Shown here: positions 1 to 64,000 of the stretch, piece by piece
Numbering within the stretch: position 1 is the stretch's first letter
Layout: the number at the start of each line of letters is the position of its first letter
Assembly: GCF_003755185.1 (NCBI RefSeq)
Contig: NZ_RKIC01000009.1
Coordinates: 434,001-498,000, forward strand
Length of the DNA stretch: 64,000 bases
From: Frigoribacterium sp. PhB24
GTDB lineage: Bacteria > Actinomycetota > Actinomycetes > Actinomycetales > Microbacteriaceae
Reading direction: 5' to 3'
Notes under the pieces: generated by a model
Told to the model about the DNA's origin: nothing
The model's database searches: none
Seen by the model: the letters and a program-made list of their open reading frames with translations, nothing else
Made by a program: the position numbers and the translations under genes

Positions 1-1266
1 GGCGGTGAAGCCGATCGGGTCGGAGGCAGGAAACGTACCCTCGACGGCCGCGTCGACGTGGGAGTGGTCCGTGCTGGCGTAGTTCTCGAGGTCGACCTCG
101 AACTGCGACTTGGCCTCGGTGAGCTCGATGCGATCTTGCGGACGTTTGGGACCCGCGATCGAGGGCACCACCGTCGCGAGGTCGAGTTCGAGGTACTCGC
201 TGAAGACGGGCTCGACCGAGGGGTCGTGCCACAGTCCTTGCAGCTTGCTGTATTGCTCGACGAGAGCGATCTGCTCGTCCGAGCGTCCGGTGAGGCGCAG
301 GTAGTCGAGCGTGACGTCGTCGATCGGGAAGATCGCCGCCGTCGAACCGAACTCGGGACTCATGTTGCCGATGGTGGCGCGGTTGGCCAGGGGAACCTCG
401 GCGACGCCTTCGCCGTAGAACTCGACGAACTTGCCCACGACGCCATGGCGACGCAGCTGCTGCGTGATGGTGAGCACGACGTCGGTGGCCGTGACCCCCG
501 TCGGGATGGACCCCGAGAGCTTGAACCCCACGACCTTCGGGATCAACATCGACACGGGCTGGCCGAGCATGGCGGCCTCGGCCTCGATGCCCCCCACGCC
601 CCAGCCGAGCACGCCCAGGCCGTTGACCATCGTCGTGTGCGAGTCGGTGCCGACGAGGGTGTCGGGATAGGCCTGGAGCACTCCACCGACCTCACGGCTG
701 TAGGTCACACGCGCGAGGTACTCGATGTTGACCTGGTGGACGATGCCCGTGCCCGGCGGGACGACCTTGAAGTCGTCGAAGGCCGTCTGGCCCCAGCGGA
801 GGAACTGGTACCGCTCGCCGTTGCGCTCGTACTCGATCTCGACGTTGCGTTCGAGGGCGTTGGCGGTGCCGAAGAGATCCGCGATGACCGAGTGGTCGAT
901 GACGAGCTCGGCAGGCGCCAGCGGGTTGATCTTGGTGGGGTCGCCACCCAGTTCGGCGACGGCCTCGCGCATGGTGGCGAGATCGACGATGCAGGGCACC
1001 CCCGTGAAGTCCTGCATGACCACGCGCGCCGGCGTGAACTGGATCTCGGTGTCGGGCTCGGCGGTGGGCTGCCACGAGCCGAGTGCCCGGATTTGGTCAC
1101 CCGTGACGTTCGCACCGTCCTCGGTTCGGAGGAGGTTCTCGAGCAGGACCTTGAGGCTGAACGGAAGCTTCGAAGAACCGTCGACCGCGTCGATGCGGTA
1201 GACCTCGTAGTCGGTGGACCCGACCGTGAGGGTGTTCTTCGAGCCGAAACTGTTGATTGCAGACAC
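1..1266 (-). CDS. acnA: Aconitate hydratase A, N-terminal 422 residues (runs off the left edge)
   Basis: Aconitase interconverts citrate and isocitrate in the cytosol (TCA cycle). The visible part begins at a GTG at 1266, preceded by a GGGAGA ribosome site, and stays open to base 1, so the gene continues beyond the window. Family hallmarks read on the minus strand include the [18 protein letters not shown] block near residues 200-217, the segment [14 protein letters not shown] just after it, and GPKRPQDRI near residue 370. Members are usually about 900-940 residues, so slightly less than half is present. The three cysteines that hold the 4Fe-4S cluster, in the TSCTNTS region and later, should fall just past the edge and cannot be checked. 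A perfect palindrome about 110 bases upstream is a likely operator. Identity is secure; AcnA rather than AcnB follows from motif order. Confidence 0.95.
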
Positions 1267-1373
1267 GTGCCGTCTCCCTTGCTGACTACGCCCTCATCTT
1301 GGCCGGTGCGCGCGACGCCCACCAGCGAGGTCAGCCTAAGTCCGCGGGGTGTCCCCGGGGCCGATCCCAGCGA

Positions 1374-1395
1374 TTTATCTCGATGTCGAGATAAA
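1374..1395. promoter_or_regulatory. Perfect inverted repeat upstream of acnA, likely repressor operator
   Basis: TTTATCTCGA (1374-1383) is followed by a two-base spacer TG and its exact complement TCGAGATAAA (1386-1395). It sits between the 3' end of the DUF3159 gene and the acnA start, about 108-129 bases upstream of that start. The AT-rich arms stand out in a GC-rich background. The size and symmetry resemble operators of dimeric MarR-type regulators; the cognate regulator is not in the window. A terminator role for the upstream gene is less likely because the arms are AT-rich and lack a GC core. Confidence 0.6.
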
Positions 1396-1417
1396 ACATA
1401 GCACCAGGAGGCGCGGG

Positions 1418-2188
1418 TCAGGCCGAAGGGACCCGCGCGTCGTCCGCCTCGTCGCGTCCCCGGTAGACCGTCCGGACGAGCAGCCACGTGATCCACAGCA
1501 GACCGGCATAGAGGGGCAGACCCATCACGAGCTTGAGCGTGCCGAGGAGCGCGACGTCTCCCGCCATCCAGAGGGGCACCTGGACGACGAGACGGGCGGC
1601 GAAGAGGCCGGCCCACAACCACGTGGCCAGGACGAGCACCCGCCGCTTCGCCCGATCGGCCCGCCACCCCGTGCCGTCGTTGGTCAGGAGGCCGACGACG
1701 ATACCGATCAGGGGCCAGCGCACGGCGATGCTCACGACCATGGCCGACAGAGACGCCGCGTTGATCAGCAGGCCGGGCACGAAGTTGTTCTCGGCTCGGC
1801 CGGAGAGCAAGGCGATGCCCGCGGACAACGCGATGCCGAAGACGCCCGCGAGAGCCTGGGCGACCGGGCCGCGCTGGACGGCCCGGGCCACCACGAAGGC
1901 GACGGCCAGCACCAATGGGATGAGGACCGACGGGACGACGTCGCGGGTGATGGTGTAGACGACGACGAAGCCGAGCCCCGGGACGATCGACTCCACGAGA
2001 CCGCGCACTCCGCCGATCGCGGTCAGGAGCGCTGCCGCCGTGGGCACCTCGCCGGGCGCGACCTGGCCGATGCCTGCGCGCCGGGCGGCCGCTTGCAACT
2101 GGGCCGCCAGTGACACCCGGGGATCGTCGAGCGGGGACGGATCAGCCGGATCGGGCCGCTGGTCGGGCGGCTGGTCGGGCGCGGACAC
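1418..2188 (-). CDS. DUF3159 family membrane protein
   Basis: A 256-residue integral membrane protein of the actinobacterial DUF3159 family; its molecular function is unknown. Residues 1-50 are hydrophilic and proline/aspartate rich, then come about six hydrophobic segments, with charged loops such as RADRAKRR. The GTG start at 2188 lies 6 bases after the stop of the DUF3710 gene, so dut, the DUF3710 gene and this gene form one minus-strand transcription unit. The conserved neighbourhood with dut and DUF3710 proteins is typical of Actinobacteria and supports the family call. No catalytic motif is visible. Confidence 0.85.
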   Translation of the reverse strand: MSAPDQPPDQRPDPADPSPLDDPRVSLAAQLQAAARRAGIGQVAPGEVPTAAALLTAIGGVRGLVESIVPGLGFVVVYTITRDVVPSVLIPLVLAVAFVVARAVQRGPVAQALAGVFGIALSAGIALLSGRAENNFVPGLLINAASLSAMVVSIAVRWPLIGIVVGLLTNDGTGWRADRAKRRVLVLATWLWAGLFAARLVVQVPLWMAGDVALLGTLKLVMGLPLYAGLLWITWLLVRTVYRGRDEADDARVPSA

Positions 2189-2194
2189 GTCGAT

Positions 2195-2914
2195 TCAGAC
2201 GACCGAGGGCGTGGTGCCCGGGGCGTCGGTCGGGCCGGTCTTCGGCATGGCGAGCGGGATGAGCTCGCGCGGAGGCATGGGGGTCGTCCCACGCACCACG
2301 ACGATGCTACGGAACAGGTCTTCGATCTTCTCGGCGGCCTCGCCCTCGAGCGCGGCGTCCCCCGCGATGACACCGCGGAGGAACCACCGGGGGCCGTCGA
2401 CGCCGATGAAACGCGCACGCCTGGTCGTTCCGGGGTCGCCGCCCATGACGGGGATCTCGGCGCGGACCTCCGGCCCGAACGGCCCCTCGACCTCGGCCGT
2501 CGTGCCGCCCTGCTTCTCGATCTGCTCACTGATCTGGCCCCGGATCTCGTTCCAGAGACCTGTCGTGCGCGGCGCCGCGAACGGTTGCACCTGCAGCGTC
2601 GACTTGGCGAAGTCGAGACCGACGGCGACGACGCGCTTGCTCCCCTCCTCGACCTCGAGACGGAGGTGGAGCCCCTCGCGCGGCAGGATCTTGACACCGC
2701 CGAGATCGACGTAGGGCCGGACGGGGTTGGCCTCGGTCTCGTCCAGGGGGCCGACGTCGGCGCGATCCTCGGGTGCCGACTTCGAGTCGTCGAACACCTC
2801 GACCTCGGCGTCGTCGAGGGACTCGATGTCGATCTCGACATCTGCGACGTCGGCCGATTCGACGTCGATCTCGACCTCGGCCAGTTCTTGCTCGCGGCGT
2901 TTGGACTTCCTCAC
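2195..2914 (-). CDS. DUF3710 domain-containing protein
   Basis: A 239-residue soluble protein of the actinobacterial DUF3710 family, function unknown. Residues 1-60 form a very acidic, low-complexity leader with repeated EVEID/DVEID units after a basic KSKRREQE start. The conserved part starts near GPLDETEANPVRPYVDLGG and includes GLWNEIRGQISEQIEKQGG and a GVDGPRWFLRGVI block. The ATG at 2914 overlaps the dut stop by four bases (ATGA), indicating translational coupling. No membrane segments or enzyme motifs are seen. The link with dut is conserved but its meaning is not known. Confidence 0.85.
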   Translation of the reverse strand: MRKSKRREQELAEVEIDVESADVADVEIDIESLDDAEVEVFDDSKSAPEDRADVGPLDETEANPVRPYVDLGGVKILPREGLHLRLEVEEGSKRVVAVGLDFAKSTLQVQPFAAPRTTGLWNEIRGQISEQIEKQGGTTAEVEGPFGPEVRAEIPVMGGDPGTTRRARFIGVDGPRWFLRGVIAGDAALEGEAAEKIEDLFRSIVVVRGTTPMPPRELIPLAMPKTGPTDAPGTTPSVV

Positions 2915-3372
2915 GCGGTGCCTCCTGGGTTGTGTGCGTATCCGGTGGACCCGTGCCCGCCGACCCCACGGACGCTCTCGGGGAGCGTCGTCACGGGGAC
3001 GAAGGTCGCGCGGACGACCGGCATGATGACGAGTTGGGCGATCTTGTCGCCGACGGCGACGTGGTGCTCGGTCTCGAGGTCGGTGTTCAGCAGCGAGACC
3101 TTGATCTCGCCGCGGTAGCCCGCGTCGACGGTTCCCGGCGCGTTCACGACGGTGATGCCGTGTTTCGCGGCCAGGCCGCTTCGCGGCATGACGAAGGCGG
3201 CGAAACCGTCGGGCAGGGCGATGGCGACACCCGTGCCCACGAGGGCACGGTGCCCCGGCCGCAACACCAGGTCGTCGGTCGAGAGCAGGTCGGCGCCGGC
3301 GTCGCCCGGGTGGGAGTAGACGGGCACCGAGGCCGTCTCGGCGGCGATGAGGACGTCGAGGGTCTGGGTCAC
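2911..3372 (-). CDS. dut: Deoxyuridine 5'-triphosphate nucleotidohydrolase (dUTPase)
   Basis: Hydrolyses dUTP to dUMP and diphosphate, keeping uracil out of DNA and supplying dUMP for thymidylate synthesis; a cytosolic homotrimer in this family. All five dUTPase motifs are visible in 153 residues: HPGDAGADL, PRSGLAAKHGI, a block from GTVDAGYRGEI to KVSLLN, VGDKIAQLVI, and the glycine-rich C-terminal RGVGGHGSTG that closes over the substrate. The GTG start at 3372 gives the standard N-terminus MTQTLDVLI; longer upstream reading is not conserved. The gene is divergent from the DUF3093 gene (39 bases apart) and overlaps the DUF3710 start by 4 bases. Confidence 0.96.
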   Translation of the reverse strand: MTQTLDVLIAAETASVPVYSHPGDAGADLLSTDDLVLRPGHRALVGTGVAIALPDGFAAFVMPRSGLAAKHGITVVNAPGTVDAGYRGEIKVSLLNTDLETEHHVAVGDKIAQLVIMPVVRATFVPVTTLPESVRGVGGHGSTGYAHNPGGTA

Positions 3373-3411
3373 GTGTCGAGGGTAGTGCAGAAGTCTGGTC
3401 GAATGGACGTC

Positions 3412-3867
3412 ATGAACCCCTACCGTGAGCGCCTGCTCCCGCCGCTCTCCGTATTCGTGGCCTGCGCGTTGCTCGTCCCCGCGACGCTTCTGGTCTTCCT
3501 GCCGATCAACTCGACGGTGGGCGTGATCATGGCCGTCGTGTTCTACGCGGCGGCCGTCGTCCTGCTCGTCCTGACGTCGCCCGTGCTGACGATCGACGAC
3601 GAGGGCTTCACCGCCGGCAGGGCGCGTCTGTACCCTCACGAGATAGGTGGAGCCGAGGGGTTCACCGGTGCCGAGGCGACACGAGAAAGAGGGCCCAGAC
3701 TCGACGCGCGAGCTTGGACCCTCTTCAGAGGCTGGGTGCGGCCGGTGGTCAAGATCTCGTTGACGGACCTCGACGACCCCGCGCCCTATTGGTTGGTGTC
3801 GACCCGTCGTCCCGACGAGGTCGTCCGGCGGCTCGACGCGCTCAGGCTGCGCACTCCCGGCAGATAG
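3412..3867 (+). CDS. DUF3093 domain-containing membrane protein
   Basis: A 151-residue actinobacterial DUF3093 protein of unknown function. Two adjacent hydrophobic segments (about residues 10-32 and 36-56) place it in the membrane, followed by a cytoplasmic domain containing TIDDEGFTAGRARL and a PVVKISLTDLDDPAPYWLVSTRRP block that resemble PH-like folds. The start at 3412 (MNPYRERLLPP) fits the family; an in-frame ATG nine bases earlier at 3403 is possible. The 3' end overlaps the tail of the convergent DUF4193 gene by 26 bases. Confidence 0.85.
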   Translation: MNPYRERLLPPLSVFVACALLVPATLLVFLPINSTVGVIMAVVFYAAAVVLLVLTSPVLTIDDEGFTAGRARLYPHEIGGAEGFTGAEATRERGPRLDARAWTLFRGWVRPVVKISLTDLDDPAPYWLVSTRRPDEVVRRLDALRLRTPGR

Positions 3868-4135
3868 CACCCAGCTTGGTCTCGTGATCGAGCTGCGACC
3901 GGTGCTTCACCAAGAAGCACTCCACACAGGTGAACTCGTCGACCTGCGGGGGGAGGACGACGACGTCGAGGTCGAGGTCCGAGAGGTCCTGCCCGGCGAG
4001 CTCGAACGAGCCCGGGTTGTCGGCGTCGTCGTCGACGACGCCGGTCATCTTGTCGGGGACCCTCTCTTTGAGCCCCTCGATCGACTCCGAGCCGTCGTCG
4101 TCGTTCTTGCGAGGTGCGTCGTAGTCGGTGGCCAT
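3842..4135 (-). CDS. DUF4193 family small zinc-ribbon-like protein
   Basis: A 97-residue acidic protein of the actinobacterial DUF4193 family. It has a strongly acidic middle, and at the C-terminus a CVEC pair followed about 20 residues later by CREC, the spacing of a four-cysteine zinc site. The start at 4135 gives MATDYDAPRKNDDD; an ATG two codons upstream (4141) is the alternative. Function is not established; an RNA-polymerase-associated or regulatory role would be speculation. It converges on the DUF3093 gene with a 26-base overlap of coding sequence. Confidence 0.85.
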   Translation of the reverse strand: MATDYDAPRKNDDDGSESIEGLKERVPDKMTGVVDDDADNPGSFELAGQDLSDLDLDVVVLPPQVDEFTCVECFLVKHRSQLDHETKLGAICRECAA

Positions 4136-4181
4136 GCCCATCCAGTTCTTCGGTCGTTCGTGTGCCCGATTCGGCGGGTGC

Positions 4182-4210
4182 AGTTTGCATCACTCGTTGT
4201 CGAATAGCAA
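4182..4210 (-). promoter_or_regulatory. Possible promoter for the DUF4193 gene
   Basis: Read on the minus strand, TTGCTA and CAAACT are separated by 17 bases, about 40 bases before the DUF4193 start codon. It is the only AT-rich stretch in the roughly 200-base gap to sepH. Similarity to the housekeeping -35/-10 pattern is partial, so this is a weak call. Confidence 0.35.
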
Positions 4211-4333
4211 ACCCGTTCCCACGGCCTTTCAGCCGCCTCGGAAGAACTGACGGCACGCCCGTCGTATTCCCGAGATAACGGGGGTCGACGTGCGACTCTT
4301 GGCACCGGATCACGACGGTGAAAGGCGTGGAAA

Positions 4334-5488
4334 ATGCAGGATCTCAGGGTCATCGGCGTCCAGAGCGGAGCTCTGCTCGTCTCCACCGACGCCGGTGGCG
4401 AGTACCGCCTTCCCGTCACGCACACTCTCCACTCACAGCTCCGGGCGGCCAGCCCCGGTGACGCGCCGGTCGAACGCAAGGCACCGCCTCGTGAGATCCA
4501 GGCCCTCGTCCGGGCGGGCAAGACCTCGAAGCAGGTGGCCGAGCTGACCGGTGCCGATCTCGACTACGTGCACCGGTTCGAGGGTCCGGTGCTCGCCGAA
4601 CGCGCCTTCGTCCTCGAGAGCGCCCGCGCCGTCACCGTGTCGGTGGCCGACGACGCGGCTCCAGGGGTCCAGGCGACGACCTTCGGCGCCATCATCGACG
4701 AACGACTCGATGGCGCCGAGACCTCGCAGCGCGAATGGACCGCCTACAAGGACGCCGAGCACGGCTGGGTGGTCCACCTGGCCTTCGTCACGCACGAGGT
4801 CGAACGCAACGCGACGTGGCGGTTCGACCCGAAGAAGTCCGTCCTGGCTCCCCTGGGCGGGGACGCCCACCGACTCTCCCAGCACGGTGAGGAAGTCGGT
4901 CCGCTCGTCCCGCGCCTCCGGGCCGTGGTCCGCGAGCCACGTCAGGAGGACACCTCGGGTAGGTTCGACAGCGGCGCCTTCCTGGTGGATGAGGTCGAGG
5001 AGGTCGAGCTCCCCGCCGAGACCGCGACCGACCGGTTGCGTCCCGGTGCCCGGGGCACCGCCTCCTTCGCCGCCGCGAACCGCGCACCCGACGACGCCGA
5101 CGGGCACGACCAGACCGCGGACCTCCTCGAGGCGCTGCGGCGCCGTCGTGGAGAACGCGAGGCGGCCCGTTTCTCGGACGACGACGGGCGGCCCGACCAT
5201 CCGGTCACCGGAACGATCCGTGTGATCGACGTGCCGCTGGACGACTTCGACCTACCCGAAGGGGCCACCGAATCCACTCCGGTCCTACCCGACCGGTCGA
5301 CCCGTGGCGGCTCGGCCACGGACGCCGTTCCGGTTCAGCCCACGGGCATCCGCGGCAGCCGCGGACGGGCCGGCCGACGCGAGATGCCCAGCGCGGCCCA
5401 GACGACCAAGAAGGCCCGCGGCCGCACGTCGATGCCCAGTTGGGACGAGATCGTGTTCGGCGCGCGTTCGGACGACGATCCCGCCTGA
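4334..5488 (+). CDS. sepH: Septation protein SepH (DUF3071)
   Basis: SepH is an actinobacterial cell-division regulator that binds FtsZ and promotes its assembly (known from Streptomyces and mycobacteria). The 384-residue protein has the expected layout: a conserved N-terminal DUF3071 domain (residues 1 to about 170) with the helix-turn-helix-like region EIQALVRAGKTSKQVAELTG and the following DLDYVHRFEGPVLAERAF, a long charged, disordered middle, and a short conserved C-terminal motif TSMPSWDEIVFG at the end. The ATG at 4334 follows a purine-rich GAAAGG. The gene is monocistronic in appearance, with convergent phosphodiesterase downstream. Confidence 0.93.
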   Translation: MQDLRVIGVQSGALLVSTDAGGEYRLPVTHTLHSQLRAASPGDAPVERKAPPREIQALVRAGKTSKQVAELTGADLDYVHRFEGPVLAERAFVLESARAVTVSVADDAAPGVQATTFGAIIDERLDGAETSQREWTAYKDAEHGWVVHLAFVTHEVERNATWRFDPKKSVLAPLGGDAHRLSQHGEEVGPLVPRLRAVVREPRQEDTSGRFDSGAFLVDEVEEVELPAETATDRLRPGARGTASFAAANRAPDDADGHDQTADLLEALRRRRGEREAARFSDDDGRPDHPVTGTIRVIDVPLDDFDLPEGATESTPVLPDRSTRGGSATDAVPVQPTGIRGSRGRAGRREMPSAAQTTKKARGRTSMPSWDEIVFGARSDDDPA

Positions 5489-5535
5489 TCCGCGGTTCGG
5501 ACCACGACCTCGACTGCCGCCCCGGCAGGCGACGG

Positions 5536-6666
5536 TCACCGGCGGTAGGCGCCGAACGTCCGGAGGGGCACCATCGTCTCGTCGTCGGACCACGATCCGT
5601 GGTGGCCCGTCATCGTGCCGGGTTCACCACCGCGGTCTCGTCCGTCGTAGTAGGCGACTCCCCGTCGAGCTGCGACGATCACGTCGCCGATGCGGGGAAG
5701 CACCACGGGGTCGACGGCCCCGAACCATCCGGCGTCGATCGCCTCGGCTCGCGTCAGCACCCACGCCCGGTCGCCTTCGGTCGACCGCCAGGCGTCGAGC
5801 AGCGCGCTCCGTCTGGTCTCGTCCGCATCGGGCTCGACGTGCAGCTGCAGGCACCGCGGTTCTCCTGCCACGTGCCTCACCCCGTCGACCAGGGCCGCGA
5901 TACCCCCGAACACGATCCTTCGACGCTCGGCCACGTCGATGATCCCGTGGTCGGCCGTGACGATCACCCCGACGTCCGGTGCGACGGCGGACTCGAGCTT
6001 GCGCACCTCGGCGTCGACGCCCTCGAGGGCGTCGATCCATTCGTCGGACTCCCACCCGGCCCGGTGGGCGATCATGTCGAGTTCGGGGACGTACAGATAG
6101 ACCAAGGAGGCGCCGGTCGAGTCGACGAGTCTCGCCGCGGTCGCGAACCGGTCCCCCACGCTCTCGGCCACGTCGTAGACGGCACCGCGCAGGATGGCCT
6201 CCGTGAGACCGGACGACCGGTAGCGCTTGGGGCCCACGGCGTGGGACCACACGTCGGGCGCCGTCTCGAACAACGTGGGACGACGCTGCCATTCGTCGGG
6301 CCGCATGTGCTCGTCCCAGCCCGAGAGCTGCTTGACGACCCGATCGTTCTCGGCATCGTAGGCGGAGTACCCGACGAGACCGTGCTCGCCCGGGAGCGCG
6401 CCGGTCGTCAACGTGGTGAGCGCCGCCGCGGTGGTCGTCGGCCACCCGGACCACAGGCTGCCCTTGACCCCCGACAACGTCCGGGCGTGACCGCGACGGG
6501 CACCGAGGGCCGCTTGGCCGAGGCCGTCCACCAGGACCACGACGGCAGCACGGGCGGGCGGCAGGTGGAGCGCGTTCGCCTCGCCCCGCAGGGACGCGAG
6601 ACAGGAGGGCACCACGTCGGCCAGGCTCACGGCCCCTCGGGGGCGCGCCGGTACGATGGAGGACAC
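5536..6666 (-). CDS. Alkaline phosphatase family protein / nucleotide pyrophosphatase-type phosphodiesterase
   Basis: About 376 residues of the alkaline-phosphatase superfamily (nucleotide pyrophosphatase/phosphodiesterase type), a metal-dependent phosphoryl hydrolase; substrate unknown. Visible metal-site and nucleophile motifs are VVVLVDGLG near the N-terminus, [17 protein letters not shown] carrying the nucleophilic threonine, [15 protein letters not shown], and [10 protein letters not shown]. No signal peptide is seen. The GTG at 6666 is chosen because it leaves about 12 residues before the conserved [13 protein letters not shown]; a GTG at 6630, with a better ribosome site (GAGGGG), is a credible alternative. 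The gene is divergent from parC, a common actinobacterial arrangement near sepH. Confidence 0.85.
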
Positions 6667-6727
6667 CGGCCCCAGTCTGGCACAGCGACGATCGCGTGCC
6701 CCGTCCGTCCCGATCCGTGAGAAGTGC

Positions 6728-9241
6728 ATGACCACCACCGAGAACACGAGCAGCCCCGACCACGGCGAACGCATCGAAGACATCGACGTCTCCCTCGAGA
6801 TGCAGGGGTCCTTCCTCGAATACGCCTACTCGGTCATCTACTCGCGGGCCCTGCCCGACGCTCGCGACGGCCTCAAGCCGGTCCAGCGCCGCATCCTCTA
6901 CCAGATGTCCGAGATGGGCCTGCGGCCCGACCGGGGCCACGTGAAGAGCGCGCGGGTCGTCGGCGAGGTCATGGGCAAGTTGCACCCCCACGGCGACACC
7001 GCGATCTACGACGCCATGGTGCGTCAGGCCCAACCGTTCACCATGCGCGTGCCGCTCATCGACGGGCACGGCAACTTCGGCTCGCTCGACGACGGGCCGG
7101 CCGCGCCCCGCTACACCGAGGCTCGCCTCGCCGAGGCGTCGCTGGCGATGACCCAGGGACTCGGCGAGGACGTCGTCGACTTCGTCCCCAACTACGACAA
7201 CCAGTTGATGCAGCCCGAGGTCCTCCCCGCGGCCTTCCCGAACCTGCTGGTGAACGGCGCGAGCGGCATCGCGGTGGGCATGGCGACGAACATGGCGCCG
7301 CACAACCTCGTCGAGGTCGTCGGCGCCGCCCGCCACCTGATCGACCATCCCGACGCGAGCCTCGACGACCTCATGGCGTTCGTGCCCGGACCCGACCTGC
7401 CCACCGGCGGCACGATCGCCGGACTCGCCGGCGTGCGCGACGCCTACGCCACGGGTCGAGGCAGCTTCAAGACCCGGGCCCGTGTCAGCGTGGAGAGCAT
7501 CACGGCACGGAAGAACGGCCTCGTGGTCACCGAGCTGCCCTACCTCGTGGGGCCCGAGAAGGTGATCGAGAAGATCAAGGACGGAGTGCAGGCGAAGAAG
7601 CTGACCGGCATCACGGACGTCACCGACCTGACGGACCACAAGCACGGCCTCCGTCTCGTCATCGGCATCAAGACCGGGTTCAGCCCTGAGGCGGTGCTCG
7701 AACAGCTGTACCGGTACACGCCACTCGAGGATGGCTTCAGCATCAACAACGTCGCCCTGGTCGAGGGCCAACCACGGACGCTCGGGCTGAAGGAGATGCT
7801 CGAGGTCTACGTCGCGCACCGACTCTCCGTCGTCACGCGTCGCAGCCGCTACCGACTCGCGAAGAGAGAGGACCGCCTCCACCTCGTCGAGGGCCTGCTC
7901 GTCGCCATCGTCGACATCGACGAGGTCATCCAGGTCATCCGGACGAGCGACGACACGGCCGCCGCCCGCGCCCGCCTGCGCGAGGTGTTCGACCTCAGTG
8001 AGATCCAAGCCGAGTACATCCTCGACCTGCAATTGCGGCGGCTGACCAAGTTCAGTCGTATCGAGCTCGAGGCCGAACGGGACGAGCTACTCGCGGCCAT
8101 CGCCGACCTGAAGGATCTGCTGGCCGACCCCGTCCGCCTCCGTGCCCTCGTCTCGAGCGAGCTGGGTGACATCGCCGAACAGTTCGGCACACCGCGGCGG
8201 ACGCTGCTGACCGAGGCCAAAGCGAGCGTCGCGACGACGGGCCGCGGCAACAAGTCCGTTCCCACCCTCGAGATCGCCGACACCCCGACCCGAGTGTTCC
8301 TCTCCACGACGGGCCGCGTCCTGCGGGTGGATCACCTCGACCCCGACTCGGCTGTTCCCACTCCCCCGGCCCGGCGCACGAAGCACGACGCCGTCCTCTC
8401 GTCGATCGACACGACCACGCGCACCGAGATCGGTGCCGTGACGAACCACGGTCGCCTCGTGCGACTCACCCCGGTCGACCTCCCCTCGGTGCCCCCCACC
8501 TCCGTACAGCTGGGTGCCGGCGTACCCATCCGGGACTACCTGGGCCTGGTCGACAAGAAAGAGCGCGTGTTGGGACTCGTCTCCCTGACCGCCGATCGCA
8601 CCATCGCCCTCGGCACGGCCCGCGGGGTCGTCAAGCGGGTCGCGACGGGACAGTACCCCGCACGACCCGATTTCCCGGTGATCACGCTCAAGAAGGGCGA
8701 TGAGGTGGTCGGTGTCGCCCAAGGGGCCGACGACGACGAGTTGGTCTTCGTCAGCTCGGGCGCGCAGCTCCTCAGGTTCCCGGCCTCGTCGGTCCGTCCG
8801 CAGGGGCCCGTCGGCGGCGGGGTCGCCGGCATCAACCTTCCCGGCGACGCCGCCGTCCTCTTCTTCGGAGCCGTGCCCGCGGGCCGCGAGGCCGTCGTGG
8901 CCACCGTGTCGTCGAGCAGCTCCACCATCGCGGGTACCGACCCCGGACGCGCGAAGCTGAGCGCGTTCGACGAGTACCCGGGCAAGGGCCGCGCGACCGG
9001 CGGGGTGCGGTCGCACTCTTTGTTGAAAGGCGAGGACGGCTTGTCGCTGGCCTGGGTCGGGCCGGTTCCGGCCCAGGCGGTCGGTCCCGACGGATCCGTT
9101 CGCACCTTGCCGATCGACCTCGCTCGTCGTGACGGCTCGGGCGCGCCCCTCGACGCCCTCATCGGGTCCATCGGGGCGTCCGTGGCGCACATCACGGACT
9201 CCGCGACAGGTCTCGAGGCCGGTGCGGACCCCATCGTGTGA
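6728..9241 (+). CDS. parC: DNA topoisomerase IV subunit A
   Basis: Breaks and rejoins DNA as the A subunit of topoisomerase IV, which unlinks replicated chromosomes with ParE. In 837 residues the winged-helix catalytic core is clear: [14 protein letters not shown] (residues 84-97, the quinolone-determining region with Thr at the usual Ser position) and [11 protein letters not shown] with catalytic Tyr129. The C-terminal half is a beta-pinwheel. The GyrA box (QRRGGKG-like) needed for gyrase wrapping is absent, which with the convergent parE favours topoisomerase IV over gyrase. The ATG at 6728 gives [13 protein letters not shown] and follows GAGAAG; a longer in-frame upstream reading is not conserved. 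A strong terminator separates it from parE. Confidence 0.93.
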
Positions 9242-9254
9242 TCGTCTCGGCCAT

Positions 9255-9300
9255 CGACGACGGCGCCCCACCCTGGGACCAGGGTGGGGCGCCGTCGTCG
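9255..9300. terminator. Bidirectional terminator between parC and parE
   Basis: A perfect 20-base-pair stem (left arm 9255-9274, right arm 9281-9300) closes a six-base loop GGGACC. It lies 13 bases after the parC stop and 19 bases before the end of convergent parE, so it can serve both. There is no long T-run, as is common in high-GC actinobacteria. Its CGACGACGGCGCCCC arm core recurs in the terminator at 24848. Confidence 0.85.
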
Positions 9301-9319
9301 AGCTCGAAGCGGTGCGTGC

Positions 9320-11434
9320 TCAGACGTCGATACGGTCCCGGCTGAGGCCGGCACCCTCGATGATGAATTCCTTCCGTGGAGCGACGTCGTTGCCCATCAG
9401 CAGTTCGAACACGCGGGTCGCGTTCTCGGCGTCGTCGACCTTGACCCGCCTCAACATGCGGTTCTGACGTTCCATCGTCGTGGTGCGGAGTTGCTCCGCG
9501 TCCATCTCGCCAAGACCCTTGTAGCGCTGGATGGGGTCCTGGAACTTCTTGTTGGTGCGCTTGAGTCCCGCCAGGACACCGTGCAACTCTTTCTCGGAAT
9601 ACGTGTAGATGGTCTCGTTGGGCTTGCTCCCGGGGTGCATCACGACCACGCGGTGCAGCGGTGGAACCGCGGCGAAGACGCGACCCGCCTCGATCATCGG
9701 TCGCATGTACCGGAAGAACAGGGTGAGCAGGAGCGTCCGGATGTGGGCACCGTCCACGTCGGCGTCGCTCATGATGATGACCTTGCCGTAACGGGCGGCC
9801 TCGAGATCGAAGGACCGACCCGACCCGGCCCCCAACACCTGGATGATGGAGGCGCACTCGAGATTCGACAGCATGTCACTGACCGAGGCCTTCTGGACGT
9901 TGAGGATCTTGCCGCGGATCGGCAGGAGCGCCTGGAACTCGCTGTTGCGGGCGACCTTGGCCGTCCCGAGCGCGGAGTCGCCCTCGACGATGAACAGTTC
10001 GCTGTTCGCCACGTCGTTCGACCGGCAGTCGACGAGCTTGGCGGGAAGGGTCGAGTTCTCGAGGGCGTTCTTTCGACGCTGCGTCTCTTTGTGCGCCCTC
10101 GCGGCGATGCGGGTCTTCATCTCGGCCACGACCTTGTCGAGCACGAGGGCGGTCTGGGCCTTGTCCTCTCGTCGGGACGAGGAGAACAGCTTGGCGAACT
10201 CGGTGGCCACGACGTTGGCCACGATCGCGCGCACGGCGGGCGTGCCCAGGATCTCTTTCGTCTGCCCCTCGAACTGCGGCTCGGGCAGGCGGACGGTCAG
10301 CACGGCGGTGAGACCGGCGAGGACATCGTCCTTCTCGATCTTGTCGTTGCCGACCTTGAGTCGGCGGGCGTTGGCCTCGACCTGCTGGCGCACGAACTTC
10401 AGCAGGCCGGTCTCGAAGCCCGCCTGGTGGGAGCCACCCTTGGGAGTGGCGATGATGTTCACATAGCTGCGGAACACGGTCTCGTACCCCCCGCCCCAGC
10501 GCAGAGCGATGTCGACCTCGCACTCGCGCTCGAGTTCGGTGGCGATCATGGCGCCGCCGTCGGTGAGGACCGGCACCGTCTCGGTGTAGCTGCCTGACCC
10601 GGTGAGGCGCCACGTGTCGGTGACCGCGGTGTCGGGGGCGAGGAACTCGACGTACTCGCTGATGCCCCCGTCGAACCGGAAGGTGCTCTCGAGCGGGAAG
10701 CCGCCGTCGGTCAAGGAGCCGGAGCGCTCGTCTCGCAGCGTCAACGTGAGCCCCGGGATGAGGAACGCCGTCTGCCGAGCCCTGGCCGACAGCTCGTCGT
10801 TCTGGAACGAGGCCCCCCTGGTGAAGATCTGCCGATCGGCCCAGTACCGCACTCGGGTGCCGGTGACACCCCGTTTGGTCTTTCCCACCTCGCGGAGCAC
10901 ACTGCCGGAGACGAACGGGGTGAAGGGCGAATCGGGGGTGGGCTCGCCGTCGTCGTCGAAGGTGCCGGGCTCCCCGCGACGGAACGACATGGCGTAGGTC
11001 TTGCCGCCCCGGTCGACCTCGACATCGAGTCGCTCGGACAACGCGTTGACGACGGAGGCACCGACGCCGTGGAGGCCGCCCGACGACGTGTAGGAGCCGC
11101 CACCGAACTTGCCACCCGCGTGGAGCTTCGTGAAGACCACCTCGACGCCGCTGAGTCCCGTCTTGGGTTCGATGTCGACGGGAACACCGCGCCCGCTGTC
11201 TCGCACCTCGACGCTGTCGTCGGCATGCAGCACGACGTCGATCGTGTCGCCGTGCCCGCCGAGGGCCTCGTCCACCGAATTGTCGATGATCTCCCAGAGG
11301 CAGTGCATGAGACCACGGGAGTCGGTCGATCCGATGTACATGCCGGGACGTTTGCGAACGGCCTCGAGGCCCTCGAGCACCGAGAGGTGTCGGGCCGAGT
11401 AGTCGGAAGCCGGTGCGGACGAGGTGGGGGGCAT
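9320..11434 (-). CDS. parE: DNA topoisomerase IV subunit B
   Basis: ATPase subunit of topoisomerase IV, partner of ParC. The 704 residues show the GHKL ATP-binding site (EIIDNSVDEALGG; GRGVPVD; GGLHGVGASVVNALS), the transducer domain, and the TOPRIM domain with FIVEGDSALGTAK, PIRGKILNVQKA and the DADVDGAHIRTLLLT metal-binding motif. EGDSALG rather than the gyrase-like EGDSAGG, and the neighbouring parC, support ParE over GyrB. The gene starts at 11434 (MPPTSSAPASDYSARHL) and converges on parC across a shared terminator. Separate gyrA/gyrB would be expected elsewhere. Confidence 0.93.
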   Translation of the reverse strand: MPPTSSAPASDYSARHLSVLEGLEAVRKRPGMYIGSTDSRGLMHCLWEIIDNSVDEALGGHGDTIDVVLHADDSVEVRDSGRGVPVDIEPKTGLSGVEVVFTKLHAGGKFGGGSYTSSGGLHGVGASVVNALSERLDVEVDRGGKTYAMSFRRGEPGTFDDDGEPTPDSPFTPFVSGSVLREVGKTKRGVTGTRVRYWADRQIFTRGASFQNDELSARARQTAFLIPGLTLTLRDERSGSLTDGGFPLESTFRFDGGISEYVEFLAPDTAVTDTWRLTGSGSYTETVPVLTDGGAMIATELERECEVDIALRWGGGYETVFRSYVNIIATPKGGSHQAGFETGLLKFVRQQVEANARRLKVGNDKIEKDDVLAGLTAVLTVRLPEPQFEGQTKEILGTPAVRAIVANVVATEFAKLFSSSRREDKAQTALVLDKVVAEMKTRIAARAHKETQRRKNALENSTLPAKLVDCRSNDVANSELFIVEGDSALGTAKVARNSEFQALLPIRGKILNVQKASVSDMLSNLECASIIQVLGAGSGRSFDLEAARYGKVIIMSDADVDGAHIRTLLLTLFFRYMRPMIEAGRVFAAVPPLHRVVVMHPGSKPNETIYTYSEKELHGVLAGLKRTNKKFQDPIQRYKGLGEMDAEQLRTTTMERQNRMLRRVKVDDAENATRVFELLMGNDVAPRKEFIIEGAGLSRDRIDV

Positions 11435-11657
11435 GGTTCTCCAGGAAAGCCCGCAGTCGTCATACGACGACGGGAATGCGGGGAGGCGGTCGCCGGGTTA
11501 CAGACTATCGAGGGCCGCCGACACGGCGGCTTCGACACTCGAAGGTCCGATCTTCGCTACGCGATGAGCGAAATCAGGGACCGATGTCACGCAATGCCGA
11601 CCTCGGCGTGTTTTGATGAGTGTTCACCCACCGCACCACCGTCAGGAGGAGCATCAC

Positions 11658-11885
11658 ATGACTCAGATGGCCACCGACCAGACCGCCGTCGACGAGCTCG
11701 GCTCCCGCTATCAGTTGAGCGCCGCGGACCGCTGCGACAGCTGCGGAGCCCAGGCGTACATCCGCGCGACCATGGCCACCGGCGAACTCCTCTTCTGCGC
11801 CCACCACGGCGCGAAGTTCAAGGAGAAGCTGCAGCCAACCGCCATCGAATGGCTCGACGAGAGCTCCAAGCTCCTCGCCCACTGA
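11658..11885 (+). CDS. DUF7455-type small zinc-binding protein
   Basis: A 75-residue conserved actinobacterial protein. A CDSCG pair and, about 25 residues on, a FCAHHG motif give a probable Cys-x2-Cys ... Cys-x2-His zinc site. The start at 11658 (MTQMATDQTAVDEL) is set by an excellent AGGAGGA ribosome site eight bases upstream. The gene stands alone between parE (divergent) and the terminator at 11923. Function is unknown. The 223 bases upstream, shared with parE, hold both promoters but no clear consensus elements. Confidence 0.82.
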   Translation: MTQMATDQTAVDELGSRYQLSAADRCDSCGAQAYIRATMATGELLFCAHHGAKFKEKLQPTAIEWLDESSKLLAH

Positions 11886-11922
11886 GGCACCGGGTCGCCC
11901 CGGACCACAGCCCAGGGCGACG

Positions 11923-11969
11923 ACACGACGAAGGCCCCGCATCCGATCGATGCGGGGCCTTCGTCGTGT
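11923..11969. terminator. Terminator shared by the DUF7455 gene and gatD
   Basis: A perfect 21-base-pair stem (11923-11943 against 11949-11969) with a five-base loop CGATC. It sits between the stop of the small zinc protein (11885) and the convergent end of gatD (11987) and can act in both directions. Confidence 0.85.
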
Positions 11970-11986
11970 GACCGGCTTCGAAGTCG

Positions 11987-12739
11987 TCACATGGCCTTGA
12001 ACGAACGCTCGAGGTTGTCGGCTATCACCTTCTGTGAGGCGGCCGCGTACTCGTCGAGCTTCACATGCCCTTCGCCCGGCGAGTACGAGATCATCCGCCG
12101 GCTCAGCGCGACCCGGAGCACCCGGTCGGTCAGAGCGGGATTGAGCGGCAGGACCGGACCCTTGAGTTGTGTGCCGAACGAGACCCCGCGCCGTACTCCC
12201 TCTCGGCCGTCGCCGTTACCGCCTCCGTAGACCACGGCCCCGAACGGTTCGGCACCCGCGCCGAGTTCGAGGTGTGCGGCATGGTCCTCGAAGCCGAACA
12301 GGGTGATCTCGTCACCCTGGTAATCGGTCGTCACCTGCAGGTAGTTCGTCCGGCGAGGAGCTCCGCGGCGGACGAGGGCGTCGAAGAAACCGACTCCCTC
12401 GACGGACTCGCCGTCGACGTCCTCGACACCGCGGCTCAGGAGCTCGAGGCCGCCTCCCACCGCCACGACCGGGACACCCGAGGCGGCGAACGACTCGAGA
12501 GCCGGCGCGAGGCGACGAGCGTCTGCGGCGACGGCCCGGACGCCGGACAGGGGACCGTGCCCCACCACGACCACGTCCGCGACGGTCGGCGTCTCATCAC
12601 CTACGCGGTATTCGAGGACGGTGCTCTCGACCCCGGCCCGGTGCGCACGGACGGCCAGCGACGTCACGTTGCCCCGATCGCCGCTCACGCCGAGCTCTTC
12701 CGGGTAGAGATGAACGATTCGGAGGACGTCGTCGCTCAC
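11987..12739 (-). CDS. gatD: GatD-like glutamine amidotransferase-fold protein lacking its catalytic residues
   Basis: In other bacteria GatD hydrolyses glutamine and hands ammonia to MurT, which amidates the alpha-carboxyl of D-Glu in lipid II. This 250-residue protein has the class I amidotransferase fold: HLYPEELGVSGDRGN at the N-terminus, VVVVGHGPLSGVRA, GVPVVAVGGGLELLS, and GTQLKGPVLPLNPALTDRVL. The normal nucleophile motif reads CGG; here the codon at 12455-12457 is GGA, giving Gly95. The catalytic His of the GxxLHGP motif is Lys193 (codon 12161-12163). No cysteine occurs anywhere in the protein, so glutaminase activity is not expected. The GTG start at 12739 overlaps the murT stop by 4 bases. 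The frame is intact and the fold conserved, so I read it as retained with a changed role, not as decaying. Confidence 0.88.
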   Translation of the reverse strand: MSDDVLRIVHLYPEELGVSGDRGNVTSLAVRAHRAGVESTVLEYRVGDETPTVADVVVVGHGPLSGVRAVAADARRLAPALESFAASGVPVVAVGGGLELLSRGVEDVDGESVEGVGFFDALVRRGAPRRTNYLQVTTDYQGDEITLFGFEDHAAHLELGAGAEPFGAVVYGGGNGDGREGVRRGVSFGTQLKGPVLPLNPALTDRVLRVALSRRMISYSPGEGHVKLDEYAAASQKVIADNLERSFKAM

Positions 12740-13995
12740 GCGGTCTTCTCCAGGTCGGGGTGGCCGAGGATGCGGCGGGCCAGCATCATCTGCTCGTAGT
12801 TCGTCACGAAATGCTTCGTGTTGTCGCTCGGGGACGGGAGCGCCCGCATGAGGCGAATCGCTTTCGAGATGTCCTCTTCGATCACGTGAACGGGGATGCC
12901 CTCGTGCTCGAGTCGCAAGGCCAACTGCCAGGCCTTCGCGCCCGCCAGGACGTCGACGTGGTCCAGGTGCGAGAAGTCGATGTCGTAGATCCACGAGATG
13001 TCGGGCGTGCCCTCGTCGATGGCCAACATGACCTGCTCGACGCCCTGCGGGAGCGCATCGAGGTTCAGCTGGAGGCTCGCCGCGTTCTTGAACATGATGA
13101 ACTCGGCTTCGTCGGCACCCAGGGACATGCGCTCTCCGCGACCGTAGGCCGGCTTCATGCTCTCGAAAGCTCGACGCACGGCCGCAGGATCGACCGGGTG
13201 CCCCAGGACCACAGAGGCTGTCTGGAGCGCTGCCGCGGCGTCGACCGCGTAGTGCAGACCGCGCGCCGGAAGCCGGACGTCGATCGGCGTGCCCGAGACC
13301 GTGATGGTGGCACCCGTGCCCGTGAGGGCGGTCACCTCGGTCTCGGCGGTCAACGAGGCGTCGGCCTCACGGCTGAAGTCGTGAGCGTTCTGAAGACCGT
13401 TGGGTGACGCCGAGACGACCTCGGGCGAGGCGCCGAAGCGGCTCACGGTCTGGCGGCCGACGGCTTGGTACGGGCCGAGGTGCTGGTCGTCGCGGTTCGT
13501 CACGACCGCGACAGTGGCCTCGGCAGCCGTGTCGGTCATCATCGTGCCGACCCGCTCGGTCTCGAAGAACCGGTACAGCTGGTCGACCTGCACGTTCAGC
13601 ATGAGGACGGTCGAGGGGTGCAGGGACTTCGTCAACTCGACGGCGAACGCCTCGTCGACCTCGATCACCCCGATGTCGTCGCGGACGCGGCCGAATGGAG
13701 TCACCTCGCGGAGGAAGGCCGACGCGATGCCCTGGGGCAGATTGGCGCCCGTCGGGTTCGTGAACACCTTGAGTCCGTGGGCGCGAAGCGTCTCGGTGAG
13801 CATCATCGTGGTCGTCGACTTGCCGTTCGACCCCAGCACGAACACGACACCGCGCTCGAACTGGGACGAGACGTGCGTGAGGAAATCGGGAGCGAGCTTC
13901 AGGACTGTCTGCCCCGGGTACGCGGACCCACCACCCCGGAGCCGGGCGACCGCCCGGACGAGGCGGCCGGCCAGCACGGGGACCAGGTAGCGCAC
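12736..13995 (-). CDS. murT: MurT-like Mur ligase (lipid II D-Glu alpha-carboxyl-activating subunit)
   Basis: MurT uses ATP to activate the alpha-carboxyl of D-Glu in the lipid II stem. The 419-residue protein has the Mur-ligase P-loop LGSNGKSTTTMM (residues 54-65), the central-domain segments VIEVDEAF and TNRDDQHLG, and a C-terminal MurT domain with YGRGERM and DISWIYDIDF, the region that contacts GatD. S. aureus-type MurT has a four-cysteine zinc ribbon inserted in the central domain; this protein has no cysteine at all and a shortened segment there. The GTG start at 13995 lies four bases after the rpoD stop, so rpoD, murT and gatD may be cotranscribed. The altered GatD partner suggests the acceptor may no longer be ammonia. 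Confidence 0.88.
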   Translation of the reverse strand: MRYLVPVLAGRLVRAVARLRGGGSAYPGQTVLKLAPDFLTHVSSQFERGVVFVLGSNGKSTTTMMLTETLRAHGLKVFTNPTGANLPQGIASAFLREVTPFGRVRDDIGVIEVDEAFAVELTKSLHPSTVLMLNVQVDQLYRFFETERVGTMMTDTAAEATVAVVTNRDDQHLGPYQAVGRQTVSRFGASPEVVSASPNGLQNAHDFSREADASLTAETEVTALTGTGATITVSGTPIDVRLPARGLHYAVDAAAALQTASVVLGHPVDPAAVRRAFESMKPAYGRGERMSLGADEAEFIMFKNAASLQLNLDALPQGVEQVMLAIDEGTPDISWIYDIDFSHLDHVDVLAGAKAWQLALRLEHEGIPVHVIEEDISKAIRLMRALPSPSDNTKHFVTNYEQMMLARRILGHPDLEKTA

Positions 13996-13999
13996 GGGC

Positions 14000-15262
14000 T
14001 TACTCGAGGTAGTCGCGGAGCGACTGCGATCGCGACGGGTGGCGGAGCTTGGCCATCGTCTTGGACTCGATCTGGCGGATGCGCTCGCGCGTCACGCCGA
14101 ACGTGTCGCCGATCTGGTCGAGGGTCTTCGGCATGCCGTCACCGAGCCCGAAGCGCATGCGGATGACGCCGGCCTCGCGCTCGGAGAGGCTGTCGAGCAG
14201 CGACTCGAGCTGCTTCTGCAGCATCGTGAAGCCGACGGCGTCGGCCGGCACGACCGCCTCGGTGTCCTCGATGAGGTCACCGAACTCGCTGTCACCGTCT
14301 TCACCCAGGGGCGTGTGCAGCGAGATGGGCTCGCGACCGTACTTCTGGACCTCGACGACCTTCTCGGGCGTCATGTCGAGTTCACGCGAGAGCTCTTCGG
14401 GCGTGGGCTCGCGACCGAGGTCCTGCAGCATCTGGCGCTGGACGCGGGCGAGCTTGTTGATGACCTCGACCATGTGCACCGGGATGCGGATGGTCCGGGC
14501 CTGGTCGGCCATGGCACGCGTGATGGCCTGACGGATCCACCACGTGGCGTAGGTCGAGAATTTGAAGCCCTTGGTGTAGTCGAATTTCTCGACGGCCCTG
14601 ATCAGCCCCAGGTTGCCCTCTTGGATCAGGTCGAGGAACTGCATGCCACGGCCGGTGTAACGCTTGGCGAGGCTGACGACGAGTCGGAGGTTGGCACCGA
14701 GCAGGTGGCTCTTGGCCCGTTGACCGTCGCGGGACACCCAGCGCAGCTCGCGCTCGAGTTCACGGCTCAGACCGGTGCTGTTGGCGAGCTTGTCGTCGGC
14801 GAAGAGACCCGCTTCGATGCGCATGGCGAGCTCGACCTCTTCGGCCGCGTTCAGCAGGGCGACCTTGCCGATCTGCTTCAGGTAGTCCTTGACCGGGTCG
14901 GCCGTCGCCCCCGTGATGGTCGTCGAGTAGACGGGCATCTCGTCGTCGTCGTCCTGCGAGATGACGAGCGCGCCCGTCGGGAGGACCTCGGGGGCGGCCT
15001 TCGTGCCCTCGCCGTCGGCGTCGTCGGCGGCGGCGGCCGGGTCGACGGCGGCCTCGCTGTCGACCTCGTCGTCAGCCGGTTCGGCCGCGGCGGCCTTCTT
15101 GGCGGCTGCCGTCTTGGCCGGAGCCTTGGTCGTCGCCTTCTTGGCGGGAGCTCTCTTGGCCGGTGCCTTCTTGGCGGCGGGGGCCGTGGTCTCGGCCTCG
15201 ACGGCCGTGTCGTCGGTCACGGCCTCGTCAGGGGCCGTGGTCGCTTTGCTGCGTGTAGCCAT
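14000..15262 (-). CDS. rpoD: RNA polymerase primary sigma factor
   Basis: The housekeeping sigma-70 factor (SigA/HrdB/RpoD). Of 420 residues, 1 to about 110 are a low-complexity Lys/Ala-rich then acidic N-terminus, with repeated AKKAPAKR-type units typical of actinobacterial primary sigmas. Region 1.2 begins at [13 protein letters not shown]; region 2 includes [20 protein letters not shown] and [21 protein letters not shown]; region 3 starts at [16 protein letters not shown]; region 4 ends with [20 protein letters not shown]. The ATG at 15262 follows GAAAGGTG. The 240 bases upstream contain a TTGACA on the minus strand, but no clear -10 partner. The murT start is only four bases downstream. 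Confidence 0.95.
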
Positions 15263-15502
15263 GCGAACACCTTTCAGTTCTCGGTACGTTCCGGACCTGA
15301 CGCGATCGTCGCGTTCACGTGCGCCGGTGGGGACGTCGACCGGCACTGGGCGTCGGCCGAATTCGGGCAGTACGAGGACCCATGTCAAGTCCTCGATCGA
15401 TTGCGCGACGGCTGTGCCGACTCGTGAACTCGATCGATGGACATGAACGGGTCCGTATCCCATTATTGCACGTCCACAGGGAGCCGGACGACGCGGGCCG
15501 CT

Positions 15503-16861
15503 TCAGGCGATCGGCCCCCGCCGGGTGCGACGGCGTGCGGCCTGCCATCTCCTGTTCAGGGCAACCCAGAGGGGAGCCACCTCTATTCCCTCTTCGAGGC
15601 GCAGACCCCGGCGTGTCCGCCGGCGCTCGACGAGCAAGGCCACCACACCACCGCCGACCACCACGTACTGGACGAGGAGCGCGATGCGGAACGACTCGAA
15701 CGCGAAGAGGTCGCTCGGCTGTCCCGAGGCGATGCGGACCGCGTCGAGCCGGTCGAGGACGACACCGATCAGGAACATCATGACGAAGCTCGCCAGGAAG
15801 CCACCGACGTTGACCACGCCGTTGGCCACACCGAGGCTGCGCAGCGGATTGAAGGTCCGCGCGAAGTCGAAGCCGATCAGCGAACCCGGTCCGCCCACCC
15901 CGAGGACGACGACGAGCACGTAGGCCAGCCAGTGCGGCGGAGTCCCGGGCCACGCCAGCAACATCGTCCAGACCACGGCAAGCACCGTGACGATGCCGAG
16001 CACGAGGTTGGACCGTCGCATCGGGTACCGAGCGACCAGCAGCCCGAGCACCGGCCCTGCGACGACTCCCGACAGGACCAGCAGCGAGAGCATGCCCGAG
16101 GCCTCGCCGGTCGAGAAGCCGAGACCGCCCACGAGCAAGGGGACGCCCCACAGCAGACTGAACACGGTGCCCGACGATTGGGTCACGAAGTGCGACCAGA
16201 ACCCCAACCGCGTCCCCGGACGACGCACGCTCTGTCCGAGCTGTCGACCCGCGTCGGCCCAACTGACGCCTCCCCCGGATCGCACGCGACCGGTCGGTGA
16301 TTCTTTCACGACCGACACCACCACGACGGCGGCGACGACCGACAGGGAGGCTGCGCTCAAGAAGGCGGGACCCCACCCCGCCCCGTGGAGGACGATGGAG
16401 AGCGGCACGGCCGACAGCACCTGGCCGAGTTGTCCGACGTTGCCGGTCCACTGCGACACCTGCGGCAGGATCGGACCACGGAACCACGACGGCAGCAGCC
16501 GGATCACCGAGATGAAGGTCATCGCGTCGCCGGCGCCGACGAGCACGCGACCCACGACGGCGACGCCGATGGTCGGTGGAGAGAAAGCCACGACGAGTTG
16601 ACCTGCGGCCAGCAGGACGGCTCCGGCGACGATCAGCCTCTTGGGTCCCACCCGGTCGAGCAACACGCCGACCGGGATCTGTAGGCCGGCGTAGACGACG
16701 AGCTGGACGACGGCGAGCGTCGACAGGGTCGACGCCGAGACGCCGAAGAGGTGCTGCGCCTCGACACCCGAGACTCCGAGCGACGAGCGCTGCAGGACGG
16801 CGACGACGTACGCGAAGACGGCGGCTCCCCAGACGATCCAGGCGCGTGCGGAGTTCACCAC
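15503..16861 (-). CDS. Major facilitator superfamily transporter
   Basis: A 452-residue inner-membrane carrier with about 12 hydrophobic helices. The MFS signature between helices 2 and 3 reads GVLLDRVGPKRLI, and the second half repeats it less clearly. The C-terminus is basic (RRRTRRG repeats) and probably cytoplasmic. Substrate cannot be named: the protein resembles nitrate/sugar-phosphate-like MFS families only in general topology. GTG start at 16861, with a second in-frame GTG immediately after. It is transcribed toward rpoD, with about 240 bases between. Confidence 0.82.
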   Translation of the reverse strand: MVNSARAWIVWGAAVFAYVVAVLQRSSLGVSGVEAQHLFGVSASTLSTLAVVQLVVYAGLQIPVGVLLDRVGPKRLIVAGAVLLAAGQLVVAFSPPTIGVAVVGRVLVGAGDAMTFISVIRLLPSWFRGPILPQVSQWTGNVGQLGQVLSAVPLSIVLHGAGWGPAFLSAASLSVVAAVVVVSVVKESPTGRVRSGGGVSWADAGRQLGQSVRRPGTRLGFWSHFVTQSSGTVFSLLWGVPLLVGGLGFSTGEASGMLSLLVLSGVVAGPVLGLLVARYPMRRSNLVLGIVTVLAVVWTMLLAWPGTPPHWLAYVLVVVLGVGGPGSLIGFDFARTFNPLRSLGVANGVVNVGGFLASFVMMFLIGVVLDRLDAVRIASGQPSDLFAFESFRIALLVQYVVVGGGVVALLVERRRTRRGLRLEEGIEVAPLWVALNRRWQAARRRTRRGPIA

Positions 16862-16946
16862 GCGACACTAGCCGATCGAGGGCCGGCTACCGGCCCGCAC
16901 CTCCCGCCGTCCAGGACCGGAACGGGCCCGGGAGGCGCGGACTCGG

Positions 16947-17882
16947 TCAGGAGGGGACGTCACCCTCGCCGTCGACCCGCCGCGTGGCCAGGAACTTCTC
17001 CAACTCGGCGGCCAAGGCGTCGGCCGAGGGCACCTGGCCGTCCTGATCGGTCAGCGGGGACGGAAGGGGATTGCCCTGCATGTAGGTGTCGTGGCGCTCT
17101 TCGAGCGTGGCGACGAGGCGTGAGAGCTCGTGGTTGCCGGCGACCTGCTCGTCGACCTTCACCATGAAGTCGCGACCTTCTTCGCGAAGGCGGTCGGTCG
17201 GGAAGATCAGCCCGGTCGCGGCGCTGATGCTCGAGAGGGCCGCGACGGCGGCGTCGGGGAACTCCGTGTCGGCCAGGTAGTGCGGCACCAACAGGACGAA
17301 CCCCGTGGTGGGGTGCCCCGTCTCGCCGAGACGGTGCTCGACGAGGTGCAGCGCGTTCGCCGGGGCCTGCGTGACGGGCTTCCACACGGACATCGCCTCG
17401 ACCAGGTCTGAGCGGTTGCCGCTGACCGTGACCCCGATCGGGCGCGTGTGCGGCACGGGCATGGGGATCGAATGCACCCAGGTCGTGGTCGACACGCGGT
17501 AGCGCTCGACGAGTTGCACGACGGCCGCGGTGAAACGCTGCCACTGGAAGTCGGGTTCGAAGCCCGCGAGGAGCAGGAACTGTTGACCGAGGTCGTCTCG
17601 GACGAGATACAGGGAGAGGGTCGAGGGTTCGATCTCGGAGATGTGGTCCTGGTCGAATGTGAAGGTGGGACGACGAGCCCGGTAGTCGAGGAGCTCGTCG
17701 GCGTCGAAGGACGCCACGAGGGTGTGGCCGAGCGTGTCGAGGACGTACTCCGCCAGCTGACTCACCGCCGAACCCGCGTCGGCGAACCCGGTCAAACCGG
17801 CGACGAGCGGCAGGCCTTCGGGCACGCCGTCGGCGTCGGGGGCGATGTCGTAGAGAGCTGCGGGGTCGTGCATATCGTCCAT
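16947..17882 (-). CDS. PAC2 family protein (proteasome assembly chaperone 2-like)
   Basis: A 311-residue protein of the PAC2 family, named for eukaryotic proteasome assembly chaperones; in Actinobacteria the role is not well defined. Diagnostic features are GLTGFADAGSAVSQLAEYVL, YRARRPTFTFDQDHI, the SIPMPVPHTRP block and GNRSDLV. A hydrophobic-rich but soluble alpha/beta fold is expected; no signal or TM helix is seen. The start at 17882 (MDDMHDP) is used; an ATG three codons earlier is possible. It is divergent from pepA with 76 bases between. Confidence 0.85.
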   Translation of the reverse strand: MDDMHDPAALYDIAPDADGVPEGLPLVAGLTGFADAGSAVSQLAEYVLDTLGHTLVASFDADELLDYRARRPTFTFDQDHISEIEPSTLSLYLVRDDLGQQFLLLAGFEPDFQWQRFTAAVVQLVERYRVSTTTWVHSIPMPVPHTRPIGVTVSGNRSDLVEAMSVWKPVTQAPANALHLVEHRLGETGHPTTGFVLLVPHYLADTEFPDAAVAALSSISAATGLIFPTDRLREEGRDFMVKVDEQVAGNHELSRLVATLEERHDTYMQGNPLPSPLTDQDGQVPSADALAAELEKFLATRRVDGEGDVPS

Positions 17883-17958
17883 GCTAGGCATCGGGCGTCG
17901 ACGAGAGGGCCGGTGACCACGTGCCGAGAGCGAACAGCACGGTCGATACGATGGGCCG

Positions 17959-19437
17959 ATGACCGTCGCCACCCTCTCCGTCCTCTCGTCCGATCCGACC
18001 GCCGCCGAGGCCGACGTGCTCGTCGTCGGTGTCGTGAAGGGGGCCGACGGCCCCGAGCCGACCCTCGAGGTCGACGGACTCGCCGAGTCCTTCGCCGCCC
18101 TGGGCGTGACCGGTGCCCGTGACGAGCTGGTCAAGGTCCCCGGCCACGGCGTCGCCGCCGCCCTCGTGGCATTGGTCGGCCTGGGTGACTCGATCACGAC
18201 CGAGAGCCTCCGTTACGCGGCGGGCTCGGCCGTCCGCCAGCTCACGGCCGTCGACCGGGTCGTCCTGGCGCTGCCCGTCGCGGACGACGACCAGGCCCTG
18301 GCCGCCCTCGAAGGCGCCGCGATCGCGTCCTACGAGTTCGACTCGTTCCGCCACGCGTCGGCGTCCGACACCCGTCGTCACGCTCGGGACATCGCCCTCG
18401 CGACGTCGACGGGCCCGTCCGACTCCGTCCTCGTACGCGCGGCCGTCGTCGCCGAAGCGGTGCACACCGTCCGCGACCTGGCCACGACTCCCCCGCAACA
18501 GATGTACCCGCAGGCACTCGCCGACTTCGCCGTGACACACGCCTCGGACGATGCCCTCTCGGTGACCGTCCTCGACGAGGACGGCCTCCGCGACGGCGGG
18601 TACGGGGGCATCCTCGGCGTCGGCCAGGGCTCCAGCCGCGCTCCGCGACTGGTCAAGGTCGAGTACGCCCCCGCCGGGGCCACCAAGCACCTGGCCCTGG
18701 TCGGCAAGGGCATCACCTACGACACCGGCGGACTCTCGCTCAAGCCCGCCGCGAGCATGCTCGGCATGAAGGACGACATGACGGGAGCCGCCACGGTCCT
18801 CGCCGTGACGGTGGCCGTCGCGAAGCTGCGGTTGCCGGTCCGGCTGACCGCCTGGCTGTGCATCGCCGAGAACATGCCGAGCGGCACCGCCATCCGTCCC
18901 GACGACGTACTCACGATCAAGGGCGGCACGACCGTCGAGGTGACCAACACAGACGCCGAGGGCCGGCTGGTCATGGCCGACGGTCTCGTCGCGGCGAGCG
19001 ACGAACAGCCCGACGCCATCGTCGACGTCGCGACGCTCACGGGCGCTCAGGTCGTCGCCCTCGGCACGCGCTACGTCGGAGTCATGGGCAACGACGACCT
19101 CGCGACCGAGATCGTGTCTCTGGCCGACACGACGGGTGAGACGTTCTGGCGCATGCCCCTGGCTGCCGAACTCCGCGCCCGGCTCAACTCCGACGTGGCC
19201 GACCTGGTGAACGCCACACCAGGCAACACGGCCGCCGGCATGCTGCTCGCCGGGGTGTTCCTCAACGAGTTCGTGGGGACGCGCGAGGGCACGTCGACCC
19301 CCATCCCCTGGGCACACCTCGACATCGCCGGCCCCTCGAACAACAAGGGCGGCGGCTTCGGCTACACGGCCAAGGGTTCGACGGGCGTCACGGTCCGCAC
19401 CCTGATCGAGCTGGCCGACAAGTTTTCCGCTGCGTAG
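17959..19437 (+). CDS. pepA: Leucyl aminopeptidase (M17 family)
   Basis: Cytosolic dinuclear-metal aminopeptidase that removes N-terminal residues from peptides. In 492 residues the C-terminal catalytic domain shows VGKGITYDTGGLSLKP (catalytic Lys and metal Asp), MKDDMTGAATVL, the family signature NTDAEGRL near residues 332-339, and DVATLTGAQVVALG. The N-terminal regulatory domain is present and full length. The ATG at 17959 lies six bases after a TACGAT -10-like hexamer (17947-17952), suggesting a leaderless transcript. Confidence 0.94.
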   Translation: MTVATLSVLSSDPTAAEADVLVVGVVKGADGPEPTLEVDGLAESFAALGVTGARDELVKVPGHGVAAALVALVGLGDSITTESLRYAAGSAVRQLTAVDRVVLALPVADDDQALAALEGAAIASYEFDSFRHASASDTRRHARDIALATSTGPSDSVLVRAAVVAEAVHTVRDLATTPPQQMYPQALADFAVTHASDDALSVTVLDEDGLRDGGYGGILGVGQGSSRAPRLVKVEYAPAGATKHLALVGKGITYDTGGLSLKPAASMLGMKDDMTGAATVLAVTVAVAKLRLPVRLTAWLCIAENMPSGTAIRPDDVLTIKGGTTVEVTNTDAEGRLVMADGLVAASDEQPDAIVDVATLTGAQVVALGTRYVGVMGNDDLATEIVSLADTTGETFWRMPLAAELRARLNSDVADLVNATPGNTAAGMLLAGVFLNEFVGTREGTSTPIPWAHLDIAGPSNNKGGGFGYTAKGSTGVTVRTLIELADKFSAA

Positions 19438-19440
19438 TAG

Positions 19441-19490
19441 GGTCGAGGGGGCGGGAGAAACCCGCTGAGATCGGTCCCCCGAGAGCATCC
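19441..19490 (+). other. Possible structured leader before lpdA
   Basis: Between pepA and lpdA (174 bases) the sequence contains GCGGG-AGAAA-CCCGC, a 5-base-pair hairpin, nested between GGGG and CCCC tracts that could form an outer stem. It may be the pepA terminator or an untranslated leader element. No known riboswitch class is matched. The rest of the gap shows nothing clear. Confidence 0.3.
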
Positions 19491-19611
19491 CCCGGCGTGC
19501 GTCACCACGACGCCGCCGGACGATGCGGTCGGTTCGGGGTCGGGCGCCGTCGCCACCGCGACGACCCCGCCTCGGCGTCGGGGCACCGCGGACGCACGAG
19601 GGAGTTGCTGG

Positions 19612-20985
19612 GTGTCGGAACAGAATTTTGACCTGGTCGTGCTCGGTGGCGGGAGCGGCGGATACGCCGCGGCGCTACGAGCGAGCGAGCTGGGACTGAG
19701 CGTCGCACTCGTCGAGAAGGACAAGGTCGGGGGCACGTGCCTCCACCGAGGCTGCATCCCCACCAAGGCGCTGCTGCACTCGGCCGAAGTGGCCGACGTG
19801 TCGCGCGAATCCGCGAAGTACGGCGTCAACACCGACTTCCATGGCATCGACATCGCCGCCGTGACCTCTTACCGCGAAGGCATCGTCGCCAGCAAGTACA
19901 AGGGTCTCCAAGGGCTCGTGAAGGCCCGAGGCATCACGACCGTCGAAGGCGAGGGGAAGCTCACCTCGCCCTCGACCGTCCAAGTCGGCGACACCACGCT
20001 CAAGGCGAAGAACGTCGTCCTCGCCACGGGGTCGTACTCACGCAGCCTCCCTGGGCTCGAGATCGGCGGCAAGGTCATCACCAGCGAGCACGCCCTCGCC
20101 CTCGATCACGTGCCCGACAAGGTCGTCATCCTCGGCGGCGGAGTCATCGGCGTCGAGTTCGCCAGCGTCTGGAAGAGCTTCGGCGTGGACGTGACCATCG
20201 TGGAAGCGCTCCCCCACCTCGTCCCCAACGAAGAAGAGTCGATCTCGAAGCAGTTCGAGAGGGCTTTCCGCAAGCGAGGAATCGCGTTCTCGCTCGGCGT
20301 CCGCTTCCAGGGTGTCGAGCAGAACGACGACGGCGTCGTCGTCACCCTCGAGGACGGCAAGACCTTCGAAGCCGATCTCATGCTCGTCGCCGTCGGCCGG
20401 GGCCCGTCGACCGCAGGTCTCGGCTACGAAGAAGTCGGGGTCACGATGGACCGCGGCTTCGTGCTGACGAACGAGCGCCTCGCGACGAACGTCCCCGGCG
20501 TCTACGCCCTGGGCGACATCGTCCCCGGCCTGCAGCTCGCGCACCGCAGCTTCCAGCACGGCATCTTCGTCGCCGAGGAGATCGCGGGCCTGAAGCCCCA
20601 GGTGATCTCCGACGTGAACATCCCGAAGGTCACCTACTCCGACCCCGAGGTCGCATCGGTCGGCCTGACCGAGGTCAAGGCAGCGGACCAGTACGGCGCC
20701 GACAAGGTCACCAGCTACGACTACAACCTCGCCGGCAACGGCAAGAGCCACATCATCGGGACGAGCGGCTCGGTCAAGGTCGTCCGGGTGGTCGACGGTC
20801 CCGTCGTCGGCGTGCACATGATCGGCGCCCGCGTCGGCGAGCTGATCGGCGAGGCACAGCTCGCCGTCAACTGGGAGGCCTATCCCGAAGACGTCGCTCC
20901 CCTGATCCACGCGCACCCCACCCAGAACGAAGCACTCGGAGAAGCCATGCTGGCCCTCGCCGGCAAGCCCCTCCACGCGATGTAG
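19612..20985 (+). CDS. lpdA: Dihydrolipoyl dehydrogenase (E3)
   Basis: FAD-dependent E3 that reoxidises dihydrolipoamide in pyruvate, 2-oxoglutarate and branched-chain dehydrogenase complexes. In 457 residues: FAD-binding LGGGSGGYAAALRA, redox-active disulfide GGTCLHRGCIP (Cys43, Cys48), NAD-binding ILGGGVIGVEFASVW, second FAD motif VPGVYALGDI, and the C-terminal His/Glu pair in HAHPTQNEALGEA. The GTG start at 19612 is the first conserved start (MSEQNFDLVVLGGG). It is followed 90 bases later by sucB, so E3 and E2 are likely cotranscribed. Confidence 0.96.
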   Translation: MSEQNFDLVVLGGGSGGYAAALRASELGLSVALVEKDKVGGTCLHRGCIPTKALLHSAEVADVSRESAKYGVNTDFHGIDIAAVTSYREGIVASKYKGLQGLVKARGITTVEGEGKLTSPSTVQVGDTTLKAKNVVLATGSYSRSLPGLEIGGKVITSEHALALDHVPDKVVILGGGVIGVEFASVWKSFGVDVTIVEALPHLVPNEEESISKQFERAFRKRGIAFSLGVRFQGVEQNDDGVVVTLEDGKTFEADLMLVAVGRGPSTAGLGYEEVGVTMDRGFVLTNERLATNVPGVYALGDIVPGLQLAHRSFQHGIFVAEEIAGLKPQVISDVNIPKVTYSDPEVASVGLTEVKAADQYGADKVTSYDYNLAGNGKSHIIGTSGSVKVVRVVDGPVVGVHMIGARVGELIGEAQLAVNWEAYPEDVAPLIHAHPTQNEALGEAMLALAGKPLHAM

Positions 20986-21075
20986 ATCCCGAGCACCATC
21001 GCTCCTGCCCAGCAGGGGCCCGCATCACCACCACAGCAACCACAGACACACAATGTCGTCAAAGGAGCCCCACAG

Positions 21076-22560
21076 ATGAGCGAATCCGTCAACCTCCCGG
21101 CACTCGGTGAGAGTGTCACCGAGGGTACGGTCACCCGCTGGTTGAAGAACGTCGGTGACCGCGTCGAGGTCGACGAGCCGCTGCTCGAGGTCTCGACCGA
21201 CAAGGTCGACACCGAGATCCCTTCCCCCGTCGCCGGCGTGATCGAGGAGATCCTCGTCCCCGAGGACGAGACCGTCGAGGTCGGCACCGCCCTGGTCCGA
21301 ATCGGGGACGGCAGTGCCTCCGAGGCACCCGCCGCCGAGCCCGAAGCCGCGGCTGAGCCCGAGCAGGCTCCTGAGGCACCCGCCGAGCCCGAGGCCGCCG
21401 AGCCCGAGGTGGCCTCGTCCGCCGCCCCCGCCCCCGGCGAGGACTCGTCGGCCAGCGCGCCCGAACCCGCCCCCGCGGTGGACCCGGCGCCCGCCGCGGA
21501 GCAGGACGCTGCCGGTCAGCAGCCCGCCGCGACGCAGCCCGAGGCCACCCAGCCCAGCAGCGAGCAACCTGCTCCGTCGGCTCCCACGTCCTCGCCCGCG
21601 ACGGGGTCGGCCGAGTCGTCCGCCCCCGCCGCGCCGGCACCCAGCAGCGGTGCCCCGGTCGGGTACGTCACCCCTCTCGTCCGCAAGTTGGCGAACGAGA
21701 AGGGTGTCGACATCTCCACCCTGTCGGGCAGCGGAGTCGGCGGCCGCATCCGCAAGGAGGACGTCCTCGCCGCGGCCGAGGCCGCCGCGTCCGCATCGAC
21801 CACGGCACCGGCTTCGTCCGGTCCCGCACCGATCGAGGTGTCGCCGTTGCGCGGCACCACCGTCCCGATGTCGCGCCTTCGCAAGGTCGTCGCCGAACGT
21901 GCCGTCCAGTCGATGCAGGCCATGGCCCAGCTCACCAGCGTGGTCGAGGTCGACGTCACCAAGGTCGCTGCGTTCCGTGATGCCCACAAGGGTGCCTTCC
22001 TGGAGAAGACCGGCAACAAGTTGTCGTTCCTCCCCTTCTTCACCCTGGCAGCCGCCGAGGCACTCAAGGCGCACCCGAAGCTCAACGCCACGGTCGACGG
22101 CGATTCGATCGTCTACCCCGACCACGAGCACGTGGCCATGGCGGTCGACACCGAGCGTGGCCTGCTGACCCCGGTCATCAAGAACGCCTCCGACCTCGAT
22201 CTCGCGGGCATCGCCGGCGAGATCGCCGACCTCGCGCAGCGCACGCGGGACAACAAGCTGAAGCCCGACGAATTGGCCGGTGGCACGTTCACCGTCACGA
22301 ACACGGGCTCGCGCGGCGCCCTGTTCGACACGCCGGTGGTCTTCCTTCCGCAGGTCGCCATCCTCGGCACCGGCATCGTCGTCAAGCGTCCGGTGGTCAT
22401 CAAGGCCGACGGTTCGGAGTCCATCGCGATCAGGTCGATGGTCTACCTGGCCCTGTCGTACGACCACCGCATCGTCGACGGTGCCGACGCCGCACGCTTC
22501 CTGGTCGCGGTGAAGGATCGTCTCGAGGGCGGGGACTTCACGTCCAAGCTCGGCATCTGA
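21076..22560 (+). CDS. sucB: Dihydrolipoamide succinyl/acetyltransferase (E2)
   Basis: Core acyltransferase of a 2-oxoacid dehydrogenase complex. The 494 residues contain one lipoyl domain (residues 2-76, lipoylated Lys43 in [10 protein letters not shown]), a long Ala/Pro/Glu-rich flexible linker (about 80-190), an E3-binding domain ([19 protein letters not shown], then GRIRKEDV), and the catalytic domain ending in [16 protein letters not shown] with the active-site His and Asp. NCBI-type naming would be SucB, but in Actinobacteria the same E2 often serves both pyruvate and 2-oxoglutarate complexes, so the acyl substrate is uncertain. Only one lipoyl domain is present; some relatives carry two. 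AGGAG ribosome site. Confidence 0.93.
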
Positions 22561-22587
22561 CGACCGTCGGGTGAGTCCTGCACGGGC

Positions 22588-23973
22588 TCACGACTCGACG
22601 AACACCTCGCGAAGCCGCCAACCGGCCTCGGTCCTCATCACGAGGACCAAGGCCGGTTCGCCGTGGGGCCCCGTCGCCTCGAGCACGACCGTCCCGCCGG
22701 TTCGGGACGCCTCACCCGCCAACTCGAGCTCGACCGCTGCCGATCCGGCGAGGGAGGGGTCGTCGAGCACGGCGGCGTCCCGGAGCGCGATCGGCGAACC
22801 CGGTTGGTCGACGGCGCCGAGACAGCTCGGAGTGGCATCCCGCAGACATTCCAGCCTCGACGCGAGGAGCACCACCGCTGCCGTCCGGGCGTCATCGCCG
22901 GTGACGGCCACCTCGATCTCGTCGGCTGTCGCCGCCGTGGCCGTTCCGCCCGGCCTCCCAGGTGGCGACGTCGCGGCGCCCGATGCATCGTCTGCCGGCC
23001 TGTCCTGTGCCGAGAGCCCGCCCATCGTCGACATGGCTGTCGGCATCCCCGTCTCGGCCGGCCCATCATCGCGAATCCCCGAGGTCGGTCCGAGGGCGAC
23101 GGTCGCGCCGACGACCACGACGGCCCCGGCCGCGAGCAGTCGGTAGCGCCCCCTGACGGCTCCGAGTCCGGCGAGCACCCGTCGCGGCCGCAGGTCGGGC
23201 ACGCGCGCGAGCACCCGATCGAGCACCTCCCATTCGGGCAGGAGCGCGAGCCAGCCCGTCACGACCGGCTCGTCCGCCTGGCCCGCCTGCGCCGCTCCTC
23301 GGCGGGCGCCCCGGAGGAGGGCGTCGACGTCCTCGCCGGTCGCGTCGACACTCGACAGCGGGACGGCCTCACCGAGGTCGAAGAGCGACTCCACCAGGGA
23401 CTCGAAGCTCGACGAGTCCAGGGGCGGCCTCGAGCCCGGTGAGCCGGGCCCGATCGCCCGGCCGATCATCGCCCCGGCGAATGCCGCTGCCACGGGCACC
23501 GACGCGTACTCGGCGTCAGGCATCGTCGCTGCCGAAGGCAGGCCGACCAAGACGGGCGCCCCGCGTTCGTCGATCTCGACGTCATCGACCTCGAGGGCGC
23601 TGATCGCCACCCCGCGGCGAGCCAGATGCTGGATCGCGCCCACCACCGGCACGACGAGGGTGATGACCTCGCCCGGCTCGGGACGTCCCCTGGCTGCGAG
23701 CCACGAGGCGAGCGGCTCGCCGCCGACGTCCTCGAAGGCCAGCACGAGCTCGCCCGAATCACCCGTGAGCACGTCGACGAGGGCAGCGACGTGCGGGTGG
23801 TCCGCGTGGGCGAAGGCGACCGCCTCGGCGACGGAGCGTCGTCGGGCCGACCCCGAGCCGCGCCTCCTGAGCACGACGCGCGAGCCACCGGGCGCCTCGG
23901 CGAGGACGCGCTCCACGTCACCGTCGAGGCGTCGGGAGAGCACGCGGTAGGGGCCGATCGTCTCGCTCGTCAT
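22588..23973 (-). CDS. Membrane-anchored pseudokinase-like protein
   Basis: A 461-residue protein with a Ser/Thr-kinase-like N-terminal half (IGPYRVLSRRLDGDVERVLAE, HADHPHVAALVDVL, ELVLAFEDVGGEPLASWL), one transmembrane helix at about 278-296, and an extracytoplasmic C-terminal half of about 160 residues with a Pro/Gly/Thr-rich start. The catalytic parts of a kinase are missing: no VAIK lysine, the HRDxxxxN loop reads ALEVDDVEID, and DFG is replaced by VGLP. It is therefore predicted to sense or scaffold, not to phosphorylate. The two extracellular cysteines in LECLRDATPSCLG may form a disulfide. Function unknown; it converges on sucB with 27 bases between. Confidence 0.75.
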   Translation of the reverse strand: MTSETIGPYRVLSRRLDGDVERVLAEAPGGSRVVLRRRGSGSARRRSVAEAVAFAHADHPHVAALVDVLTGDSGELVLAFEDVGGEPLASWLAARGRPEPGEVITLVVPVVGAIQHLARRGVAISALEVDDVEIDERGAPVLVGLPSAATMPDAEYASVPVAAAFAGAMIGRAIGPGSPGSRPPLDSSSFESLVESLFDLGEAVPLSSVDATGEDVDALLRGARRGAAQAGQADEPVVTGWLALLPEWEVLDRVLARVPDLRPRRVLAGLGAVRGRYRLLAAGAVVVVGATVALGPTSGIRDDGPAETGMPTAMSTMGGLSAQDRPADDASGAATSPPGRPGGTATAATADEIEVAVTGDDARTAAVVLLASRLECLRDATPSCLGAVDQPGSPIALRDAAVLDDPSLAGSAAVELELAGEASRTGGTVVLEATGPHGEPALVLVMRTEAGWRLREVFVES

Positions 23974-24095
23974 GGGGCGATGGTGCCGTCCCGTGGTCGG
24001 CGACGTCGTCGCGTCGGCGACCTCTGTCGATCGTCGACGGACTCGAGTACCTGGGGAGGACTCGTCCGGACCGCTTACCCCGTATCCTGGTGCAC

Positions 24096-24818
24096 ATGGC
24101 TCGTCGCACGTCCCCCGAGAACACGTCCCCGAAACCGCCGAAGGAACCCGGCCGTTTCAAGCAGATGTGGCAGGTCTTCCAGATGACCCGCCGCATCGAC
24201 AAGACGGCGCTGCCGATGATGCTGCTGGCGTTCTTCGTGCCCGTCCTGCTCGGCGTGGCGGCGGCGCTGCTGCTCACGGGCGGTAACGTGCTCGCCCTGG
24301 TGCTGTACATCGTCGTCGGCGTCATGCTCGGGTTCCTGCTGCTGCTGATCGTTCTGGGCCGCAAGGCCGAGCGCGCGGCGTACTCACAGATCGAGGGACA
24401 GCCCGGTGCCGTCGGCGCCGTCATGAAGAGCGGACTGCGGCGTGCGTGGCGCGCCGCCGAGATGCCCGTCGCCGTCCAGGGCCGCAGCCAGGCCGCGGTG
24501 TACCGCGCGGTCGGCAAGCCGGGTGTGGTGTTGATCGCCGAGGGCGGCGCAGGTCAGACCCGTCGACTCGTCGACGAAGAGCGTCGGAAGGTGACCCGCA
24601 TCCTGCCGAACGTCCCGGTCCACGTCCTCAACGTCGGTCCCGACACCGACGCCGTGCCCCTTCACAAGCTCGCGGCCCGCATGAACAAGCTCAAGTCGTC
24701 GATCAACCGCAACGAGGTGCTCGCCGTCAGCAACCGCCTCCAGTCCCTCGGTCAGAACGGCCTGCCCATCCCCAAGGGCGTCGACCCCTTCAAGGTCCGG
24801 TCGGGTCGCCCGCGCTGA
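24096..24818 (+). CDS. DUF4191 domain-containing membrane protein
   Basis: A 240-residue actinobacterial DUF4191 protein, function unknown. After a basic proline-rich N-terminus come two hydrophobic helices (about residues 42-63 and 68-90), then a cytoplasmic domain with GQPGAVGAVMKSGLRRAW and the basic repeat KLAARMNKLKSSINRNEV. The start at 24096 (MARRTSPENTSPKPP) lies seven bases after a TATCCT -10-like hexamer (24083-24088), so the mRNA may be leaderless; an ATG two codons upstream is less likely. A strong terminator follows. Confidence 0.86.
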   Translation: MARRTSPENTSPKPPKEPGRFKQMWQVFQMTRRIDKTALPMMLLAFFVPVLLGVAAALLLTGGNVLALVLYIVVGVMLGFLLLLIVLGRKAERAAYSQIEGQPGAVGAVMKSGLRRAWRAAEMPVAVQGRSQAAVYRAVGKPGVVLIAEGGAGQTRRLVDEERRKVTRILPNVPVHVLNVGPDTDAVPLHKLAARMNKLKSSINRNEVLAVSNRLQSLGQNGLPIPKGVDPFKVRSGRPR

Positions 24819-24847
24819 CCCTGGCGACATCCGCCTCGACGTGTCCT

Positions 24848-24886
24848 GACGACGGCGCCCCTCCTGGCAGGAGGGGCGCCGTCGTC
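24848..24886. terminator. Terminator between the DUF4191 and RDD genes
   Basis: A perfect 18-base-pair stem (24848-24865 against 24869-24886) with a three-base loop GGC, located between two converging genes. The arm core GACGACGGCGCCCC matches that of the parC/parE terminator. Confidence 0.85.
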
Positions 24887-24910
24887 CGTCCGTCGGATCG
24901 GTGGGGCGTC

Positions 24911-25354
24911 TCAGACGCGGACGAGGAGCGTTGCAGCGACGCGGTCGTGCAGGCCCCGCTGGTCGAGGTCCCAGACGACGGCCGGGATGACGAGCACGAG
25001 CAGCACCGACCGCAGGACGGGCCGTCCGACGCCGATGCGGCCACCGGCCATCGGCACGAGGCGCATGCCCAAGGCGAGGTGCCCGAGCGATCCGCCGAAC
25101 AGCACGAGGAACAGCATCTGCATCAGCAGGAACACCCCGGTGATGGCGAGACCTTCTCCGCCGAAGAAGAGCGCGGCCACGGCGTAGGCGATCGCCCAGT
25201 CGAGGGCGAGCCCTGCGACGCGCCGTCCGAGTCGAGCCACGGACCGGGGCCCCTTCTCGGGCAACCCGAGCCTCTCCCCCGGCCAGCGTTGCGCACCGTC
25301 GTCGGGACCGCCCACCGAGGCGGGGCGTGAAGGAGGCGCGGTGCGATCGGGCAT
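24911..25354 (-). CDS. RDD family membrane protein
   Basis: A 147-residue RDD-family membrane protein. After a proline-rich N-terminus, the first helix carries the family-defining Arg/Asp/Asp pattern (RLGRRVAGLALDWAIAYAV), followed by two or three more hydrophobic helices and a DLDQRGLHDRVAATLLV end, also typical. The family's role is undefined (some members are proposed Na+/H+ antiporters). It is transcribed away from glnA; the 138-base gap holds a GlnR box. Confidence 0.84.
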   Translation of the reverse strand: MPDRTAPPSRPASVGGPDDGAQRWPGERLGLPEKGPRSVARLGRRVAGLALDWAIAYAVAALFFGGEGLAITGVFLLMQMLFLVLFGGSLGHLALGMRLVPMAGGRIGVGRPVLRSVLLVLVIPAVVWDLDQRGLHDRVAATLLVRV

Positions 25355-25381
25355 GCTCAGAGCCTACCGAGGGGCCGAGCC

Positions 25382-25397
25382 GTAACATGCCGGAAAC
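25382..25397 (+). promoter_or_regulatory. GlnR box upstream of glnA
   Basis: GTAAC-N6-GAAAC (25382-25386 and 25393-25397), matching the actinobacterial GlnR consensus of two half-sites spaced by six bases. It lies about 96-111 bases upstream of the glnA start. GlnR is the global nitrogen regulator in many Actinobacteria; glnA is its standard target. The gene for GlnR is not in the window. Confidence 0.7.
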
Positions 25398-25492
25398 ACG
25401 AGGGACACCGCAGCGAAACGGCCCCTCCGTAGCCTCGTCGAAGGCTGCGTCCCGCATCCGATCCGTTCCAAGCCCATTGGAGAGACATCTAG

Positions 25493-26917
25493 ATGTTCAC
25501 CGATTCTTCCGAGGTGCTGAAGTTCATCAAGGACACCGACGTCAAGTTCCTTGACATCCGCTTCACCGATCTTCCCGGTGTCCAGCAGCACTTCAACATC
25601 CCCGCCTCCACGGTCGACGAGGAGTTCTTCTCCGTCGGACAGCTCTTCGACGGGTCCTCCATCCGGGGCTTCGCCTCCATCCACGAGTCGGACATGCAGC
25701 TCATCCCCGACGTCACGACCGGGTACGTCGACCCGTTCCGCGTCGAGCGCACGCTCGTCCTCGTCTTCGACATCTTCAACCCGCGCAACGGCGAGCTGTA
25801 CAGCCGTGACCCGCGCCAGGTCGCCAAGAAGGCCGAGAAGTACCTCGCGTCGACCGGCATCGCCGACACGGCGTTCTTCGCGCCCGAGGCGGAGTTCTAC
25901 ATCTTCGACGACGTCCGCTACGAGGTGAAGCAGAACGCCAGCTTCTACAGCGTCGACTCCGAAGAGGGCGCCTGGAACACCGGCCGCGTCGAAGAGGGCG
26001 GCAACCTCGCCAACAAGACGGCCTACAAGGGCGGCTACTTCCCGGTCAGCCCCGTCGACAAGACGGCCGACCTGCGCGACGACATCAGCCTCAAGCTGAT
26101 CGACTCGGGTCTCGAGCTCGAGCGTGCGCACCACGAGGTGGGCACGGGTGGCCAGCAGGAGATCAACTACAAGTTCGACACGATGGTCCACGCCGCGGAC
26201 GACATCCTCAAGTTCAAGTACATCGTCAAGAACACCGCTGAGCAGTGGGGCAAGGTCGCGACCTTCATGCCGAAGCCGCTCTTCGGTGACAACGGCTCGG
26301 GCATGCACACCCACCAGTCGCTGTGGAACGACGGCAAGCCCCTCTTCTACGACGAGAACGGCTACGGCGGGCTCTCCGACCTCGCACGCTGGTACATCGG
26401 TGGCCTGCTGAAGCACGCCCCCGCGGTGCTGGCGTTCACGAACCCGTCGATCAACTCGTACCACCGTCTGATCCCCGGCTTCGAGGCCCCCGTCAACCTG
26501 GTCTACTCGGCGGGCAACCGCTCGGCGGCCATCCGCATCCCCATCACGGGCACGAACCCGAAGGCCAAGCGCATCGAGTTCCGCGTTCCCGACGCCGCCT
26601 CGAACCCCTACCTGGCGTTCGCCGCCCAGCTGATGGCCGGCCTCGACGGCATCCAGAACCGCATCGAGCCGCACGAGCCCGTCGACAAGGACCTCTACGA
26701 GCTGCCCCCCGAGGAAGCGAAGAACATCCCGCAGGTGCCGGCGTCGCTCGAGGGCGCCCTCGACGCGCTCGAGGCCGACCACGAGTTCCTGACCAAGGGC
26801 AACGTCTTCACCGAGGACCTCATCGAGACCTGGATCGCGTACAAGCGCGAGAAAGAGATCCTGCCCATGGCGCAGCGCCCTCACCCCTTCGAGTTCGAGC
26901 TGTACTTCGGCGTCTGA
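25493..26917 (+). CDS. glnA: Type I glutamine synthetase, adenylylation-regulated
   Basis: Makes glutamine from glutamate, ammonia and ATP; a cytosolic dodecamer. The 474 residues contain the GSI signatures [17 protein letters not shown], the ATP-binding region [27 protein letters not shown] and the adenylylation loop [13 protein letters not shown] with Tyr402. That tyrosine and the presence of glnE in the same window indicate GSI-beta regulation by adenylylation. Transcription is probably also under GlnR through the box at 25382. The start at 25493 follows GGAGAGACATCTAG. A terminator follows at 26936. Confidence 0.97.
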
Positions 26918-26935
26918 CCCGTCGGCGACGAACGC

Positions 26936-26972
26936 CGAGAGGCCCGCATCCCTCGGGGGTGCGGGCCTCTCG
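26936..26972 (+). terminator. glnA terminator
   Basis: A 13-base-pair stem, CGAGAGGCCCGCA (26936-26948) pairing with TGCGGGCCTCTCG (26960-26972), with an 11-base loop, 18 bases after the glnA stop. No strong T-tract. Confidence 0.8.
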
Positions 26973-27059
26973 CGTGTGGTGGGCGGCGTCCTCGACGAGG
27001 CGACTCGCGCCTCCTCGGGGGCTGCCGGCGCCCAGGAGGCGCGAGGCCACTCACGCAGG

Positions 27060-27089
27060 ACGGGCCGCCTCCCGCAGGAGGCGGCCCGT
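27060..27089 (-). terminator. Terminator of the exopolysaccharide operon
   Basis: ACGGGCCGCCTCC (27060-27072) and GGAGGCGGCCCGT (27077-27089) form a perfect 13-base-pair stem with a four-base loop, immediately beyond the stop of the nucleotide-sugar dehydrogenase gene. Between this and the glnA terminator lies an inverted pair of the 10-base repeat word (27006 and 27034). Confidence 0.78.
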
Positions 27090-27111
27090 CAGCCCGTGCC
27101 CGACGATCCGG

Positions 27112-28542
27112 TCAGGCGGGTACGGCGGTCGGCGCCAGCACGCGGCGCTGGGCCGGCGTGCGACGGCCACCCAACGGGCGGACCTCCCATCCGGCGGCCG
27201 ACCAGACCTCGGCGTCGAGCACGTTGCGCGCGTCGATCACCACGGGGTTCGCGGCGAGCTCGGCGAGTCCGGCCGCGTCCGCGCCGACGAACTCGGGCCA
27301 TTCGGTGAGCAGCAGCACCGCGTCGGCGTCCGTCACGGCCTCGGCGGCCGAGTCGGCGAACGACAGCGTCGGGAAGCTGCGTTGGGCCGTCTGCGTCGCC
27401 TCGGGGTCGACCACGAGCACCTGGGCGCCGCGCAGATGCAGGGCTGCTGCGACGTTCAGGGCCGGCGAGTCGCGCACGTCGTCGGTGTGCGGCTTGAACG
27501 CCGCCCCGAGCACCGCGATGCGCCGATTGAGCACCGACCCGCCGCAGGCGTCGATCGCCTGGTCGATGACGCGCTGACGCTGGGCCATGTTGATCTCGTC
27601 GACCTGCTGCATGAGCCCGACCACTCGGTGGGCCGAGAGCTCGTTGGCCCGGAACATCAGGGCACGGATGTCCTTCGGCAGGCAACCGCCACCGAAGCCG
27701 AGACCGGCGTTGAGGAACTTGCGGCCGATGCGGTCGTCGAAGCCGAGGGCATCGGCGAGGGTCGACACGTTGGCACCGGCCGCCTCGCACAACTCGCTGA
27801 TCGCGTTGATGAACGAGATCTTCGTCGCCAGGAACGCGTTGGCGCTGACCTTGACCAGCTCGGCGGTCGGCAGATCGCACGAGATGACCGGCGTGCCCGT
27901 GGCGATGGGCATCGCGTAGACCTCGCGCATCAGGGCCTCGGAGCGGACGTCGGTCCCACCGAAGACGATGCGGTCGGGACGCAGGGTGTCCTCGACGGCG
28001 TGGCCCTCGCGGAGGAACTCGGGGTTCCAGACGAGGTCGGCCGAGACACCGGCGGGGACGACGCCTGCCACGATCTCGCGCAGGTGCGCCGCCGTTCCGA
28101 CCGGGACGGTCGACTTGCCCACGATGAGGCCGTCGTGGCTCAGGGCGGCGGCGACGTTGCGGGTCGCCTCCTCGACGTACGAGAGGTTCGCGGCGTGGCT
28201 CCCCCGACGCTGCGGCGTGCCGACGCAGATGAAGTGCACGTCCGACAGGGCGACGGCCTCGGCGAGGTCGGTGGTGAAGGTGAGGTGACCGGACCCCACG
28301 TGCTTCACGATCAACTCGGGCAGGCCGGGCTCGAAGAACGGCACCCGGCCCTCGGCCAGGGCGGCGACCTTGGCGGGGTCGGTGTCGACCCCGATCACGT
28401 CGAAGCCCATCTCGGCCATGGCCGCGGCGTGCGTCGCGCCGAGGTAGCCGGTGCCGATGACGCTGATGCGGGGCTTCACGGAAGGGGCGTCGGCTGCCTT
28501 CTCGACGACGGCGGACTCGGGGGTGGTGGCGTCTTTCTTCAT
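27112..28542 (-). CDS. ugd: UDP-glucose/GDP-mannose 6-dehydrogenase family protein
   Basis: Oxidises a nucleotide sugar (UDP-glucose to UDP-glucuronate in most members, GDP-mannose in others) with two NAD. In 476 residues: a Rossmann NAD site VIGTGYLGATHAAAM (residues 28-42), the central-domain ELVKVSANAFLATKISFINAI, and the catalytic Cys287 in GFGGGCLPKD. Residues 1-22 are a nonconserved extension. The ATG at 28542 follows AGGAGC. It is the last gene of a unit after the GT2 synthase and GH26 genes (55-base gap), and so probably supplies a uronic-acid donor for that polymer. UDP- versus GDP-sugar specificity is not decidable here. Confidence 0.88.
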   Translation of the reverse strand: MKKDATTPESAVVEKAADAPSVKPRISVIGTGYLGATHAAAMAEMGFDVIGVDTDPAKVAALAEGRVPFFEPGLPELIVKHVGSGHLTFTTDLAEAVALSDVHFICVGTPQRRGSHAANLSYVEEATRNVAAALSHDGLIVGKSTVPVGTAAHLREIVAGVVPAGVSADLVWNPEFLREGHAVEDTLRPDRIVFGGTDVRSEALMREVYAMPIATGTPVISCDLPTAELVKVSANAFLATKISFINAISELCEAAGANVSTLADALGFDDRIGRKFLNAGLGFGGGCLPKDIRALMFRANELSAHRVVGLMQQVDEINMAQRQRVIDQAIDACGGSVLNRRIAVLGAAFKPHTDDVRDSPALNVAAALHLRGAQVLVVDPEATQTAQRSFPTLSFADSAAEAVTDADAVLLLTEWPEFVGADAAGLAELAANPVVIDARNVLDAEVWSAAGWEVRPLGGRRTPAQRRVLAPTAVPA

Positions 28543-28597
28543 GATGCGCTCCTGGGTGTGAGGGAGAGGCGGGAGACGAGGAAGGGGGTGGGGGCCG

Positions 28598-30193
28598 TCA
28601 CGGCGACGGCTGCAGGTCGAAGCCGACGTCGCGTCGGGTGATCCCCGCCGTGAAGGCGGCGAGGCTGTCGGATCGCGAGGTCAGTCGCCAGTCGTTGGTC
28701 GAGCGCACGCCGTCGACGACCGTCGTGGCCACGAGGTCGAAGTACGAGAAGCCGATGATGTCCGCGTTGGCCGGGTCGGCCAGTGCGGTGAACAACGAGT
28801 CGAACCACTGGGCCTTCTCGCTCGTGGCCGTCGGATCCGACGACCCACCCGTCTCGCTCGCGCCGATCTCGGCGAGCAGGATGTTCTTGCCCGGTGCGAT
28901 GGCCCGGATCTGCTTCAGCGTGGCTCCGAAGGTGCTGTCGAAGGTCGGCTTCGACTTGTCGTCGTACGGCGGGCGGTAGTAGCCCGACATGCCCACGATG
29001 TCGACGTAGTCGGCACCCGGGTAGAGGCTCGCGAGGAACTCCTGGGTCGTGTGGTTGCTCCCGCCGGTCTTGCCGGTGGCGAGACGGTCGACGCGCGTGG
29101 GTGCCCAGACCCAGGCCACCAGGTCGTTCGCCCCCTCACGCTCGAAGAGGTCGTGGACGTGCTGCCAGGCCTTGACGAAGTCCTGGGGTCCGTTGCCGTT
29201 CACGGCGCCCTTGCTGTTGCCGTAGTCCGTGCTCCAGGGGTACCAGGTGCCGTTCATCTCGTGATCGAACCGAAGTCCCAGGGGCATGCCGTTCGCGACG
29301 ATGTCGTCGGCGTACGTGGTCAGGTAGGAGTCGAAGCTGCCGTCGATGATCTTCTTCAGGCTGTAGTCGGGCTGTTCCGACTCGTTGTTGCCGGCCTTGA
29401 TCGGCTGCGACTCCCAGGTCAACACCGGCAACTTGCCCCGGGACCAGGACGACCGGACGGCGTCGGCGCGGAACTCCTGGTCGAAGCCCTGGAAGTATCC
29501 GACCATGTTCGCCTCGGAACCGACCGCCGCCTCCTGGGCGTCGTAGGTCGCCCAGTTGAACGGCGCCTGATCCGTGAAGAGCCCGAAGTACCGCGACTCG
29601 GGGTCGATGATCGACGCGAGGGACGGCGTCTGGACCGTGACGGGGCCCGTGGCGCCCCCACCGGTCGAACCGTTCGAGCCGGTGCCTCCCGACCCGGAGC
29701 CGCCGGGTGCACCGCTCCCTGCGCCTCGCCCACCGGCCGCGATGCCTGCCGCACCCGAGCCCGAGCCCGCCTCCTGGCCCGCGTCCGCGGCGGACTGCGC
29801 CTGGGCCAGGGCCGACTCGGCGGACGTGAGCTTCGCCTGCGCCGCGGTCAGCTGCCCTTCGGACGTCCAGGCCTGCTGCTGCACGTCGGCCAGGGCCGCC
29901 TTGCTCTCGGCGAGCTGCTTCTTGGCGGAGACCAGCTGGTCGAGCAGCGCCGACCGGTCGGCCTTGAGCGACGAGACGTTGATCGACGGGTCGACGCCCG
30001 TGACCTCGGTGACGGCGCTGCGCACGATGTTGTCGGACGGTGAGACCCAGATGAGCCACGAGATCATGGCGAGCAGCACGACCACGGCGGTGGCACCGAG
30101 CGCCGTGCGGCGGGCGTTGCCGTGCGAGGTCGCCCACCAGGCACCCGACTGCATGTGGACGGGGGTGACGAAGTCCTGCGTCGAGTCAGACAA
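28598..30193 (-). CDS. Membrane-anchored glycoside hydrolase family 26-like protein
   Basis: A 531-residue protein with a short cytoplasmic N-terminus, one transmembrane helix (about 32-50), a predicted coiled coil (about 72-138, rich in Ala/Lys/Gln/Glu heptads), a Gly/Ser-rich hinge (about 140-183) and a GH26-type (beta/alpha)8 domain. The GH26 acid/base Glu312 sits in RFDHEMNGTWYPW and the nucleophile Glu442 in LLAEIGASE; WVWAP and SGYYRP are also present. Family members are endo-mannanases, lichenases or xylanases. It overlaps the synthase gene by eight bases, starting at TTG 30193 with GGAGGT upstream; a downstream ATG (residue 14) is the alternative. It probably trims or releases the polymer made by that synthase. 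Confidence 0.85.
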   Translation of the reverse strand: MSDSTQDFVTPVHMQSGAWWATSHGNARRTALGATAVVVLLAMISWLIWVSPSDNIVRSAVTEVTGVDPSINVSSLKADRSALLDQLVSAKKQLAESKAALADVQQQAWTSEGQLTAAQAKLTSAESALAQAQSAADAGQEAGSGSGAAGIAAGGRGAGSGAPGGSGSGGTGSNGSTGGGATGPVTVQTPSLASIIDPESRYFGLFTDQAPFNWATYDAQEAAVGSEANMVGYFQGFDQEFRADAVRSSWSRGKLPVLTWESQPIKAGNNESEQPDYSLKKIIDGSFDSYLTTYADDIVANGMPLGLRFDHEMNGTWYPWSTDYGNSKGAVNGNGPQDFVKAWQHVHDLFEREGANDLVAWVWAPTRVDRLATGKTGGSNHTTQEFLASLYPGADYVDIVGMSGYYRPPYDDKSKPTFDSTFGATLKQIRAIAPGKNILLAEIGASETGGSSDPTATSEKAQWFDSLFTALADPANADIIGFSYFDLVATTVVDGVRSTNDWRLTSRSDSLAAFTAGITRRDVGFDLQPSP

Positions 30194-31781
30194 TGAAGAA
30201 GACCTCCAGGGCGATGATCGCGGCGCCGATCAGGTACGGGAAACCGGCTTTGGGGTTGAGGCGGCGACGTGGAGGCGCGGTGGCGGTCGCCACGGCGGCG
30301 ACCGGTGCCGGCGCGTTCGACTCCTCCGCTTCGGCGGCCAGCGCCGCCTTGCGGCTCTTGACCAGCACGGCACCGCGGTCGTCCGTGTCGTCGGTGGACG
30401 AGCCGAAGTCGAAGAGGGTGTCGACGCCGGGGTCGACCCCGTCACGGAACTGGCGTTCGAGGGCGTCGATCGGGGCCTCCTCGGCCACCTCGTCGATCGC
30501 GTCCTGCAGCTCGTCGTTCGCCGCGCCTCCTGCGTAGGCCCCGGCCCGGGTTCCCCAGCCGCTGGCGTGACCCATGCGGAAGAAGCCGATGACCCGGATG
30601 GGCATGAGGAAGAACGTCGACACGATGATGAACACCGGCAGGCGGAAGAAGTCGGACGGCTTCTCGGCGAGGTGACGCATCTGACGGATCGCCATGCTCA
30701 GCACCGACGAGAGGACCATCAGGACGACGATGCTGATCAGGCCCGTCTGCACGCCGTACTCCTCGAGGATGCCGCGGTACAGGTTGACGCCCTGGCCGGT
30801 GATGCCCCGGTAGATCCAGCCGCCGATGACGCCCATCAGCATGAAGGGCAGCACGATGTCCATCGCGAAGAAGAACGCGAGCAACGGGGCGTGACCGATC
30901 ATCCACGGCATCATGCGCAGGGTGTTGTACTGGCTGCCGCGGGCCCAGCGCAGTTGCTGCTTGTAGAGCTTCTTCACCTGCAGCGGAGCGTCCGTGTAGA
31001 CGAGGCTCGTGTGCTGGTACACCGTCCGATAACCCTCTTTGAGCGTGAGGTTCGTCAGGGTGCGATCGTCGCTGACCTCGAGGAAGACACCCATGAACTT
31101 CTCGGTCATGAACTTGTCCATCACCCGCACGAGGATCTCGCGACGGAAGGCGATCGTGCGGCCCGGCAGGCAGCCGATCTGCCCGAGGACGCTCTGCGCG
31201 GGCATCGAGTAGAGCGCCCGCGAGTTCTCGAGCCAGTCGGCCCAGCGGGTGATCCAGCTCCGCTCGGGTTCGAGGATGCGCTGACGGGTGGTCACTCCCC
31301 CGACGTTCTCCTGGGCGAAGGGCCGCAACAACTCGGAGAGCGTGCCGGGAGTCCAGACCGTGTCGGAGTCGACGAGGACGGTGATGTCGCCGCGGCTCAG
31401 CTCGGTGCCGATCATGACGGCGTTGCGCTTGCCCGGGATCGGCGTGTGCACCCATCGGACGAGTGGGCCGAACTCGTCGCAGACGGCCGCGAGCTCGGGG
31501 TTCGGTTTGCCGTTGATGACGACGATGATCTCGCCGGGGCCCTGTTCGACCATACGGCCGATGACGTCGCGGAAGAGATCGAGCGGCTCGTCCACGACGG
31601 GGACGACGACGCTGGTGGTGCCGCGGAACTCGCCGGTGAACGGACGGTAGCGGCGGGAGAGCAGGACTTTGATGATCCAGAGCACCCAGATGAGGGCGCT
31701 GTAGGCGGCGAAGAGATAGATCTCCGGGTATCCGCCCGCCATGGATCGGAGTTGCAGGATGAAGGTCAACACGATGGCCAC
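30186..31781 (-). CDS. Processive family 2 glycosyltransferase (polysaccharide synthase)
   Basis: A 531-residue membrane synthase resembling hyaluronan/cellulose-type GT2 enzymes. One helix (about 20-41), then a cytoplasmic GT-A domain with VDSD (137-140, metal/donor site), SDDR (237-240, acceptor/catalytic region) and QQLRW (275-279, the QxxRW motif of processive synthases), then about four helices between 298 and 402. Unusually, a soluble acidic and Ala/Pro-rich stretch (about 420-508) precedes a last helix (PYLIGAAIIALEVFFIV) at the very C-terminus. The GTG start is at 31781. It heads an operon with the GH26 and dehydrogenase genes; 496 bases upstream carry repeated GGGGTACA motifs. Sugar specificity is unknown. 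Confidence 0.87.
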   Translation of the reverse strand: MAIVLTFILQLRSMAGGYPEIYLFAAYSALIWVLWIIKVLLSRRYRPFTGEFRGTTSVVVPVVDEPLDLFRDVIGRMVEQGPGEIIVVINGKPNPELAAVCDEFGPLVRWVHTPIPGKRNAVMIGTELSRGDITVLVDSDTVWTPGTLSELLRPFAQENVGGVTTRQRILEPERSWITRWADWLENSRALYSMPAQSVLGQIGCLPGRTIAFRREILVRVMDKFMTEKFMGVFLEVSDDRTLTNLTLKEGYRTVYQHTSLVYTDAPLQVKKLYKQQLRWARGSQYNTLRMMPWMIGHAPLLAFFFAMDIVLPFMLMGVIGGWIYRGITGQGVNLYRGILEEYGVQTGLISIVVLMVLSSVLSMAIRQMRHLAEKPSDFFRLPVFIIVSTFFLMPIRVIGFFRMGHASGWGTRAGAYAGGAANDELQDAIDEVAEEAPIDALERQFRDGVDPGVDTLFDFGSSTDDTDDRGAVLVKSRKAALAAEAEESNAPAPVAAVATATAPPRRRLNPKAGFPYLIGAAIIALEVFFIV

Positions 31782-32277
31782 CTGAGGTGTGAGAAGGGAT
31801 CGACTTCCGCAACGCTGGGGAATTGGTCTATCGGGTTGAGGGAATTCTCAGTCACCTACGAGTGCCTCACAAGCATCCCCCGAGCGCGGGGGTGCTGCGT
31901 GGGTCGCAGGGGTACATGGAGTCCTGCATGGTGCTGTCGACCAAAGTGCTGACACGCGTGCCGACCGCTGACGAGCGAACGGCCCGGTTCGGACGCGACG
32001 AAGCTTCGGTCGACGGCATCGGTGGCCTGCCTGACGAAATACCTGGTCAGTGACCCATACATCGCCGCATCCGGTCTCGTTGCCCTATGGGCACCGTTCG
32101 TCGATTCCGCCCTTCCCACGCCGCGACCCCCTACGGGGGTCATCTGCCCGAAATGCACTGGACACGCGAGCAGGGGTACAGAGGCCACTTACGGGGTACA
32201 TCCGGACGGCGTCGGATCAATCGGCCACAATCGGTCGGCGCGGGGCATCCCGGGCGTGTCGTCCTGCGCGGCCGACC
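31782..32277. promoter_or_regulatory. Long upstream region of the exopolysaccharide operon
   Basis: This 496-base gap between the synthase start and the glnE stop has no plausible gene. It contains three copies of a GGGGTACA core (31907-31916 CAGGGGTACA, 32171-32180 CAGGGGTACA, 32191-32200 ACGGGGTACA) and a near-copy ACGGGGGTCATC at 32133. The pair at 32171 and 32191 is exactly 20 bases apart. The same word, inverted, lies just upstream of the M23 peptidase gene (40225). Two hairpins are visible: AGCA(T)CCCCC/GGGGGTGCT at 31872-31896 and GACCCCC-TAC-GGGGGTC at 32125-32141; one may terminate glnE. Confidence 0.5.
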
Positions 32278-35223
32278 TCAGCCGAGAGGTTCGGGGGCCT
32301 CGTCGACGCCGTAGAACTCGCGCTCGAAGACGGCCCGAGACCGACGCGTGACGGCGAGGTAGTCCTCTTCCAGGCTCGTCGCCGACCCCGGGGGGTACTC
32401 CATCAACCGCGCCACCCCCTCGAGCTGACGCCGGTCACGTGGCAGGACGTCCTGCGTGCGAGAGGTCCAGAGGGTGACCGCCGAGCGTGCCCTCGAGGCC
32501 ATGATCCAGGCGTCGTGCAGCCGCTGCGCGTCGTCGGTGGCCACCAGTCCCGCCTCCACGGCGGCAGCGAGGGCGTCCAGGGTGGACGGGGTCCGGAGGC
32601 CCGGCACGTGGACCCCGTGTCGCAGCTGCAGCAGCTGCACGAACCACTCGACGTCGCTGAGCGAACCCCGGCCCAGTTTGAGGTGGCGCGAGGGTTCGGC
32701 ACCCTTGGGCAGCCGCTCGGACTCCACGCGTGCCTTGATCCGCTTCACCTCACGGATCTGTTGCTCGGTCAGCTCCGTGGGGTAGCGAACCGAGTCGGCG
32801 ACGACCATGAAGTCGTCGAGGAGTGCCCCGTCGCCGGCCACGGGCCGGGCCCGCAACAGAGACTGGGCCTCCCACGTCAGCGACCAGCGGGCGTAGTAGG
32901 CGCGGTACGACGACAAGGACCGGACCACCGGCCCGTTCTTCCCCTCGGGTCGCAGTCCGGTGTCGAGGTCGAAGGGCACGAGCGCATCCGACGTGAGCCG
33001 GCTCATCTCGGCGGCCACGGCGAGGGCCCGACGGTGCGCCGTCTCGTCGCCCTCGGGAGCCCGGTAGACGTAGAGCACGTCGGCGTCCGAGCCGAACCCC
33101 AGCTCTTCTCCCCCGTAGCGACCCATCGCGATCACGGCGAACTCGAGGTCGCCGGCGTCCCGGCGGGCGAGGGCCAGCGCCCCGGTCACCGACGCCGTGG
33201 TCACCGCGGTGAGCCCCCGGGCGAGGGCGTCGATGTCGAGGATGCCGAGGATGCCCCCGACGGCCAGCCGCAGGATCTCGCGGCGTCTCGCCTGGCGCAG
33301 GACGGTCGCCGCCGCGTCGGACGAGCGATGTCGTGCGAGTGTGGCGGCCGTCTCGTCGAGCAGGCTCGCGAGGGGGCGGGCCCGGAGCTCGGCGTCGTTC
33401 TCGAGCCAGGCCGCCGCCTCGGGGATGCGCTCGAGGAGGTCGGCCGCGAAGGTCGAGGACGACAGGACGGTCGTCAGACGGTGGGCCGCCCCGGAGGAGT
33501 CCCGCAGCATGCGGAGGAACCAGTACGACTCCCCCAGCCCGTCGCTGAGCCGCCGGAACGCGAGCAGGCCCAGGTCGGGGTCGGTGCCGTCGGCGAACCA
33601 CTGCAGCATCGCGGGCAGCAGGTGGCGTTGGATGCTGGCCCGGCGTGAGACACCGGCCGTCAGGGCCGCGATATGCCCGAGCGCGCCCTTCGGGTCGGCG
33701 AAGCCGATGGCCGCGAGCCGTGCGGTGGCCTGGTCGGAGCTGAGCGCGAGGTCCTCTTCGGGGCGGGCCGCGACGGCCGAGAGGAGCGGGCGGTAGAACA
33801 GTCGCACGTGCAGCGTGCGGACCCGCCGCTTCACCCCCTGCCACAGGTCGACGAGTCGGGCCGCCCCCGCCGCGAGACCGGTGCCTCGGGCGAGGACCCG
33901 GAGGGCGTTCTCGTCGGTCGGCATGAGGTGCGTGCGCCGGAGCCGTGTCAATTGGATGCGGTGCTCGAGCAGGCGCAGCACCCGGTAGTCGCGGTCGAAC
34001 TCGGCGGCCTCGGCGCGCCCGACGTATCCGCGTGCCGCCAGCGCGCCGAGGGCGTCCAGGGTCGAGCGCTGGTGCACCCGTTCGTCGGCCTGCCCGTGGA
34101 CCAGCTGCAGCAGCTGGATGGTGAACTCGATGTCTCGGAGCCCGCCGGGACCGAGTTTGAGCTGCCGGTCCACCTCGTCGGCGGGGATCAGGGCCGTGAC
34201 CCGTTCACGCATCGCCTGGACCGACTCGACGAAGTTCTCGCGCGAGGCGGCCGACCACACGAACGGAGCGACGGCGGCCACGTAGCGCTCGCCGAGGTCG
34301 ACGTCGCCGGCCAGGGGGCGGGCCTTCAGCAGGGCCTGGAACTCCCACCCCTTCGCCCAGCGCTCGTAGTAGGCGACGTGCGACTCCAGCGTCCGGACGA
34401 GGGCGCCGTCCTTGCCCTCGGGCCGCAGGTTCGCGTCGACCTCCCAGAGGTCGGGTTCGGCGGCGAGGTCGGAGATCGCCCGGGCGGCGTGCATCGCGAG
34501 GCGAGTGCCGATCTCGACGGCGCGACCGTTCTCGAGCCCGTCGACCCCCTCGGCGACGTAGACCACGTCGACGTCGCTGAGGTAGTTCAGCTCGCGTGCT
34601 CCGGCCTTGCCCATGCCGATGACGGCGAGCCGGGTGCGCTCGACGTCGACGGCGGGGAACGGGACCTCGCGTCTCGCCACGTCGACGGCCGCGTCGAGGG
34701 CGGCGCCCGCCAGGTCGGCCAGGGCAGCCGCGACTCGGGGCAGGACCTCGACGGGGTCGTCGGCCTCGAGGTCGTACGACGCCAGCTGCAGCAGGTGGCG
34801 TCGGTACCGGACCCGCAGTGCGACACGAGCCTCGTCACCGGTCAGCCCTGTCGCCGCCCGACGGACGTCGTCGCGATACGTCGCAGCCGACGGCGGCTCG
34901 TCCAAGGGCTCGAGCAGGACGGACGCTTCGACGGGGCGACGCGCGACGAAGTCCGCGAGTCCCTCGGATGCACCGAGGACCCTCAGGAGGCGCGGCCCGG
35001 CCTCGCCGTCGAGCAACTCGACCACGCCGGCACGATCACGCTCGACCGACCGCTCGAGGTGCACGAGGGCCGCGTCCGGGTCGGCGACCGTGGCGAACCA
35101 CGGGACCAGGTCGCGGACCTGTGGCACCTCGGCGACGAGGCGATCCAGCCGGTCTCGCCCGGCACCGAGGTCGGAGAACCCGAGCCGCGCCAGCTCGGAG
35201 AGACCGGTCGCGGATCGGGGCAT
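32278..35223 (-). CDS. glnE: Bifunctional glutamine synthetase adenylyltransferase/deadenylylase
   Basis: Adds and removes AMP on the regulatory Tyr of GlnA in response to nitrogen status. The 981 residues contain both homologous nucleotidyltransferase domains: the N-terminal (deadenylylating) one with GMGKAGARELNYLSDVDVVY and the C-terminal (adenylylating) one with AMGRYGGEELGFGSDADVLYVY. Each is followed by a helical RPEGK-containing segment (NLRPEGKDG, GLRPEGKNG). Length and order match the family. The start at 35223 lies 21 bases after glnA2, forming a glnA2-glnE unit. Its target is likely GlnA1 (Tyr402) at 25493. Confidence 0.96.
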   Translation of the reverse strand: MPRSATGLSELARLGFSDLGAGRDRLDRLVAEVPQVRDLVPWFATVADPDAALVHLERSVERDRAGVVELLDGEAGPRLLRVLGASEGLADFVARRPVEASVLLEPLDEPPSAATYRDDVRRAATGLTGDEARVALRVRYRRHLLQLASYDLEADDPVEVLPRVAAALADLAGAALDAAVDVARREVPFPAVDVERTRLAVIGMGKAGARELNYLSDVDVVYVAEGVDGLENGRAVEIGTRLAMHAARAISDLAAEPDLWEVDANLRPEGKDGALVRTLESHVAYYERWAKGWEFQALLKARPLAGDVDLGERYVAAVAPFVWSAASRENFVESVQAMRERVTALIPADEVDRQLKLGPGGLRDIEFTIQLLQLVHGQADERVHQRSTLDALGALAARGYVGRAEAAEFDRDYRVLRLLEHRIQLTRLRRTHLMPTDENALRVLARGTGLAAGAARLVDLWQGVKRRVRTLHVRLFYRPLLSAVAARPEEDLALSSDQATARLAAIGFADPKGALGHIAALTAGVSRRASIQRHLLPAMLQWFADGTDPDLGLLAFRRLSDGLGESYWFLRMLRDSSGAAHRLTTVLSSSTFAADLLERIPEAAAWLENDAELRARPLASLLDETAATLARHRSSDAAATVLRQARRREILRLAVGGILGILDIDALARGLTAVTTASVTGALALARRDAGDLEFAVIAMGRYGGEELGFGSDADVLYVYRAPEGDETAHRRALAVAAEMSRLTSDALVPFDLDTGLRPEGKNGPVVRSLSSYRAYYARWSLTWEAQSLLRARPVAGDGALLDDFMVVADSVRYPTELTEQQIREVKRIKARVESERLPKGAEPSRHLKLGRGSLSDVEWFVQLLQLRHGVHVPGLRTPSTLDALAAAVEAGLVATDDAQRLHDAWIMASRARSAVTLWTSRTQDVLPRDRRQLEGVARLMEYPPGSATSLEEDYLAVTRRSRAVFEREFYGVDEAPEPLG

Positions 35224-35244
35224 GAGGGCGCGTCGACCGGACGG

Positions 35245-36582
35245 CTAGAGGATCTCGAGGTTCGAGCGCAGCTCGAACGGGGTGACCTGTGCCCGGTATT
35301 CCTTCCACTCTTGACGCTTGTTGAGCAGGACGTAGTTGAAGACCTGTTCGCCCAGGGTCTCGGCCACGAGCTCGCTGCTCTCCATGATCGACAGGGCGTG
35401 GTCCAGGCTGGCGGGCAGCTGACGGTAACCCAGGGCACGACGCTCGGCGTCGCTCAGACCCCAGACGTTGTCTTCGGCCTCGGCCGGCAGCTCGTAGCCC
35501 TCTTCGATGCCCTTGAGGCCCGCCGCGAGCATCAACGAGAAGGCCAGGTACGGGTTCGCAGCCGAGTCGATGGCGCGGTACTCGACGCGGCTCGAGTTGC
35601 CCTTGTTCGGCTTGTAGAGCGGGACGCGGACGAGGGCGGAGCGGTTGTTGTGGCCCCACGTGACGAAGCTCGGGGCCTCGTCGCCGCCCCAGAGGCGCTT
35701 GTAGCTGTTGACGAACTGGTTCGTCACGGCCGTGATCTCGGGTGCGTGCTTGAGCAGGCCCGCGATGAACTGACGACCGATGGTCGACAGCTGGTACTCG
35801 GCCCCCGCCTCGTAGAAGGCGTTGGAATCCCCCTCGAAGAGCGACATGTGGGTGTGCATACCCGAGCCGGGGTGCTGGCTGAAGGGCTTCGGCATGAACG
35901 AGGCGAAGACGCCCTGCTCGATGGCGACCTCTTTGATGACCGTGCGGAAGGTCATGATGTTGTCGGCCGTCGTCAACGCGTCGGCGTACCGGAGGTCGAT
36001 CTCGTTCTGACCAGGGCCCGCCTCGTGGTGGCTGAACTCGACCGAGATCCCGAGGTCTTCGAGCATGCGGACCGAGCGGCGCCGGAAGTCGTGGGCGGTG
36101 CCGCCCGGCACGTTGTCGAAGTAACCGGCCGAGTCGACCGGCTGGGGGCCGTCGGCACCGAGCTGGGCGCTCTTGAGGAGGTAGAACTCGACCTCGGGGT
36201 GGGTGTAGAAGGTGAAGCCACGCTCGCCGGCCCGGGCGAGGGTGCGCTTGAGCACGTTGCGCGGGTCGGCCACGGCGGGCTGCCCGTCGGGCGTCGTGAT
36301 GTCGCAGAACATGCGGGCGGTCGGGTCGACCTCGCCCCGCCAGGGCAGGATCTGGAACGTCGTCGGGTCGGGCTGGGCGAGCACGTCGGCCTCGTACGAC
36401 CGGGTCAGTCCCTCGATGGCCGAGCCGTCGAAGCCGATGCCTTCGGCGAAGGCCCCCTCGACCTCGGCCGGGGCGATGGCGACGGACTTGAGCGTGCCGA
36501 TCACGTCGGTGAACCAGAGGCGGATGAACTTGATGCCGCGCTCTTCGATCGTGCGGAGGACGAAGTCCCTCTGTTTGTCCAT
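35245..36582 (-). CDS. glnA2: Type I glutamine synthetase 2, not adenylylated
   Basis: A 445-residue second glutamine synthetase of the shorter GSI-alpha type. It shows FDGSAIEGLTR, HPEVEFYLL, the KPFSQHPGSGMHTHMSLF metal/ATP region and NRSALVRVP. The adenylylation loop DLYELPPEE found in GlnA1 is absent; the region reads ELPAEAEDNVWGLSDAER. The ATG at 36582 follows AGAAAGG. It is cotranscribed with glnE and divergent from nadE, sharing only 37 bases. In related Actinobacteria GlnA2 can act in glutamine or polyamine metabolism; which applies here is not known. Confidence 0.94.
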   Translation of the reverse strand: MDKQRDFVLRTIEERGIKFIRLWFTDVIGTLKSVAIAPAEVEGAFAEGIGFDGSAIEGLTRSYEADVLAQPDPTTFQILPWRGEVDPTARMFCDITTPDGQPAVADPRNVLKRTLARAGERGFTFYTHPEVEFYLLKSAQLGADGPQPVDSAGYFDNVPGGTAHDFRRRSVRMLEDLGISVEFSHHEAGPGQNEIDLRYADALTTADNIMTFRTVIKEVAIEQGVFASFMPKPFSQHPGSGMHTHMSLFEGDSNAFYEAGAEYQLSTIGRQFIAGLLKHAPEITAVTNQFVNSYKRLWGGDEAPSFVTWGHNNRSALVRVPLYKPNKGNSSRVEYRAIDSAANPYLAFSLMLAAGLKGIEEGYELPAEAEDNVWGLSDAERRALGYRQLPASLDHALSIMESSELVAETLGEQVFNYVLLNKRQEWKEYRAQVTPFELRSNLEIL

Positions 36583-36602
36583 GCCACGGCCTTTCTGCTC
36601 CG

Positions 36603-36617
36603 CCACTACGGTAGTGG
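36603..36617. promoter_or_regulatory. Palindrome with overlapping -10-like elements between glnA2 and nadE
   Basis: CCACTAC-G-GTAGTGG is a perfect 7-base-pair inverted repeat with a one-base centre in the 37-base gap between divergent starts. On the plus strand TACGGT (36607-36612) is seven bases before the nadE ATG; on the minus strand TACCGT faces glnA2, whose ribosome site follows. The same symmetric block may thus set both promoters, or be an operator over them. Confidence 0.5.
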
Positions 36618-36619
36618 AC

Positions 36620-38389
36620 ATGCCCCGACTCCGCTTGGCGCTCGCGCAGACCAACCCCGTCGTCGGCGACCTCGCCGGCAACTCCGCCCAGATCGTCGAG
36701 GCGGCCCGCCGGGCCCACGCCGCCGGCGCCGACCTCCTCGCCGCAGGCGAGATGAGCGTCACGGGCTACCCGATCGAAGACCTCGCCAGTCGGCCGAGCT
36801 TCTTGCAGGCCAGTCGGCACGCCGTCGAGGTGCTGGCCGAGACCCTCGCGGCCGAAGGGCTGGGCGACCTGCCCGTCGTGGTGGGCCACGCCGACGGCCC
36901 GTTCGAGCCCCGGCTGCTGGGCACGAGCAACGCCCCCACGGCCATCGCGAAGAACTGCGCCAGCGTCCTGCAGGGCGGGCGTGTCGTGACGACCACCGCC
37001 AAATACCACCTGCCGAACTACTCGGTCTTCGACGAGTACCGCGTGTTCATCCCCGGCGACGAGCTGCTCGTCGTCCGCGTGGCGGGGGTCGACGTCGCCC
37101 TCGTCATCTGCGAGGACCTCTGGCGCGACGGTGGGCCGGTCGAGCGCGTGCTGCACGCGGACGCCGGGCTGCTCGTGGTGATCAACGCGAGCCCGTTCGT
37201 CCGCGACAAGGACGAGGTGCGCCTCCCGCTCGTGACCCGCCGGGCGGTCGAGAACGACACCCTGGTGGCCTACGTCAACATCGTCGGTGGTCAGGACGAC
37301 CTCGTCTTCGACGGCGACAGCGTCGTCGTCGACGGCAGCGGGACGATCCTCGCCCGGGCACCGCAGTTCGACGAGCACCTGCTGGTCGTCGACCTCGACC
37401 CCGAGCCGGCGACCGACACCGAGCTGCCCGAGGGCATCCGTCGCGTCGAGCTCGACGCGACCGGCGCCCCGTCCGACGGCTCCGCGGTCGGGCAGGCCCG
37501 TGCCTCCTCGCCCGCGGTCGCACGGGACGTCGCCGAGCTTCCCGACGACCGAGAGCAGCTGTGGAACGCCCTCGTGGTCGGAACCCGCGACTACGTGCGG
37601 AAGAACGGGTTCCGCAGCGTGATCCTGGGCCTCTCGGGCGGCATCGACTCGGCTGTCTGCGCGGCCGTCGCCGCGGACGCGATCGGGGCCGACGCCGTGT
37701 ACGGCGTCTCGATGCCGAGCCGCTGGTCGAGCGAGCACAGCCGCAGCGACGCCGACGACGTCGCCGAGCGGATCGGCGTGCAGTACTCGACCGAGCCGAT
37801 CGCCGACCTCGTCGCGCCGTTCGAGGAGCAGTTGCACCTGACGGGCCTCGCGGCCGAGAACGTCCAGGCCCGCGCCCGGGCCCTCGTGCTGATGGGACTG
37901 TCGAACCTGCACGGCCACCTCGTGCTGACCACCGGCAACAAGACCGAGCTGGCCGTGGGCTACTCGACGATCTACGGCGACTCCGTGGGCGGTTTCGCAC
38001 CGATCAAGGACGTGCCGAAGACGATGGTCTGGGAACTCGCCCGGTGGCGGAACGCCAACGCCGAGTCGATCGGCGAGACGGCGCCGATCCCCGAGAACTC
38101 GATCACCAAGCCGCCCTCGGCCGAGCTGCGCCCCGACCAGAAGGACGAGGACTCGTTGCCGCCGTACGAGGTGCTCGACGGCATCCTCGAGGGCTACGTG
38201 ACGAACGCGCTCGGGGCGGCCGACGTCGTGGCACTCGGCTACGACGCCGACACGGTGGCCGAGATCACGAGACTGGTCGACCGGTCCGAGTGGAAACGCC
38301 GACAGGGCGCGATCGGTCCGAAGATCTCGGGAATGGCCTTCGGCCGCGACCGCCGCCTGCCGATCACGTACCGACCGACGACGGTCTGA
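36620..38389 (+). CDS. nadE: Glutamine-dependent NAD+ synthetase
   Basis: Converts deamido-NAD to NAD with ATP and glutamine-derived ammonia, final step of NAD synthesis. In 589 residues the N-terminal nitrilase-type glutaminase domain has the catalytic triad Glu44 (AAGEMSVTGYP), Lys128 (TAKYHLPNY) and Cys164 (LVICEDLW); the C-terminal synthetase domain has the PP-loop LSGGIDS (338-344) and TTGNKTELAVGYSTIYGD. The start at 36620 is seven bases after TACGGT, suggesting a leaderless mRNA. Use of glutamine links it to the divergent glnA2-glnE unit. Confidence 0.95.
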   Translation: MPRLRLALAQTNPVVGDLAGNSAQIVEAARRAHAAGADLLAAGEMSVTGYPIEDLASRPSFLQASRHAVEVLAETLAAEGLGDLPVVVGHADGPFEPRLLGTSNAPTAIAKNCASVLQGGRVVTTTAKYHLPNYSVFDEYRVFIPGDELLVVRVAGVDVALVICEDLWRDGGPVERVLHADAGLLVVINASPFVRDKDEVRLPLVTRRAVENDTLVAYVNIVGGQDDLVFDGDSVVVDGSGTILARAPQFDEHLLVVDLDPEPATDTELPEGIRRVELDATGAPSDGSAVGQARASSPAVARDVAELPDDREQLWNALVVGTRDYVRKNGFRSVILGLSGGIDSAVCAAVAADAIGADAVYGVSMPSRWSSEHSRSDADDVAERIGVQYSTEPIADLVAPFEEQLHLTGLAAENVQARARALVLMGLSNLHGHLVLTTGNKTELAVGYSTIYGDSVGGFAPIKDVPKTMVWELARWRNANAESIGETAPIPENSITKPPSAELRPDQKDEDSLPPYEVLDGILEGYVTNALGAADVVALGYDADTVAEITRLVDRSEWKRRQGAIGPKISGMAFGRDRRLPITYRPTTV

Positions 38390-38436
38390 GGCCCGGGCGT
38401 CCCGACGGCGGTCAGCCGACGGGACACCGCAGCCGA

Positions 38437-38610
38437 TCAGGCGTCGGCGGCCTCTTCGGCGTCGAGAGCGGCGTTGCGGGCCTTGATCGTCTCGATCGCC
38501 TTCGCCGCCTCGTCGCGCGTGGCGTAAGGCCCCGCACGGTCGACGGCCGGCGAGACCTTGCCCTCTTCGACCTCGTGCGTCTTCGTGTTGAACCAGAACT
38601 CTGTCGTCAT
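38437..38610 (-). CDS. Small SPOR-domain-like protein
   Basis: A 57-residue acidic protein, MTTEFWFNTKTHEVEEGKVS at the start and Ala/Glu-rich at the end. It matches short actinobacterial proteins annotated as SPOR-domain-containing, with a conserved EFWFNTKTHEVEEG head and a GPYATRDEAAKAIE segment. The ATG is at 38610 and the stop at 38437. It converges on nadE with 47 bases between. Function unknown; at this size it is a single SPOR-like unit without a membrane anchor. Confidence 0.8.
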   Translation of the reverse strand: MTTEFWFNTKTHEVEEGKVSPAVDRAGPYATRDEAAKAIETIKARNAALDAEEAADA

Positions 38611-38697
38611 GGGTGCAGGCTACTGCGCGGCGACGCGAGCGGTGGTCCCACGGCACGGTCGGCCGCCCGAGGGGCGGTGATCACCGACCGGCGCGGC

Positions 38698-40182
38698 TCA
38701 GCGCACCACGAGGAGGCGCGGGTCGACGCCCGCGAAGGCGAGTCGCTGCCAGGACGACACCGCACCCGACGACGACAGCCAGACACCGGCCTTGAGGTCT
38801 GCGTAGTGCACGTCCGCACGCCCGTCTCCGTCGAGATCGCCCAGCTGGAGCCGCTCGGGTGGGTCGCCCGCGAAGACCCGGCTCAGCCACGAGGCCACGC
38901 CGCCGCTCGACACGTACCACCTGCCGTCCGCGCGGTTCGCCCAGAAGACGTCGGCACGACGGTCACCGTCGAGGTCGGCCAGGTCCATCTCGGCCATCGG
39001 GACGCCCGCGGAAGCCATGGTGCGCCACGGCGTCTTGGCCGACGACGCCGCCCACCAGGCGCCCGTCGGATGTGCCCAGAAGACGTCGTCCCGGCCGTCG
39101 CCGTCCAGGTCGGCGATGCGGATGTCGGTGTTCGGCACGTCGGAGGCGGTGGTGACCCAGGCAGAGGTCCCGCCGTACGAGACCTGCCACGTCTGCTTGG
39201 CGGAGTTGGCCCAGAAGACGTCGGCGCGTCCGTCCCCGTCGAAGTCGCCCAGCTGCAGTTCGTGACCCGGTGCCTCGCGGGCACCGTTGATGCGAACCCA
39301 GGACGAGACCCCGCCGGAGGAGATGCGCCACGAACCGTCGGCCGACGGCCAGAAGACGTCGCTGCGGCGGTCGCCATCGAAGTCGGCGAACTGGAAGAGA
39401 CTCGTCTCGACGTTGCCGGACGCGAGCGTCCGCCAGTTGGACGTGCCGCCGTCCGAGGCCCACCATTGTCCGTTCGGGTTGCCGTAGAAGACGTCGGCAC
39501 GACCGTTGCCGTCGAAGTCCGTCGAGTTGGCCGTCCTCGGCAGACCGCAGCCGGCGTAGAGCCCGAAGCCCGCCGTGTCGGGGCAGGAGTCCGCGGCGTT
39601 CGGGATCTTGTCTCCGTCACGGTCGGCGAGTCCGTCGCCGAGGCCCGGGAAACTCCACCCGACGGGGGTGCCGAGTGTGACGTTCCGGCCGCAGGTGAAG
39701 TACGAGTTGAGGCCGTCTTGGACGGCTCCGCCGACGCGGACCTCGAAGTGCAGGTGGACCCCGGACGACGCGCCGGTCGACCCCATCGAGCCGAGGGCCT
39801 GGCCCTGCCTCACGCTCTGACCCGGGGTCACGGTGGTCGAGTTCACGACGAGGTGGGCGTAGCGGGTCGTGTATCCCGCGGCGTGCTGGAGGACCACCTG
39901 GGTGCCGTAGCCCGTGGTGGCCGTCGACTGGGTCACCGAGACCACCGTGCCCGCGGCGGCCGCCACCACCTGCCCGCCCGACAACCGGGCGATGTCGGTG
40001 CCCGAATGCGTGTCGTTCGCGCCACAGTGGCTTCCGACGGTGCCGGTGATGCGTCCCGTCGCCGGCACGATCATCGCGCCGTTCGCCGCTTCCGCGGGCG
40101 AGGTCGCCGCCACCGTGCCACCGACGAGCGCCAACGTCGCCACCACGGCGACCACGGCCCTCCTGATCCTGTTGCGTCCCAC
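38698..40182 (-). CDS. Secreted M23 metallopeptidase with FG-GAP/VCBS repeats
   Basis: A 494-residue exported protein: basic N-terminus and signal peptide (residues 1 to about 33, ending SPAEAA), an M23 (LytM/lysostaphin-type) domain with Zn ligands His59 and Asp63 (THSGTD) and His145 (HLHFE) plus catalytic His110 and His143, a thrombospondin type 3-like calcium segment (DRDGDKIPNAADSCPDT, about 187-203), and six FG-GAP-type repeats of about 50 residues, each with a D(F/L)DGDGRADVFW core, reaching the C-terminus. Predicted role is peptidoglycan cleavage. The GTG start is at 40182. A GGGGTACA motif and a tandem repeat lie upstream. Cys-containing loops suggest disulfides. Confidence 0.88.
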   Translation of the reverse strand: MGRNRIRRAVVAVVATLALVGGTVAATSPAEAANGAMIVPATGRITGTVGSHCGANDTHSGTDIARLSGGQVVAAAAGTVVSVTQSTATTGYGTQVVLQHAAGYTTRYAHLVVNSTTVTPGQSVRQGQALGSMGSTGASSGVHLHFEVRVGGAVQDGLNSYFTCGRNVTLGTPVGWSFPGLGDGLADRDGDKIPNAADSCPDTAGFGLYAGCGLPRTANSTDFDGNGRADVFYGNPNGQWWASDGGTSNWRTLASGNVETSLFQFADFDGDRRSDVFWPSADGSWRISSGGVSSWVRINGAREAPGHELQLGDFDGDGRADVFWANSAKQTWQVSYGGTSAWVTTASDVPNTDIRIADLDGDGRDDVFWAHPTGAWWAASSAKTPWRTMASAGVPMAEMDLADLDGDRRADVFWANRADGRWYVSSGGVASWLSRVFAGDPPERLQLGDLDGDGRADVHYADLKAGVWLSSSGAVSSWQRLAFAGVDPRLLVVR

Positions 40183-40224
40183 GTCGTCCCTCGTCCTCGT
40201 TGTCCCCCGGGGGAGACTGCCAGA

Positions 40225-40234
40225 TGTACCCCGT
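40225..40234 (-). promoter_or_regulatory. GGGGTACA-type motif upstream of the M23 gene
   Basis: On the minus strand ACGGGGTACATCTGGC lies about 43-52 bases before the M23 start. Its first 12 bases, ACGGGGTACATC, are identical to those at 32191 in the exopolysaccharide operon's upstream region. Likely a shared regulator site; the regulator is unknown. Confidence 0.45.
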
Positions 40235-40253
40235 GTCGAGGAATCCCCCCGAT

Positions 40254-40291
40254 GGGGGCCCCTGCCCTCGACGGGGGCCCCTGCCCTCGAC
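40254..40291. repeat. Two tandem 19-base copies in the M23/map intergenic region
   Basis: The unit GGGGGCCCCTGCCCTCGAC occurs twice back to back (40254-40272, 40273-40291) and a partial third copy begins (GGGGCC). It sits in the 156-base divergent region between the M23 gene and map, between the GGGGTACA motif and the map -10 element. Confidence 0.8.
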
Positions 40292-40338
40292 GGGGCCGAC
40301 GGCGGCCCGCGGAGGCACCGCCCCCTAAGCTGGTGCAC

Positions 40339-41202
40339 ATGCCCCGGGACTCTCACGGATTCTTGACCCCGGGCCGGATCTCGTCGCAGCGTCCGGTCCC
40401 CCCGTCGATCGCCCGACCCGAGTACGTCGGCAAGGCCGCCCCCGCCGAGTACACCGGCGGCGACGTCTACGACGCCGAGACCGTCGAACTGATCCGCGAG
40501 AGCGGCCGCATCGCCTCGCAGGCCATCGACGCCGTCGAAGCCGCGCTCCGGCCCGGCGTCACGACCGACGAGCTCGACCGGGTGGCCCACGAATTCGTGG
40601 TCGCCCACCGTGCCTACCCGTCGACCCTGGGGTATCGCGGCTACCCCAAGTCGGTCTGCACCTCGGTCAACGAGGTCATCTGCCACGGCATCCCCGACGA
40701 CACCGTCCTGCAGGACGGCGACCTGATCAACGTCGACATCACCGCCTACAAGGACGGCGTCCACGGCGACCTCAACCGCACCTTCGTGGTCGGCGAGGGC
40801 GCGCCCGCGACCGTCGAACTGGTCGACCGCACCCGTGAGGCCTTGAGACGCGGCATCAAGGCCGTCGCCCCGGGGCGTCAGGTCAACGTGATCGGCCGCG
40901 CCATCGAGTCCTACGCCAAGCGCTTCGGTCTCGGCGTCGTGCGCGACTACACGGGCCACGGCGTCGGCCGGGCCTTCCACTCGGGCCTGATCATCCCCCA
41001 CTACGACGCGCCGCAGTACGACGACGTCATCGAGGTCGGCATGGTGTTCACCATCGAGCCCATGCTCACCCTCGGCGGCATCGACGCCGACGTCTGGGAC
41101 GACGACTGGACCGTCACCACCCGCGACAAGAGCCTCACGGCCCAGTTCGAGCACACCCTGGTCGTCACCGAACGTGGTGCCGACATCCTCACGCTCTCCT
41201 GA
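40339..41202 (+). CDS. map: Methionine aminopeptidase, type I
   Basis: Removes the initiator methionine from nascent proteins. In 287 residues the five metal ligands are all visible: Asp and Asp in NVDITAYKDGVHGDLNRT, His in GHGVGRAFH, Glu in FTIEPML and Glu in QFEHTLVV. The N-terminal extension (about 40 residues, PGRISSQRPVPPSIARPEYVG) is typical of the longer actinobacterial form. The ATG at 40339 is seven bases after TAAGCT (40326-40331), indicating a leaderless transcript. ppgK follows after 13 bases. Confidence 0.95.
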   Translation: MPRDSHGFLTPGRISSQRPVPPSIARPEYVGKAAPAEYTGGDVYDAETVELIRESGRIASQAIDAVEAALRPGVTTDELDRVAHEFVVAHRAYPSTLGYRGYPKSVCTSVNEVICHGIPDDTVLQDGDLINVDITAYKDGVHGDLNRTFVVGEGAPATVELVDRTREALRRGIKAVAPGRQVNVIGRAIESYAKRFGLGVVRDYTGHGVGRAFHSGLIIPHYDAPQYDDVIEVGMVFTIEPMLTLGGIDADVWDDDWTVTTRDKSLTAQFEHTLVVTERGADILTLS

Positions 41203-41215
41203 GAAAGGACCCCAA

Positions 41216-41977
41216 ATGGCACGCACCGCAGTGGGAATCGACATCGGCGGCACCGGCATCAAGGGGGCGATCGTCGACCTCGAGAGCGGCGAACTGCTCT
41301 CGGACCGCATCAAGAAGAGCACTCCCGAGGGCGGCGAGCCCGACGCGATCGTCGCGGTCGTCAAGCAGATCGTCGATGAGCTCGGCCTCGACGACGCGTC
41401 GGTGCCGGTCGGCGTCTGTTTCCCGGCCGCCATCATGGACGGCAAGACCCTCTCGGCCGCGAACGTGTCGAAGAAATGGATCGACTTCGAAGCCGAGAAG
41501 CTCTTCGAGACGACCCTCGGACGCGACATCCACTTCGTGAACGACGCCGACGCGGCCGGCTACGCCGAGACACGCTTCGGTGCCGCGAAGGACGTCAAGG
41601 GCCTCGTCGTCATGACGACGCTCGGCACGGGCATCGGCACCGCCTTGATCAACGACGGCGTCCTCATCGTCAACGCCGAGCTCGGGCACCTCGAGATCGG
41701 GGGCAAGGACTACGAGACCAAGGCGTCCTACGCCGCCAAGGAGCGCGACGACCTCAGCTGGAAGCACTGGGCCAAGCGCCTGCAGAAGTACTACTCGCAC
41801 CTCGAGGCGCTCCTCTACCCCCGCCTGATCATCGTCGGGGGCGGCGTGTCCAAGCACCACGAGGAGTTCCTGCCGCTGCTCGACCTGCGGGCCGAGATCG
41901 TGCCGGCGAAGCTCCGCAACAACGCCGGCATCATGGGCGCCGCCGCCCTGGCGGCCGACTCGAACCCGGCGTTCTGA
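41216..41977 (+). CDS. ppgK: Polyphosphate glucokinase
   Basis: Phosphorylates glucose using polyphosphate (and often ATP). The 253-residue ROK-type kinase shows GIDIGGTGIKGAIVDL, the phosphate-binding/active-site FVNDADAAGYAE (catalytic Asp), TLGTGIGTALI, and IIVGGGVSKHH. It follows map by 13 bases with AGAAAGGACC as its ribosome site and is probably cotranscribed. A strong palindromic terminator follows. Confidence 0.94.
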   Translation: MARTAVGIDIGGTGIKGAIVDLESGELLSDRIKKSTPEGGEPDAIVAVVKQIVDELGLDDASVPVGVCFPAAIMDGKTLSAANVSKKWIDFEAEKLFETTLGRDIHFVNDADAAGYAETRFGAAKDVKGLVVMTTLGTGIGTALINDGVLIVNAELGHLEIGGKDYETKASYAAKERDDLSWKHWAKRLQKYYSHLEALLYPRLIIVGGGVSKHHEEFLPLLDLRAEIVPAKLRNNAGIMGAAALAADSNPAF

Positions 41978-42000
41978 GACGAGACACGACCGACGTGAGG

Positions 42001-42042
42001 AAGACCCCGGACCAGGAGGCGCGCCTCCTGGTCCGGGGTCTT
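42001..42042. terminator. Perfect 42-base palindrome terminating ppgK and the RNase P RNA gene
   Basis: The sequence 42001-42042 is fully self-complementary: a 21-base arm AAGACCCCGGACCAGGAGG-CG and its mirror, without a separate loop. Its centre is formed by two overlapping copies of the 10-base repeat word (AGGAGGCGCG at 42014 and its complement at 42020). It lies between the ppgK stop and the 3' end of the minus-strand RNase P RNA, so it probably serves both. Confidence 0.85.
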
Positions 42043-42053
42043 TCTCGCGTGAG

Positions 42054-42440
42054 GCGAATGGGCCGACTGGTACGCCGGGTTCTGTCCCGGTGCCGAGGCA
42101 CCATGGACGGCCATCTCTCTCGGAACTACGTTGCCGCAGCTCTCTAGCGGTCTACCCGGGGACTCGGCGAGCAGCCTCGTCGTCCCCTCTTTGACCTTGC
42201 TCCGGGCGAGGTTTACATAGCCGGCCGGTCACCCGAGCCGCTGGTGGTCTCTTACACCGCCGTTTCACCCTTACCCCGCGCCGCACCCGGAGGTGCGACC
42301 CGTGGCGGTCTGCTCTCTGTTGCACTTTCTCGCGGGTTGCCCCGGGTGGGTGTTACCCACCGCCCTGCTCTGTGGAGCCCGGACGTTCCTCGGCGGCGGG
42401 TTGGCACCCGCCGACGCGACCGTCTTGTCGACCCATTCGC
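42054..42440 (-). ncRNA. rnpB: RNase P RNA (bacterial class A)
   Basis: Catalytic RNA of RNase P, maturing tRNA 5' ends. The ends are set by the P1 helix: GCGAATGGGTCGAC at 42440-42427 pairs with GTCGGCCCATTCGC at the 3' end (42067-42054), with one G-U pair. Universally conserved blocks are readable on the minus strand: GAGGAACGTCCGGGCTCC near the 5' end, AGAAAGTGCAACAGAGAGCA, AAGGGTGAAACGGC with GTGTAAGAGACCACC, and ACATAAACCTCGCCC-like CR regions. A TAGGCT -10 hexamer (42453-42448) lies at the right distance upstream. End points are accurate to a few bases. Confidence 0.95.
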
Positions 42441-42506
42441 GTCCCCGAGCCTAGTGGTGCGGCGCCCGTCGGTGGTGCCGCGGGACGTCCGAGGCACGGC
42501 CCGGGG

Positions 42507-43250
42507 TCAGATGCCGGACTCGTACGTGCGGACGAGGACGGCGTTGCTGTCGGGGCAGAGGACGACGTCGTCCTCGGCCGCGGCACGCACCGCGGCCAGG
42601 TCGCTGCCCGTGAGGGCGACGCCGCTCGCGCTCGACACGCCACCGCGCAGCAGGGACGCGCCGACGCCGTAGCGGTCACGCTGTCGTTCGTAGAGTGCCA
42701 GCAGGTCGGCCGGCACCGTCGCCGCGATGGTCTCGCGGTTCGCGACGACCTCGGCCCGGTCGGCCTCGAGCTCGGACAGCGTCGCGTCGCGTCCGGTCTC
42801 GGCGTCGACGCGCCGGGTCTCGAGCTGGTCCAGCTCGCCTCGCGTGACGGCGGCGACCGCGCCCAGGCTCTCGACGCGCTCCATCACCTCGAGTTCGAGG
42901 TCCTCGAGGTCGGAGCGGCGCTTGGCGAGAGCCGCGAGCTCACCCTCGAGGGCCGCGACGTCCTTGGTGGACGACGACGACGCGATGCGCTGTTCGTCCC
43001 GGGCGACGCGCGCCTCGACGACGGCGACGTCGGACTCGATGCGTTTGAGCTCGCTCTGCGCGTCCTCCCAGGCGCCTTGCTCGGTCGCGAGGCGGCTGCG
43101 CAGGCGCGAACCGTCTCCCTCGAGCGACGCGAGCACGGCGATCTCGGGCAGGTTGGCACCTTTGTGCGCGATCTGCCGCAGCGCGGTGTCGAGCTGCTGC
43201 AGGTCGAGCAACAGCGCCTGGTGCTCGTAGCTGGCTTTCATGAGGGGCAT
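42507..43250 (-). CDS. Coiled-coil protein with eroded C4 zinc ribbon
   Basis: A 247-residue protein of the actinobacterial family annotated as C4-type zinc ribbon or DksA-like proteins near nif3. Residues about 10-180 form a long antiparallel coiled coil (runs of Glu, Ala, Leu and Arg). In relatives the C-terminus carries two CxxC pairs around a CGGC...CEEC ribbon; here the corresponding region reads GVSSASGVALTGSDLAA and DDVVLCPDSNAVLVR, with only one cysteine. Zinc binding through four cysteines is thus impossible. It is the third gene of a minus-strand run (unknown membrane protein, nif3, this gene), upstream of rnpB. Confidence 0.84.
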   Translation of the reverse strand: MPLMKASYEHQALLLDLQQLDTALRQIAHKGANLPEIAVLASLEGDGSRLRSRLATEQGAWEDAQSELKRIESDVAVVEARVARDEQRIASSSSTKDVAALEGELAALAKRRSDLEDLELEVMERVESLGAVAAVTRGELDQLETRRVDAETGRDATLSELEADRAEVVANRETIAATVPADLLALYERQRDRYGVGASLLRGGVSSASGVALTGSDLAAVRAAAEDDVVLCPDSNAVLVRTYESGI

Positions 43251-43362
43251 GGGGACTCTTCTCGGGGTCGGGGGAAAGCGGGAACGGGGCGATGAGGGGG
43301 CGCGGGTCGCGTGGTCTCACGCGTCGCGACCCGGCGCCGTCGCGGGGGACGGCGCGAGGGGC

Positions 43363-44178
43363 TCACTGCACGACGGCGAAGTCCCACGGGTCGGTGCGCA
43401 GATCGCTCAGGGTGACCTCGACGTCGTGCAGCTCACGGCGCAACTGCGCGGCCGCCGTGTCGAGCCAGAGCCACTCGGCGGCCCAGTGCGACACGTCGAC
43501 GAGGGCGGGACCGCGGCCCAGGCGCATGAGGTCACGGGCGTCGGACGCAGGATGGTGACGCAGGTCGCTCGTCAGGTAGACGTCGGCCGCGAGCACCGCC
43601 GGGTCGGTCAGCAGCGAGTCGCCGGCGCCCGCGCAGAGGGCGACCGTCTCGACGACGCGATCGGCGTCACCGGCCACGCGGACGCCCGACGCGGTCGGGG
43701 GCAGCACGTCGCCGAGCTGGCGGGCGAGGGCGACGAGGGTCATCGCGTGCGGCAGACGCCCGACGATGCCGAGGCCCGTGCCCTCGGTGGTGCCCGAGGT
43801 GATCGGGCGCTGCTCGAGGAGGCCCAGCTGGTGGGCGAGGACGCGGGACGTGCCCGTCTCGACGACGTCGGCGTTGGTGTGGGCGGCGACGAGGCCGCAC
43901 CCGGCCCGGACGAGCCGTGCGACGACGGCGCCCTTGGTGGTGTCTTCGGCGACCGTCGAGACGCCGTGGAACAGCAGAGGGTGGTGGACGAGCAGCAGGT
44001 CCGCGCCCATGCCGACGGCCTCGTCGACGGTGTCGAGCACGGCGTCGACGGCCAGGTGCACGTGGGTCACGGGCTGGTCGGGGTCGCCCACGACGAGGCC
44101 GGGAGAATCCCACGACGAGGCGCCGGAGAGCGGCCAGAGGCGTTCGATGACGGAGTTGACCGAAGCGAGGGTGGACAC
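43363..44178 (-). CDS. Nif3-like dinuclear metal-centre protein
   Basis: A 271-residue member of the Nif3/YbgI family, toroidal hexamers with a dinuclear metal site; the cellular role is unsettled. Metal-binding motifs are LLLVHHPLLF (His-His), AAHTNADVVE (His/Asp) and VDVSHWAAEW (His/Glu) near the C-terminus. It starts at GTG 44178, 9 bases after the preceding membrane-protein gene's stop, and is followed by the zinc-ribbon-like gene; nif3 plus coiled-coil zinc-ribbon is a conserved actinobacterial pair. Confidence 0.9.
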   Translation of the reverse strand: MSTLASVNSVIERLWPLSGASSWDSPGLVVGDPDQPVTHVHLAVDAVLDTVDEAVGMGADLLLVHHPLLFHGVSTVAEDTTKGAVVARLVRAGCGLVAAHTNADVVETGTSRVLAHQLGLLEQRPITSGTTEGTGLGIVGRLPHAMTLVALARQLGDVLPPTASGVRVAGDADRVVETVALCAGAGDSLLTDPAVLAADVYLTSDLRHHPASDARDLMRLGRGPALVDVSHWAAEWLWLDTAAAQLRRELHDVEVTLSDLRTDPWDFAVVQ

Positions 44179-44187
44179 CTCGACAGC

Positions 44188-45612
44188 TTAGTCGCGAGCC
44201 GTCGAGCGGAACCCCGTGATCATGACCGCGACGATGAACGCCACGACCGCGGCGCCGAGCAGCGCGACGACGACCGAGACCGACGTCGACAGGCCGGTGA
44301 GGCCGACGGCGCGGACGAGGAAGCCCTGCCAGGCGAACGGACCGAGATCGCTCAGGAGCAGTCCGAACCCCACGACGGTGCCGGCCACGACACCGGCCAC
44401 GACGCCGATCGGACCGCGGCGGGCGACTCGCGAAGCGTCGTCGGGACGGATCGAGACCGAGGACAGGGCGGCCAGACCGACGAGACCGGTCGTGACCGGG
44501 ACGGCGACGGTCGCGAGGACGGCCGAGGCGACGGCGAGGGCCGGGAGGAAGGCCAGCACGACGGCCGCGAGGACCACCAGGGCGGCCGTGGCGGCGACCA
44601 CGAGGGCGACGGGACGAGCCCGCAGGGGCGGGACGGGGGCGGAGGCGACGGCCTGCGCGTCGGGAGACGACGCGGTCGGCGCGACCAGCGCCTCCTGATC
44701 GGCTGCGGCCTGGTTGTCCGTCATCGCCTGTTCGTCGGGAGTACCGCCCGAGCCGCCCGGATGGGCGACGAGGGCCTCGGGACCGGTCGACGTGCCGACG
44801 ACCCCCGGAGGGGTCGAGGCGGCGACCGAGGTGCGCGCGACGTCGAGATCGCTGACGGGTGCGGCGGGTGCGTGGCCCGCCTCGACGACGGGTCGGGGCT
44901 CGCGCAGCGCTGCCGGCGTCACGACCGGCAGGACGCCGGTGAACCGGAGGCGCGTGGCCTCGAGCGCGCGGGCCGCCTCGTCGGTGCCGACGCGGGTGAT
45001 CTCGTCCTCCCACGAGGCGAAACGCGCCGCCTCGACCGTGCGCAGGGCGAGCTGGGCCTGGACGACGGCCATCAGGTCGATCGTCGCGGTGTCTTCCAGG
45101 CGCTTCTCGACCAGTCGGGCGAGGACCTCGTCGTCGAGCGTGAGCCGCTCGGGGGGCTGCGGCAGGTCGCCGGGCACCGACACGGCGAGCACCGGCAGCG
45201 TGATGGCCGAGGTGTCGACCGAGTGGCGGGCGACGCTCGCGGGGCGGGCCTCGAAGGCGTCGGTGGGCACGACGTCGTCGAGGACGACGTCGGCACGATG
45301 CGAGGGGACCGAGACGGGGCGGGGGGCGCGGGGCGACGGCGCCACGGGCGCGGACTCGACCTCGGGCGCCGAATCGAGCGGGTGGGCCCCGATCTGCGGT
45401 GTCTCGATCTGATCGTCGAACCGGTCGACGGCGGTCTCGGGTGCGAGGGTCTGGTTCACGGGGTGGTGCTCCTGCTGGTCCGGGCGAGCGGAGGGCTCGG
45501 GGACGGTGTCGTCGAGGGGTGCGACGAACGTCACACGGCGCCGGTGGAACGTGACGTCGTCGTCGAGGGGTGCGATGCCCCCGACGCTCGCGGTCTGCAC
45601 GTTGTCGGCCAT
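44188..45612 (-). CDS. Hypothetical membrane protein with long acidic/proline-rich N-terminal region
   Basis: A 474-residue protein I do not recognise. Residues 1 to about 320 are hydrophilic, low-complexity, rich in Pro, Ala, Asp and Glu, with a short helical segment (LARLVEKRLEDTATIDLMAV and following). Residues about 325-474 hold four or five hydrophobic helices (LVVAATAALVVLAAVVLAF and others) ending FRSTARD. The start at 45612 gives MADNVQTASVGG; an internal GTG before NQTLAPETAV is possible. It precedes nif3 by nine bases. Composition suggests a disordered cytoplasmic arm on a membrane domain. Function unknown. Confidence 0.7.
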   Translation of the reverse strand: MADNVQTASVGGIAPLDDDVTFHRRRVTFVAPLDDTVPEPSARPDQQEHHPVNQTLAPETAVDRFDDQIETPQIGAHPLDSAPEVESAPVAPSPRAPRPVSVPSHRADVVLDDVVPTDAFEARPASVARHSVDTSAITLPVLAVSVPGDLPQPPERLTLDDEVLARLVEKRLEDTATIDLMAVVQAQLALRTVEAARFASWEDEITRVGTDEAARALEATRLRFTGVLPVVTPAALREPRPVVEAGHAPAAPVSDLDVARTSVAASTPPGVVGTSTGPEALVAHPGGSGGTPDEQAMTDNQAAADQEALVAPTASSPDAQAVASAPVPPLRARPVALVVAATAALVVLAAVVLAFLPALAVASAVLATVAVPVTTGLVGLAALSSVSIRPDDASRVARRGPIGVVAGVVAGTVVGFGLLLSDLGPFAWQGFLVRAVGLTGLSTSVSVVVALLGAAVVAFIVAVMITGFRSTARD

Positions 45613-45727
45613 GCTCGGATGGTAGGTGACGAACGGTCTCGTGCCGGGGGGACTCGCCGGTCCGACCGGCACATTCCTCGTTCCGGGATGCCCGTCCGAA
45701 CTTGCGCTGACCGTGACGGCCGACAGG

Positions 45728-46179
45728 TCAGGAGGTGCGGGTGAGGTGGGCGAGCACCTCGCGCGAGACTCCCCGGGAGCCCAGCCCGAGGTGGCCCGAC
45801 CGAGGGTGCACGGCGAGCGTCGCGTCCGGCAGGCCGGCCACGGTGCGCACCACGAGGTCGAGGGGGTAGAAACCGTCGGCCCCGCCGGCCACGACGAGCG
45901 TCGGCGCCGCGACCGCACCGAGGCGGGCACCCACGTCGAACGAGTCCTCGGCGTCCAGCGTCACGACGAGGTCCTCGTGCCGGTCGCCGACGACGAAGAG
46001 GTGTGCCAGGCGCCCGAGGCCCCGGAGGGCCCACGAGGCCGGGACACCGGTGGTCGTCTGACCGCGCATGGCCCCGGCGGCCCGATCCCGGGCAACAGGA
46101 TCGTGGGTGTGCCCCTCCCCCGGCGGACGAACGGCAGGCCCGCCACGGTGCCCCGCGTCGTCGCGGCCCGACGGGTCAC
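45728..46179 (-). pseudogene. Alpha/beta hydrolase remnant with internal deletion and frame change
   Basis: Two parts of one alpha/beta hydrolase survive in different frames. The N-terminus starts at GTG 46179, overlapping the flavoprotein stop by four bases, and reads GTVAGLPFVRRGRGTPTILL then PGIGPPG before losing similarity. The C-terminal part is in another frame: HEDLVVTLDAEDSFDVGARL, APTLVVAGGADGFYP, and a terminal catalytic-His region SGHLGL. The region in between, which should hold the nucleophile motif GxSxGG and about 100 residues, is missing. A deletion that also shifted the frame explains this best. The gene is probably not functional. Confidence 0.68.
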
Positions 46180-47315
46180 GGTCGGCCCAGTCGTCGGAAC
46201 CTCGCCGGGGCTTCTCCACCCTCGACGAGGTCGACCAGGATCGACCCGACGAGGGGCGTGAACTTGAACCCGTGTCCGGAGAAGCCCGCCCCCACCACGA
46301 CGGGGCCGACCCGGTCGAGCACGAAGTCCTCGTCGTCGGTCGTCGTGTACGTGCAGCTGATCGGATCCGCGGTCTCGGCGTCGACGCCGGGCAGCCACTC
46401 GCGGGCGTATCGCCGCAGCTGCTCGAGTTGTCCGGGGTCGGGCTCGAACGACCGGCGGTCGGGATGCACGACGGGGCCGGCTCCGTGCCAGCCCGCCTTC
46501 ACGCCCTCACCCGGCGTGAGCATGCCGTAGACGACGCTCGGCCACCACGACTCGGCGGGCCGACCCGGTTCGGGTCGGTGGTTGAAGCTCGGCCACACGG
46601 CCCCGGGGTCGGTCACGGCGAAGTGTGCCGGTTGCTCCTGCGTCACGGTGAGTCGAGGCAGACGGACGAGGCCGCAGACGACGTCCTCGGTCCAGGCGCC
46701 CGCCGTCACCACCACGCGCCGGGCGGTGTACTCGGCGTCCGGGGTGACCACGCGCGCGCGCTCGGGGCCCTCCACGTGCAGCCCCGTGACCTTCGTCGAC
46801 CAGAGCAGCCGCGCCCCGTGGACCGTGGCCGCCCGGGCGAGTGCCGTCAGGGCGTCCGCGGCACGGATGCGACCGCTGCCGGGCACGTGCAACACCTCGG
46901 TGTCGAAGCGGATGCCTCGCCACCGCTCCCCCGCCTCGGCGGCGTCGACGAGTTCGCTCGGGACGCCGGCATCGACGTGCAACGCCCTCATACGCCGGAG
47001 CATCGACGGGCGACCGTGGTTCACGACCCCCACGAGATCGAGCAACGGCATGCCGGTCTCGTCCGCCAGCGCGTCCCACCGCACCCGCGCCTCCTGCACG
47101 AGGGCGACGTAGTCGGCGTCGTCGTAGGCGACGTTGAGGTTGCGGGTCGCGCCGTGGGAGGCGCCCCGATGGTGCCCCTGCTCGAACCGCTCGACGAGCA
47201 CGACCTCGTGCCCGCGCGCCGCGGCCTGCCACGCGGTCGCGAGGCCCATGGCACCGCCGCCGACGACGACCAGGTCGACGTCGGTGCGGGACGGACGCGG
47301 GTGACCGGACGACAT
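46176..47315 (-). CDS. Sarcosine oxidase/N-methyltryptophan oxidase-like FAD oxidoreductase
   Basis: A 379-residue flavoprotein of the monomeric sarcosine oxidase (DAO) family, which oxidises N-methyl amino acids. Seen: the FAD-binding VVVGGGAMGLATAWQAA, then HRGASHGATRNLN, AWTEDVV, and the flavin-linking Cys in PISCTYTTTDDEDFVLD followed by VVVGAGFSGHGFKF. Length is normal. Substrate (sarcosine, N-methyltryptophan, other amines) is not predictable. The start at 47315 gives MSSGHPRPSRTDVDLVVVGG. It is followed by the degenerate hydrolase through a GTGA overlap. Confidence 0.88.
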   Translation of the reverse strand: MSSGHPRPSRTDVDLVVVGGGAMGLATAWQAAARGHEVVLVERFEQGHHRGASHGATRNLNVAYDDADYVALVQEARVRWDALADETGMPLLDLVGVVNHGRPSMLRRMRALHVDAGVPSELVDAAEAGERWRGIRFDTEVLHVPGSGRIRAADALTALARAATVHGARLLWSTKVTGLHVEGPERARVVTPDAEYTARRVVVTAGAWTEDVVCGLVRLPRLTVTQEQPAHFAVTDPGAVWPSFNHRPEPGRPAESWWPSVVYGMLTPGEGVKAGWHGAGPVVHPDRRSFEPDPGQLEQLRRYAREWLPGVDAETADPISCTYTTTDDEDFVLDRVGPVVVGAGFSGHGFKFTPLVGSILVDLVEGGEAPARFRRLGRP

Positions 47316-47443
47316 CCCCTGAGCATAGGAGGCGCGGTGCGGCCCCGGCCCGCCCCTTCGGCTCGGAGACGCCCGGGGCGCCGCCGTGCCAGCGGCGTGA
47401 ACGGGGGCGGTCGCGGGGCGCGCCGACCTGCGATGATCGGCGG

Positions 47444-48913
47444 ATGACCTGGCGCAAGCTCCTCAAGGCCTTCCCCACCGTGATCCTGGTGGTCGACATC
47501 CTCATCAGGATCGTGTCGGTGGCGGTCGTGCCGCGGAACCGGCGCCCGAGTTCGGCCATGGCCTGGCTGATGGCGATCTTCGTCGCCCCGATCCCGGGCA
47601 GCGTGCTCTACGGCCTGCTCGGCAGCACGAAGTTGCCGAAGGACCGACGGGACAAGCAGCGCGAGATCAACTCGCTGATCCTCGAGAACACGCAGGGCCT
47701 CGACAACCGCGTGCCGACCGACACCCAGCCGCCATGGTTCGGCACGGTCGTCCAGCTGAACCGCACGCTCGGCGCCATGCCCTTGATCCCGGGCAACACG
47801 GCCCGACTGCTGCCGGACTACGCCGGCTCGATCGCGGCCATGACCGAGGCGGTCGACGCGGCCGAGCGGTACGTCCACGTCGAGTTCTACATCTTCACGC
47901 GCGACGAGTCGACCTTCCTCTTCTTCGACGCCCTCACGCGGGCCCACGAACGCGGGGTCAAGGTCCGCGTGCTCTACGACCACTGGGCGACCATCCGCAA
48001 CCCCCAGGGTCGGGTCACGCGCACCTGGCTCCGCGACAACGGCATCCGTTTCGAGGAGATGCTGCCGTTCCATCCCACCAAGGGCATGTGGCGCAGGCCC
48101 GACCTGCGCAACCACCGCAAGATCGTCGTCGTCGACGGCGACGTCGCGTTCACCGGGTCGCAGAACATGACCGACCCCAGTTACAACAAGCGCGGCAACA
48201 TCCGGCGCGGCCTGCAGTGGAAGGACCTCATGGTGCGCGTCGACGGGCCCGCCGCCATCGGCCTCAACGCCCTCTTCATCACCGACTGGTACAGCGAGAC
48301 CGACGAACTGCCCACCGACGCCGAGGCCGAACCGCTCGTCGAACGCCGCACGGGCGACGACGCCTACGAGTGCCAGGTCGTGCCGAGCGGGCCCGGGTTC
48401 GACGGCGAGAACAACCTGCGGCTCTTCAACGCCCTGGTCTACGGTGCGCAGGAACGCCTGATCATCGCGAGCCCCTACTTCGTGCCCGACGACTCGATGC
48501 TCTACGCCATCACCACGGCCGCCGAGCGAGGCGTCGACGTGCAGCTGTTCGCCTGCGAGGTCGCCGACCAGTTCCTCGTGTACCACGCCCAGCGGTCGTA
48601 CTACGAGACGCTGCTGCGGGCCGGCGTCCGCATCTTCCTCTACGAGAAGCCAATCGTCCTGCACTCGAAGCACTTCACGGTCGACGACGACGTGGCGGTG
48701 ATCGGCTCGAGCAACATGGACATGCGCTCCTTCAGCCTGAACTTCGAGGTGTCGCTCATGGTGCGTGGGGCGGGCTTCGTCGACCAGGTGCGCGAGATCG
48801 AGGCGGACTACCGCGAGAAGTCGCACGAGATCACGCTGGCCGGCTGGCTCACGCGGCCCGCTCCCCTGCAGGTGCTCGACAACGTCGCGCGCCTCACGGC
48901 GGCGGTGCAGTAG
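47444..48913 (+). CDS. cls: Cardiolipin synthase (phospholipase D family)
   Basis: Makes cardiolipin from phosphatidylglycerol at the membrane. The 489 residues have two N-terminal hydrophobic segments (about 10-28 and 39-60) and two HKD phosphodiesterase motifs: RNHRKIVVVDGDVAFTGSQN, and HSKHFTVDDDVAVIGSSN, each with His-x-Lys. FYIFTRDEST and SPYFVPDDS precede them, as usual. The start at 47444 gives MTWRKLLKAFP. It is divergent from the flavoprotein gene; the 127-base gap contains one copy of the 10-base repeat word. Confidence 0.92.
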   Translation: MTWRKLLKAFPTVILVVDILIRIVSVAVVPRNRRPSSAMAWLMAIFVAPIPGSVLYGLLGSTKLPKDRRDKQREINSLILENTQGLDNRVPTDTQPPWFGTVVQLNRTLGAMPLIPGNTARLLPDYAGSIAAMTEAVDAAERYVHVEFYIFTRDESTFLFFDALTRAHERGVKVRVLYDHWATIRNPQGRVTRTWLRDNGIRFEEMLPFHPTKGMWRRPDLRNHRKIVVVDGDVAFTGSQNMTDPSYNKRGNIRRGLQWKDLMVRVDGPAAIGLNALFITDWYSETDELPTDAEAEPLVERRTGDDAYECQVVPSGPGFDGENNLRLFNALVYGAQERLIIASPYFVPDDSMLYAITTAAERGVDVQLFACEVADQFLVYHAQRSYYETLLRAGVRIFLYEKPIVLHSKHFTVDDDVAVIGSSNMDMRSFSLNFEVSLMVRGAGFVDQVREIEADYREKSHEITLAGWLTRPAPLQVLDNVARLTAAVQ

Positions 48914-48989
48914 GTCGCCCGCGAACTGATCGACGGCGGGCTCCGCCGGTCCGCCCCGCCGGCGGCGTGTCACGCGCGGGTCAGGCGGG

Positions 48990-50276
48990 TCAGGCGAAGA
49001 GCTTGCCGACCTCGGTCAGCAGCTGCTGCACTCCGAGCACGACGAAGAGCACGGCGCAGATCGTCATGAGCGAGTTGCTGAGCCACCGGCTACGCCACTC
49101 GGCGGGCGTGCGCGACGAGTTAAGCAGCCAGAGCAGCGTGATCGCGAGGAAGGGCATGAAGAGGGCCCCGAGCACCCCGTAGAGGACGATCAACCCGATC
49201 GGCCGGTCCAGGAAGAGGATCGCCATCGGAGGCACCGTCAGCCAGACGACGAACACGCGGTAGTACAGACCGCCGATGCGGCGACGCGGGTCGTCGGAGT
49301 CGAGCCCTCGAAGGGTGCCCACGAAGTCCGCGAACATCAGCGAGACGCCGTTCCACACCCCGAGGATCGACGAGAACGAGGTCGCGAAGAACCCGATCAG
49401 GAAGAACCAGGTCATGAACGTGCCGTAGCGCTCGCCGAGGACGGCGGCCAGCTGCACGAGACCGCCCTCGCCGTCGGCCAGGGCGATGCCGCCCGAGTAC
49501 AGCAGTTCGGCACCGACGACGAGCATGGAGAAGACGAACACGCCGCTGACGACGTAGGCCACGCCGTTGTCGAGCCGCATGACCTTCATCCAGCCCGGGC
49601 TGTGCCAGCCCTTCTCGCGCAGCCAGTAGCCGTAGGCCGCCAGGGTGATGGTGCCACCGACTCCGCCGGTCACGCTGAGGGCGACGACGAGCCCGTTCTC
49701 GGGGATCGTCGGCACGAGACCGGCCGCGAGTTCGCCGAGGTTGGGCAGCGTGACGATCGCCGAACCGACGACGGTGACGAACATGACGCCCACGAAGAAG
49801 GCGATGACCTTCTCGAAGAACGAGTACTTGCCGAACCAGACCATGACACCGCCGAGCACCCCCGCACCGATGGCGAAGACCTTGAGGTCGACGCCCGGGA
49901 AGAGCGCCTGCAGGGGCAGGGCCGACGAGCTCATGGCGGCCGCGCCGTAGACGAAACCCCAGACGACGATGTAGACGCCGAAGTACACGCTCGTCCACCG
50001 TCCGAGTGATCGCCACCCCTCGAAGATCGTGCGACCGGTCGCGAGCGACCACCGCCCGGCGCCCTCGACGAGCGCGATCTTGATGACGACGCCGACGACG
50101 ACCGTCCAGGCGAGGGCGTACCCGAACCGGGAGCCCGCCACGAGGGTGGCGACCAGGTCGCCGGCACCGATGCCGGTGGCCGCGACCACCAGCCCCGGGC
50201 CGACGATCCGCCACCTCCTGGTCGAGACGGGGGTCGTGAGGTCGGGTGTCCGGAGGACGTCTTCGTCGGCAGGCAT
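48990..50276 (-). CDS. Nramp-family carrier lacking the canonical metal-binding motifs
   Basis: A 428-residue membrane protein with about 11 helices and the LeuT-like Nramp fold (VGPGLVVAATGIGAGDLVAT at helix 1, AIGAGVLGGVMVWFGKYSF, SVTGGVGGTITLAAYGYW at helix 6, LIGFFATSFSSILGVWNG). In Mn2+/Fe2+ Nramps helix 1 has DPGN and helix 6 MPH; here they read GAGD (residues 37-40) and a GGTITL segment without Met-Pro-His. Such divergent members exist, some linked to Mg2+ or other substrates, so manganese transport should not be assumed. It is transcribed toward cls and divergent from the MoxR-type gene. Confidence 0.82.
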   Translation of the reverse strand: MPADEDVLRTPDLTTPVSTRRWRIVGPGLVVAATGIGAGDLVATLVAGSRFGYALAWTVVVGVVIKIALVEGAGRWSLATGRTIFEGWRSLGRWTSVYFGVYIVVWGFVYGAAAMSSSALPLQALFPGVDLKVFAIGAGVLGGVMVWFGKYSFFEKVIAFFVGVMFVTVVGSAIVTLPNLGELAAGLVPTIPENGLVVALSVTGGVGGTITLAAYGYWLREKGWHSPGWMKVMRLDNGVAYVVSGVFVFSMLVVGAELLYSGGIALADGEGGLVQLAAVLGERYGTFMTWFFLIGFFATSFSSILGVWNGVSLMFADFVGTLRGLDSDDPRRRIGGLYYRVFVVWLTVPPMAILFLDRPIGLIVLYGVLGALFMPFLAITLLWLLNSSRTPAEWRSRWLSNSLMTICAVLFVVLGVQQLLTEVGKLFA

Positions 50277-50411
50277 GCGCCCCAGTCAACCGGCTCCGAG
50301 GCGACGCGACCACCGTCACGCGACGGATGTCGTCGAATCGTGACGTCTCGGCAAGCTCGCAGGAGGCGCCCCTCGCCAGGTCCGGATCGGGAGCGTAGCG
50401 TCACCGGGGTG

Positions 50412-51797
50412 ATGCCTCCCTCCGCGAGAACCGTCGGCGACCTCAGGCGCTCGGGCCACGTCCCCAAGCCCCTCCGCACCGAGATCCGTGACAACCTGCT
50501 GGACGCCCTCCGCGAGGGCCGAGACCCGTGGCCGGGACTCCACGGCTTCGAGTCGACCGTCATCCCCCAACTCGAACGGGCGCTGATCGCCGGTCACGAC
50601 ATCGTCCTGCTCGGTGAACGCGGCCAGGGCAAGACCCGCCTGCTCCGGACCCTCGCCGGGCTCCTCGACGAGTGGTCCCCCGTCATCGAGGGATCCGAAC
50701 TCGGCGAGCACCCGTTCGAACCCATCACGAGCGAGAGCCGTCGACGTGCGGCCGAGCTCGGCGACGAGCTGCCCGTCACCTGGCGCGGCCGCGACGAGCG
50801 CTACGTCGAGAAGCTCGCGACGCCCGACACGAGCGTCGCCGACCTGATCGGCGACGTCGACCCGATGCGCGTGGCCGAGGGCCGGAGCCTGGGCGACCCC
50901 GAGACGATCCACTTCGGGCTGATCCCCCGGGGCCACCGCGGCATCGTGGCCGTCAACGAACTGCCAGACCTCGCCGAACGCATCCAGGTCGCGATGCTGA
51001 ACGTGATGGAGGAGCGCGACATCCAGATCCGCGGATACGTCCTCCGACTGCCGTTGGACGTGCTCGTCGTCGCCAGCGCCAACCCCGAGGATTACACGAA
51101 CCGCGGGCGGATCATCACCCCCCTGAAAGACCGCTTCGGTGCCGAGATCCGGACGCACTACCCGACCGAGCTGGCCGACGAGATCGCCGTCGTCCGGCAG
51201 GAAGCCGACCTCGTGGCCGAGGTGCCGGACCACCTCGTCGAGATCCTGGCCCGCTTCACGCGTGCCCTGCGCGAATCGCCCTCGGTCGACCAGCGCAGTG
51301 GCGTCAGCGCCCGGTTCGCGATCGCCGGGGCCGAGACGATCGCGGCGGCCGCCCTGCACCGCGCCACCCGCCAGGGCGAGAACGAAGCCGTCGCACGTCC
51401 GATCGACCTCGAGACGGCCGTCGACGTGCTCGGCGGCAAGATCGAGTTCGAGTCCGGCGAGGAGGACCGGGCCGAGGAGGTCCTCGAACACCTGCTGAGG
51501 ACGGCCACCGCCGAGACCGTCCGGGCTCACTTCCGGGGGGTGGACTTCGACGCGCTCGTCGACGCGCTCGAGTCGGGCGTCATGGTGACCACCGGTGAGC
51601 AGGTGACCGCCCGGGACTTCCTGGCCGGTCTGCCCTCGCTCGGTGAGGACGACCTCTACGACCGGGTGGCCGAGCGACTCGGTGCCACGTCGGACGGCGG
51701 GCGTGCCGGGGCGATCGAGTTGGCCCTCGAAGGTCTTTTCTTGTCCCGACGCGTGAGCAAGGAGAGCGGCGACGGTGAAGCGGCCTACGGGTTCTGA
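50412..51797 (+). CDS. MoxR-type AAA+ ATPase (magnesium-chelatase-like)
   Basis: A 461-residue AAA+ ATPase of the MoxR/magnesium chelatase I group. Walker A is GERGQGKTR (68-76), Walker B and sensor regions are HRGIVAVNELPDLAERIQVAM and VVASANPEDYTNRGRIITPL, with KDRF arginine-finger region. MoxR proteins act as chaperones that insert cofactors or mature complexes with VWA partners. The start at 50412 follows no strong ribosome site (GGGGT); upstream in-frame codons are not conserved. The next gene, nine bases on, encodes its VWA partner. Confidence 0.9.
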   Translation: MPPSARTVGDLRRSGHVPKPLRTEIRDNLLDALREGRDPWPGLHGFESTVIPQLERALIAGHDIVLLGERGQGKTRLLRTLAGLLDEWSPVIEGSELGEHPFEPITSESRRRAAELGDELPVTWRGRDERYVEKLATPDTSVADLIGDVDPMRVAEGRSLGDPETIHFGLIPRGHRGIVAVNELPDLAERIQVAMLNVMEERDIQIRGYVLRLPLDVLVVASANPEDYTNRGRIITPLKDRFGAEIRTHYPTELADEIAVVRQEADLVAEVPDHLVEILARFTRALRESPSVDQRSGVSARFAIAGAETIAAAALHRATRQGENEAVARPIDLETAVDVLGGKIEFESGEEDRAEEVLEHLLRTATAETVRAHFRGVDFDALVDALESGVMVTTGEQVTARDFLAGLPSLGEDDLYDRVAERLGATSDGGRAGAIELALEGLFLSRRVSKESGDGEAAYGF

Positions 51798-51805
51798 GGT
51801 GCGAC

Positions 51806-53803
51806 GTGGCTAGGGCGAACCGACGGTTGCACCGGGCCGCGCGCTACCAGAGGTACGCCGACGGCCCCGACCCCCTCGCGCCTCCTGCCGACCTCTCCGA
51901 GGCGCTCGACGCCGTCGGTCGCGACGTCATGGCGGGCACGAGCGCCGAGGCCGCACTCCGGGAGTTCCTGCGCCGCGGGGGGAGGGACCAGATCGGTCTC
52001 GACGACCTCGCGCGTCAGGTCGCCGAACGCCGCAGGGCCCTGACCCGCGACCACCACCTCGACGGCACGCTGCAGGAGGTCCGCGAGCTGCTGGACCGAG
52101 CGCTCCGCTCCGAACGGGCACAGCTCGCCCGCGACGTCGACCTCGACGACGGCGATCGCGCCCTGGCCCAGCTGCAGCTCGACAGCCTCCCGTCGTCCCC
52201 GGCCGGTGCCGTCGCCGAGCTGTCTAGCTACCGGTGGCAGAGCGGCGAGGCCCGACAGGCCTACGAGCAGATCAAGGACCTCCTCGGTCGCGAGATGCTC
52301 GACCAACGCTTCGCCGGCATGAAGGGCGCCCTCGAGAACGCGACCGACGCCGACCGCGAGGCCGTCGCCGAGATGCTGCGCGACCTGAACGACCTGCTCG
52401 ACGCCCACGCCCGCGGCGACGACACCCCCGAGCAGTTCGACGACTTCATGGCGAAGCACGGGTCGTCGTTCCCCGAGCGACCGGGCGACGTCGACGAGCT
52501 GATCGACGCCCTGGCCGCCCGCGCCGCAGCCGCCCAGCGCCTCCGCAACTCGATGTCGGCCGAGCAACGAACCGAACTCGATGCGTTGGCCCAGCAGGCC
52601 TTCGGCTCCCCCGACCTGATGCAGTCGCTCGAACAACTCGACGGCACCCTGCGCTCGTTGCGACCGGGGCAGGACTGGGGCGGCTCCGAGGGCATGGACG
52701 GTGAGCAGGGCCTCGGGCTCGGTGACGGTACCGGGGTCTTCCAGGACCTCGCCGACCTCGACGCCCTCGCCGAACAACTGGCCCAGCAGTCCCGCGGGTC
52801 GACGCTCGACGACGTCGACGTCGACGCCCTCAGGCGCCAGTTGGGCGAGCAGGCCGCCGTCGACGTCGCCGCGCTGCGACGACTCGAGAAGGCGCTGCGC
52901 GACTCGGGAGCCCTCCGACGTCGGGCCGACGGCACGCTTGCGCTCACACCGCGGGCCATGCGTCAGCTCGGCAAGGACCTCCTGCGCGACGTCGCCACCA
53001 AGCTGTCCGGACGAGCCGGGAGGCGCGAGCTGCGCTCCGCGGGAGCGCTCGGCGACCGCTCCGGCGCGAGTCGTGAGTGGGCGTTCGGCGACACCGAGCC
53101 GTGGGACGTGACGCGGACGATCACCAACGCCGTCACCCGGACCGCGGCCGAGGGGGCCCGGACGGACGCCGGGGTGCGCATCGAGATCGGCGACGTCGAG
53201 GTGCACGAGACCGACACCCGGACGCAGGCCTGCGTCGCCCTGCTCGTCGACACGTCGTTCTCGATGGCGATGGAGGACCGCTGGGTTCCGATGAAGCGCA
53301 CGGCCCTCGCCCTGCACACCCTGATCACGTCGCGCTTCCGAGGCGACGACCTGCAGCTCATCGGCTTCGGTCGCCACGCCGAGGTCATGCCGATCGAGCA
53401 GCTCGTCGCCCTGGACGCGAAATGGGACAAGGGCACGAACCTGCACCACGCTCTGCTGCTGGCGAACCGGCACTTCCGCAAGCACCCGACCGCGCAGCCC
53501 GTCCTGCTGATCGTCACGGACGGCGAGCCGACCTCGCATCTCGAGCCCGGCGGCGAGGTCTTCTTCGACTACCCGCCGCACCCCGTGACGATCCTGCGGG
53601 CGGTGGAGCAGCTCGACGTCGCCCGCCGCCTCGGCGCGCACACGACGTTCTTCCGACTCGGCGACGACCCCGGTCTGGCACGGTTCGTCGACGGCATGGC
53701 GCGACGCGTCGACGGTTCCGTCGTCGCTCCCGACCTGGACGAACTCGGTGCGGCGGTGGTCGGGTCGTACGTCAGAACACGGGCCACGGAACCGCCGGCA
53801 TAG
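51806..53803 (+). CDS. VWA-domain protein, partner of the MoxR-type ATPase
   Basis: A 665-residue soluble protein. Residues 1 to about 460 are helical and charged, with repeated Asp/Leu-rich segments; residues about 475-660 are a von Willebrand A domain whose MIDAS metal site reads DTSFSMAM (Asp482) with later Thr and Asp (DGEPTSH). It starts at GTG 51806, nine bases after the ATPase, giving MARANRRLHRAARYQ. The pair resembles MoxR/VWA and BchI/BchD chaperone systems, although no client is encoded nearby. Its 3' end overlaps the SCO1664-family gene by 32 bases in opposite orientation. Confidence 0.9.
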   Translation: MARANRRLHRAARYQRYADGPDPLAPPADLSEALDAVGRDVMAGTSAEAALREFLRRGGRDQIGLDDLARQVAERRRALTRDHHLDGTLQEVRELLDRALRSERAQLARDVDLDDGDRALAQLQLDSLPSSPAGAVAELSSYRWQSGEARQAYEQIKDLLGREMLDQRFAGMKGALENATDADREAVAEMLRDLNDLLDAHARGDDTPEQFDDFMAKHGSSFPERPGDVDELIDALAARAAAAQRLRNSMSAEQRTELDALAQQAFGSPDLMQSLEQLDGTLRSLRPGQDWGGSEGMDGEQGLGLGDGTGVFQDLADLDALAEQLAQQSRGSTLDDVDVDALRRQLGEQAAVDVAALRRLEKALRDSGALRRRADGTLALTPRAMRQLGKDLLRDVATKLSGRAGRRELRSAGALGDRSGASREWAFGDTEPWDVTRTITNAVTRTAAEGARTDAGVRIEIGDVEVHETDTRTQACVALLVDTSFSMAMEDRWVPMKRTALALHTLITSRFRGDDLQLIGFGRHAEVMPIEQLVALDAKWDKGTNLHHALLLANRHFRKHPTAQPVLLIVTDGEPTSHLEPGGEVFFDYPPHPVTILRAVEQLDVARRLGAHTTFFRLGDDPGLARFVDGMARRVDGSVVAPDLDELGAAVVGSYVRTRATEPPA

Positions 53804-54581
53804 GCCCTCGCGGCTCGGGGAAGACGGGCGAGGCGAGCAGGCCGGCGCAGCGGGCGTCCAACGCCTCGAGCTCGTCGGGTGTGAGGAGTGGGGCCAGCGC
53901 GGAGCCCAACGGACCCGAGAGCGCGGACCGTACGCGACCGATCCCGCCGACCTCGTCCGCGGTCAACTCTTCGCCGATCCAGCCCCAGAGCACCGTGCGC
54001 AGCTTGTGCTCGGCGTGGAAGGTGAGTCCATGGTCGACGCCATGCCGTCGCCCGTCGGGCAGCGCCAGCACATGGGCGCCCTTGCGGTCGGCGTTGTTGA
54101 CCACGACGTCGAAGACGGCCATGCGTCGGAGGGCCTCGGTGTCCTCGTGGATCAAGGCCACGGGCCCGTCGTCGCCGTCCCCCTCGAGGACGAGACGCCA
54201 CCCGTCGTCGGGAAGTTCGTCGACGGGGACGAGGTCGACCGCGTCCAGCTCGGGGTCGACGTCCTGCCAGAGTTGGACCATCCCCTCACCCAGGGGGCCG
54301 TCCCGCAGCCAGGTGCGCGGGACGACGTCCCAGCCCAGGACTTCCGAGACGAGGTAGGCAGCCACCTCACGGTCGGCGAGCCGTCCGTCGGGGAAGTCCC
54401 AGAGCGGGCGCTCGCCGGCGACGGGCTTGTAGATGACCGACAGGTCGCCGAGGCGGGCCAGGAAGGACGCGTTCGACGCCGTCCGGATGCGGCCCGTGAG
54501 CTCGAGTTCGACGTCGTCCCGCGGAACGGGGACGGACCCGGGCACGTCGGCCGGCGCGTCATCAGCCGGCGCCGAGGACAT
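53772..54581 (-). CDS. SCO1664 family protein
   Basis: A 269-residue protein of the actinobacterial SCO1664 family, with a phosphatidylinositol-kinase-like fold: ELTGRIRTASNASFLARL, VIYKPVAGERPLWDFPDGRLA (Lys of the ATP site), the loop FDVVVNNADRKGAHVL and GVDHGLTF (kinase-like catalytic and metal Asp positions). Substrate unknown. It starts at 54581, sharing one base with the DUF3090 stop (TGATG). It forms a conserved actinobacterial trio with DUF3090 and the histidine phosphatase. Confidence 0.9.
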   Translation of the reverse strand: MSSAPADDAPADVPGSVPVPRDDVELELTGRIRTASNASFLARLGDLSVIYKPVAGERPLWDFPDGRLADREVAAYLVSEVLGWDVVPRTWLRDGPLGEGMVQLWQDVDPELDAVDLVPVDELPDDGWRLVLEGDGDDGPVALIHEDTEALRRMAVFDVVVNNADRKGAHVLALPDGRRHGVDHGLTFHAEHKLRTVLWGWIGEELTADEVGGIGRVRSALSGPLGSALAPLLTPDELEALDARCAGLLASPVFPEPRGPMPAVPWPVF

Positions 54582-55132
54582 CAGAGATCGCCGGAGAGGA
54601 CGCAGACGTGACCCTCTGGGTCGATCGGCTGCCCGCAGAAGGGGCAGAGCGGCCGACCGGCGCCGACGATCTCGAGGGTACGTGCCGCGAAGGCCCGCGC
54701 CGTGCCGACGGGGATACGGACGACGAGGACCTCGTCGGGCTCGAGCTCGGCACCGTCGACCTCGGCGTCGTCGTCGACCTCGATCAGCGGGAACGCCTCG
54801 ATCACGACCTGGGCGGTCGAAGGATCCCACCCGAGGCTGAGCGCTCCGGCTCGGAACTCGGGCTCGACGGGTTGGTCGAGGGGCTCGTTGTCGACGAGCT
54901 CGACGGGGATGCCGGTCGGCACGCTGACCGGGTTGCCGTCGGCGGCCATCACCCGGTCGAGGATCTCGTCGATCTTCTCGGCGAGGGCGGCCGACTGCAT
55001 CTTCTCGAGACCGACGCTGGTGACGCGGGCCCCGTCACGGGCCTGGAGGTAGAACGCGCGGGCGCCGGGGCGGCCGACGGTGCCGACGACGACGCGATCC
55101 GGCCAGTCGAAGGCATGGACGATGGAGGGCAT
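54581..55132 (-). CDS. DUF3090 family zinc-ribbon protein
   Basis: A 183-residue actinobacterial DUF3090 protein, function unknown. It begins MPSIVHAFDWPDRVVVGTVG and ends in a cysteine cluster, CPFCGQPIDPEGHVC, predicted to bind zinc. The adjacent genes (histidine phosphatase upstream, SCO1664 family overlapping downstream) are the standard neighbours, which implies a shared pathway, possibly phospho-metabolite turnover. Confidence 0.92.
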   Translation of the reverse strand: MPSIVHAFDWPDRVVVGTVGRPGARAFYLQARDGARVTSVGLEKMQSAALAEKIDEILDRVMAADGNPVSVPTGIPVELVDNEPLDQPVEPEFRAGALSLGWDPSTAQVVIEAFPLIEVDDDAEVDGAELEPDEVLVVRIPVGTARAFAARTLEIVGAGRPLCPFCGQPIDPEGHVCVLSGDL

Positions 55133-55165
55133 GCGTCGAGTCTACGAGCGGCCAGACGCGGGCGC

Positions 55166-55888
55166 TCAGGTCGCGACAGACTGCCGGGCGTCACCGTCGG
55201 CACCGGTCGGACCCGCGCCTCCCCCGACGGCCGCGTCGGCTGCCGGAGCGGCCTGCCGCAGCCACGAGAGGTCACCCGAGTCGGTGTTCGTCGCGACGAC
55301 GTCGGGTCGGTTCGGTCCGTAGCGCACGATCGACACCGAGGCGGGCCCGACGGTGATGCGCTGGAAGAGGTCGAGGTGCATGCCGTAGGCGTCCGCCAGG
55401 ATCGACTTGATGAGGTCGCCGTGGCTGACGGCGACCCAGACGGCGCCCGGGCCGTGCTCGGCCTCGAACGCCGCGTCGTGTCGACGGACCGCGGCGACCG
55501 CTCTCGACTGCATGGTCTGCAGCGACTCGCCGCCGGGGAAGACCGCGGCCGAGGGCTGGTTCTGCACGACCGACCAGAGGGGTTCCCCCGAGAGTTCCTT
55601 GAGCGGTCGACCCTGCCAGTCGCCGTAGTCGCATTCGGTGATGCCACGGTCGATCGGCGTCGCCGGCGCGCCCGTCTGGCGGTCGAGGATCGCCCGCGCC
55701 GTCTGGCGGCACCGTTCGAGCGGGCTCGACACGACGCCGACGAGCGGCACGACGGCGAGGCGCTCGGCCGTGCGCCGGGCCTGCTCGCGACCGACGTCGT
55801 CGAGCCGGACGCCGGCCGTCCGTCCGGCGAGCACGCCGCTCGCGTTGGCGGTGGTGCGTCCGTGCCGGACGAGGAGGAGTGTGGCCAT
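55166..55888 (-). CDS. Histidine phosphatase family protein (MSMEG_4193 type)
   Basis: A 240-residue phosphoglycerate-mutase-like phosphatase. The catalytic histidine lies in LLLVRHGRTTAN, the second in AVSHGDLIK; SPLERCRQTA and GITECDYGDWQG complete the active site. The C-terminus is Ala/Gly-rich. It matches the family named for MSMEG_4193, found beside DUF3090 and SCO1664. Substrate unknown. The gene starts at 55888 and precedes DUF3090 by about 33 bases. Confidence 0.92.
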   Translation of the reverse strand: MATLLLVRHGRTTANASGVLAGRTAGVRLDDVGREQARRTAERLAVVPLVGVVSSPLERCRQTARAILDRQTGAPATPIDRGITECDYGDWQGRPLKELSGEPLWSVVQNQPSAAVFPGGESLQTMQSRAVAAVRRHDAAFEAEHGPGAVWVAVSHGDLIKSILADAYGMHLDLFQRITVGPASVSIVRYGPNRPDVVATNTDSGDLSWLRQAAPAADAAVGGGAGPTGADGDARQSVAT

Positions 55889-55989
55889 GACCCGAGCCTA
55901 GACACCGGGACCGCGACGACCCCGCCGAGGAGGCGCGGACCCGTGGGCCCCCGCGCCGCGCCTCCTCGCCGTCCCCGCGTCGTGGGCGA

Positions 55990-56847
<858 letters not shown>

Positions 56848-56922
56848 GGTGTTCCTTTCGGTTGCGTGCCGGAGACAACGACGAGGGCGAGCCCCGTCTT
56901 CCCGTTCGGCGGCCTCCCCGCC

Positions 56923-57879
56923 TCAGCGACCGAACGACCGCCGGAGGGTCCGCACGATCGCGGCCCGCGCCTCCCGGCCCGAGCGCGTCGGCAGCAGCGG
57001 GTACGCGTGCACGTCGCCCTGGCCCTCGTGCCACTCGAGGACGACGCCGGCCCGGGCTGCCTTCTCGCGCAGGAGGTGCGCGTCGGGGTTGAGGACGTCC
57101 CGCGTGCCCGTGAACACCGTCACCGCTCCCAGCCCCGTCAGGTCACCGAAGAGCGGGCTGACCGTGGGGTGCCGGAGGTCGAGCGAGCCACGCCAGTGCT
57201 CGGCGAGCACGCGACCGCCTGGCGTCCCGAGCCACGGGTCGCTGGGTTGCACCTCGGGGATGCGCGGGTTGCTCCAGGTGAGGTCGAGCGCCGGGGCGAT
57301 CAGCACCGTGTTCGCCAGGACGACACCCGCGTCGCGCAGCGACAGGGCCGCCGAGAGCACGATCTGACCGCCGGCCGAGTCCCCGGCCAGGGCGACGGGG
57401 CCGTCGGCCGAGGCGACCAGGTCGACGATGCCGACCCGCGCCTCCTCGGCGGTGCCGAAGGGTACCAGCGGGTAGATCGGCAGGACGACGGTCGCGCCCA
57501 CCTCGGCGGCGAGCTGCGCGGCGAGATGCCAGTGCTGCGAGACGATCTCGCCCACCCAGCCACCGCCGTGCGCGGAGACGACGGTGCCGTGCGAGGCGCC
57601 GTCACGCCGGGTGATCGAGTAGACCGGCCAGCCGCCGCGCTGCGCGACGTCGACGCGGACGTCGTCGCGCAGGGTCGCCGGCGGGCCGAACGGAGCGGGT
57701 CGCAGCGCGCGCTGTCGGATGCGCCGCTGGGCGCCCGCGGCGGTGACGAAGGTGCGGTTCGCGTGCGTCGCCCGCAAGAAGACGGGGACGAGCGCGCCGG
57801 GCAGGACGAGCCTCGCGGCCAGGGGCACGCGGACCCCCGAGGAGGCGCGGGCGGGTTCACGGGACGGGCTCGGCTTCAC
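56923..57879 (-). CDS. Alpha/beta hydrolase of the hormone-sensitive-lipase family
   Basis: A 318-residue esterase-like enzyme: oxyanion-hole motif SAHGGGWVGEI, nucleophile elbow GDSAGGQIVL, acid TRDVLNPDAH, and His in GDVHAYPLLP. This set is typical of HSL-type carboxylesterases. No clear signal peptide; the N-terminus is basic. GTG start at 57879 (MKPSPSREPARA). Substrate unknown. Confidence 0.88.
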   Translation of the reverse strand: MKPSPSREPARASSGVRVPLAARLVLPGALVPVFLRATHANRTFVTAAGAQRRIRQRALRPAPFGPPATLRDDVRVDVAQRGGWPVYSITRRDGASHGTVVSAHGGGWVGEIVSQHWHLAAQLAAEVGATVVLPIYPLVPFGTAEEARVGIVDLVASADGPVALAGDSAGGQIVLSAALSLRDAGVVLANTVLIAPALDLTWSNPRIPEVQPSDPWLGTPGGRVLAEHWRGSLDLRHPTVSPLFGDLTGLGAVTVFTGTRDVLNPDAHLLREKAARAGVVLEWHEGQGDVHAYPLLPTRSGREARAAIVRTLRRSFGR

Positions 57880-58054
57880 GGCCGCGACGCTACTCGCGCC
57901 CGGCGTGGTGAGCCCCGAAGCGACCCCGACCCCCGTGGACGGCCCCGACGACGGCACGGGACGTCTCGTCGCCACGGGCGGCGGCCGGGCCCCCGTGCAT
58001 GTGCGCCTGGTTGAGTGCACCCGAGCGACAGAGCGCACGAAGGGCAGACAGCAC

Positions 58055-58180
58055 ATGGGCATCTCGGAGAAGGACTACGACGTCGCCACCCTGGCCGACG
58101 TGCGCTTCGCCTACCCCACGTACAGCGCCGTCATCGGCATGGCCGCCCGGGCCGTGCTCGCGACCCGCAGCGAGCGGTAG
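58055..58180 (+). pseudogene. Orphan C-terminal piece of a pyridine nucleotide-disulfide oxidoreductase
   Basis: A 41-residue open frame, MGISEKDYDVATLADVRFAY and on, followed by PTYSAVIGMAARAVLATR. It matches only the extreme C-terminal dimerisation part of mercuric-reductase-like flavoproteins (the LxxVxFAYPTYSAVIG pattern). The FAD and NAD domains are absent upstream on this strand. It may be a relic left after deletion. A start ATG with a moderate AAGGGC upstream means translation is possible, but a folded function is unlikely. Confidence 0.55.
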
Positions 58181-58197
58181 GAGGCGGTGGTCACGCC

Positions 58198-58866
58198 TCA
58201 GGGGCCGCCGAGCCAGTGGTCGATCCGGTGGTGGTCCGGGCGGAAGCCGTTCTGGACCCCCCACAGCACGGCCTGGGTCCTGCTCGTGGCGCCGATCCGC
58301 CGGTAGACCGACCGGATGTACGACTTGACCGTGTTCGGGCTCAGGTAGGTCAGCGCCGCGACCTCGGCGTTGCTCTTGCCCTGGGTGATGAGGGCCAGGA
58401 TCTCCGACTCCCGGTCGGTGATGCCCTCACGGCGGCCCGGCCAGTCGAGTCCCGGCGCGCTCGGCGTTCGCCCCCGCACCTCGCTGACGACCTGTTCTCC
58501 GCGATGGACCGCCTCGAGCGCTTCGACGAGCTCGCGTGCCGCGAGGGTCTTGGACAGGTACCCGTGCACGCCCTGGGCGAGCGCCGACTCGACGAGCTCG
58601 GGGTGGAAGTTCCAGGTGTAGACGACCACCTTGCCGGCCGCCGGGTTGGCGACGAGTTCGGCGAGCTCGTGGTGATCGGACTCGGGCTGGGCGAAGGAGT
58701 CGTAGAGGACGACGTCGACCCGATCGGACAACGCCGTCGTGGCGTCGATCTCGGCGACGACGATGCGGTCGCGGTACCGATCGAACATGTGGGCGAGACC
58801 GGCGAGCACGACGTCGTAGTCATCGACGAGCGCGACGGTGATCGATCGGGGTGGGGCGAGGGGCAT
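58198..58866 (-). CDS. LuxR-family response regulator
   Basis: A 222-residue two-component regulator: a receiver domain with VALVDDYDVVLAGLAHM and phospho-acceptor Asp in VVLYDSFAQP, Lys in GYLSKTLAARELVEAL, and a C-terminal NarL/LuxR HTH (ITDRESEILALITQGKSNAE, then YLSPNTVKSYIRSVYRRIG). No sensor kinase is adjacent. The start at 58866 (MPLAPPRSITVAL) is chosen because it begins just before the receiver; longer starts add 26 residues. Divergent from the GlsB-like gene. Confidence 0.9.
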   Translation of the reverse strand: MPLAPPRSITVALVDDYDVVLAGLAHMFDRYRDRIVVAEIDATTALSDRVDVVLYDSFAQPESDHHELAELVANPAAGKVVVYTWNFHPELVESALAQGVHGYLSKTLAARELVEALEAVHRGEQVVSEVRGRTPSAPGLDWPGRREGITDRESEILALITQGKSNAEVAALTYLSPNTVKSYIRSVYRRIGATSRTQAVLWGVQNGFRPDHHRIDHWLGGP

Positions 58867-58985
58867 GACGACACCATCCCACCCCGAGGGGTGTGCCGCC
58901 ACACCTCCAGGGGTCGTCTGCTGAGTCATGCGACGCCGCGGCACCGACGGTGCCCGTCGCCCACCTCTCCCGGAAGGAGAACACC

Positions 58986-59267
58986 ATGATCGGTCTCATC
59001 ATCAGCTTGCTCGTCGTCGGCCTCATCGCAGGGTTCATCGCGCGAGCGGTCGTCCCGGGCCGCCAGAGCCTCTCGATCGCCATGACGATCCTGCTCGGCA
59101 TCATCGGCTCCTTCGTCGGCGGGTTCCTCGGCTTCCTGTTGTTCCAGCACGACCCGACGGACGGCTTCTTCCAGCCCGCCGGCATCATCGGGTCGATCAT
59201 CGGCGCGATCGTCGTCCTGGTGATCTGGGTGACCGTCTCGGGCCGCCGCGGCACCGCTCGCCGCTGA
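58986..59267 (+). CDS. GlsB/YeaQ/YmgE family stress-response membrane protein
   Basis: A 93-residue protein with three hydrophobic helices: IGLIISLLVVGLIAGFIARA, AMTILLGIIGSFVGGFLGFL, and IIGSIIGAIVVLVIWVTV. Transglycosylase-associated (GlsB/YeaQ) family, linked to envelope stress. ATG at 58986 with GGAAGGAGAACACC upstream. A hairpin at 59281 follows. Function uncertain. Confidence 0.9.
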   Translation: MIGLIISLLVVGLIAGFIARAVVPGRQSLSIAMTILLGIIGSFVGGFLGFLLFQHDPTDGFFQPAGIIGSIIGAIVVLVIWVTVSGRRGTARR

Positions 59268-59280
59268 CCCTCGGTCGCCG

Positions 59281-59309
59281 CCGGGGTGGCTGTGCCACGG
59301 CCGCCCCGG
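59281..59309 (+). terminator. Probable terminator after the GlsB-like gene
   Basis: CCGGGGTGGC (59281-59290) pairs with GCCGCCCCGG (59300-59309), ten pairs including one G-U, with a nine-base loop. It starts 13 bases after the stop codon. Confidence 0.6.
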
Positions 59310-59403
59310 GTCACACCGGTGACGACGGCCCCCTGATCGGCCCCTCGATCGTGCCGGGCGATGCTGCCCGTGGACGAGTTCTTCGTCGTCGACACCTGCC
59401 GTC

Positions 59404-59817
59404 TCAGGGCTGGGCGGCGCCGGGAGGTCTCGCTGCTCGGCTCGTCGGTGATTCCGGACGGTCGGTGGCCCAGTCGACGTGTCCGCCACTCGTGCCGGGG
59501 AGCTCTGTCGTCGGGTCACGGTCGGGTTCGGCTTCGGGGTAGAGCCCCCTGCCGGAGGCGGCACTGGCGTACAGTGCCGCGAGCCAGGTCGGGTTGATCT
59601 CGACGGAGCGACTGCCGGCGAACTTGAAACGCAGGCCGATGTGCGGCGAGAGCCAGACCGTCGACCGGCCGTCGCCGGTCTCGATGGGTTCCTTCCACGA
59701 GAACATGAAGGACTCGTTCTGTCGGAACTTGTTGACGATGACGATCTGGAGGTGTGCGAGTAGGCGGTCCTCGACCTTGAATTCGAGGATGTCGCCGTCG
59801 TAGACGATGTATCCCAT
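59404..59817 (-). CDS. DUF7882-type protein
   Basis: A 137-residue soluble protein resembling short proteins widespread in Microbacteriaceae (DUF7882, sometimes misannotated as ATP-dependent DNA ligase). The conserved part is MGYIVYDGDILEFKVEDRLL, IVNKFRQNESFMFSW and STVWLSPHIGLRFKFAGSRS; the last 40 residues are variable and polar. Function unknown. The ATG at 59817 is chosen because the conserved family N-terminus begins here. Confidence 0.78.
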   Translation of the reverse strand: MGYIVYDGDILEFKVEDRLLAHLQIVIVNKFRQNESFMFSWKEPIETGDGRSTVWLSPHIGLRFKFAGSRSVEINPTWLAALYASAASGRGLYPEAEPDRDPTTELPGTSGGHVDWATDRPESPTSRAARPPGAAQP

Positions 59818-60230
59818 GGAGCACTCCGTGCGGGATCGGGTCGAAACGGTGCTGGCAGCAGGGTCTGGGCCGCGGGGTGGATGTGCGAATCTCGCGTCGC
59901 ACCGCGCCAGCCTGCCTGCGTCGCCACGTCCCGTGACCGACTCGCATCCACGACGCGACCGCTCGGCTCTCCTCAGACACCGAGAGTAGACCTGCGGGCG
60001 CAGAGGGGCGGCAGGGTCCTCACCCGAAGAGGACCCTGCCACCGGCAGGTCTCACCACACCCGAATGGGGCGGACCGCATGCCTCGAGGACCTGAACCCG
60101 CCTCGAGACCCTTCTAGGGTCCGCCCGCGGATCGATCCACACCAGGTATGGACATAAGCCCCGGCAGTCGCTAAGGCGCCGCCGGCGTGGTCACACCCCA
60201 CCCGACACCTGGGGAGGCTGCCCTCCCGGG
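59818..60230. other. Intergenic region between the DUF7882 and lipoprotein genes
   Basis: A 413-base stretch without a convincing gene. It holds one strong hairpin (60010-60040) and the upstream region of the DUF7882 gene. No tRNA, repeat or recognisable gene relic is seen. An AT-poor composition and many stops in all frames argue against coding. Confidence 0.6.
60010..60040. terminator. Hairpin in the DUF7882/lipoprotein gap, possible terminator of the lipoprotein gene
   Basis: GGCAGGGTCCTC (60010-60021) pairs perfectly with GAGGACCCTGCC (60029-60040) over 12 bases, with a seven-base loop. It is about 190 bases past the lipoprotein stop; a regulatory role cannot be excluded. Confidence 0.5.
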
Positions 60231-60647
60231 CTACTCTGCGACCTGGAACGTATCGCTCGGGCCGGCGCAGCTCGCGGTGTCGTCGCAGTCGCCGACATCC
60301 CAGTCGATGACAGCCACGTAGCTCTCGCCGGTCGGGAAGTCGACCGCCAAGGCCAGCGTGGCACGGAAGTATCCGTCGAAGGTCTCCGTCGTGCTGACGG
60401 TCGCGATCGGGTCGCCGTCTCCGACGTGTCCCGCCCCGACCCTCCACCCGCCGGACGGCGGAGCTGTCGCGCACGAGTCGTCCGAGGAGATGGTGACGGT
60501 CTCACCAGGGGCGGCCTTCGCCGGGCTCACTTCGAGGCGAGGCACACAGGGGCCGTCCCCGGGCGGCGACCCGCCGGAAGCGCACCCCGTCGTTCCTGCC
60601 ACGAGGAGGAGGGCCAGGGCTGCCACAAGGCGCGGCCTCGGGTTCAT
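60231..60647 (-). CDS. Small secreted lipoprotein
   Basis: A 138-residue exported lipoprotein: basic start MNPRPRLVAALALLLVAGTT and a lipobox-like GTTGC with Cys22. The mature part is Ser/Thr/Asp-rich with four further cysteines (GPCVPRLEV, DDSCATAP, GDCDD and ASCAG), likely paired. Immunoglobulin-like beta pattern; no homologue recognised. It is divergent from the PadR gene with 67 bases between. Confidence 0.75.
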   Translation of the reverse strand: MNPRPRLVAALALLLVAGTTGCASGGSPPGDGPCVPRLEVSPAKAAPGETVTISSDDSCATAPPSGGWRVGAGHVGDGDPIATVSTTETFDGYFRATLALAVDFPTGESYVAVIDWDVGDCDDTASCAGPSDTFQVAE

Positions 60648-60680
60648 GACTCCACGCTAGGCATCCAGGACGATTCCCGC

Positions 60681-60708
60681 TTGCATGTTCTGATTGCTTG
60701 AATATACT
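60681..60708 (+). promoter_or_regulatory. Promoter of the padR-type gene
   Basis: TTGCAT (60681-60686) and TATACT (60703-60708) are separated by 16 bases, a close match to the housekeeping consensus. The -10 ends six bases before the ATG at 60715, implying a leaderless transcript. It is the most AT-rich part of its neighbourhood. Confidence 0.65.
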
Positions 60709-60714
60709 GGCGGC

Positions 60715-61077
60715 ATGAATCAGACGGAGATGCGCGAGCCCACCATGCTCGTGCTCACATCGCTCGCCGGCGGACGCAAACACGGGTACGCACTCATCGC
60801 CGACGCCGCGGAGCTCTCCGGCGGCCGGGTGCGACTCAAGGTCGGCACCCTTTACGCCGCTCTCGATCGGCTCGCGGAACAGGGCCTGGTCGCCGTGGCG
60901 GGCGACGAGGTGGTCGACGGCAGGAACCGTCGCTACTTCGACGTCACCGCTGAAGGCATCGAGGCCCTTCGATCGGCCGCGACTCGACTGGAGGCGAACG
61001 CCGCAGCGGCTCGAGCCCGCATCGCCGAATGGCGACCACGAGGGATCGCGGGCCAGGCCCAGCTGAGGAGCGCCTGA
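60715..61077 (+). CDS. PadR family transcriptional regulator
   Basis: A 120-residue winged-helix regulator of the short PadR type: MREPTMLVLTSLAGGRKHGY, ISDAAEL-like helix, LKVGTLYAALDRLAEQGLV (recognition helix) and NRRYFDVTAEGIEAL (wing). PadR proteins repress adjacent membrane-protein or efflux genes. The TGATG overlap with the next gene (one shared base at 61077) shows they are cotranscribed; that protein is the probable target or partner. Confidence 0.93.
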   Translation: MNQTEMREPTMLVLTSLAGGRKHGYALIADAAELSGGRVRLKVGTLYAALDRLAEQGLVAVAGDEVVDGRNRRYFDVTAEGIEALRSAATRLEANAAAARARIAEWRPRGIAGQAQLRSA

Positions 61078-62111
61078 TGAGCGACGCCGGCTTGGACCTC
61101 CGTCACTTGGAAGAACGCTACCGGCGCGTCCTCCGGTGGTACCCGGGACGCTGGCGACGATCGAACGAGGAGGCCATCGTGGGGACTTTGCTCGACGTGG
61201 CCGAAGCGGAGGGGCGAGAGCGCCCTCGCCGGGCAGAGATGCTCGACCTCGCCGCGAACGGGCTCGCCGCCCGCGTCACCGCCGTCTTCCCGGCCGAGGC
61301 ACGAGAGCAGGCCGCGAGCTTCGCCCTGGCCACCGGCGTCGCGTGGTCGCTGGTCTACTTCATCGTGCAGGACTGGATGCCATGGAACCCGCGGGCACAG
61401 GCCTCCTCGCTCGACCCCTTCGGCCCCTTCGCCAGCGCCGGCGTCCTCGTGACAGCACTCTGGGTCTCGTCGGCCGTCCTCGTCCTGATGAACCGGAGCA
61501 CGGCCGCCCGCGTCAGCACGCTGGGAGCGTCGCTCCTCGCCGTCGTGCTGATTGCGTCGCAGACGGGCAGCTCGCCCGACTACGTCGTGGTCCACCCGAG
61601 TCCCGATCGCGTCACGTTCGTTCTCCTCGCCGGTCTCGGCATCATCGCCGCCGCAGGGACGCAGCGCCGGAACAGAACGACCGCCGCCGCCTCGGCGGCC
61701 TGGTTCGTCACCCTCGCGGGGGCGCTGCTGGTCATGCACCGGGTGGACCGGGTGTCGGTGCCGTCGGCCGAGGGACTCCCGAGCTGGTACGACTTCTTCA
61801 ACCGGTATCTGTGGGCCGGTGGACTGCTCTCTCCGGGCGTGACCGGCATCCTGATCGTCATCGCACTCTCCGCTGCCGTCGGTGCTCGACTGGCAGGCCA
61901 CCGCCTCGGGGGAACGATCGTCCTGTCGGTCGCTCCCTGGATGGCGAGCGTCCTGACGAACTGGGCGGTCTCCCTCGGTGGAGACCCGTCGACCCTCGGC
62001 ATGGCGACGTTCTCGGTCGTCGTCTGGGTCGCCTTGTCGATCGCGGCACTCGCGTCGCCCCGTCGCACCACGCCGGAAGAGCGAGCTCATGGCGCGCCGG
62101 GTACGGCCTGA
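61077..62111 (+). CDS. Membrane protein cotranscribed with PadR regulator
   Basis: A 344-residue membrane protein with about eight hydrophobic helices. Its N-terminus (LRHLEERYRRVLRWYPGRWR, then EEAIVGTLLDVAEAEGRERP) resembles the HAAS-type signalling domain found beside PadR regulators. ATG at 61077 overlaps the padR stop by one base. No transporter motif recognised. Role likely membrane sensing or an effector controlled by PadR. Confidence 0.82.
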   Translation: MSDAGLDLRHLEERYRRVLRWYPGRWRRSNEEAIVGTLLDVAEAEGRERPRRAEMLDLAANGLAARVTAVFPAEAREQAASFALATGVAWSLVYFIVQDWMPWNPRAQASSLDPFGPFASAGVLVTALWVSSAVLVLMNRSTAARVSTLGASLLAVVLIASQTGSSPDYVVVHPSPDRVTFVLLAGLGIIAAAGTQRRNRTTAAASAAWFVTLAGALLVMHRVDRVSVPSAEGLPSWYDFFNRYLWAGGLLSPGVTGILIVIALSAAVGARLAGHRLGGTIVLSVAPWMASVLTNWAVSLGGDPSTLGMATFSVVVWVALSIAALASPRRTTPEERAHGAPGTA

Positions 62112-62291
62112 CGACGTCGACCTGCCGCCCAGCAGATCCGTCGACGACGACCCGTGGTCCGAGACGCGGAGGCGACAGACCGCCGAGTCTCGAGGACAAG
62201 GGGCTCCAGGCCTACAGGCGCCCCGTCCTTCCACTCCGACTCGGCCTGGTCGACAACCCGCTGCCCACTGAGGGGCGCTTCGACCGTGTGG

Positions 62292-64000
62292 TCATGCTTC
62301 TCCCCGCTCGACCACCGAGGTGGTCGTCGATGCGAGCCGACGTCGTCGTGCGGCTCGGAGTGCGACGGCACCGGCGAGAACCGATGCCAGGGCGGCCAGG
62401 GCGAGCGCCGTGGTCGAGGCCGAGCCGGTGAAGGCGAGACCCGTGGAGGCGGTGGTGGCAGAGGCCGGGACGGTGCCGGTCCCGCTGACGGGCACCGCGC
62501 CTCCTGCACCGGACCCCGGACCTGCGGCCGGTCCGTCACCGCCGCCGGGCGTTCCGGGCGCGCCCGGATCGACAGGCAGGACCGCGGCAGGGTCGACCGT
62601 CGTGACGACGTCGTCCACGAGCAGCTCGCCTGCGCCGTCGCCGCCGAGGTAGAAGGCGAGCTGCGTCACGCTCGACGGGTCGAGGGCGGCGTCGCCCGCC
62701 CAGGCGGGCGGCGCGAACGCGCTGAAGGGCACGTCGATCTGCTGCCAGCCCTCCCCCTCGACCGCGAGGGTGGTCTCGAAGTACGACCCTCCGGCCACGA
62801 TCTGCACGGTGACGTCGACTCCGGCCGGGGCACGCAGCGAGAGCGAGAGGCCGGTGTAGCCCCACCAGTCCTGCGCCTCGGCGAGGGTGCGGACGACGCC
62901 CGCGTAGCCGGGGCCGGCGAGGTCGTAGGCGAACTGCCCCGCCTGCGAGCCCGTGGACGGGTTCTCGCCGAGGGTCGGCGTGACGGCTCCCCCACCCGTG
63001 TTGCGCACGTAGGTGCTGGCGACGGCGGCGTCGTCGGCGTACTCCTCGAAGTCCTCCACCACGAGCGCCTCCGTCGGGAGCGGCCGCGTGGCGAAGGACG
63101 CCGTCGTGGGCACCGACGTCGTGGTGCCGACACCGTTCACGGCCTCGACCGACCACCGGTAGGTCGTGCCGGGCACGAGCGTGACGTCGGGCCGGTACGA
63201 CGTGCCGGTCAGACCGTCGGCCGAGGCCGCGACCGTGCCCTCGGGGTCCGTGAGCGCGAAGCGGTAGTAAGCGGCGTCCGCCGCGGCCGTCCACGCGAAG
63301 TCCGGTGTCGAGGTGGTGCCCGTCGTCTGGTCGAGGGGCGCCTGGAGCGAGAACGCCCCGGGCGCCGTGGTGGGGTCGACGGCCGCGGACCGCAGGGTGG
63401 CCCGCGTGAGGTGCGCGTCCCCGCTCAGCACGATGCGGACGTGGTCGCCGACGAGGCCGTCGGCCACGGCCGATCCATCGTCGGTGACGACCGTGGCGGC
63501 GGGCACCCAGCTACTGCCGTCCACGCTGGTCTCGACGCGGGCGGCGGCCGGCTCGTCGACCTGGAACTCGGCACGGGTGAGCCCGGCACGTTGCCAGGCC
63601 ACCGTGCCGGATGCACCGTCCGTCGCGATCACGGAGCCTCCGTCGGGGTCGGCCGCGACCGTCACGCCGTCGTGTGCGGACGAGAGGCGCCAGTCCTGCA
63701 CGGGGTCCACGAGCACGTCGCCACCGTCCGGGTGGACGACGTCGGACGCGGGTCCGGTCGTCCCCGTGCCGTCGAGCGCCCGCACCCGGTAGGAGGCGCC
63801 GGCCGGGGACTCGATGTCGGTGACGGTCCCGGCCGACGCGCCCAGCGCCTCCTCGGTGACGGTCGTCCACGGCTGGTCGGCGACCTGTCGCTCGACGACG
63901 TAGCCGGTGGCGCCTGCCGTCCCGCGCCAGGTGATGGTCGAGATGCCCTGGGCTCGCTGCACGCTCGTCACGAGCGGAGCCTCGAGAGGCAGTGCGGGCA
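62292..64000 (-). CDS. C-terminal part of a sortase-anchored, carbohydrate-binding cell-surface protein (runs off the right edge)
   Basis: At least 569 residues are in the window; the N-terminus lies beyond base 64000 and no start is claimed. Order seen: fibronectin-III-like modules (ITWRGTAGATGYVVERQV; YYRFALTDPEG and GTTYRWSVEAVNGVG), a galactose-binding-like segment (VETSVDGSSWVPA), a CBM11-like jelly-roll domain (VVEDFEEYADD to FYLGGDGAGELLVDDVV), a Gly/Pro-rich wall spacer, LAFTG (codons 62424-62438), a hydrophobic helix and a basic tail RAARRRR. LAxTG with these features is the sorting signal used by class E sortases. It is probably the C-terminus of a glycoside hydrolase or adhesin. 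Confidence 0.82.
   Translation of the reverse strand, partial: PALPLEAPLVTSVQRAQGISTITWRGTAGATGYVVERQVADQPWTTVTEEALGASAGTVTDIESPAGASYRVRALDGTGTTGPASDVVHPDGGDVLVDPVQDWRLSSAHDGVTVAADPDGGSVIATDGASGTVAWQRAGLTRAEFQVDEPAAARVETSVDGSSWVPAATVVTDDGSAVADGLVGDHVRIVLSGDAHLTRATLRSAAVDPTTAPGAFSLQAPLDQTTGTTSTPDFAWTAAADAAYYRFALTDPEGTVAASADGLTGTSYRPDVTLVPGTTYRWSVEAVNGVGTTTSVPTTASFATRPLPTEALVVEDFEEYADDAAVASTYVRNTGGGAVTPTLGENPSTGSQAGQFAYDLAGPGYAGVVRTLAEAQDWWGYTGLSLSLRAPAGVDVTVQIVAGGSYFETTLAVEGEGWQQIDVPFSAFAPPAWAGDAALDPSSVTQLAFYLGGDGAGELLVDDVVTTVDPAAVLPVDPGAPGTPGGGDGPAAGPGSGAGGAVPVSGTGTVPASATTASTGLAFTGSASTTALALAALASVLAGAVALRAARRRRLASTTTSVVERGEA

Follow-up and report, generated by a model that had tools for sequence, protein, structure and literature searches.

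The 64,000-nucleotide stretch of the Frigoribacterium sp. PhB24 genome analysed here (the window) carries, directly behind the gene for the primary sigma factor, a MurT-like ligase together with a GatD-like subunit that lacks the glutaminase residues (hereafter, a dead pair). This pair is probably a lipid II isoglutaminyl synthase repurposed to couple the first amino acid of the cross-bridge to D-Glu, with an unrelated enzyme of predicted CofE fold doing the same step in relatives. We know of no enzymes that build the cross-bridges of group B peptidoglycan, in which the bridge starts from the alpha-carboxyl of D-Glu. This carboxyl is also the target of MurT (PMC6113224). Group B peptidoglycan is stated for the Microbacteriaceae at the family level (PMC10978784), and the published wall types are B2beta for Frigoribacterium, Rhodoluna and Frondihabitans and B2gamma for Subtercola and Agreia; PMC7033078, PMC4156110 and PMC5945732 were also drawn on. 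No group B bridge ligase was named in the open-licence literature searched. For most of the genera named below, group B status is presumed, in part from the family-level statement, as are other genus-level types.

In the window, the MurT-like ligase (12736..13995, minus strand; P-loop GSNGKS) and the GatD-like subunit (11987..12739, minus strand; 250 aa) were assigned by homology and aligned residues, and their genes overlap by 4 bp. The left neighbour, sigA/rpoD (14000..15463, minus strand; start putative), lies directly upstream in the same direction, with 4 bp separating its stop from the MurT start. The usual right neighbour, a convergent gene for a small DUF7455 protein (11658..11885, plus strand), stands alone between gatD and a gene for a type II topoisomerase subunit B of the gyrB/parE type (9320..11434, minus strand), which forms the right border of the variable segment and is called parE by position only.

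The two proteins carry the Pfam domains PF08353 (MurT) and PF07685 (GatD) and matched the S. aureus proteins with E-values of 4e-28 for MurT and 6e-20 for GatD, the latter over its full length and against solved GatD structures. Both fell below the NCBIfam equivalog cut-offs (108.5 against 800 bits for MurT and 80.5 against 400 bits for GatD), with no intact pair of the order scored as a control. The alignments confirmed the original prediction of an intact ATP-binding ligase without a glutaminase. The catalytic Cys and His of lipid II isoglutaminyl synthase were both missing from the window GatD, in which Gly95 (codon 12455-12457) aligns to S. aureus Cys94 and Lys193 (codon 12161-12163) to His189. 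In MurT, the ATP-binding residues (K59, T60 and E108, and N85 of S. pneumoniae) were found as K59, N85 and E112 (S. aureus E108), with a conservative change of T60 to Ser60. The hinge arginine R286, K303-N304 and D332 (S. aureus D349) were also retained; D332 is the triad Asp, and its conservation although GatD is dead counts against our preferred explanation. No Zn-ribbon Cys was found in the window MurT, and the DNAAD motif is lost in the alignment. Across 24 family rows of MurT, two of them of the intact type, G58, K59, N85, E112, E115 and R286 were invariant.

Among three species of the same genus, dN/dS was 0.11-0.13 for MurT and 0.13-0.19 for GatD and stops were absent, indicating that the dead GatD is a kept protein rather than a decaying one; a GatD pseudogene was thereby ruled out. 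The C94G and C94S forms of S. aureus GatD are inactive (PMC6113224), so no ammonia would be expected from a GatD with Gly95. S. aureus MurT requires GatD even when ammonia is supplied (PMC6085368), a dependence that would explain why the dead subunit is kept. At four loci from genomes of 1.1-1.7 Mb (L085, L110, L083 and L107), the GatD ORFs were only 187-224 aa with weak profile matches, as if the dead subunit were eroding there while MurT stays at about 400 aa.

The distribution of the loss was compatible with the predicted correlation with group B walls, being confined to the Microbacteriaceae among the loci read: the GatD Cys was absent at 143 of 160 family loci versus 0 of 56 outside the family, and Cys and His were both kept at 17 of 160 and 56 of 56, respectively. 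The position was occupied in the dead loci by Gly (106), Ala (14), His (9), Ser (8), Thr (3) or Asn (3). No group A species with a degenerate pair, which had been named in advance as contrary evidence, was seen among the loci read. Location also separated the two kinds of pair, as 138 of the 143 dead pairs lay at most 1 kb behind sigA (exceptions L040, L054, L097, L102 and L108) versus none of the 16 intact family pairs that could be judged (17 in all, one without room to judge). The family loci come from 150 genomes searched, in which the regions around most matches were read, with 28 Microbacterium loci, 22 loci from genomes of named records and one Leifsonia plasmid added; the 160 include a few genes counted twice (e.g., L017 and L172) as well as the locus of the window itself (L003). 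The outside loci represent 51 of 65 PF08353-positive genomes (31 + 20, with L213 of the 20 lacking GatD) and six genomes of named records, with at least one gene present twice (L138 and L445); group B Firmicutes lie outside the sampled taxa. Twelve of the family genomes read had an intact Cys/His pair alone, which, depending on their wall types, may count against the preferred explanation.

Among named records, a dead pair behind sigA was present in 21 genomes, several of them MAGs, from Salinibacterium, Subtercola, Rathayibacter, Curtobacterium (3), Agromyces (3), Galbitalea, Leifsonia, Cryobacterium (2), Amnibacterium, Rhodoluna and Aquiluna, plus five without a genus. By record title, the intact pair was found in Arthrobacter (2), Pseudarthrobacter, Paenarthrobacter, Streptomyces and Sanguibacter. 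MurT matches occurred in 14 plasmid records; an intact MurT/GatD on Leifsonia shinshuensis plasmid NZ_CP043642.1 (L220) adjoins an M15 peptidase gene listed as vanY-like. In Leifsonia sp. 71-9 (L452), the dead pair behind sigA is accompanied by a second, intact copy. The CofE-like gene was not found on plasmids. PF08353 was rejected as the survey probe because it misses many MurTs of the dead type, and profile A1 was used for the surveys instead. In families f7, f9, f10, f14 and f15 of the order, no PF08353 MurT was found in the genomes sampled and A1 gave nothing beyond weak matches, which we attribute to other Mur ligases. These results qualify a published description of murT/gatD as universal among Actinobacteria (PMC6085368).

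The phylogeny of MurT (FastTree of 196 rows; IQ-TREE of 57 rows) divided the dead pairs into two groups. Dead A, the window type without a Zn ribbon, was placed among Zn-less intact MurTs with 100/100 support. Dead C, mostly with Zn-ribbon Cys and in most cases with the GatD motif THNALEVL, grouped with Zn-ribbon MurTs (100/98 support). A single clade of dead pairs was rejected (AU p 0.0124). On these trees, and with the long branches in dead C as a caveat, glutaminase loss arose at least twice, in two MurT subfamilies. Both types are mostly found behind sigA.

The suggestion that the pair is essential and universal did not hold as stated, as MurT was absent from 121 of the 149 Microbacterium genomes and from 29 of the 150 sampled across the family. 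The latter include complete single-contig genomes, in some cases with a MurT-bearing species in the same genus, and we attribute their weak N-terminal matches to other Mur ligases. On the strength of the 121 Microbacterium genomes, the idea that all group B species share one essential ligase was rejected. All but one of these 121 have a CofE-like gene. In the profile search of Microbacterium, 28 of 149 genomes had the pair, all with a dead GatD, 120 had the CofE-like gene, none had both and one (G478) had neither (Fisher p 2e-29). Each of the 135 genomes with a completeness of 90% or more and a contamination of 5% or less carried exactly one enzyme, MurT in 26 and CofE-like in 109. The presence of exactly one enzyme in 148 of 149 genomes argues for one shared, indispensable step.

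A close CofE-like gene was found in 0 of 121 MurT-bearing versus 21 of 29 MurT-less genomes of the family. Named-record family genomes (n = 30) comprised 21 with a dead-type MurT, eight with CofE (seven Microbacterium and one Leucobacter) and none with both. Neither MurT nor a CofE-like gene was found in Agrococcus sediminis, which we take to be a group B species, and both were likewise missing from eight of the 150 family genomes (completeness 87% in two of the eight); these two observations count against the preferred explanation. So does a distant CofE relative present besides a dead MurT in three of the 121 MurT-bearing family genomes (G071, G140 and G164), adjoining it in G071 and G140. 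At loci L099, L342 and L343 of genus g60, the only genus seen with both ligase types at one locus, a distant CofE-like gene stands beside a dead MurT.

We read the segment behind sigA in 30 family genomes, 26 without MurT, three with an intact pair only and G071, whose dead pair lies elsewhere. Directly behind sigA, 21 of the 26 MurT-less genomes encode a conserved protein of about 230 aa, which was absent in the other five (G038, G138, G080, G136 and G067). The CofE-like locus was behind sigA, i.e., in the place of the pair, in 14 of 14 Microbacterium genomes read. That an unrelated amide-forming ligase takes this place is consistent with a ligase that activates a carboxyl, most likely to add the first bridge residue to D-Glu.

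Within Microbacterium, the presence of the dead-type MurT required nine changes on a MurE tree of 41 rows, compared with 13.9 when shuffled (2 of 500 as low), and is patchy but not random. It does not follow MurE type, because species with MurT and species with CofE share both Microbacterium MurE types seen; a link to chemotype within the genus is thus not supported, which counts against the preferred explanation. The usual MurE motifs are DNPR or of the DDNP type. Many MurE proteins of the family have DHHPR (others DFHPR or DYHPR; L268 and most family MurE loci), and a few in Microbacterium have DDNPY or DDNPA; the unusual motifs may reflect an atypical residue at the third stem position in group B walls.

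The identity of the replacing enzyme was examined by profile and structure. One CofE-like protein matched PF01996 (F420_ligase; E 6e-11) and scored 30.7 against the 180.65-bit cut-off of the NCBIfam CofE equivalog. An AlphaFold model of another (pLDDT 83.7) gave five CofE chains as the only PDB matches under E 0.001 in Foldseek, so the replacing enzyme, as modelled, has the CofE fold. Its alignment of 15 rows had a mean conservation of 76%, compared with 41% for MurT over a more mixed set of 24 rows. A role as the F420 ligase itself is weakened by the score below the equivalog cut-off. Some Microbacterium species may produce F420, given that the genus is mentioned in a review in connection with Fgd, an F420-dependent enzyme (PMC8498797).

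The gene order in Microbacterium is sigA, then murT-gatD or cofE, then a racemase gene, the DUF7455 gene and parE. An alanine racemase gene was present in eight of 10 MurT loci and four of five CofE loci read in this genus, and an ATP-grasp gene (PF14397), usually convergent, lay behind cofE in four of five loci and behind the dead gatD in none of 10; at the MurT locus L470, nothing was recognised to the right of gatD. Both genes were identified in tblastn searches whose query was, for each gene, a single Pfam-tested protein or a relative of it. Outside Microbacterium, some loci of each type (dead A, dead C and CofE) contain a racemase or ATP-grasp gene. In the Sinomonas atrocyanea record (L480:4230-6932), a 901-aa ORF combines an asparagine-synthase/glutaminase part (Pfam) with a CofE-like part, the latter matched by profile A3 and below the Pfam threshold. 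MurT was not found in that genome, and the fusion may be another solution to amidation or ligation of a wall carboxyl.

Carboxyl activation without ammonia, the one-for-one exchange and the racemase and ligase neighbours are together best read as amino-acid coupling. We infer the substrate, the amine, the product and the step shared by the two enzymes as follows. MurT most likely still uses ATP to phosphorylate D-Glu of the lipid-linked precursor at its alpha-carboxyl. Deprived of ammonia from GatD, it would join this carboxyl to the amino acid with which the group B cross-bridge begins, and the dead GatD would be retained as its structural partner or scaffold. In most Microbacterium and several other genera, the non-homologous CofE-fold ligase, whose gene often adjoins that of the ATP-grasp ligase, would do that step from the same place behind sigA. 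The bridge-ligase function originally proposed gains from a loss confined to the family, from two losses mostly at one locus and from the exchange for a CofE fold, and gives up the claim to a sole essential enzyme, since many genomes lack the pair.

Other functions have to be weighed against this coupling. The pair might still amidate D-Glu or a different carboxyl, for instance the one on the bridge diamino acid, with free ammonia as the nitrogen source: S. aureus MurT/GatD can use ammonia directly at pH 8.5 (PMC6085368), and the active-site residues of the dead-type MurT are kept. We regard this as quite unlikely, because it explains neither why a single group B family lost the glutaminase twice, for the most part at one locus, nor the exchange for a CofE-fold peptide ligase that has no glutaminase part. 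A regulatory or scaffolding role in wall synthesis, without catalysis and with position as the sole tie to sigA, would suit a GatD without catalytic residues and its short ORFs in some small genomes. The ATP-site residues among the invariant MurT columns and the replacement by an enzyme fold argue instead for catalysis, and make such a role very improbable. The pair and the CofE/ATP-grasp enzymes could also be wall amino-acid ligases that add different or later residues or act on another polymer. The ATP-grasp counts mean that the two cassettes are not strictly equal; Rhodoluna and Subtercola, the genera with a dead-type MurT and published walls, are both of the B2 type, and a wall-modification operon of S. 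pyogenes holds an uncharacterised CofE-like gene (PMC13059722). Set against the presence of exactly one enzyme in nearly every Microbacterium genome and the known target of MurT, the alpha-carboxyl of D-Glu (PMC6113224), this alternative appears unlikely.

The coupling of the first bridge residue can be extended to a more specific proposal, which, taken with all its parts, we put forward as possible but doubtful: that the group B chemotype depends on which genes occupy the segment behind sigA, with MurT/GatD leading to B2 and the CofE-fold and ATP-grasp enzymes to B1-like walls. The glutaminase would have been lost twice to free the D-Glu carboxyl, to which the dead pair would attach one D-diamino acid directly. 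The CofE-fold enzyme would attach glycine, which the ATP-grasp neighbour would extend with lysine or ornithine. If true, there would be two new, tRNA-independent and mutually exclusive routes to interpeptide bridges. First-residue coupling itself, if true, would mean that a glutamine amidotransferase has turned into a peptide ligase and that the CofE fold has a new role in the wall. Two specific, testable gene sets occupy one position across the whole family, with natural replacements between sister species.

Compared with known systems, the window pair resembles MurT/GatD of S. aureus and S. pneumoniae in its two-gene layout, PF08353/PF07685 domains, ATP-site residues and D349 equivalent, but lacks Cys94/His189, the Zn ribbon and the DNAAD motif, lies behind sigA and is replaced by an unrelated ligase in relatives. 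The replacing enzyme shares its fold and PF01996 with CofE, the F420-0:L-glutamate ligase (A. fulgidus 2phn and 7uld; Foldseek E 1.6e-9), but is about 16% identical, scores far below the NCBIfam cut-off and is encoded behind sigA. The interpeptide bridges of group A walls are built by Fem-type transferases. These enzymes are tRNA-dependent, are not known to activate a carboxyl with ATP and place the bridge on residue 3 rather than on D-Glu, and thus differ from what is proposed for MurT here. The MurC-MurF ligases act on a soluble precursor and add one amino acid or dipeptide per step. Their activation of a carboxyl by ATP followed by attack of an amino acid is the chemistry proposed for the dead-type MurT, which, unlike them, works with a GatD partner, MurT being without their N-terminal domain (PMC6113224).
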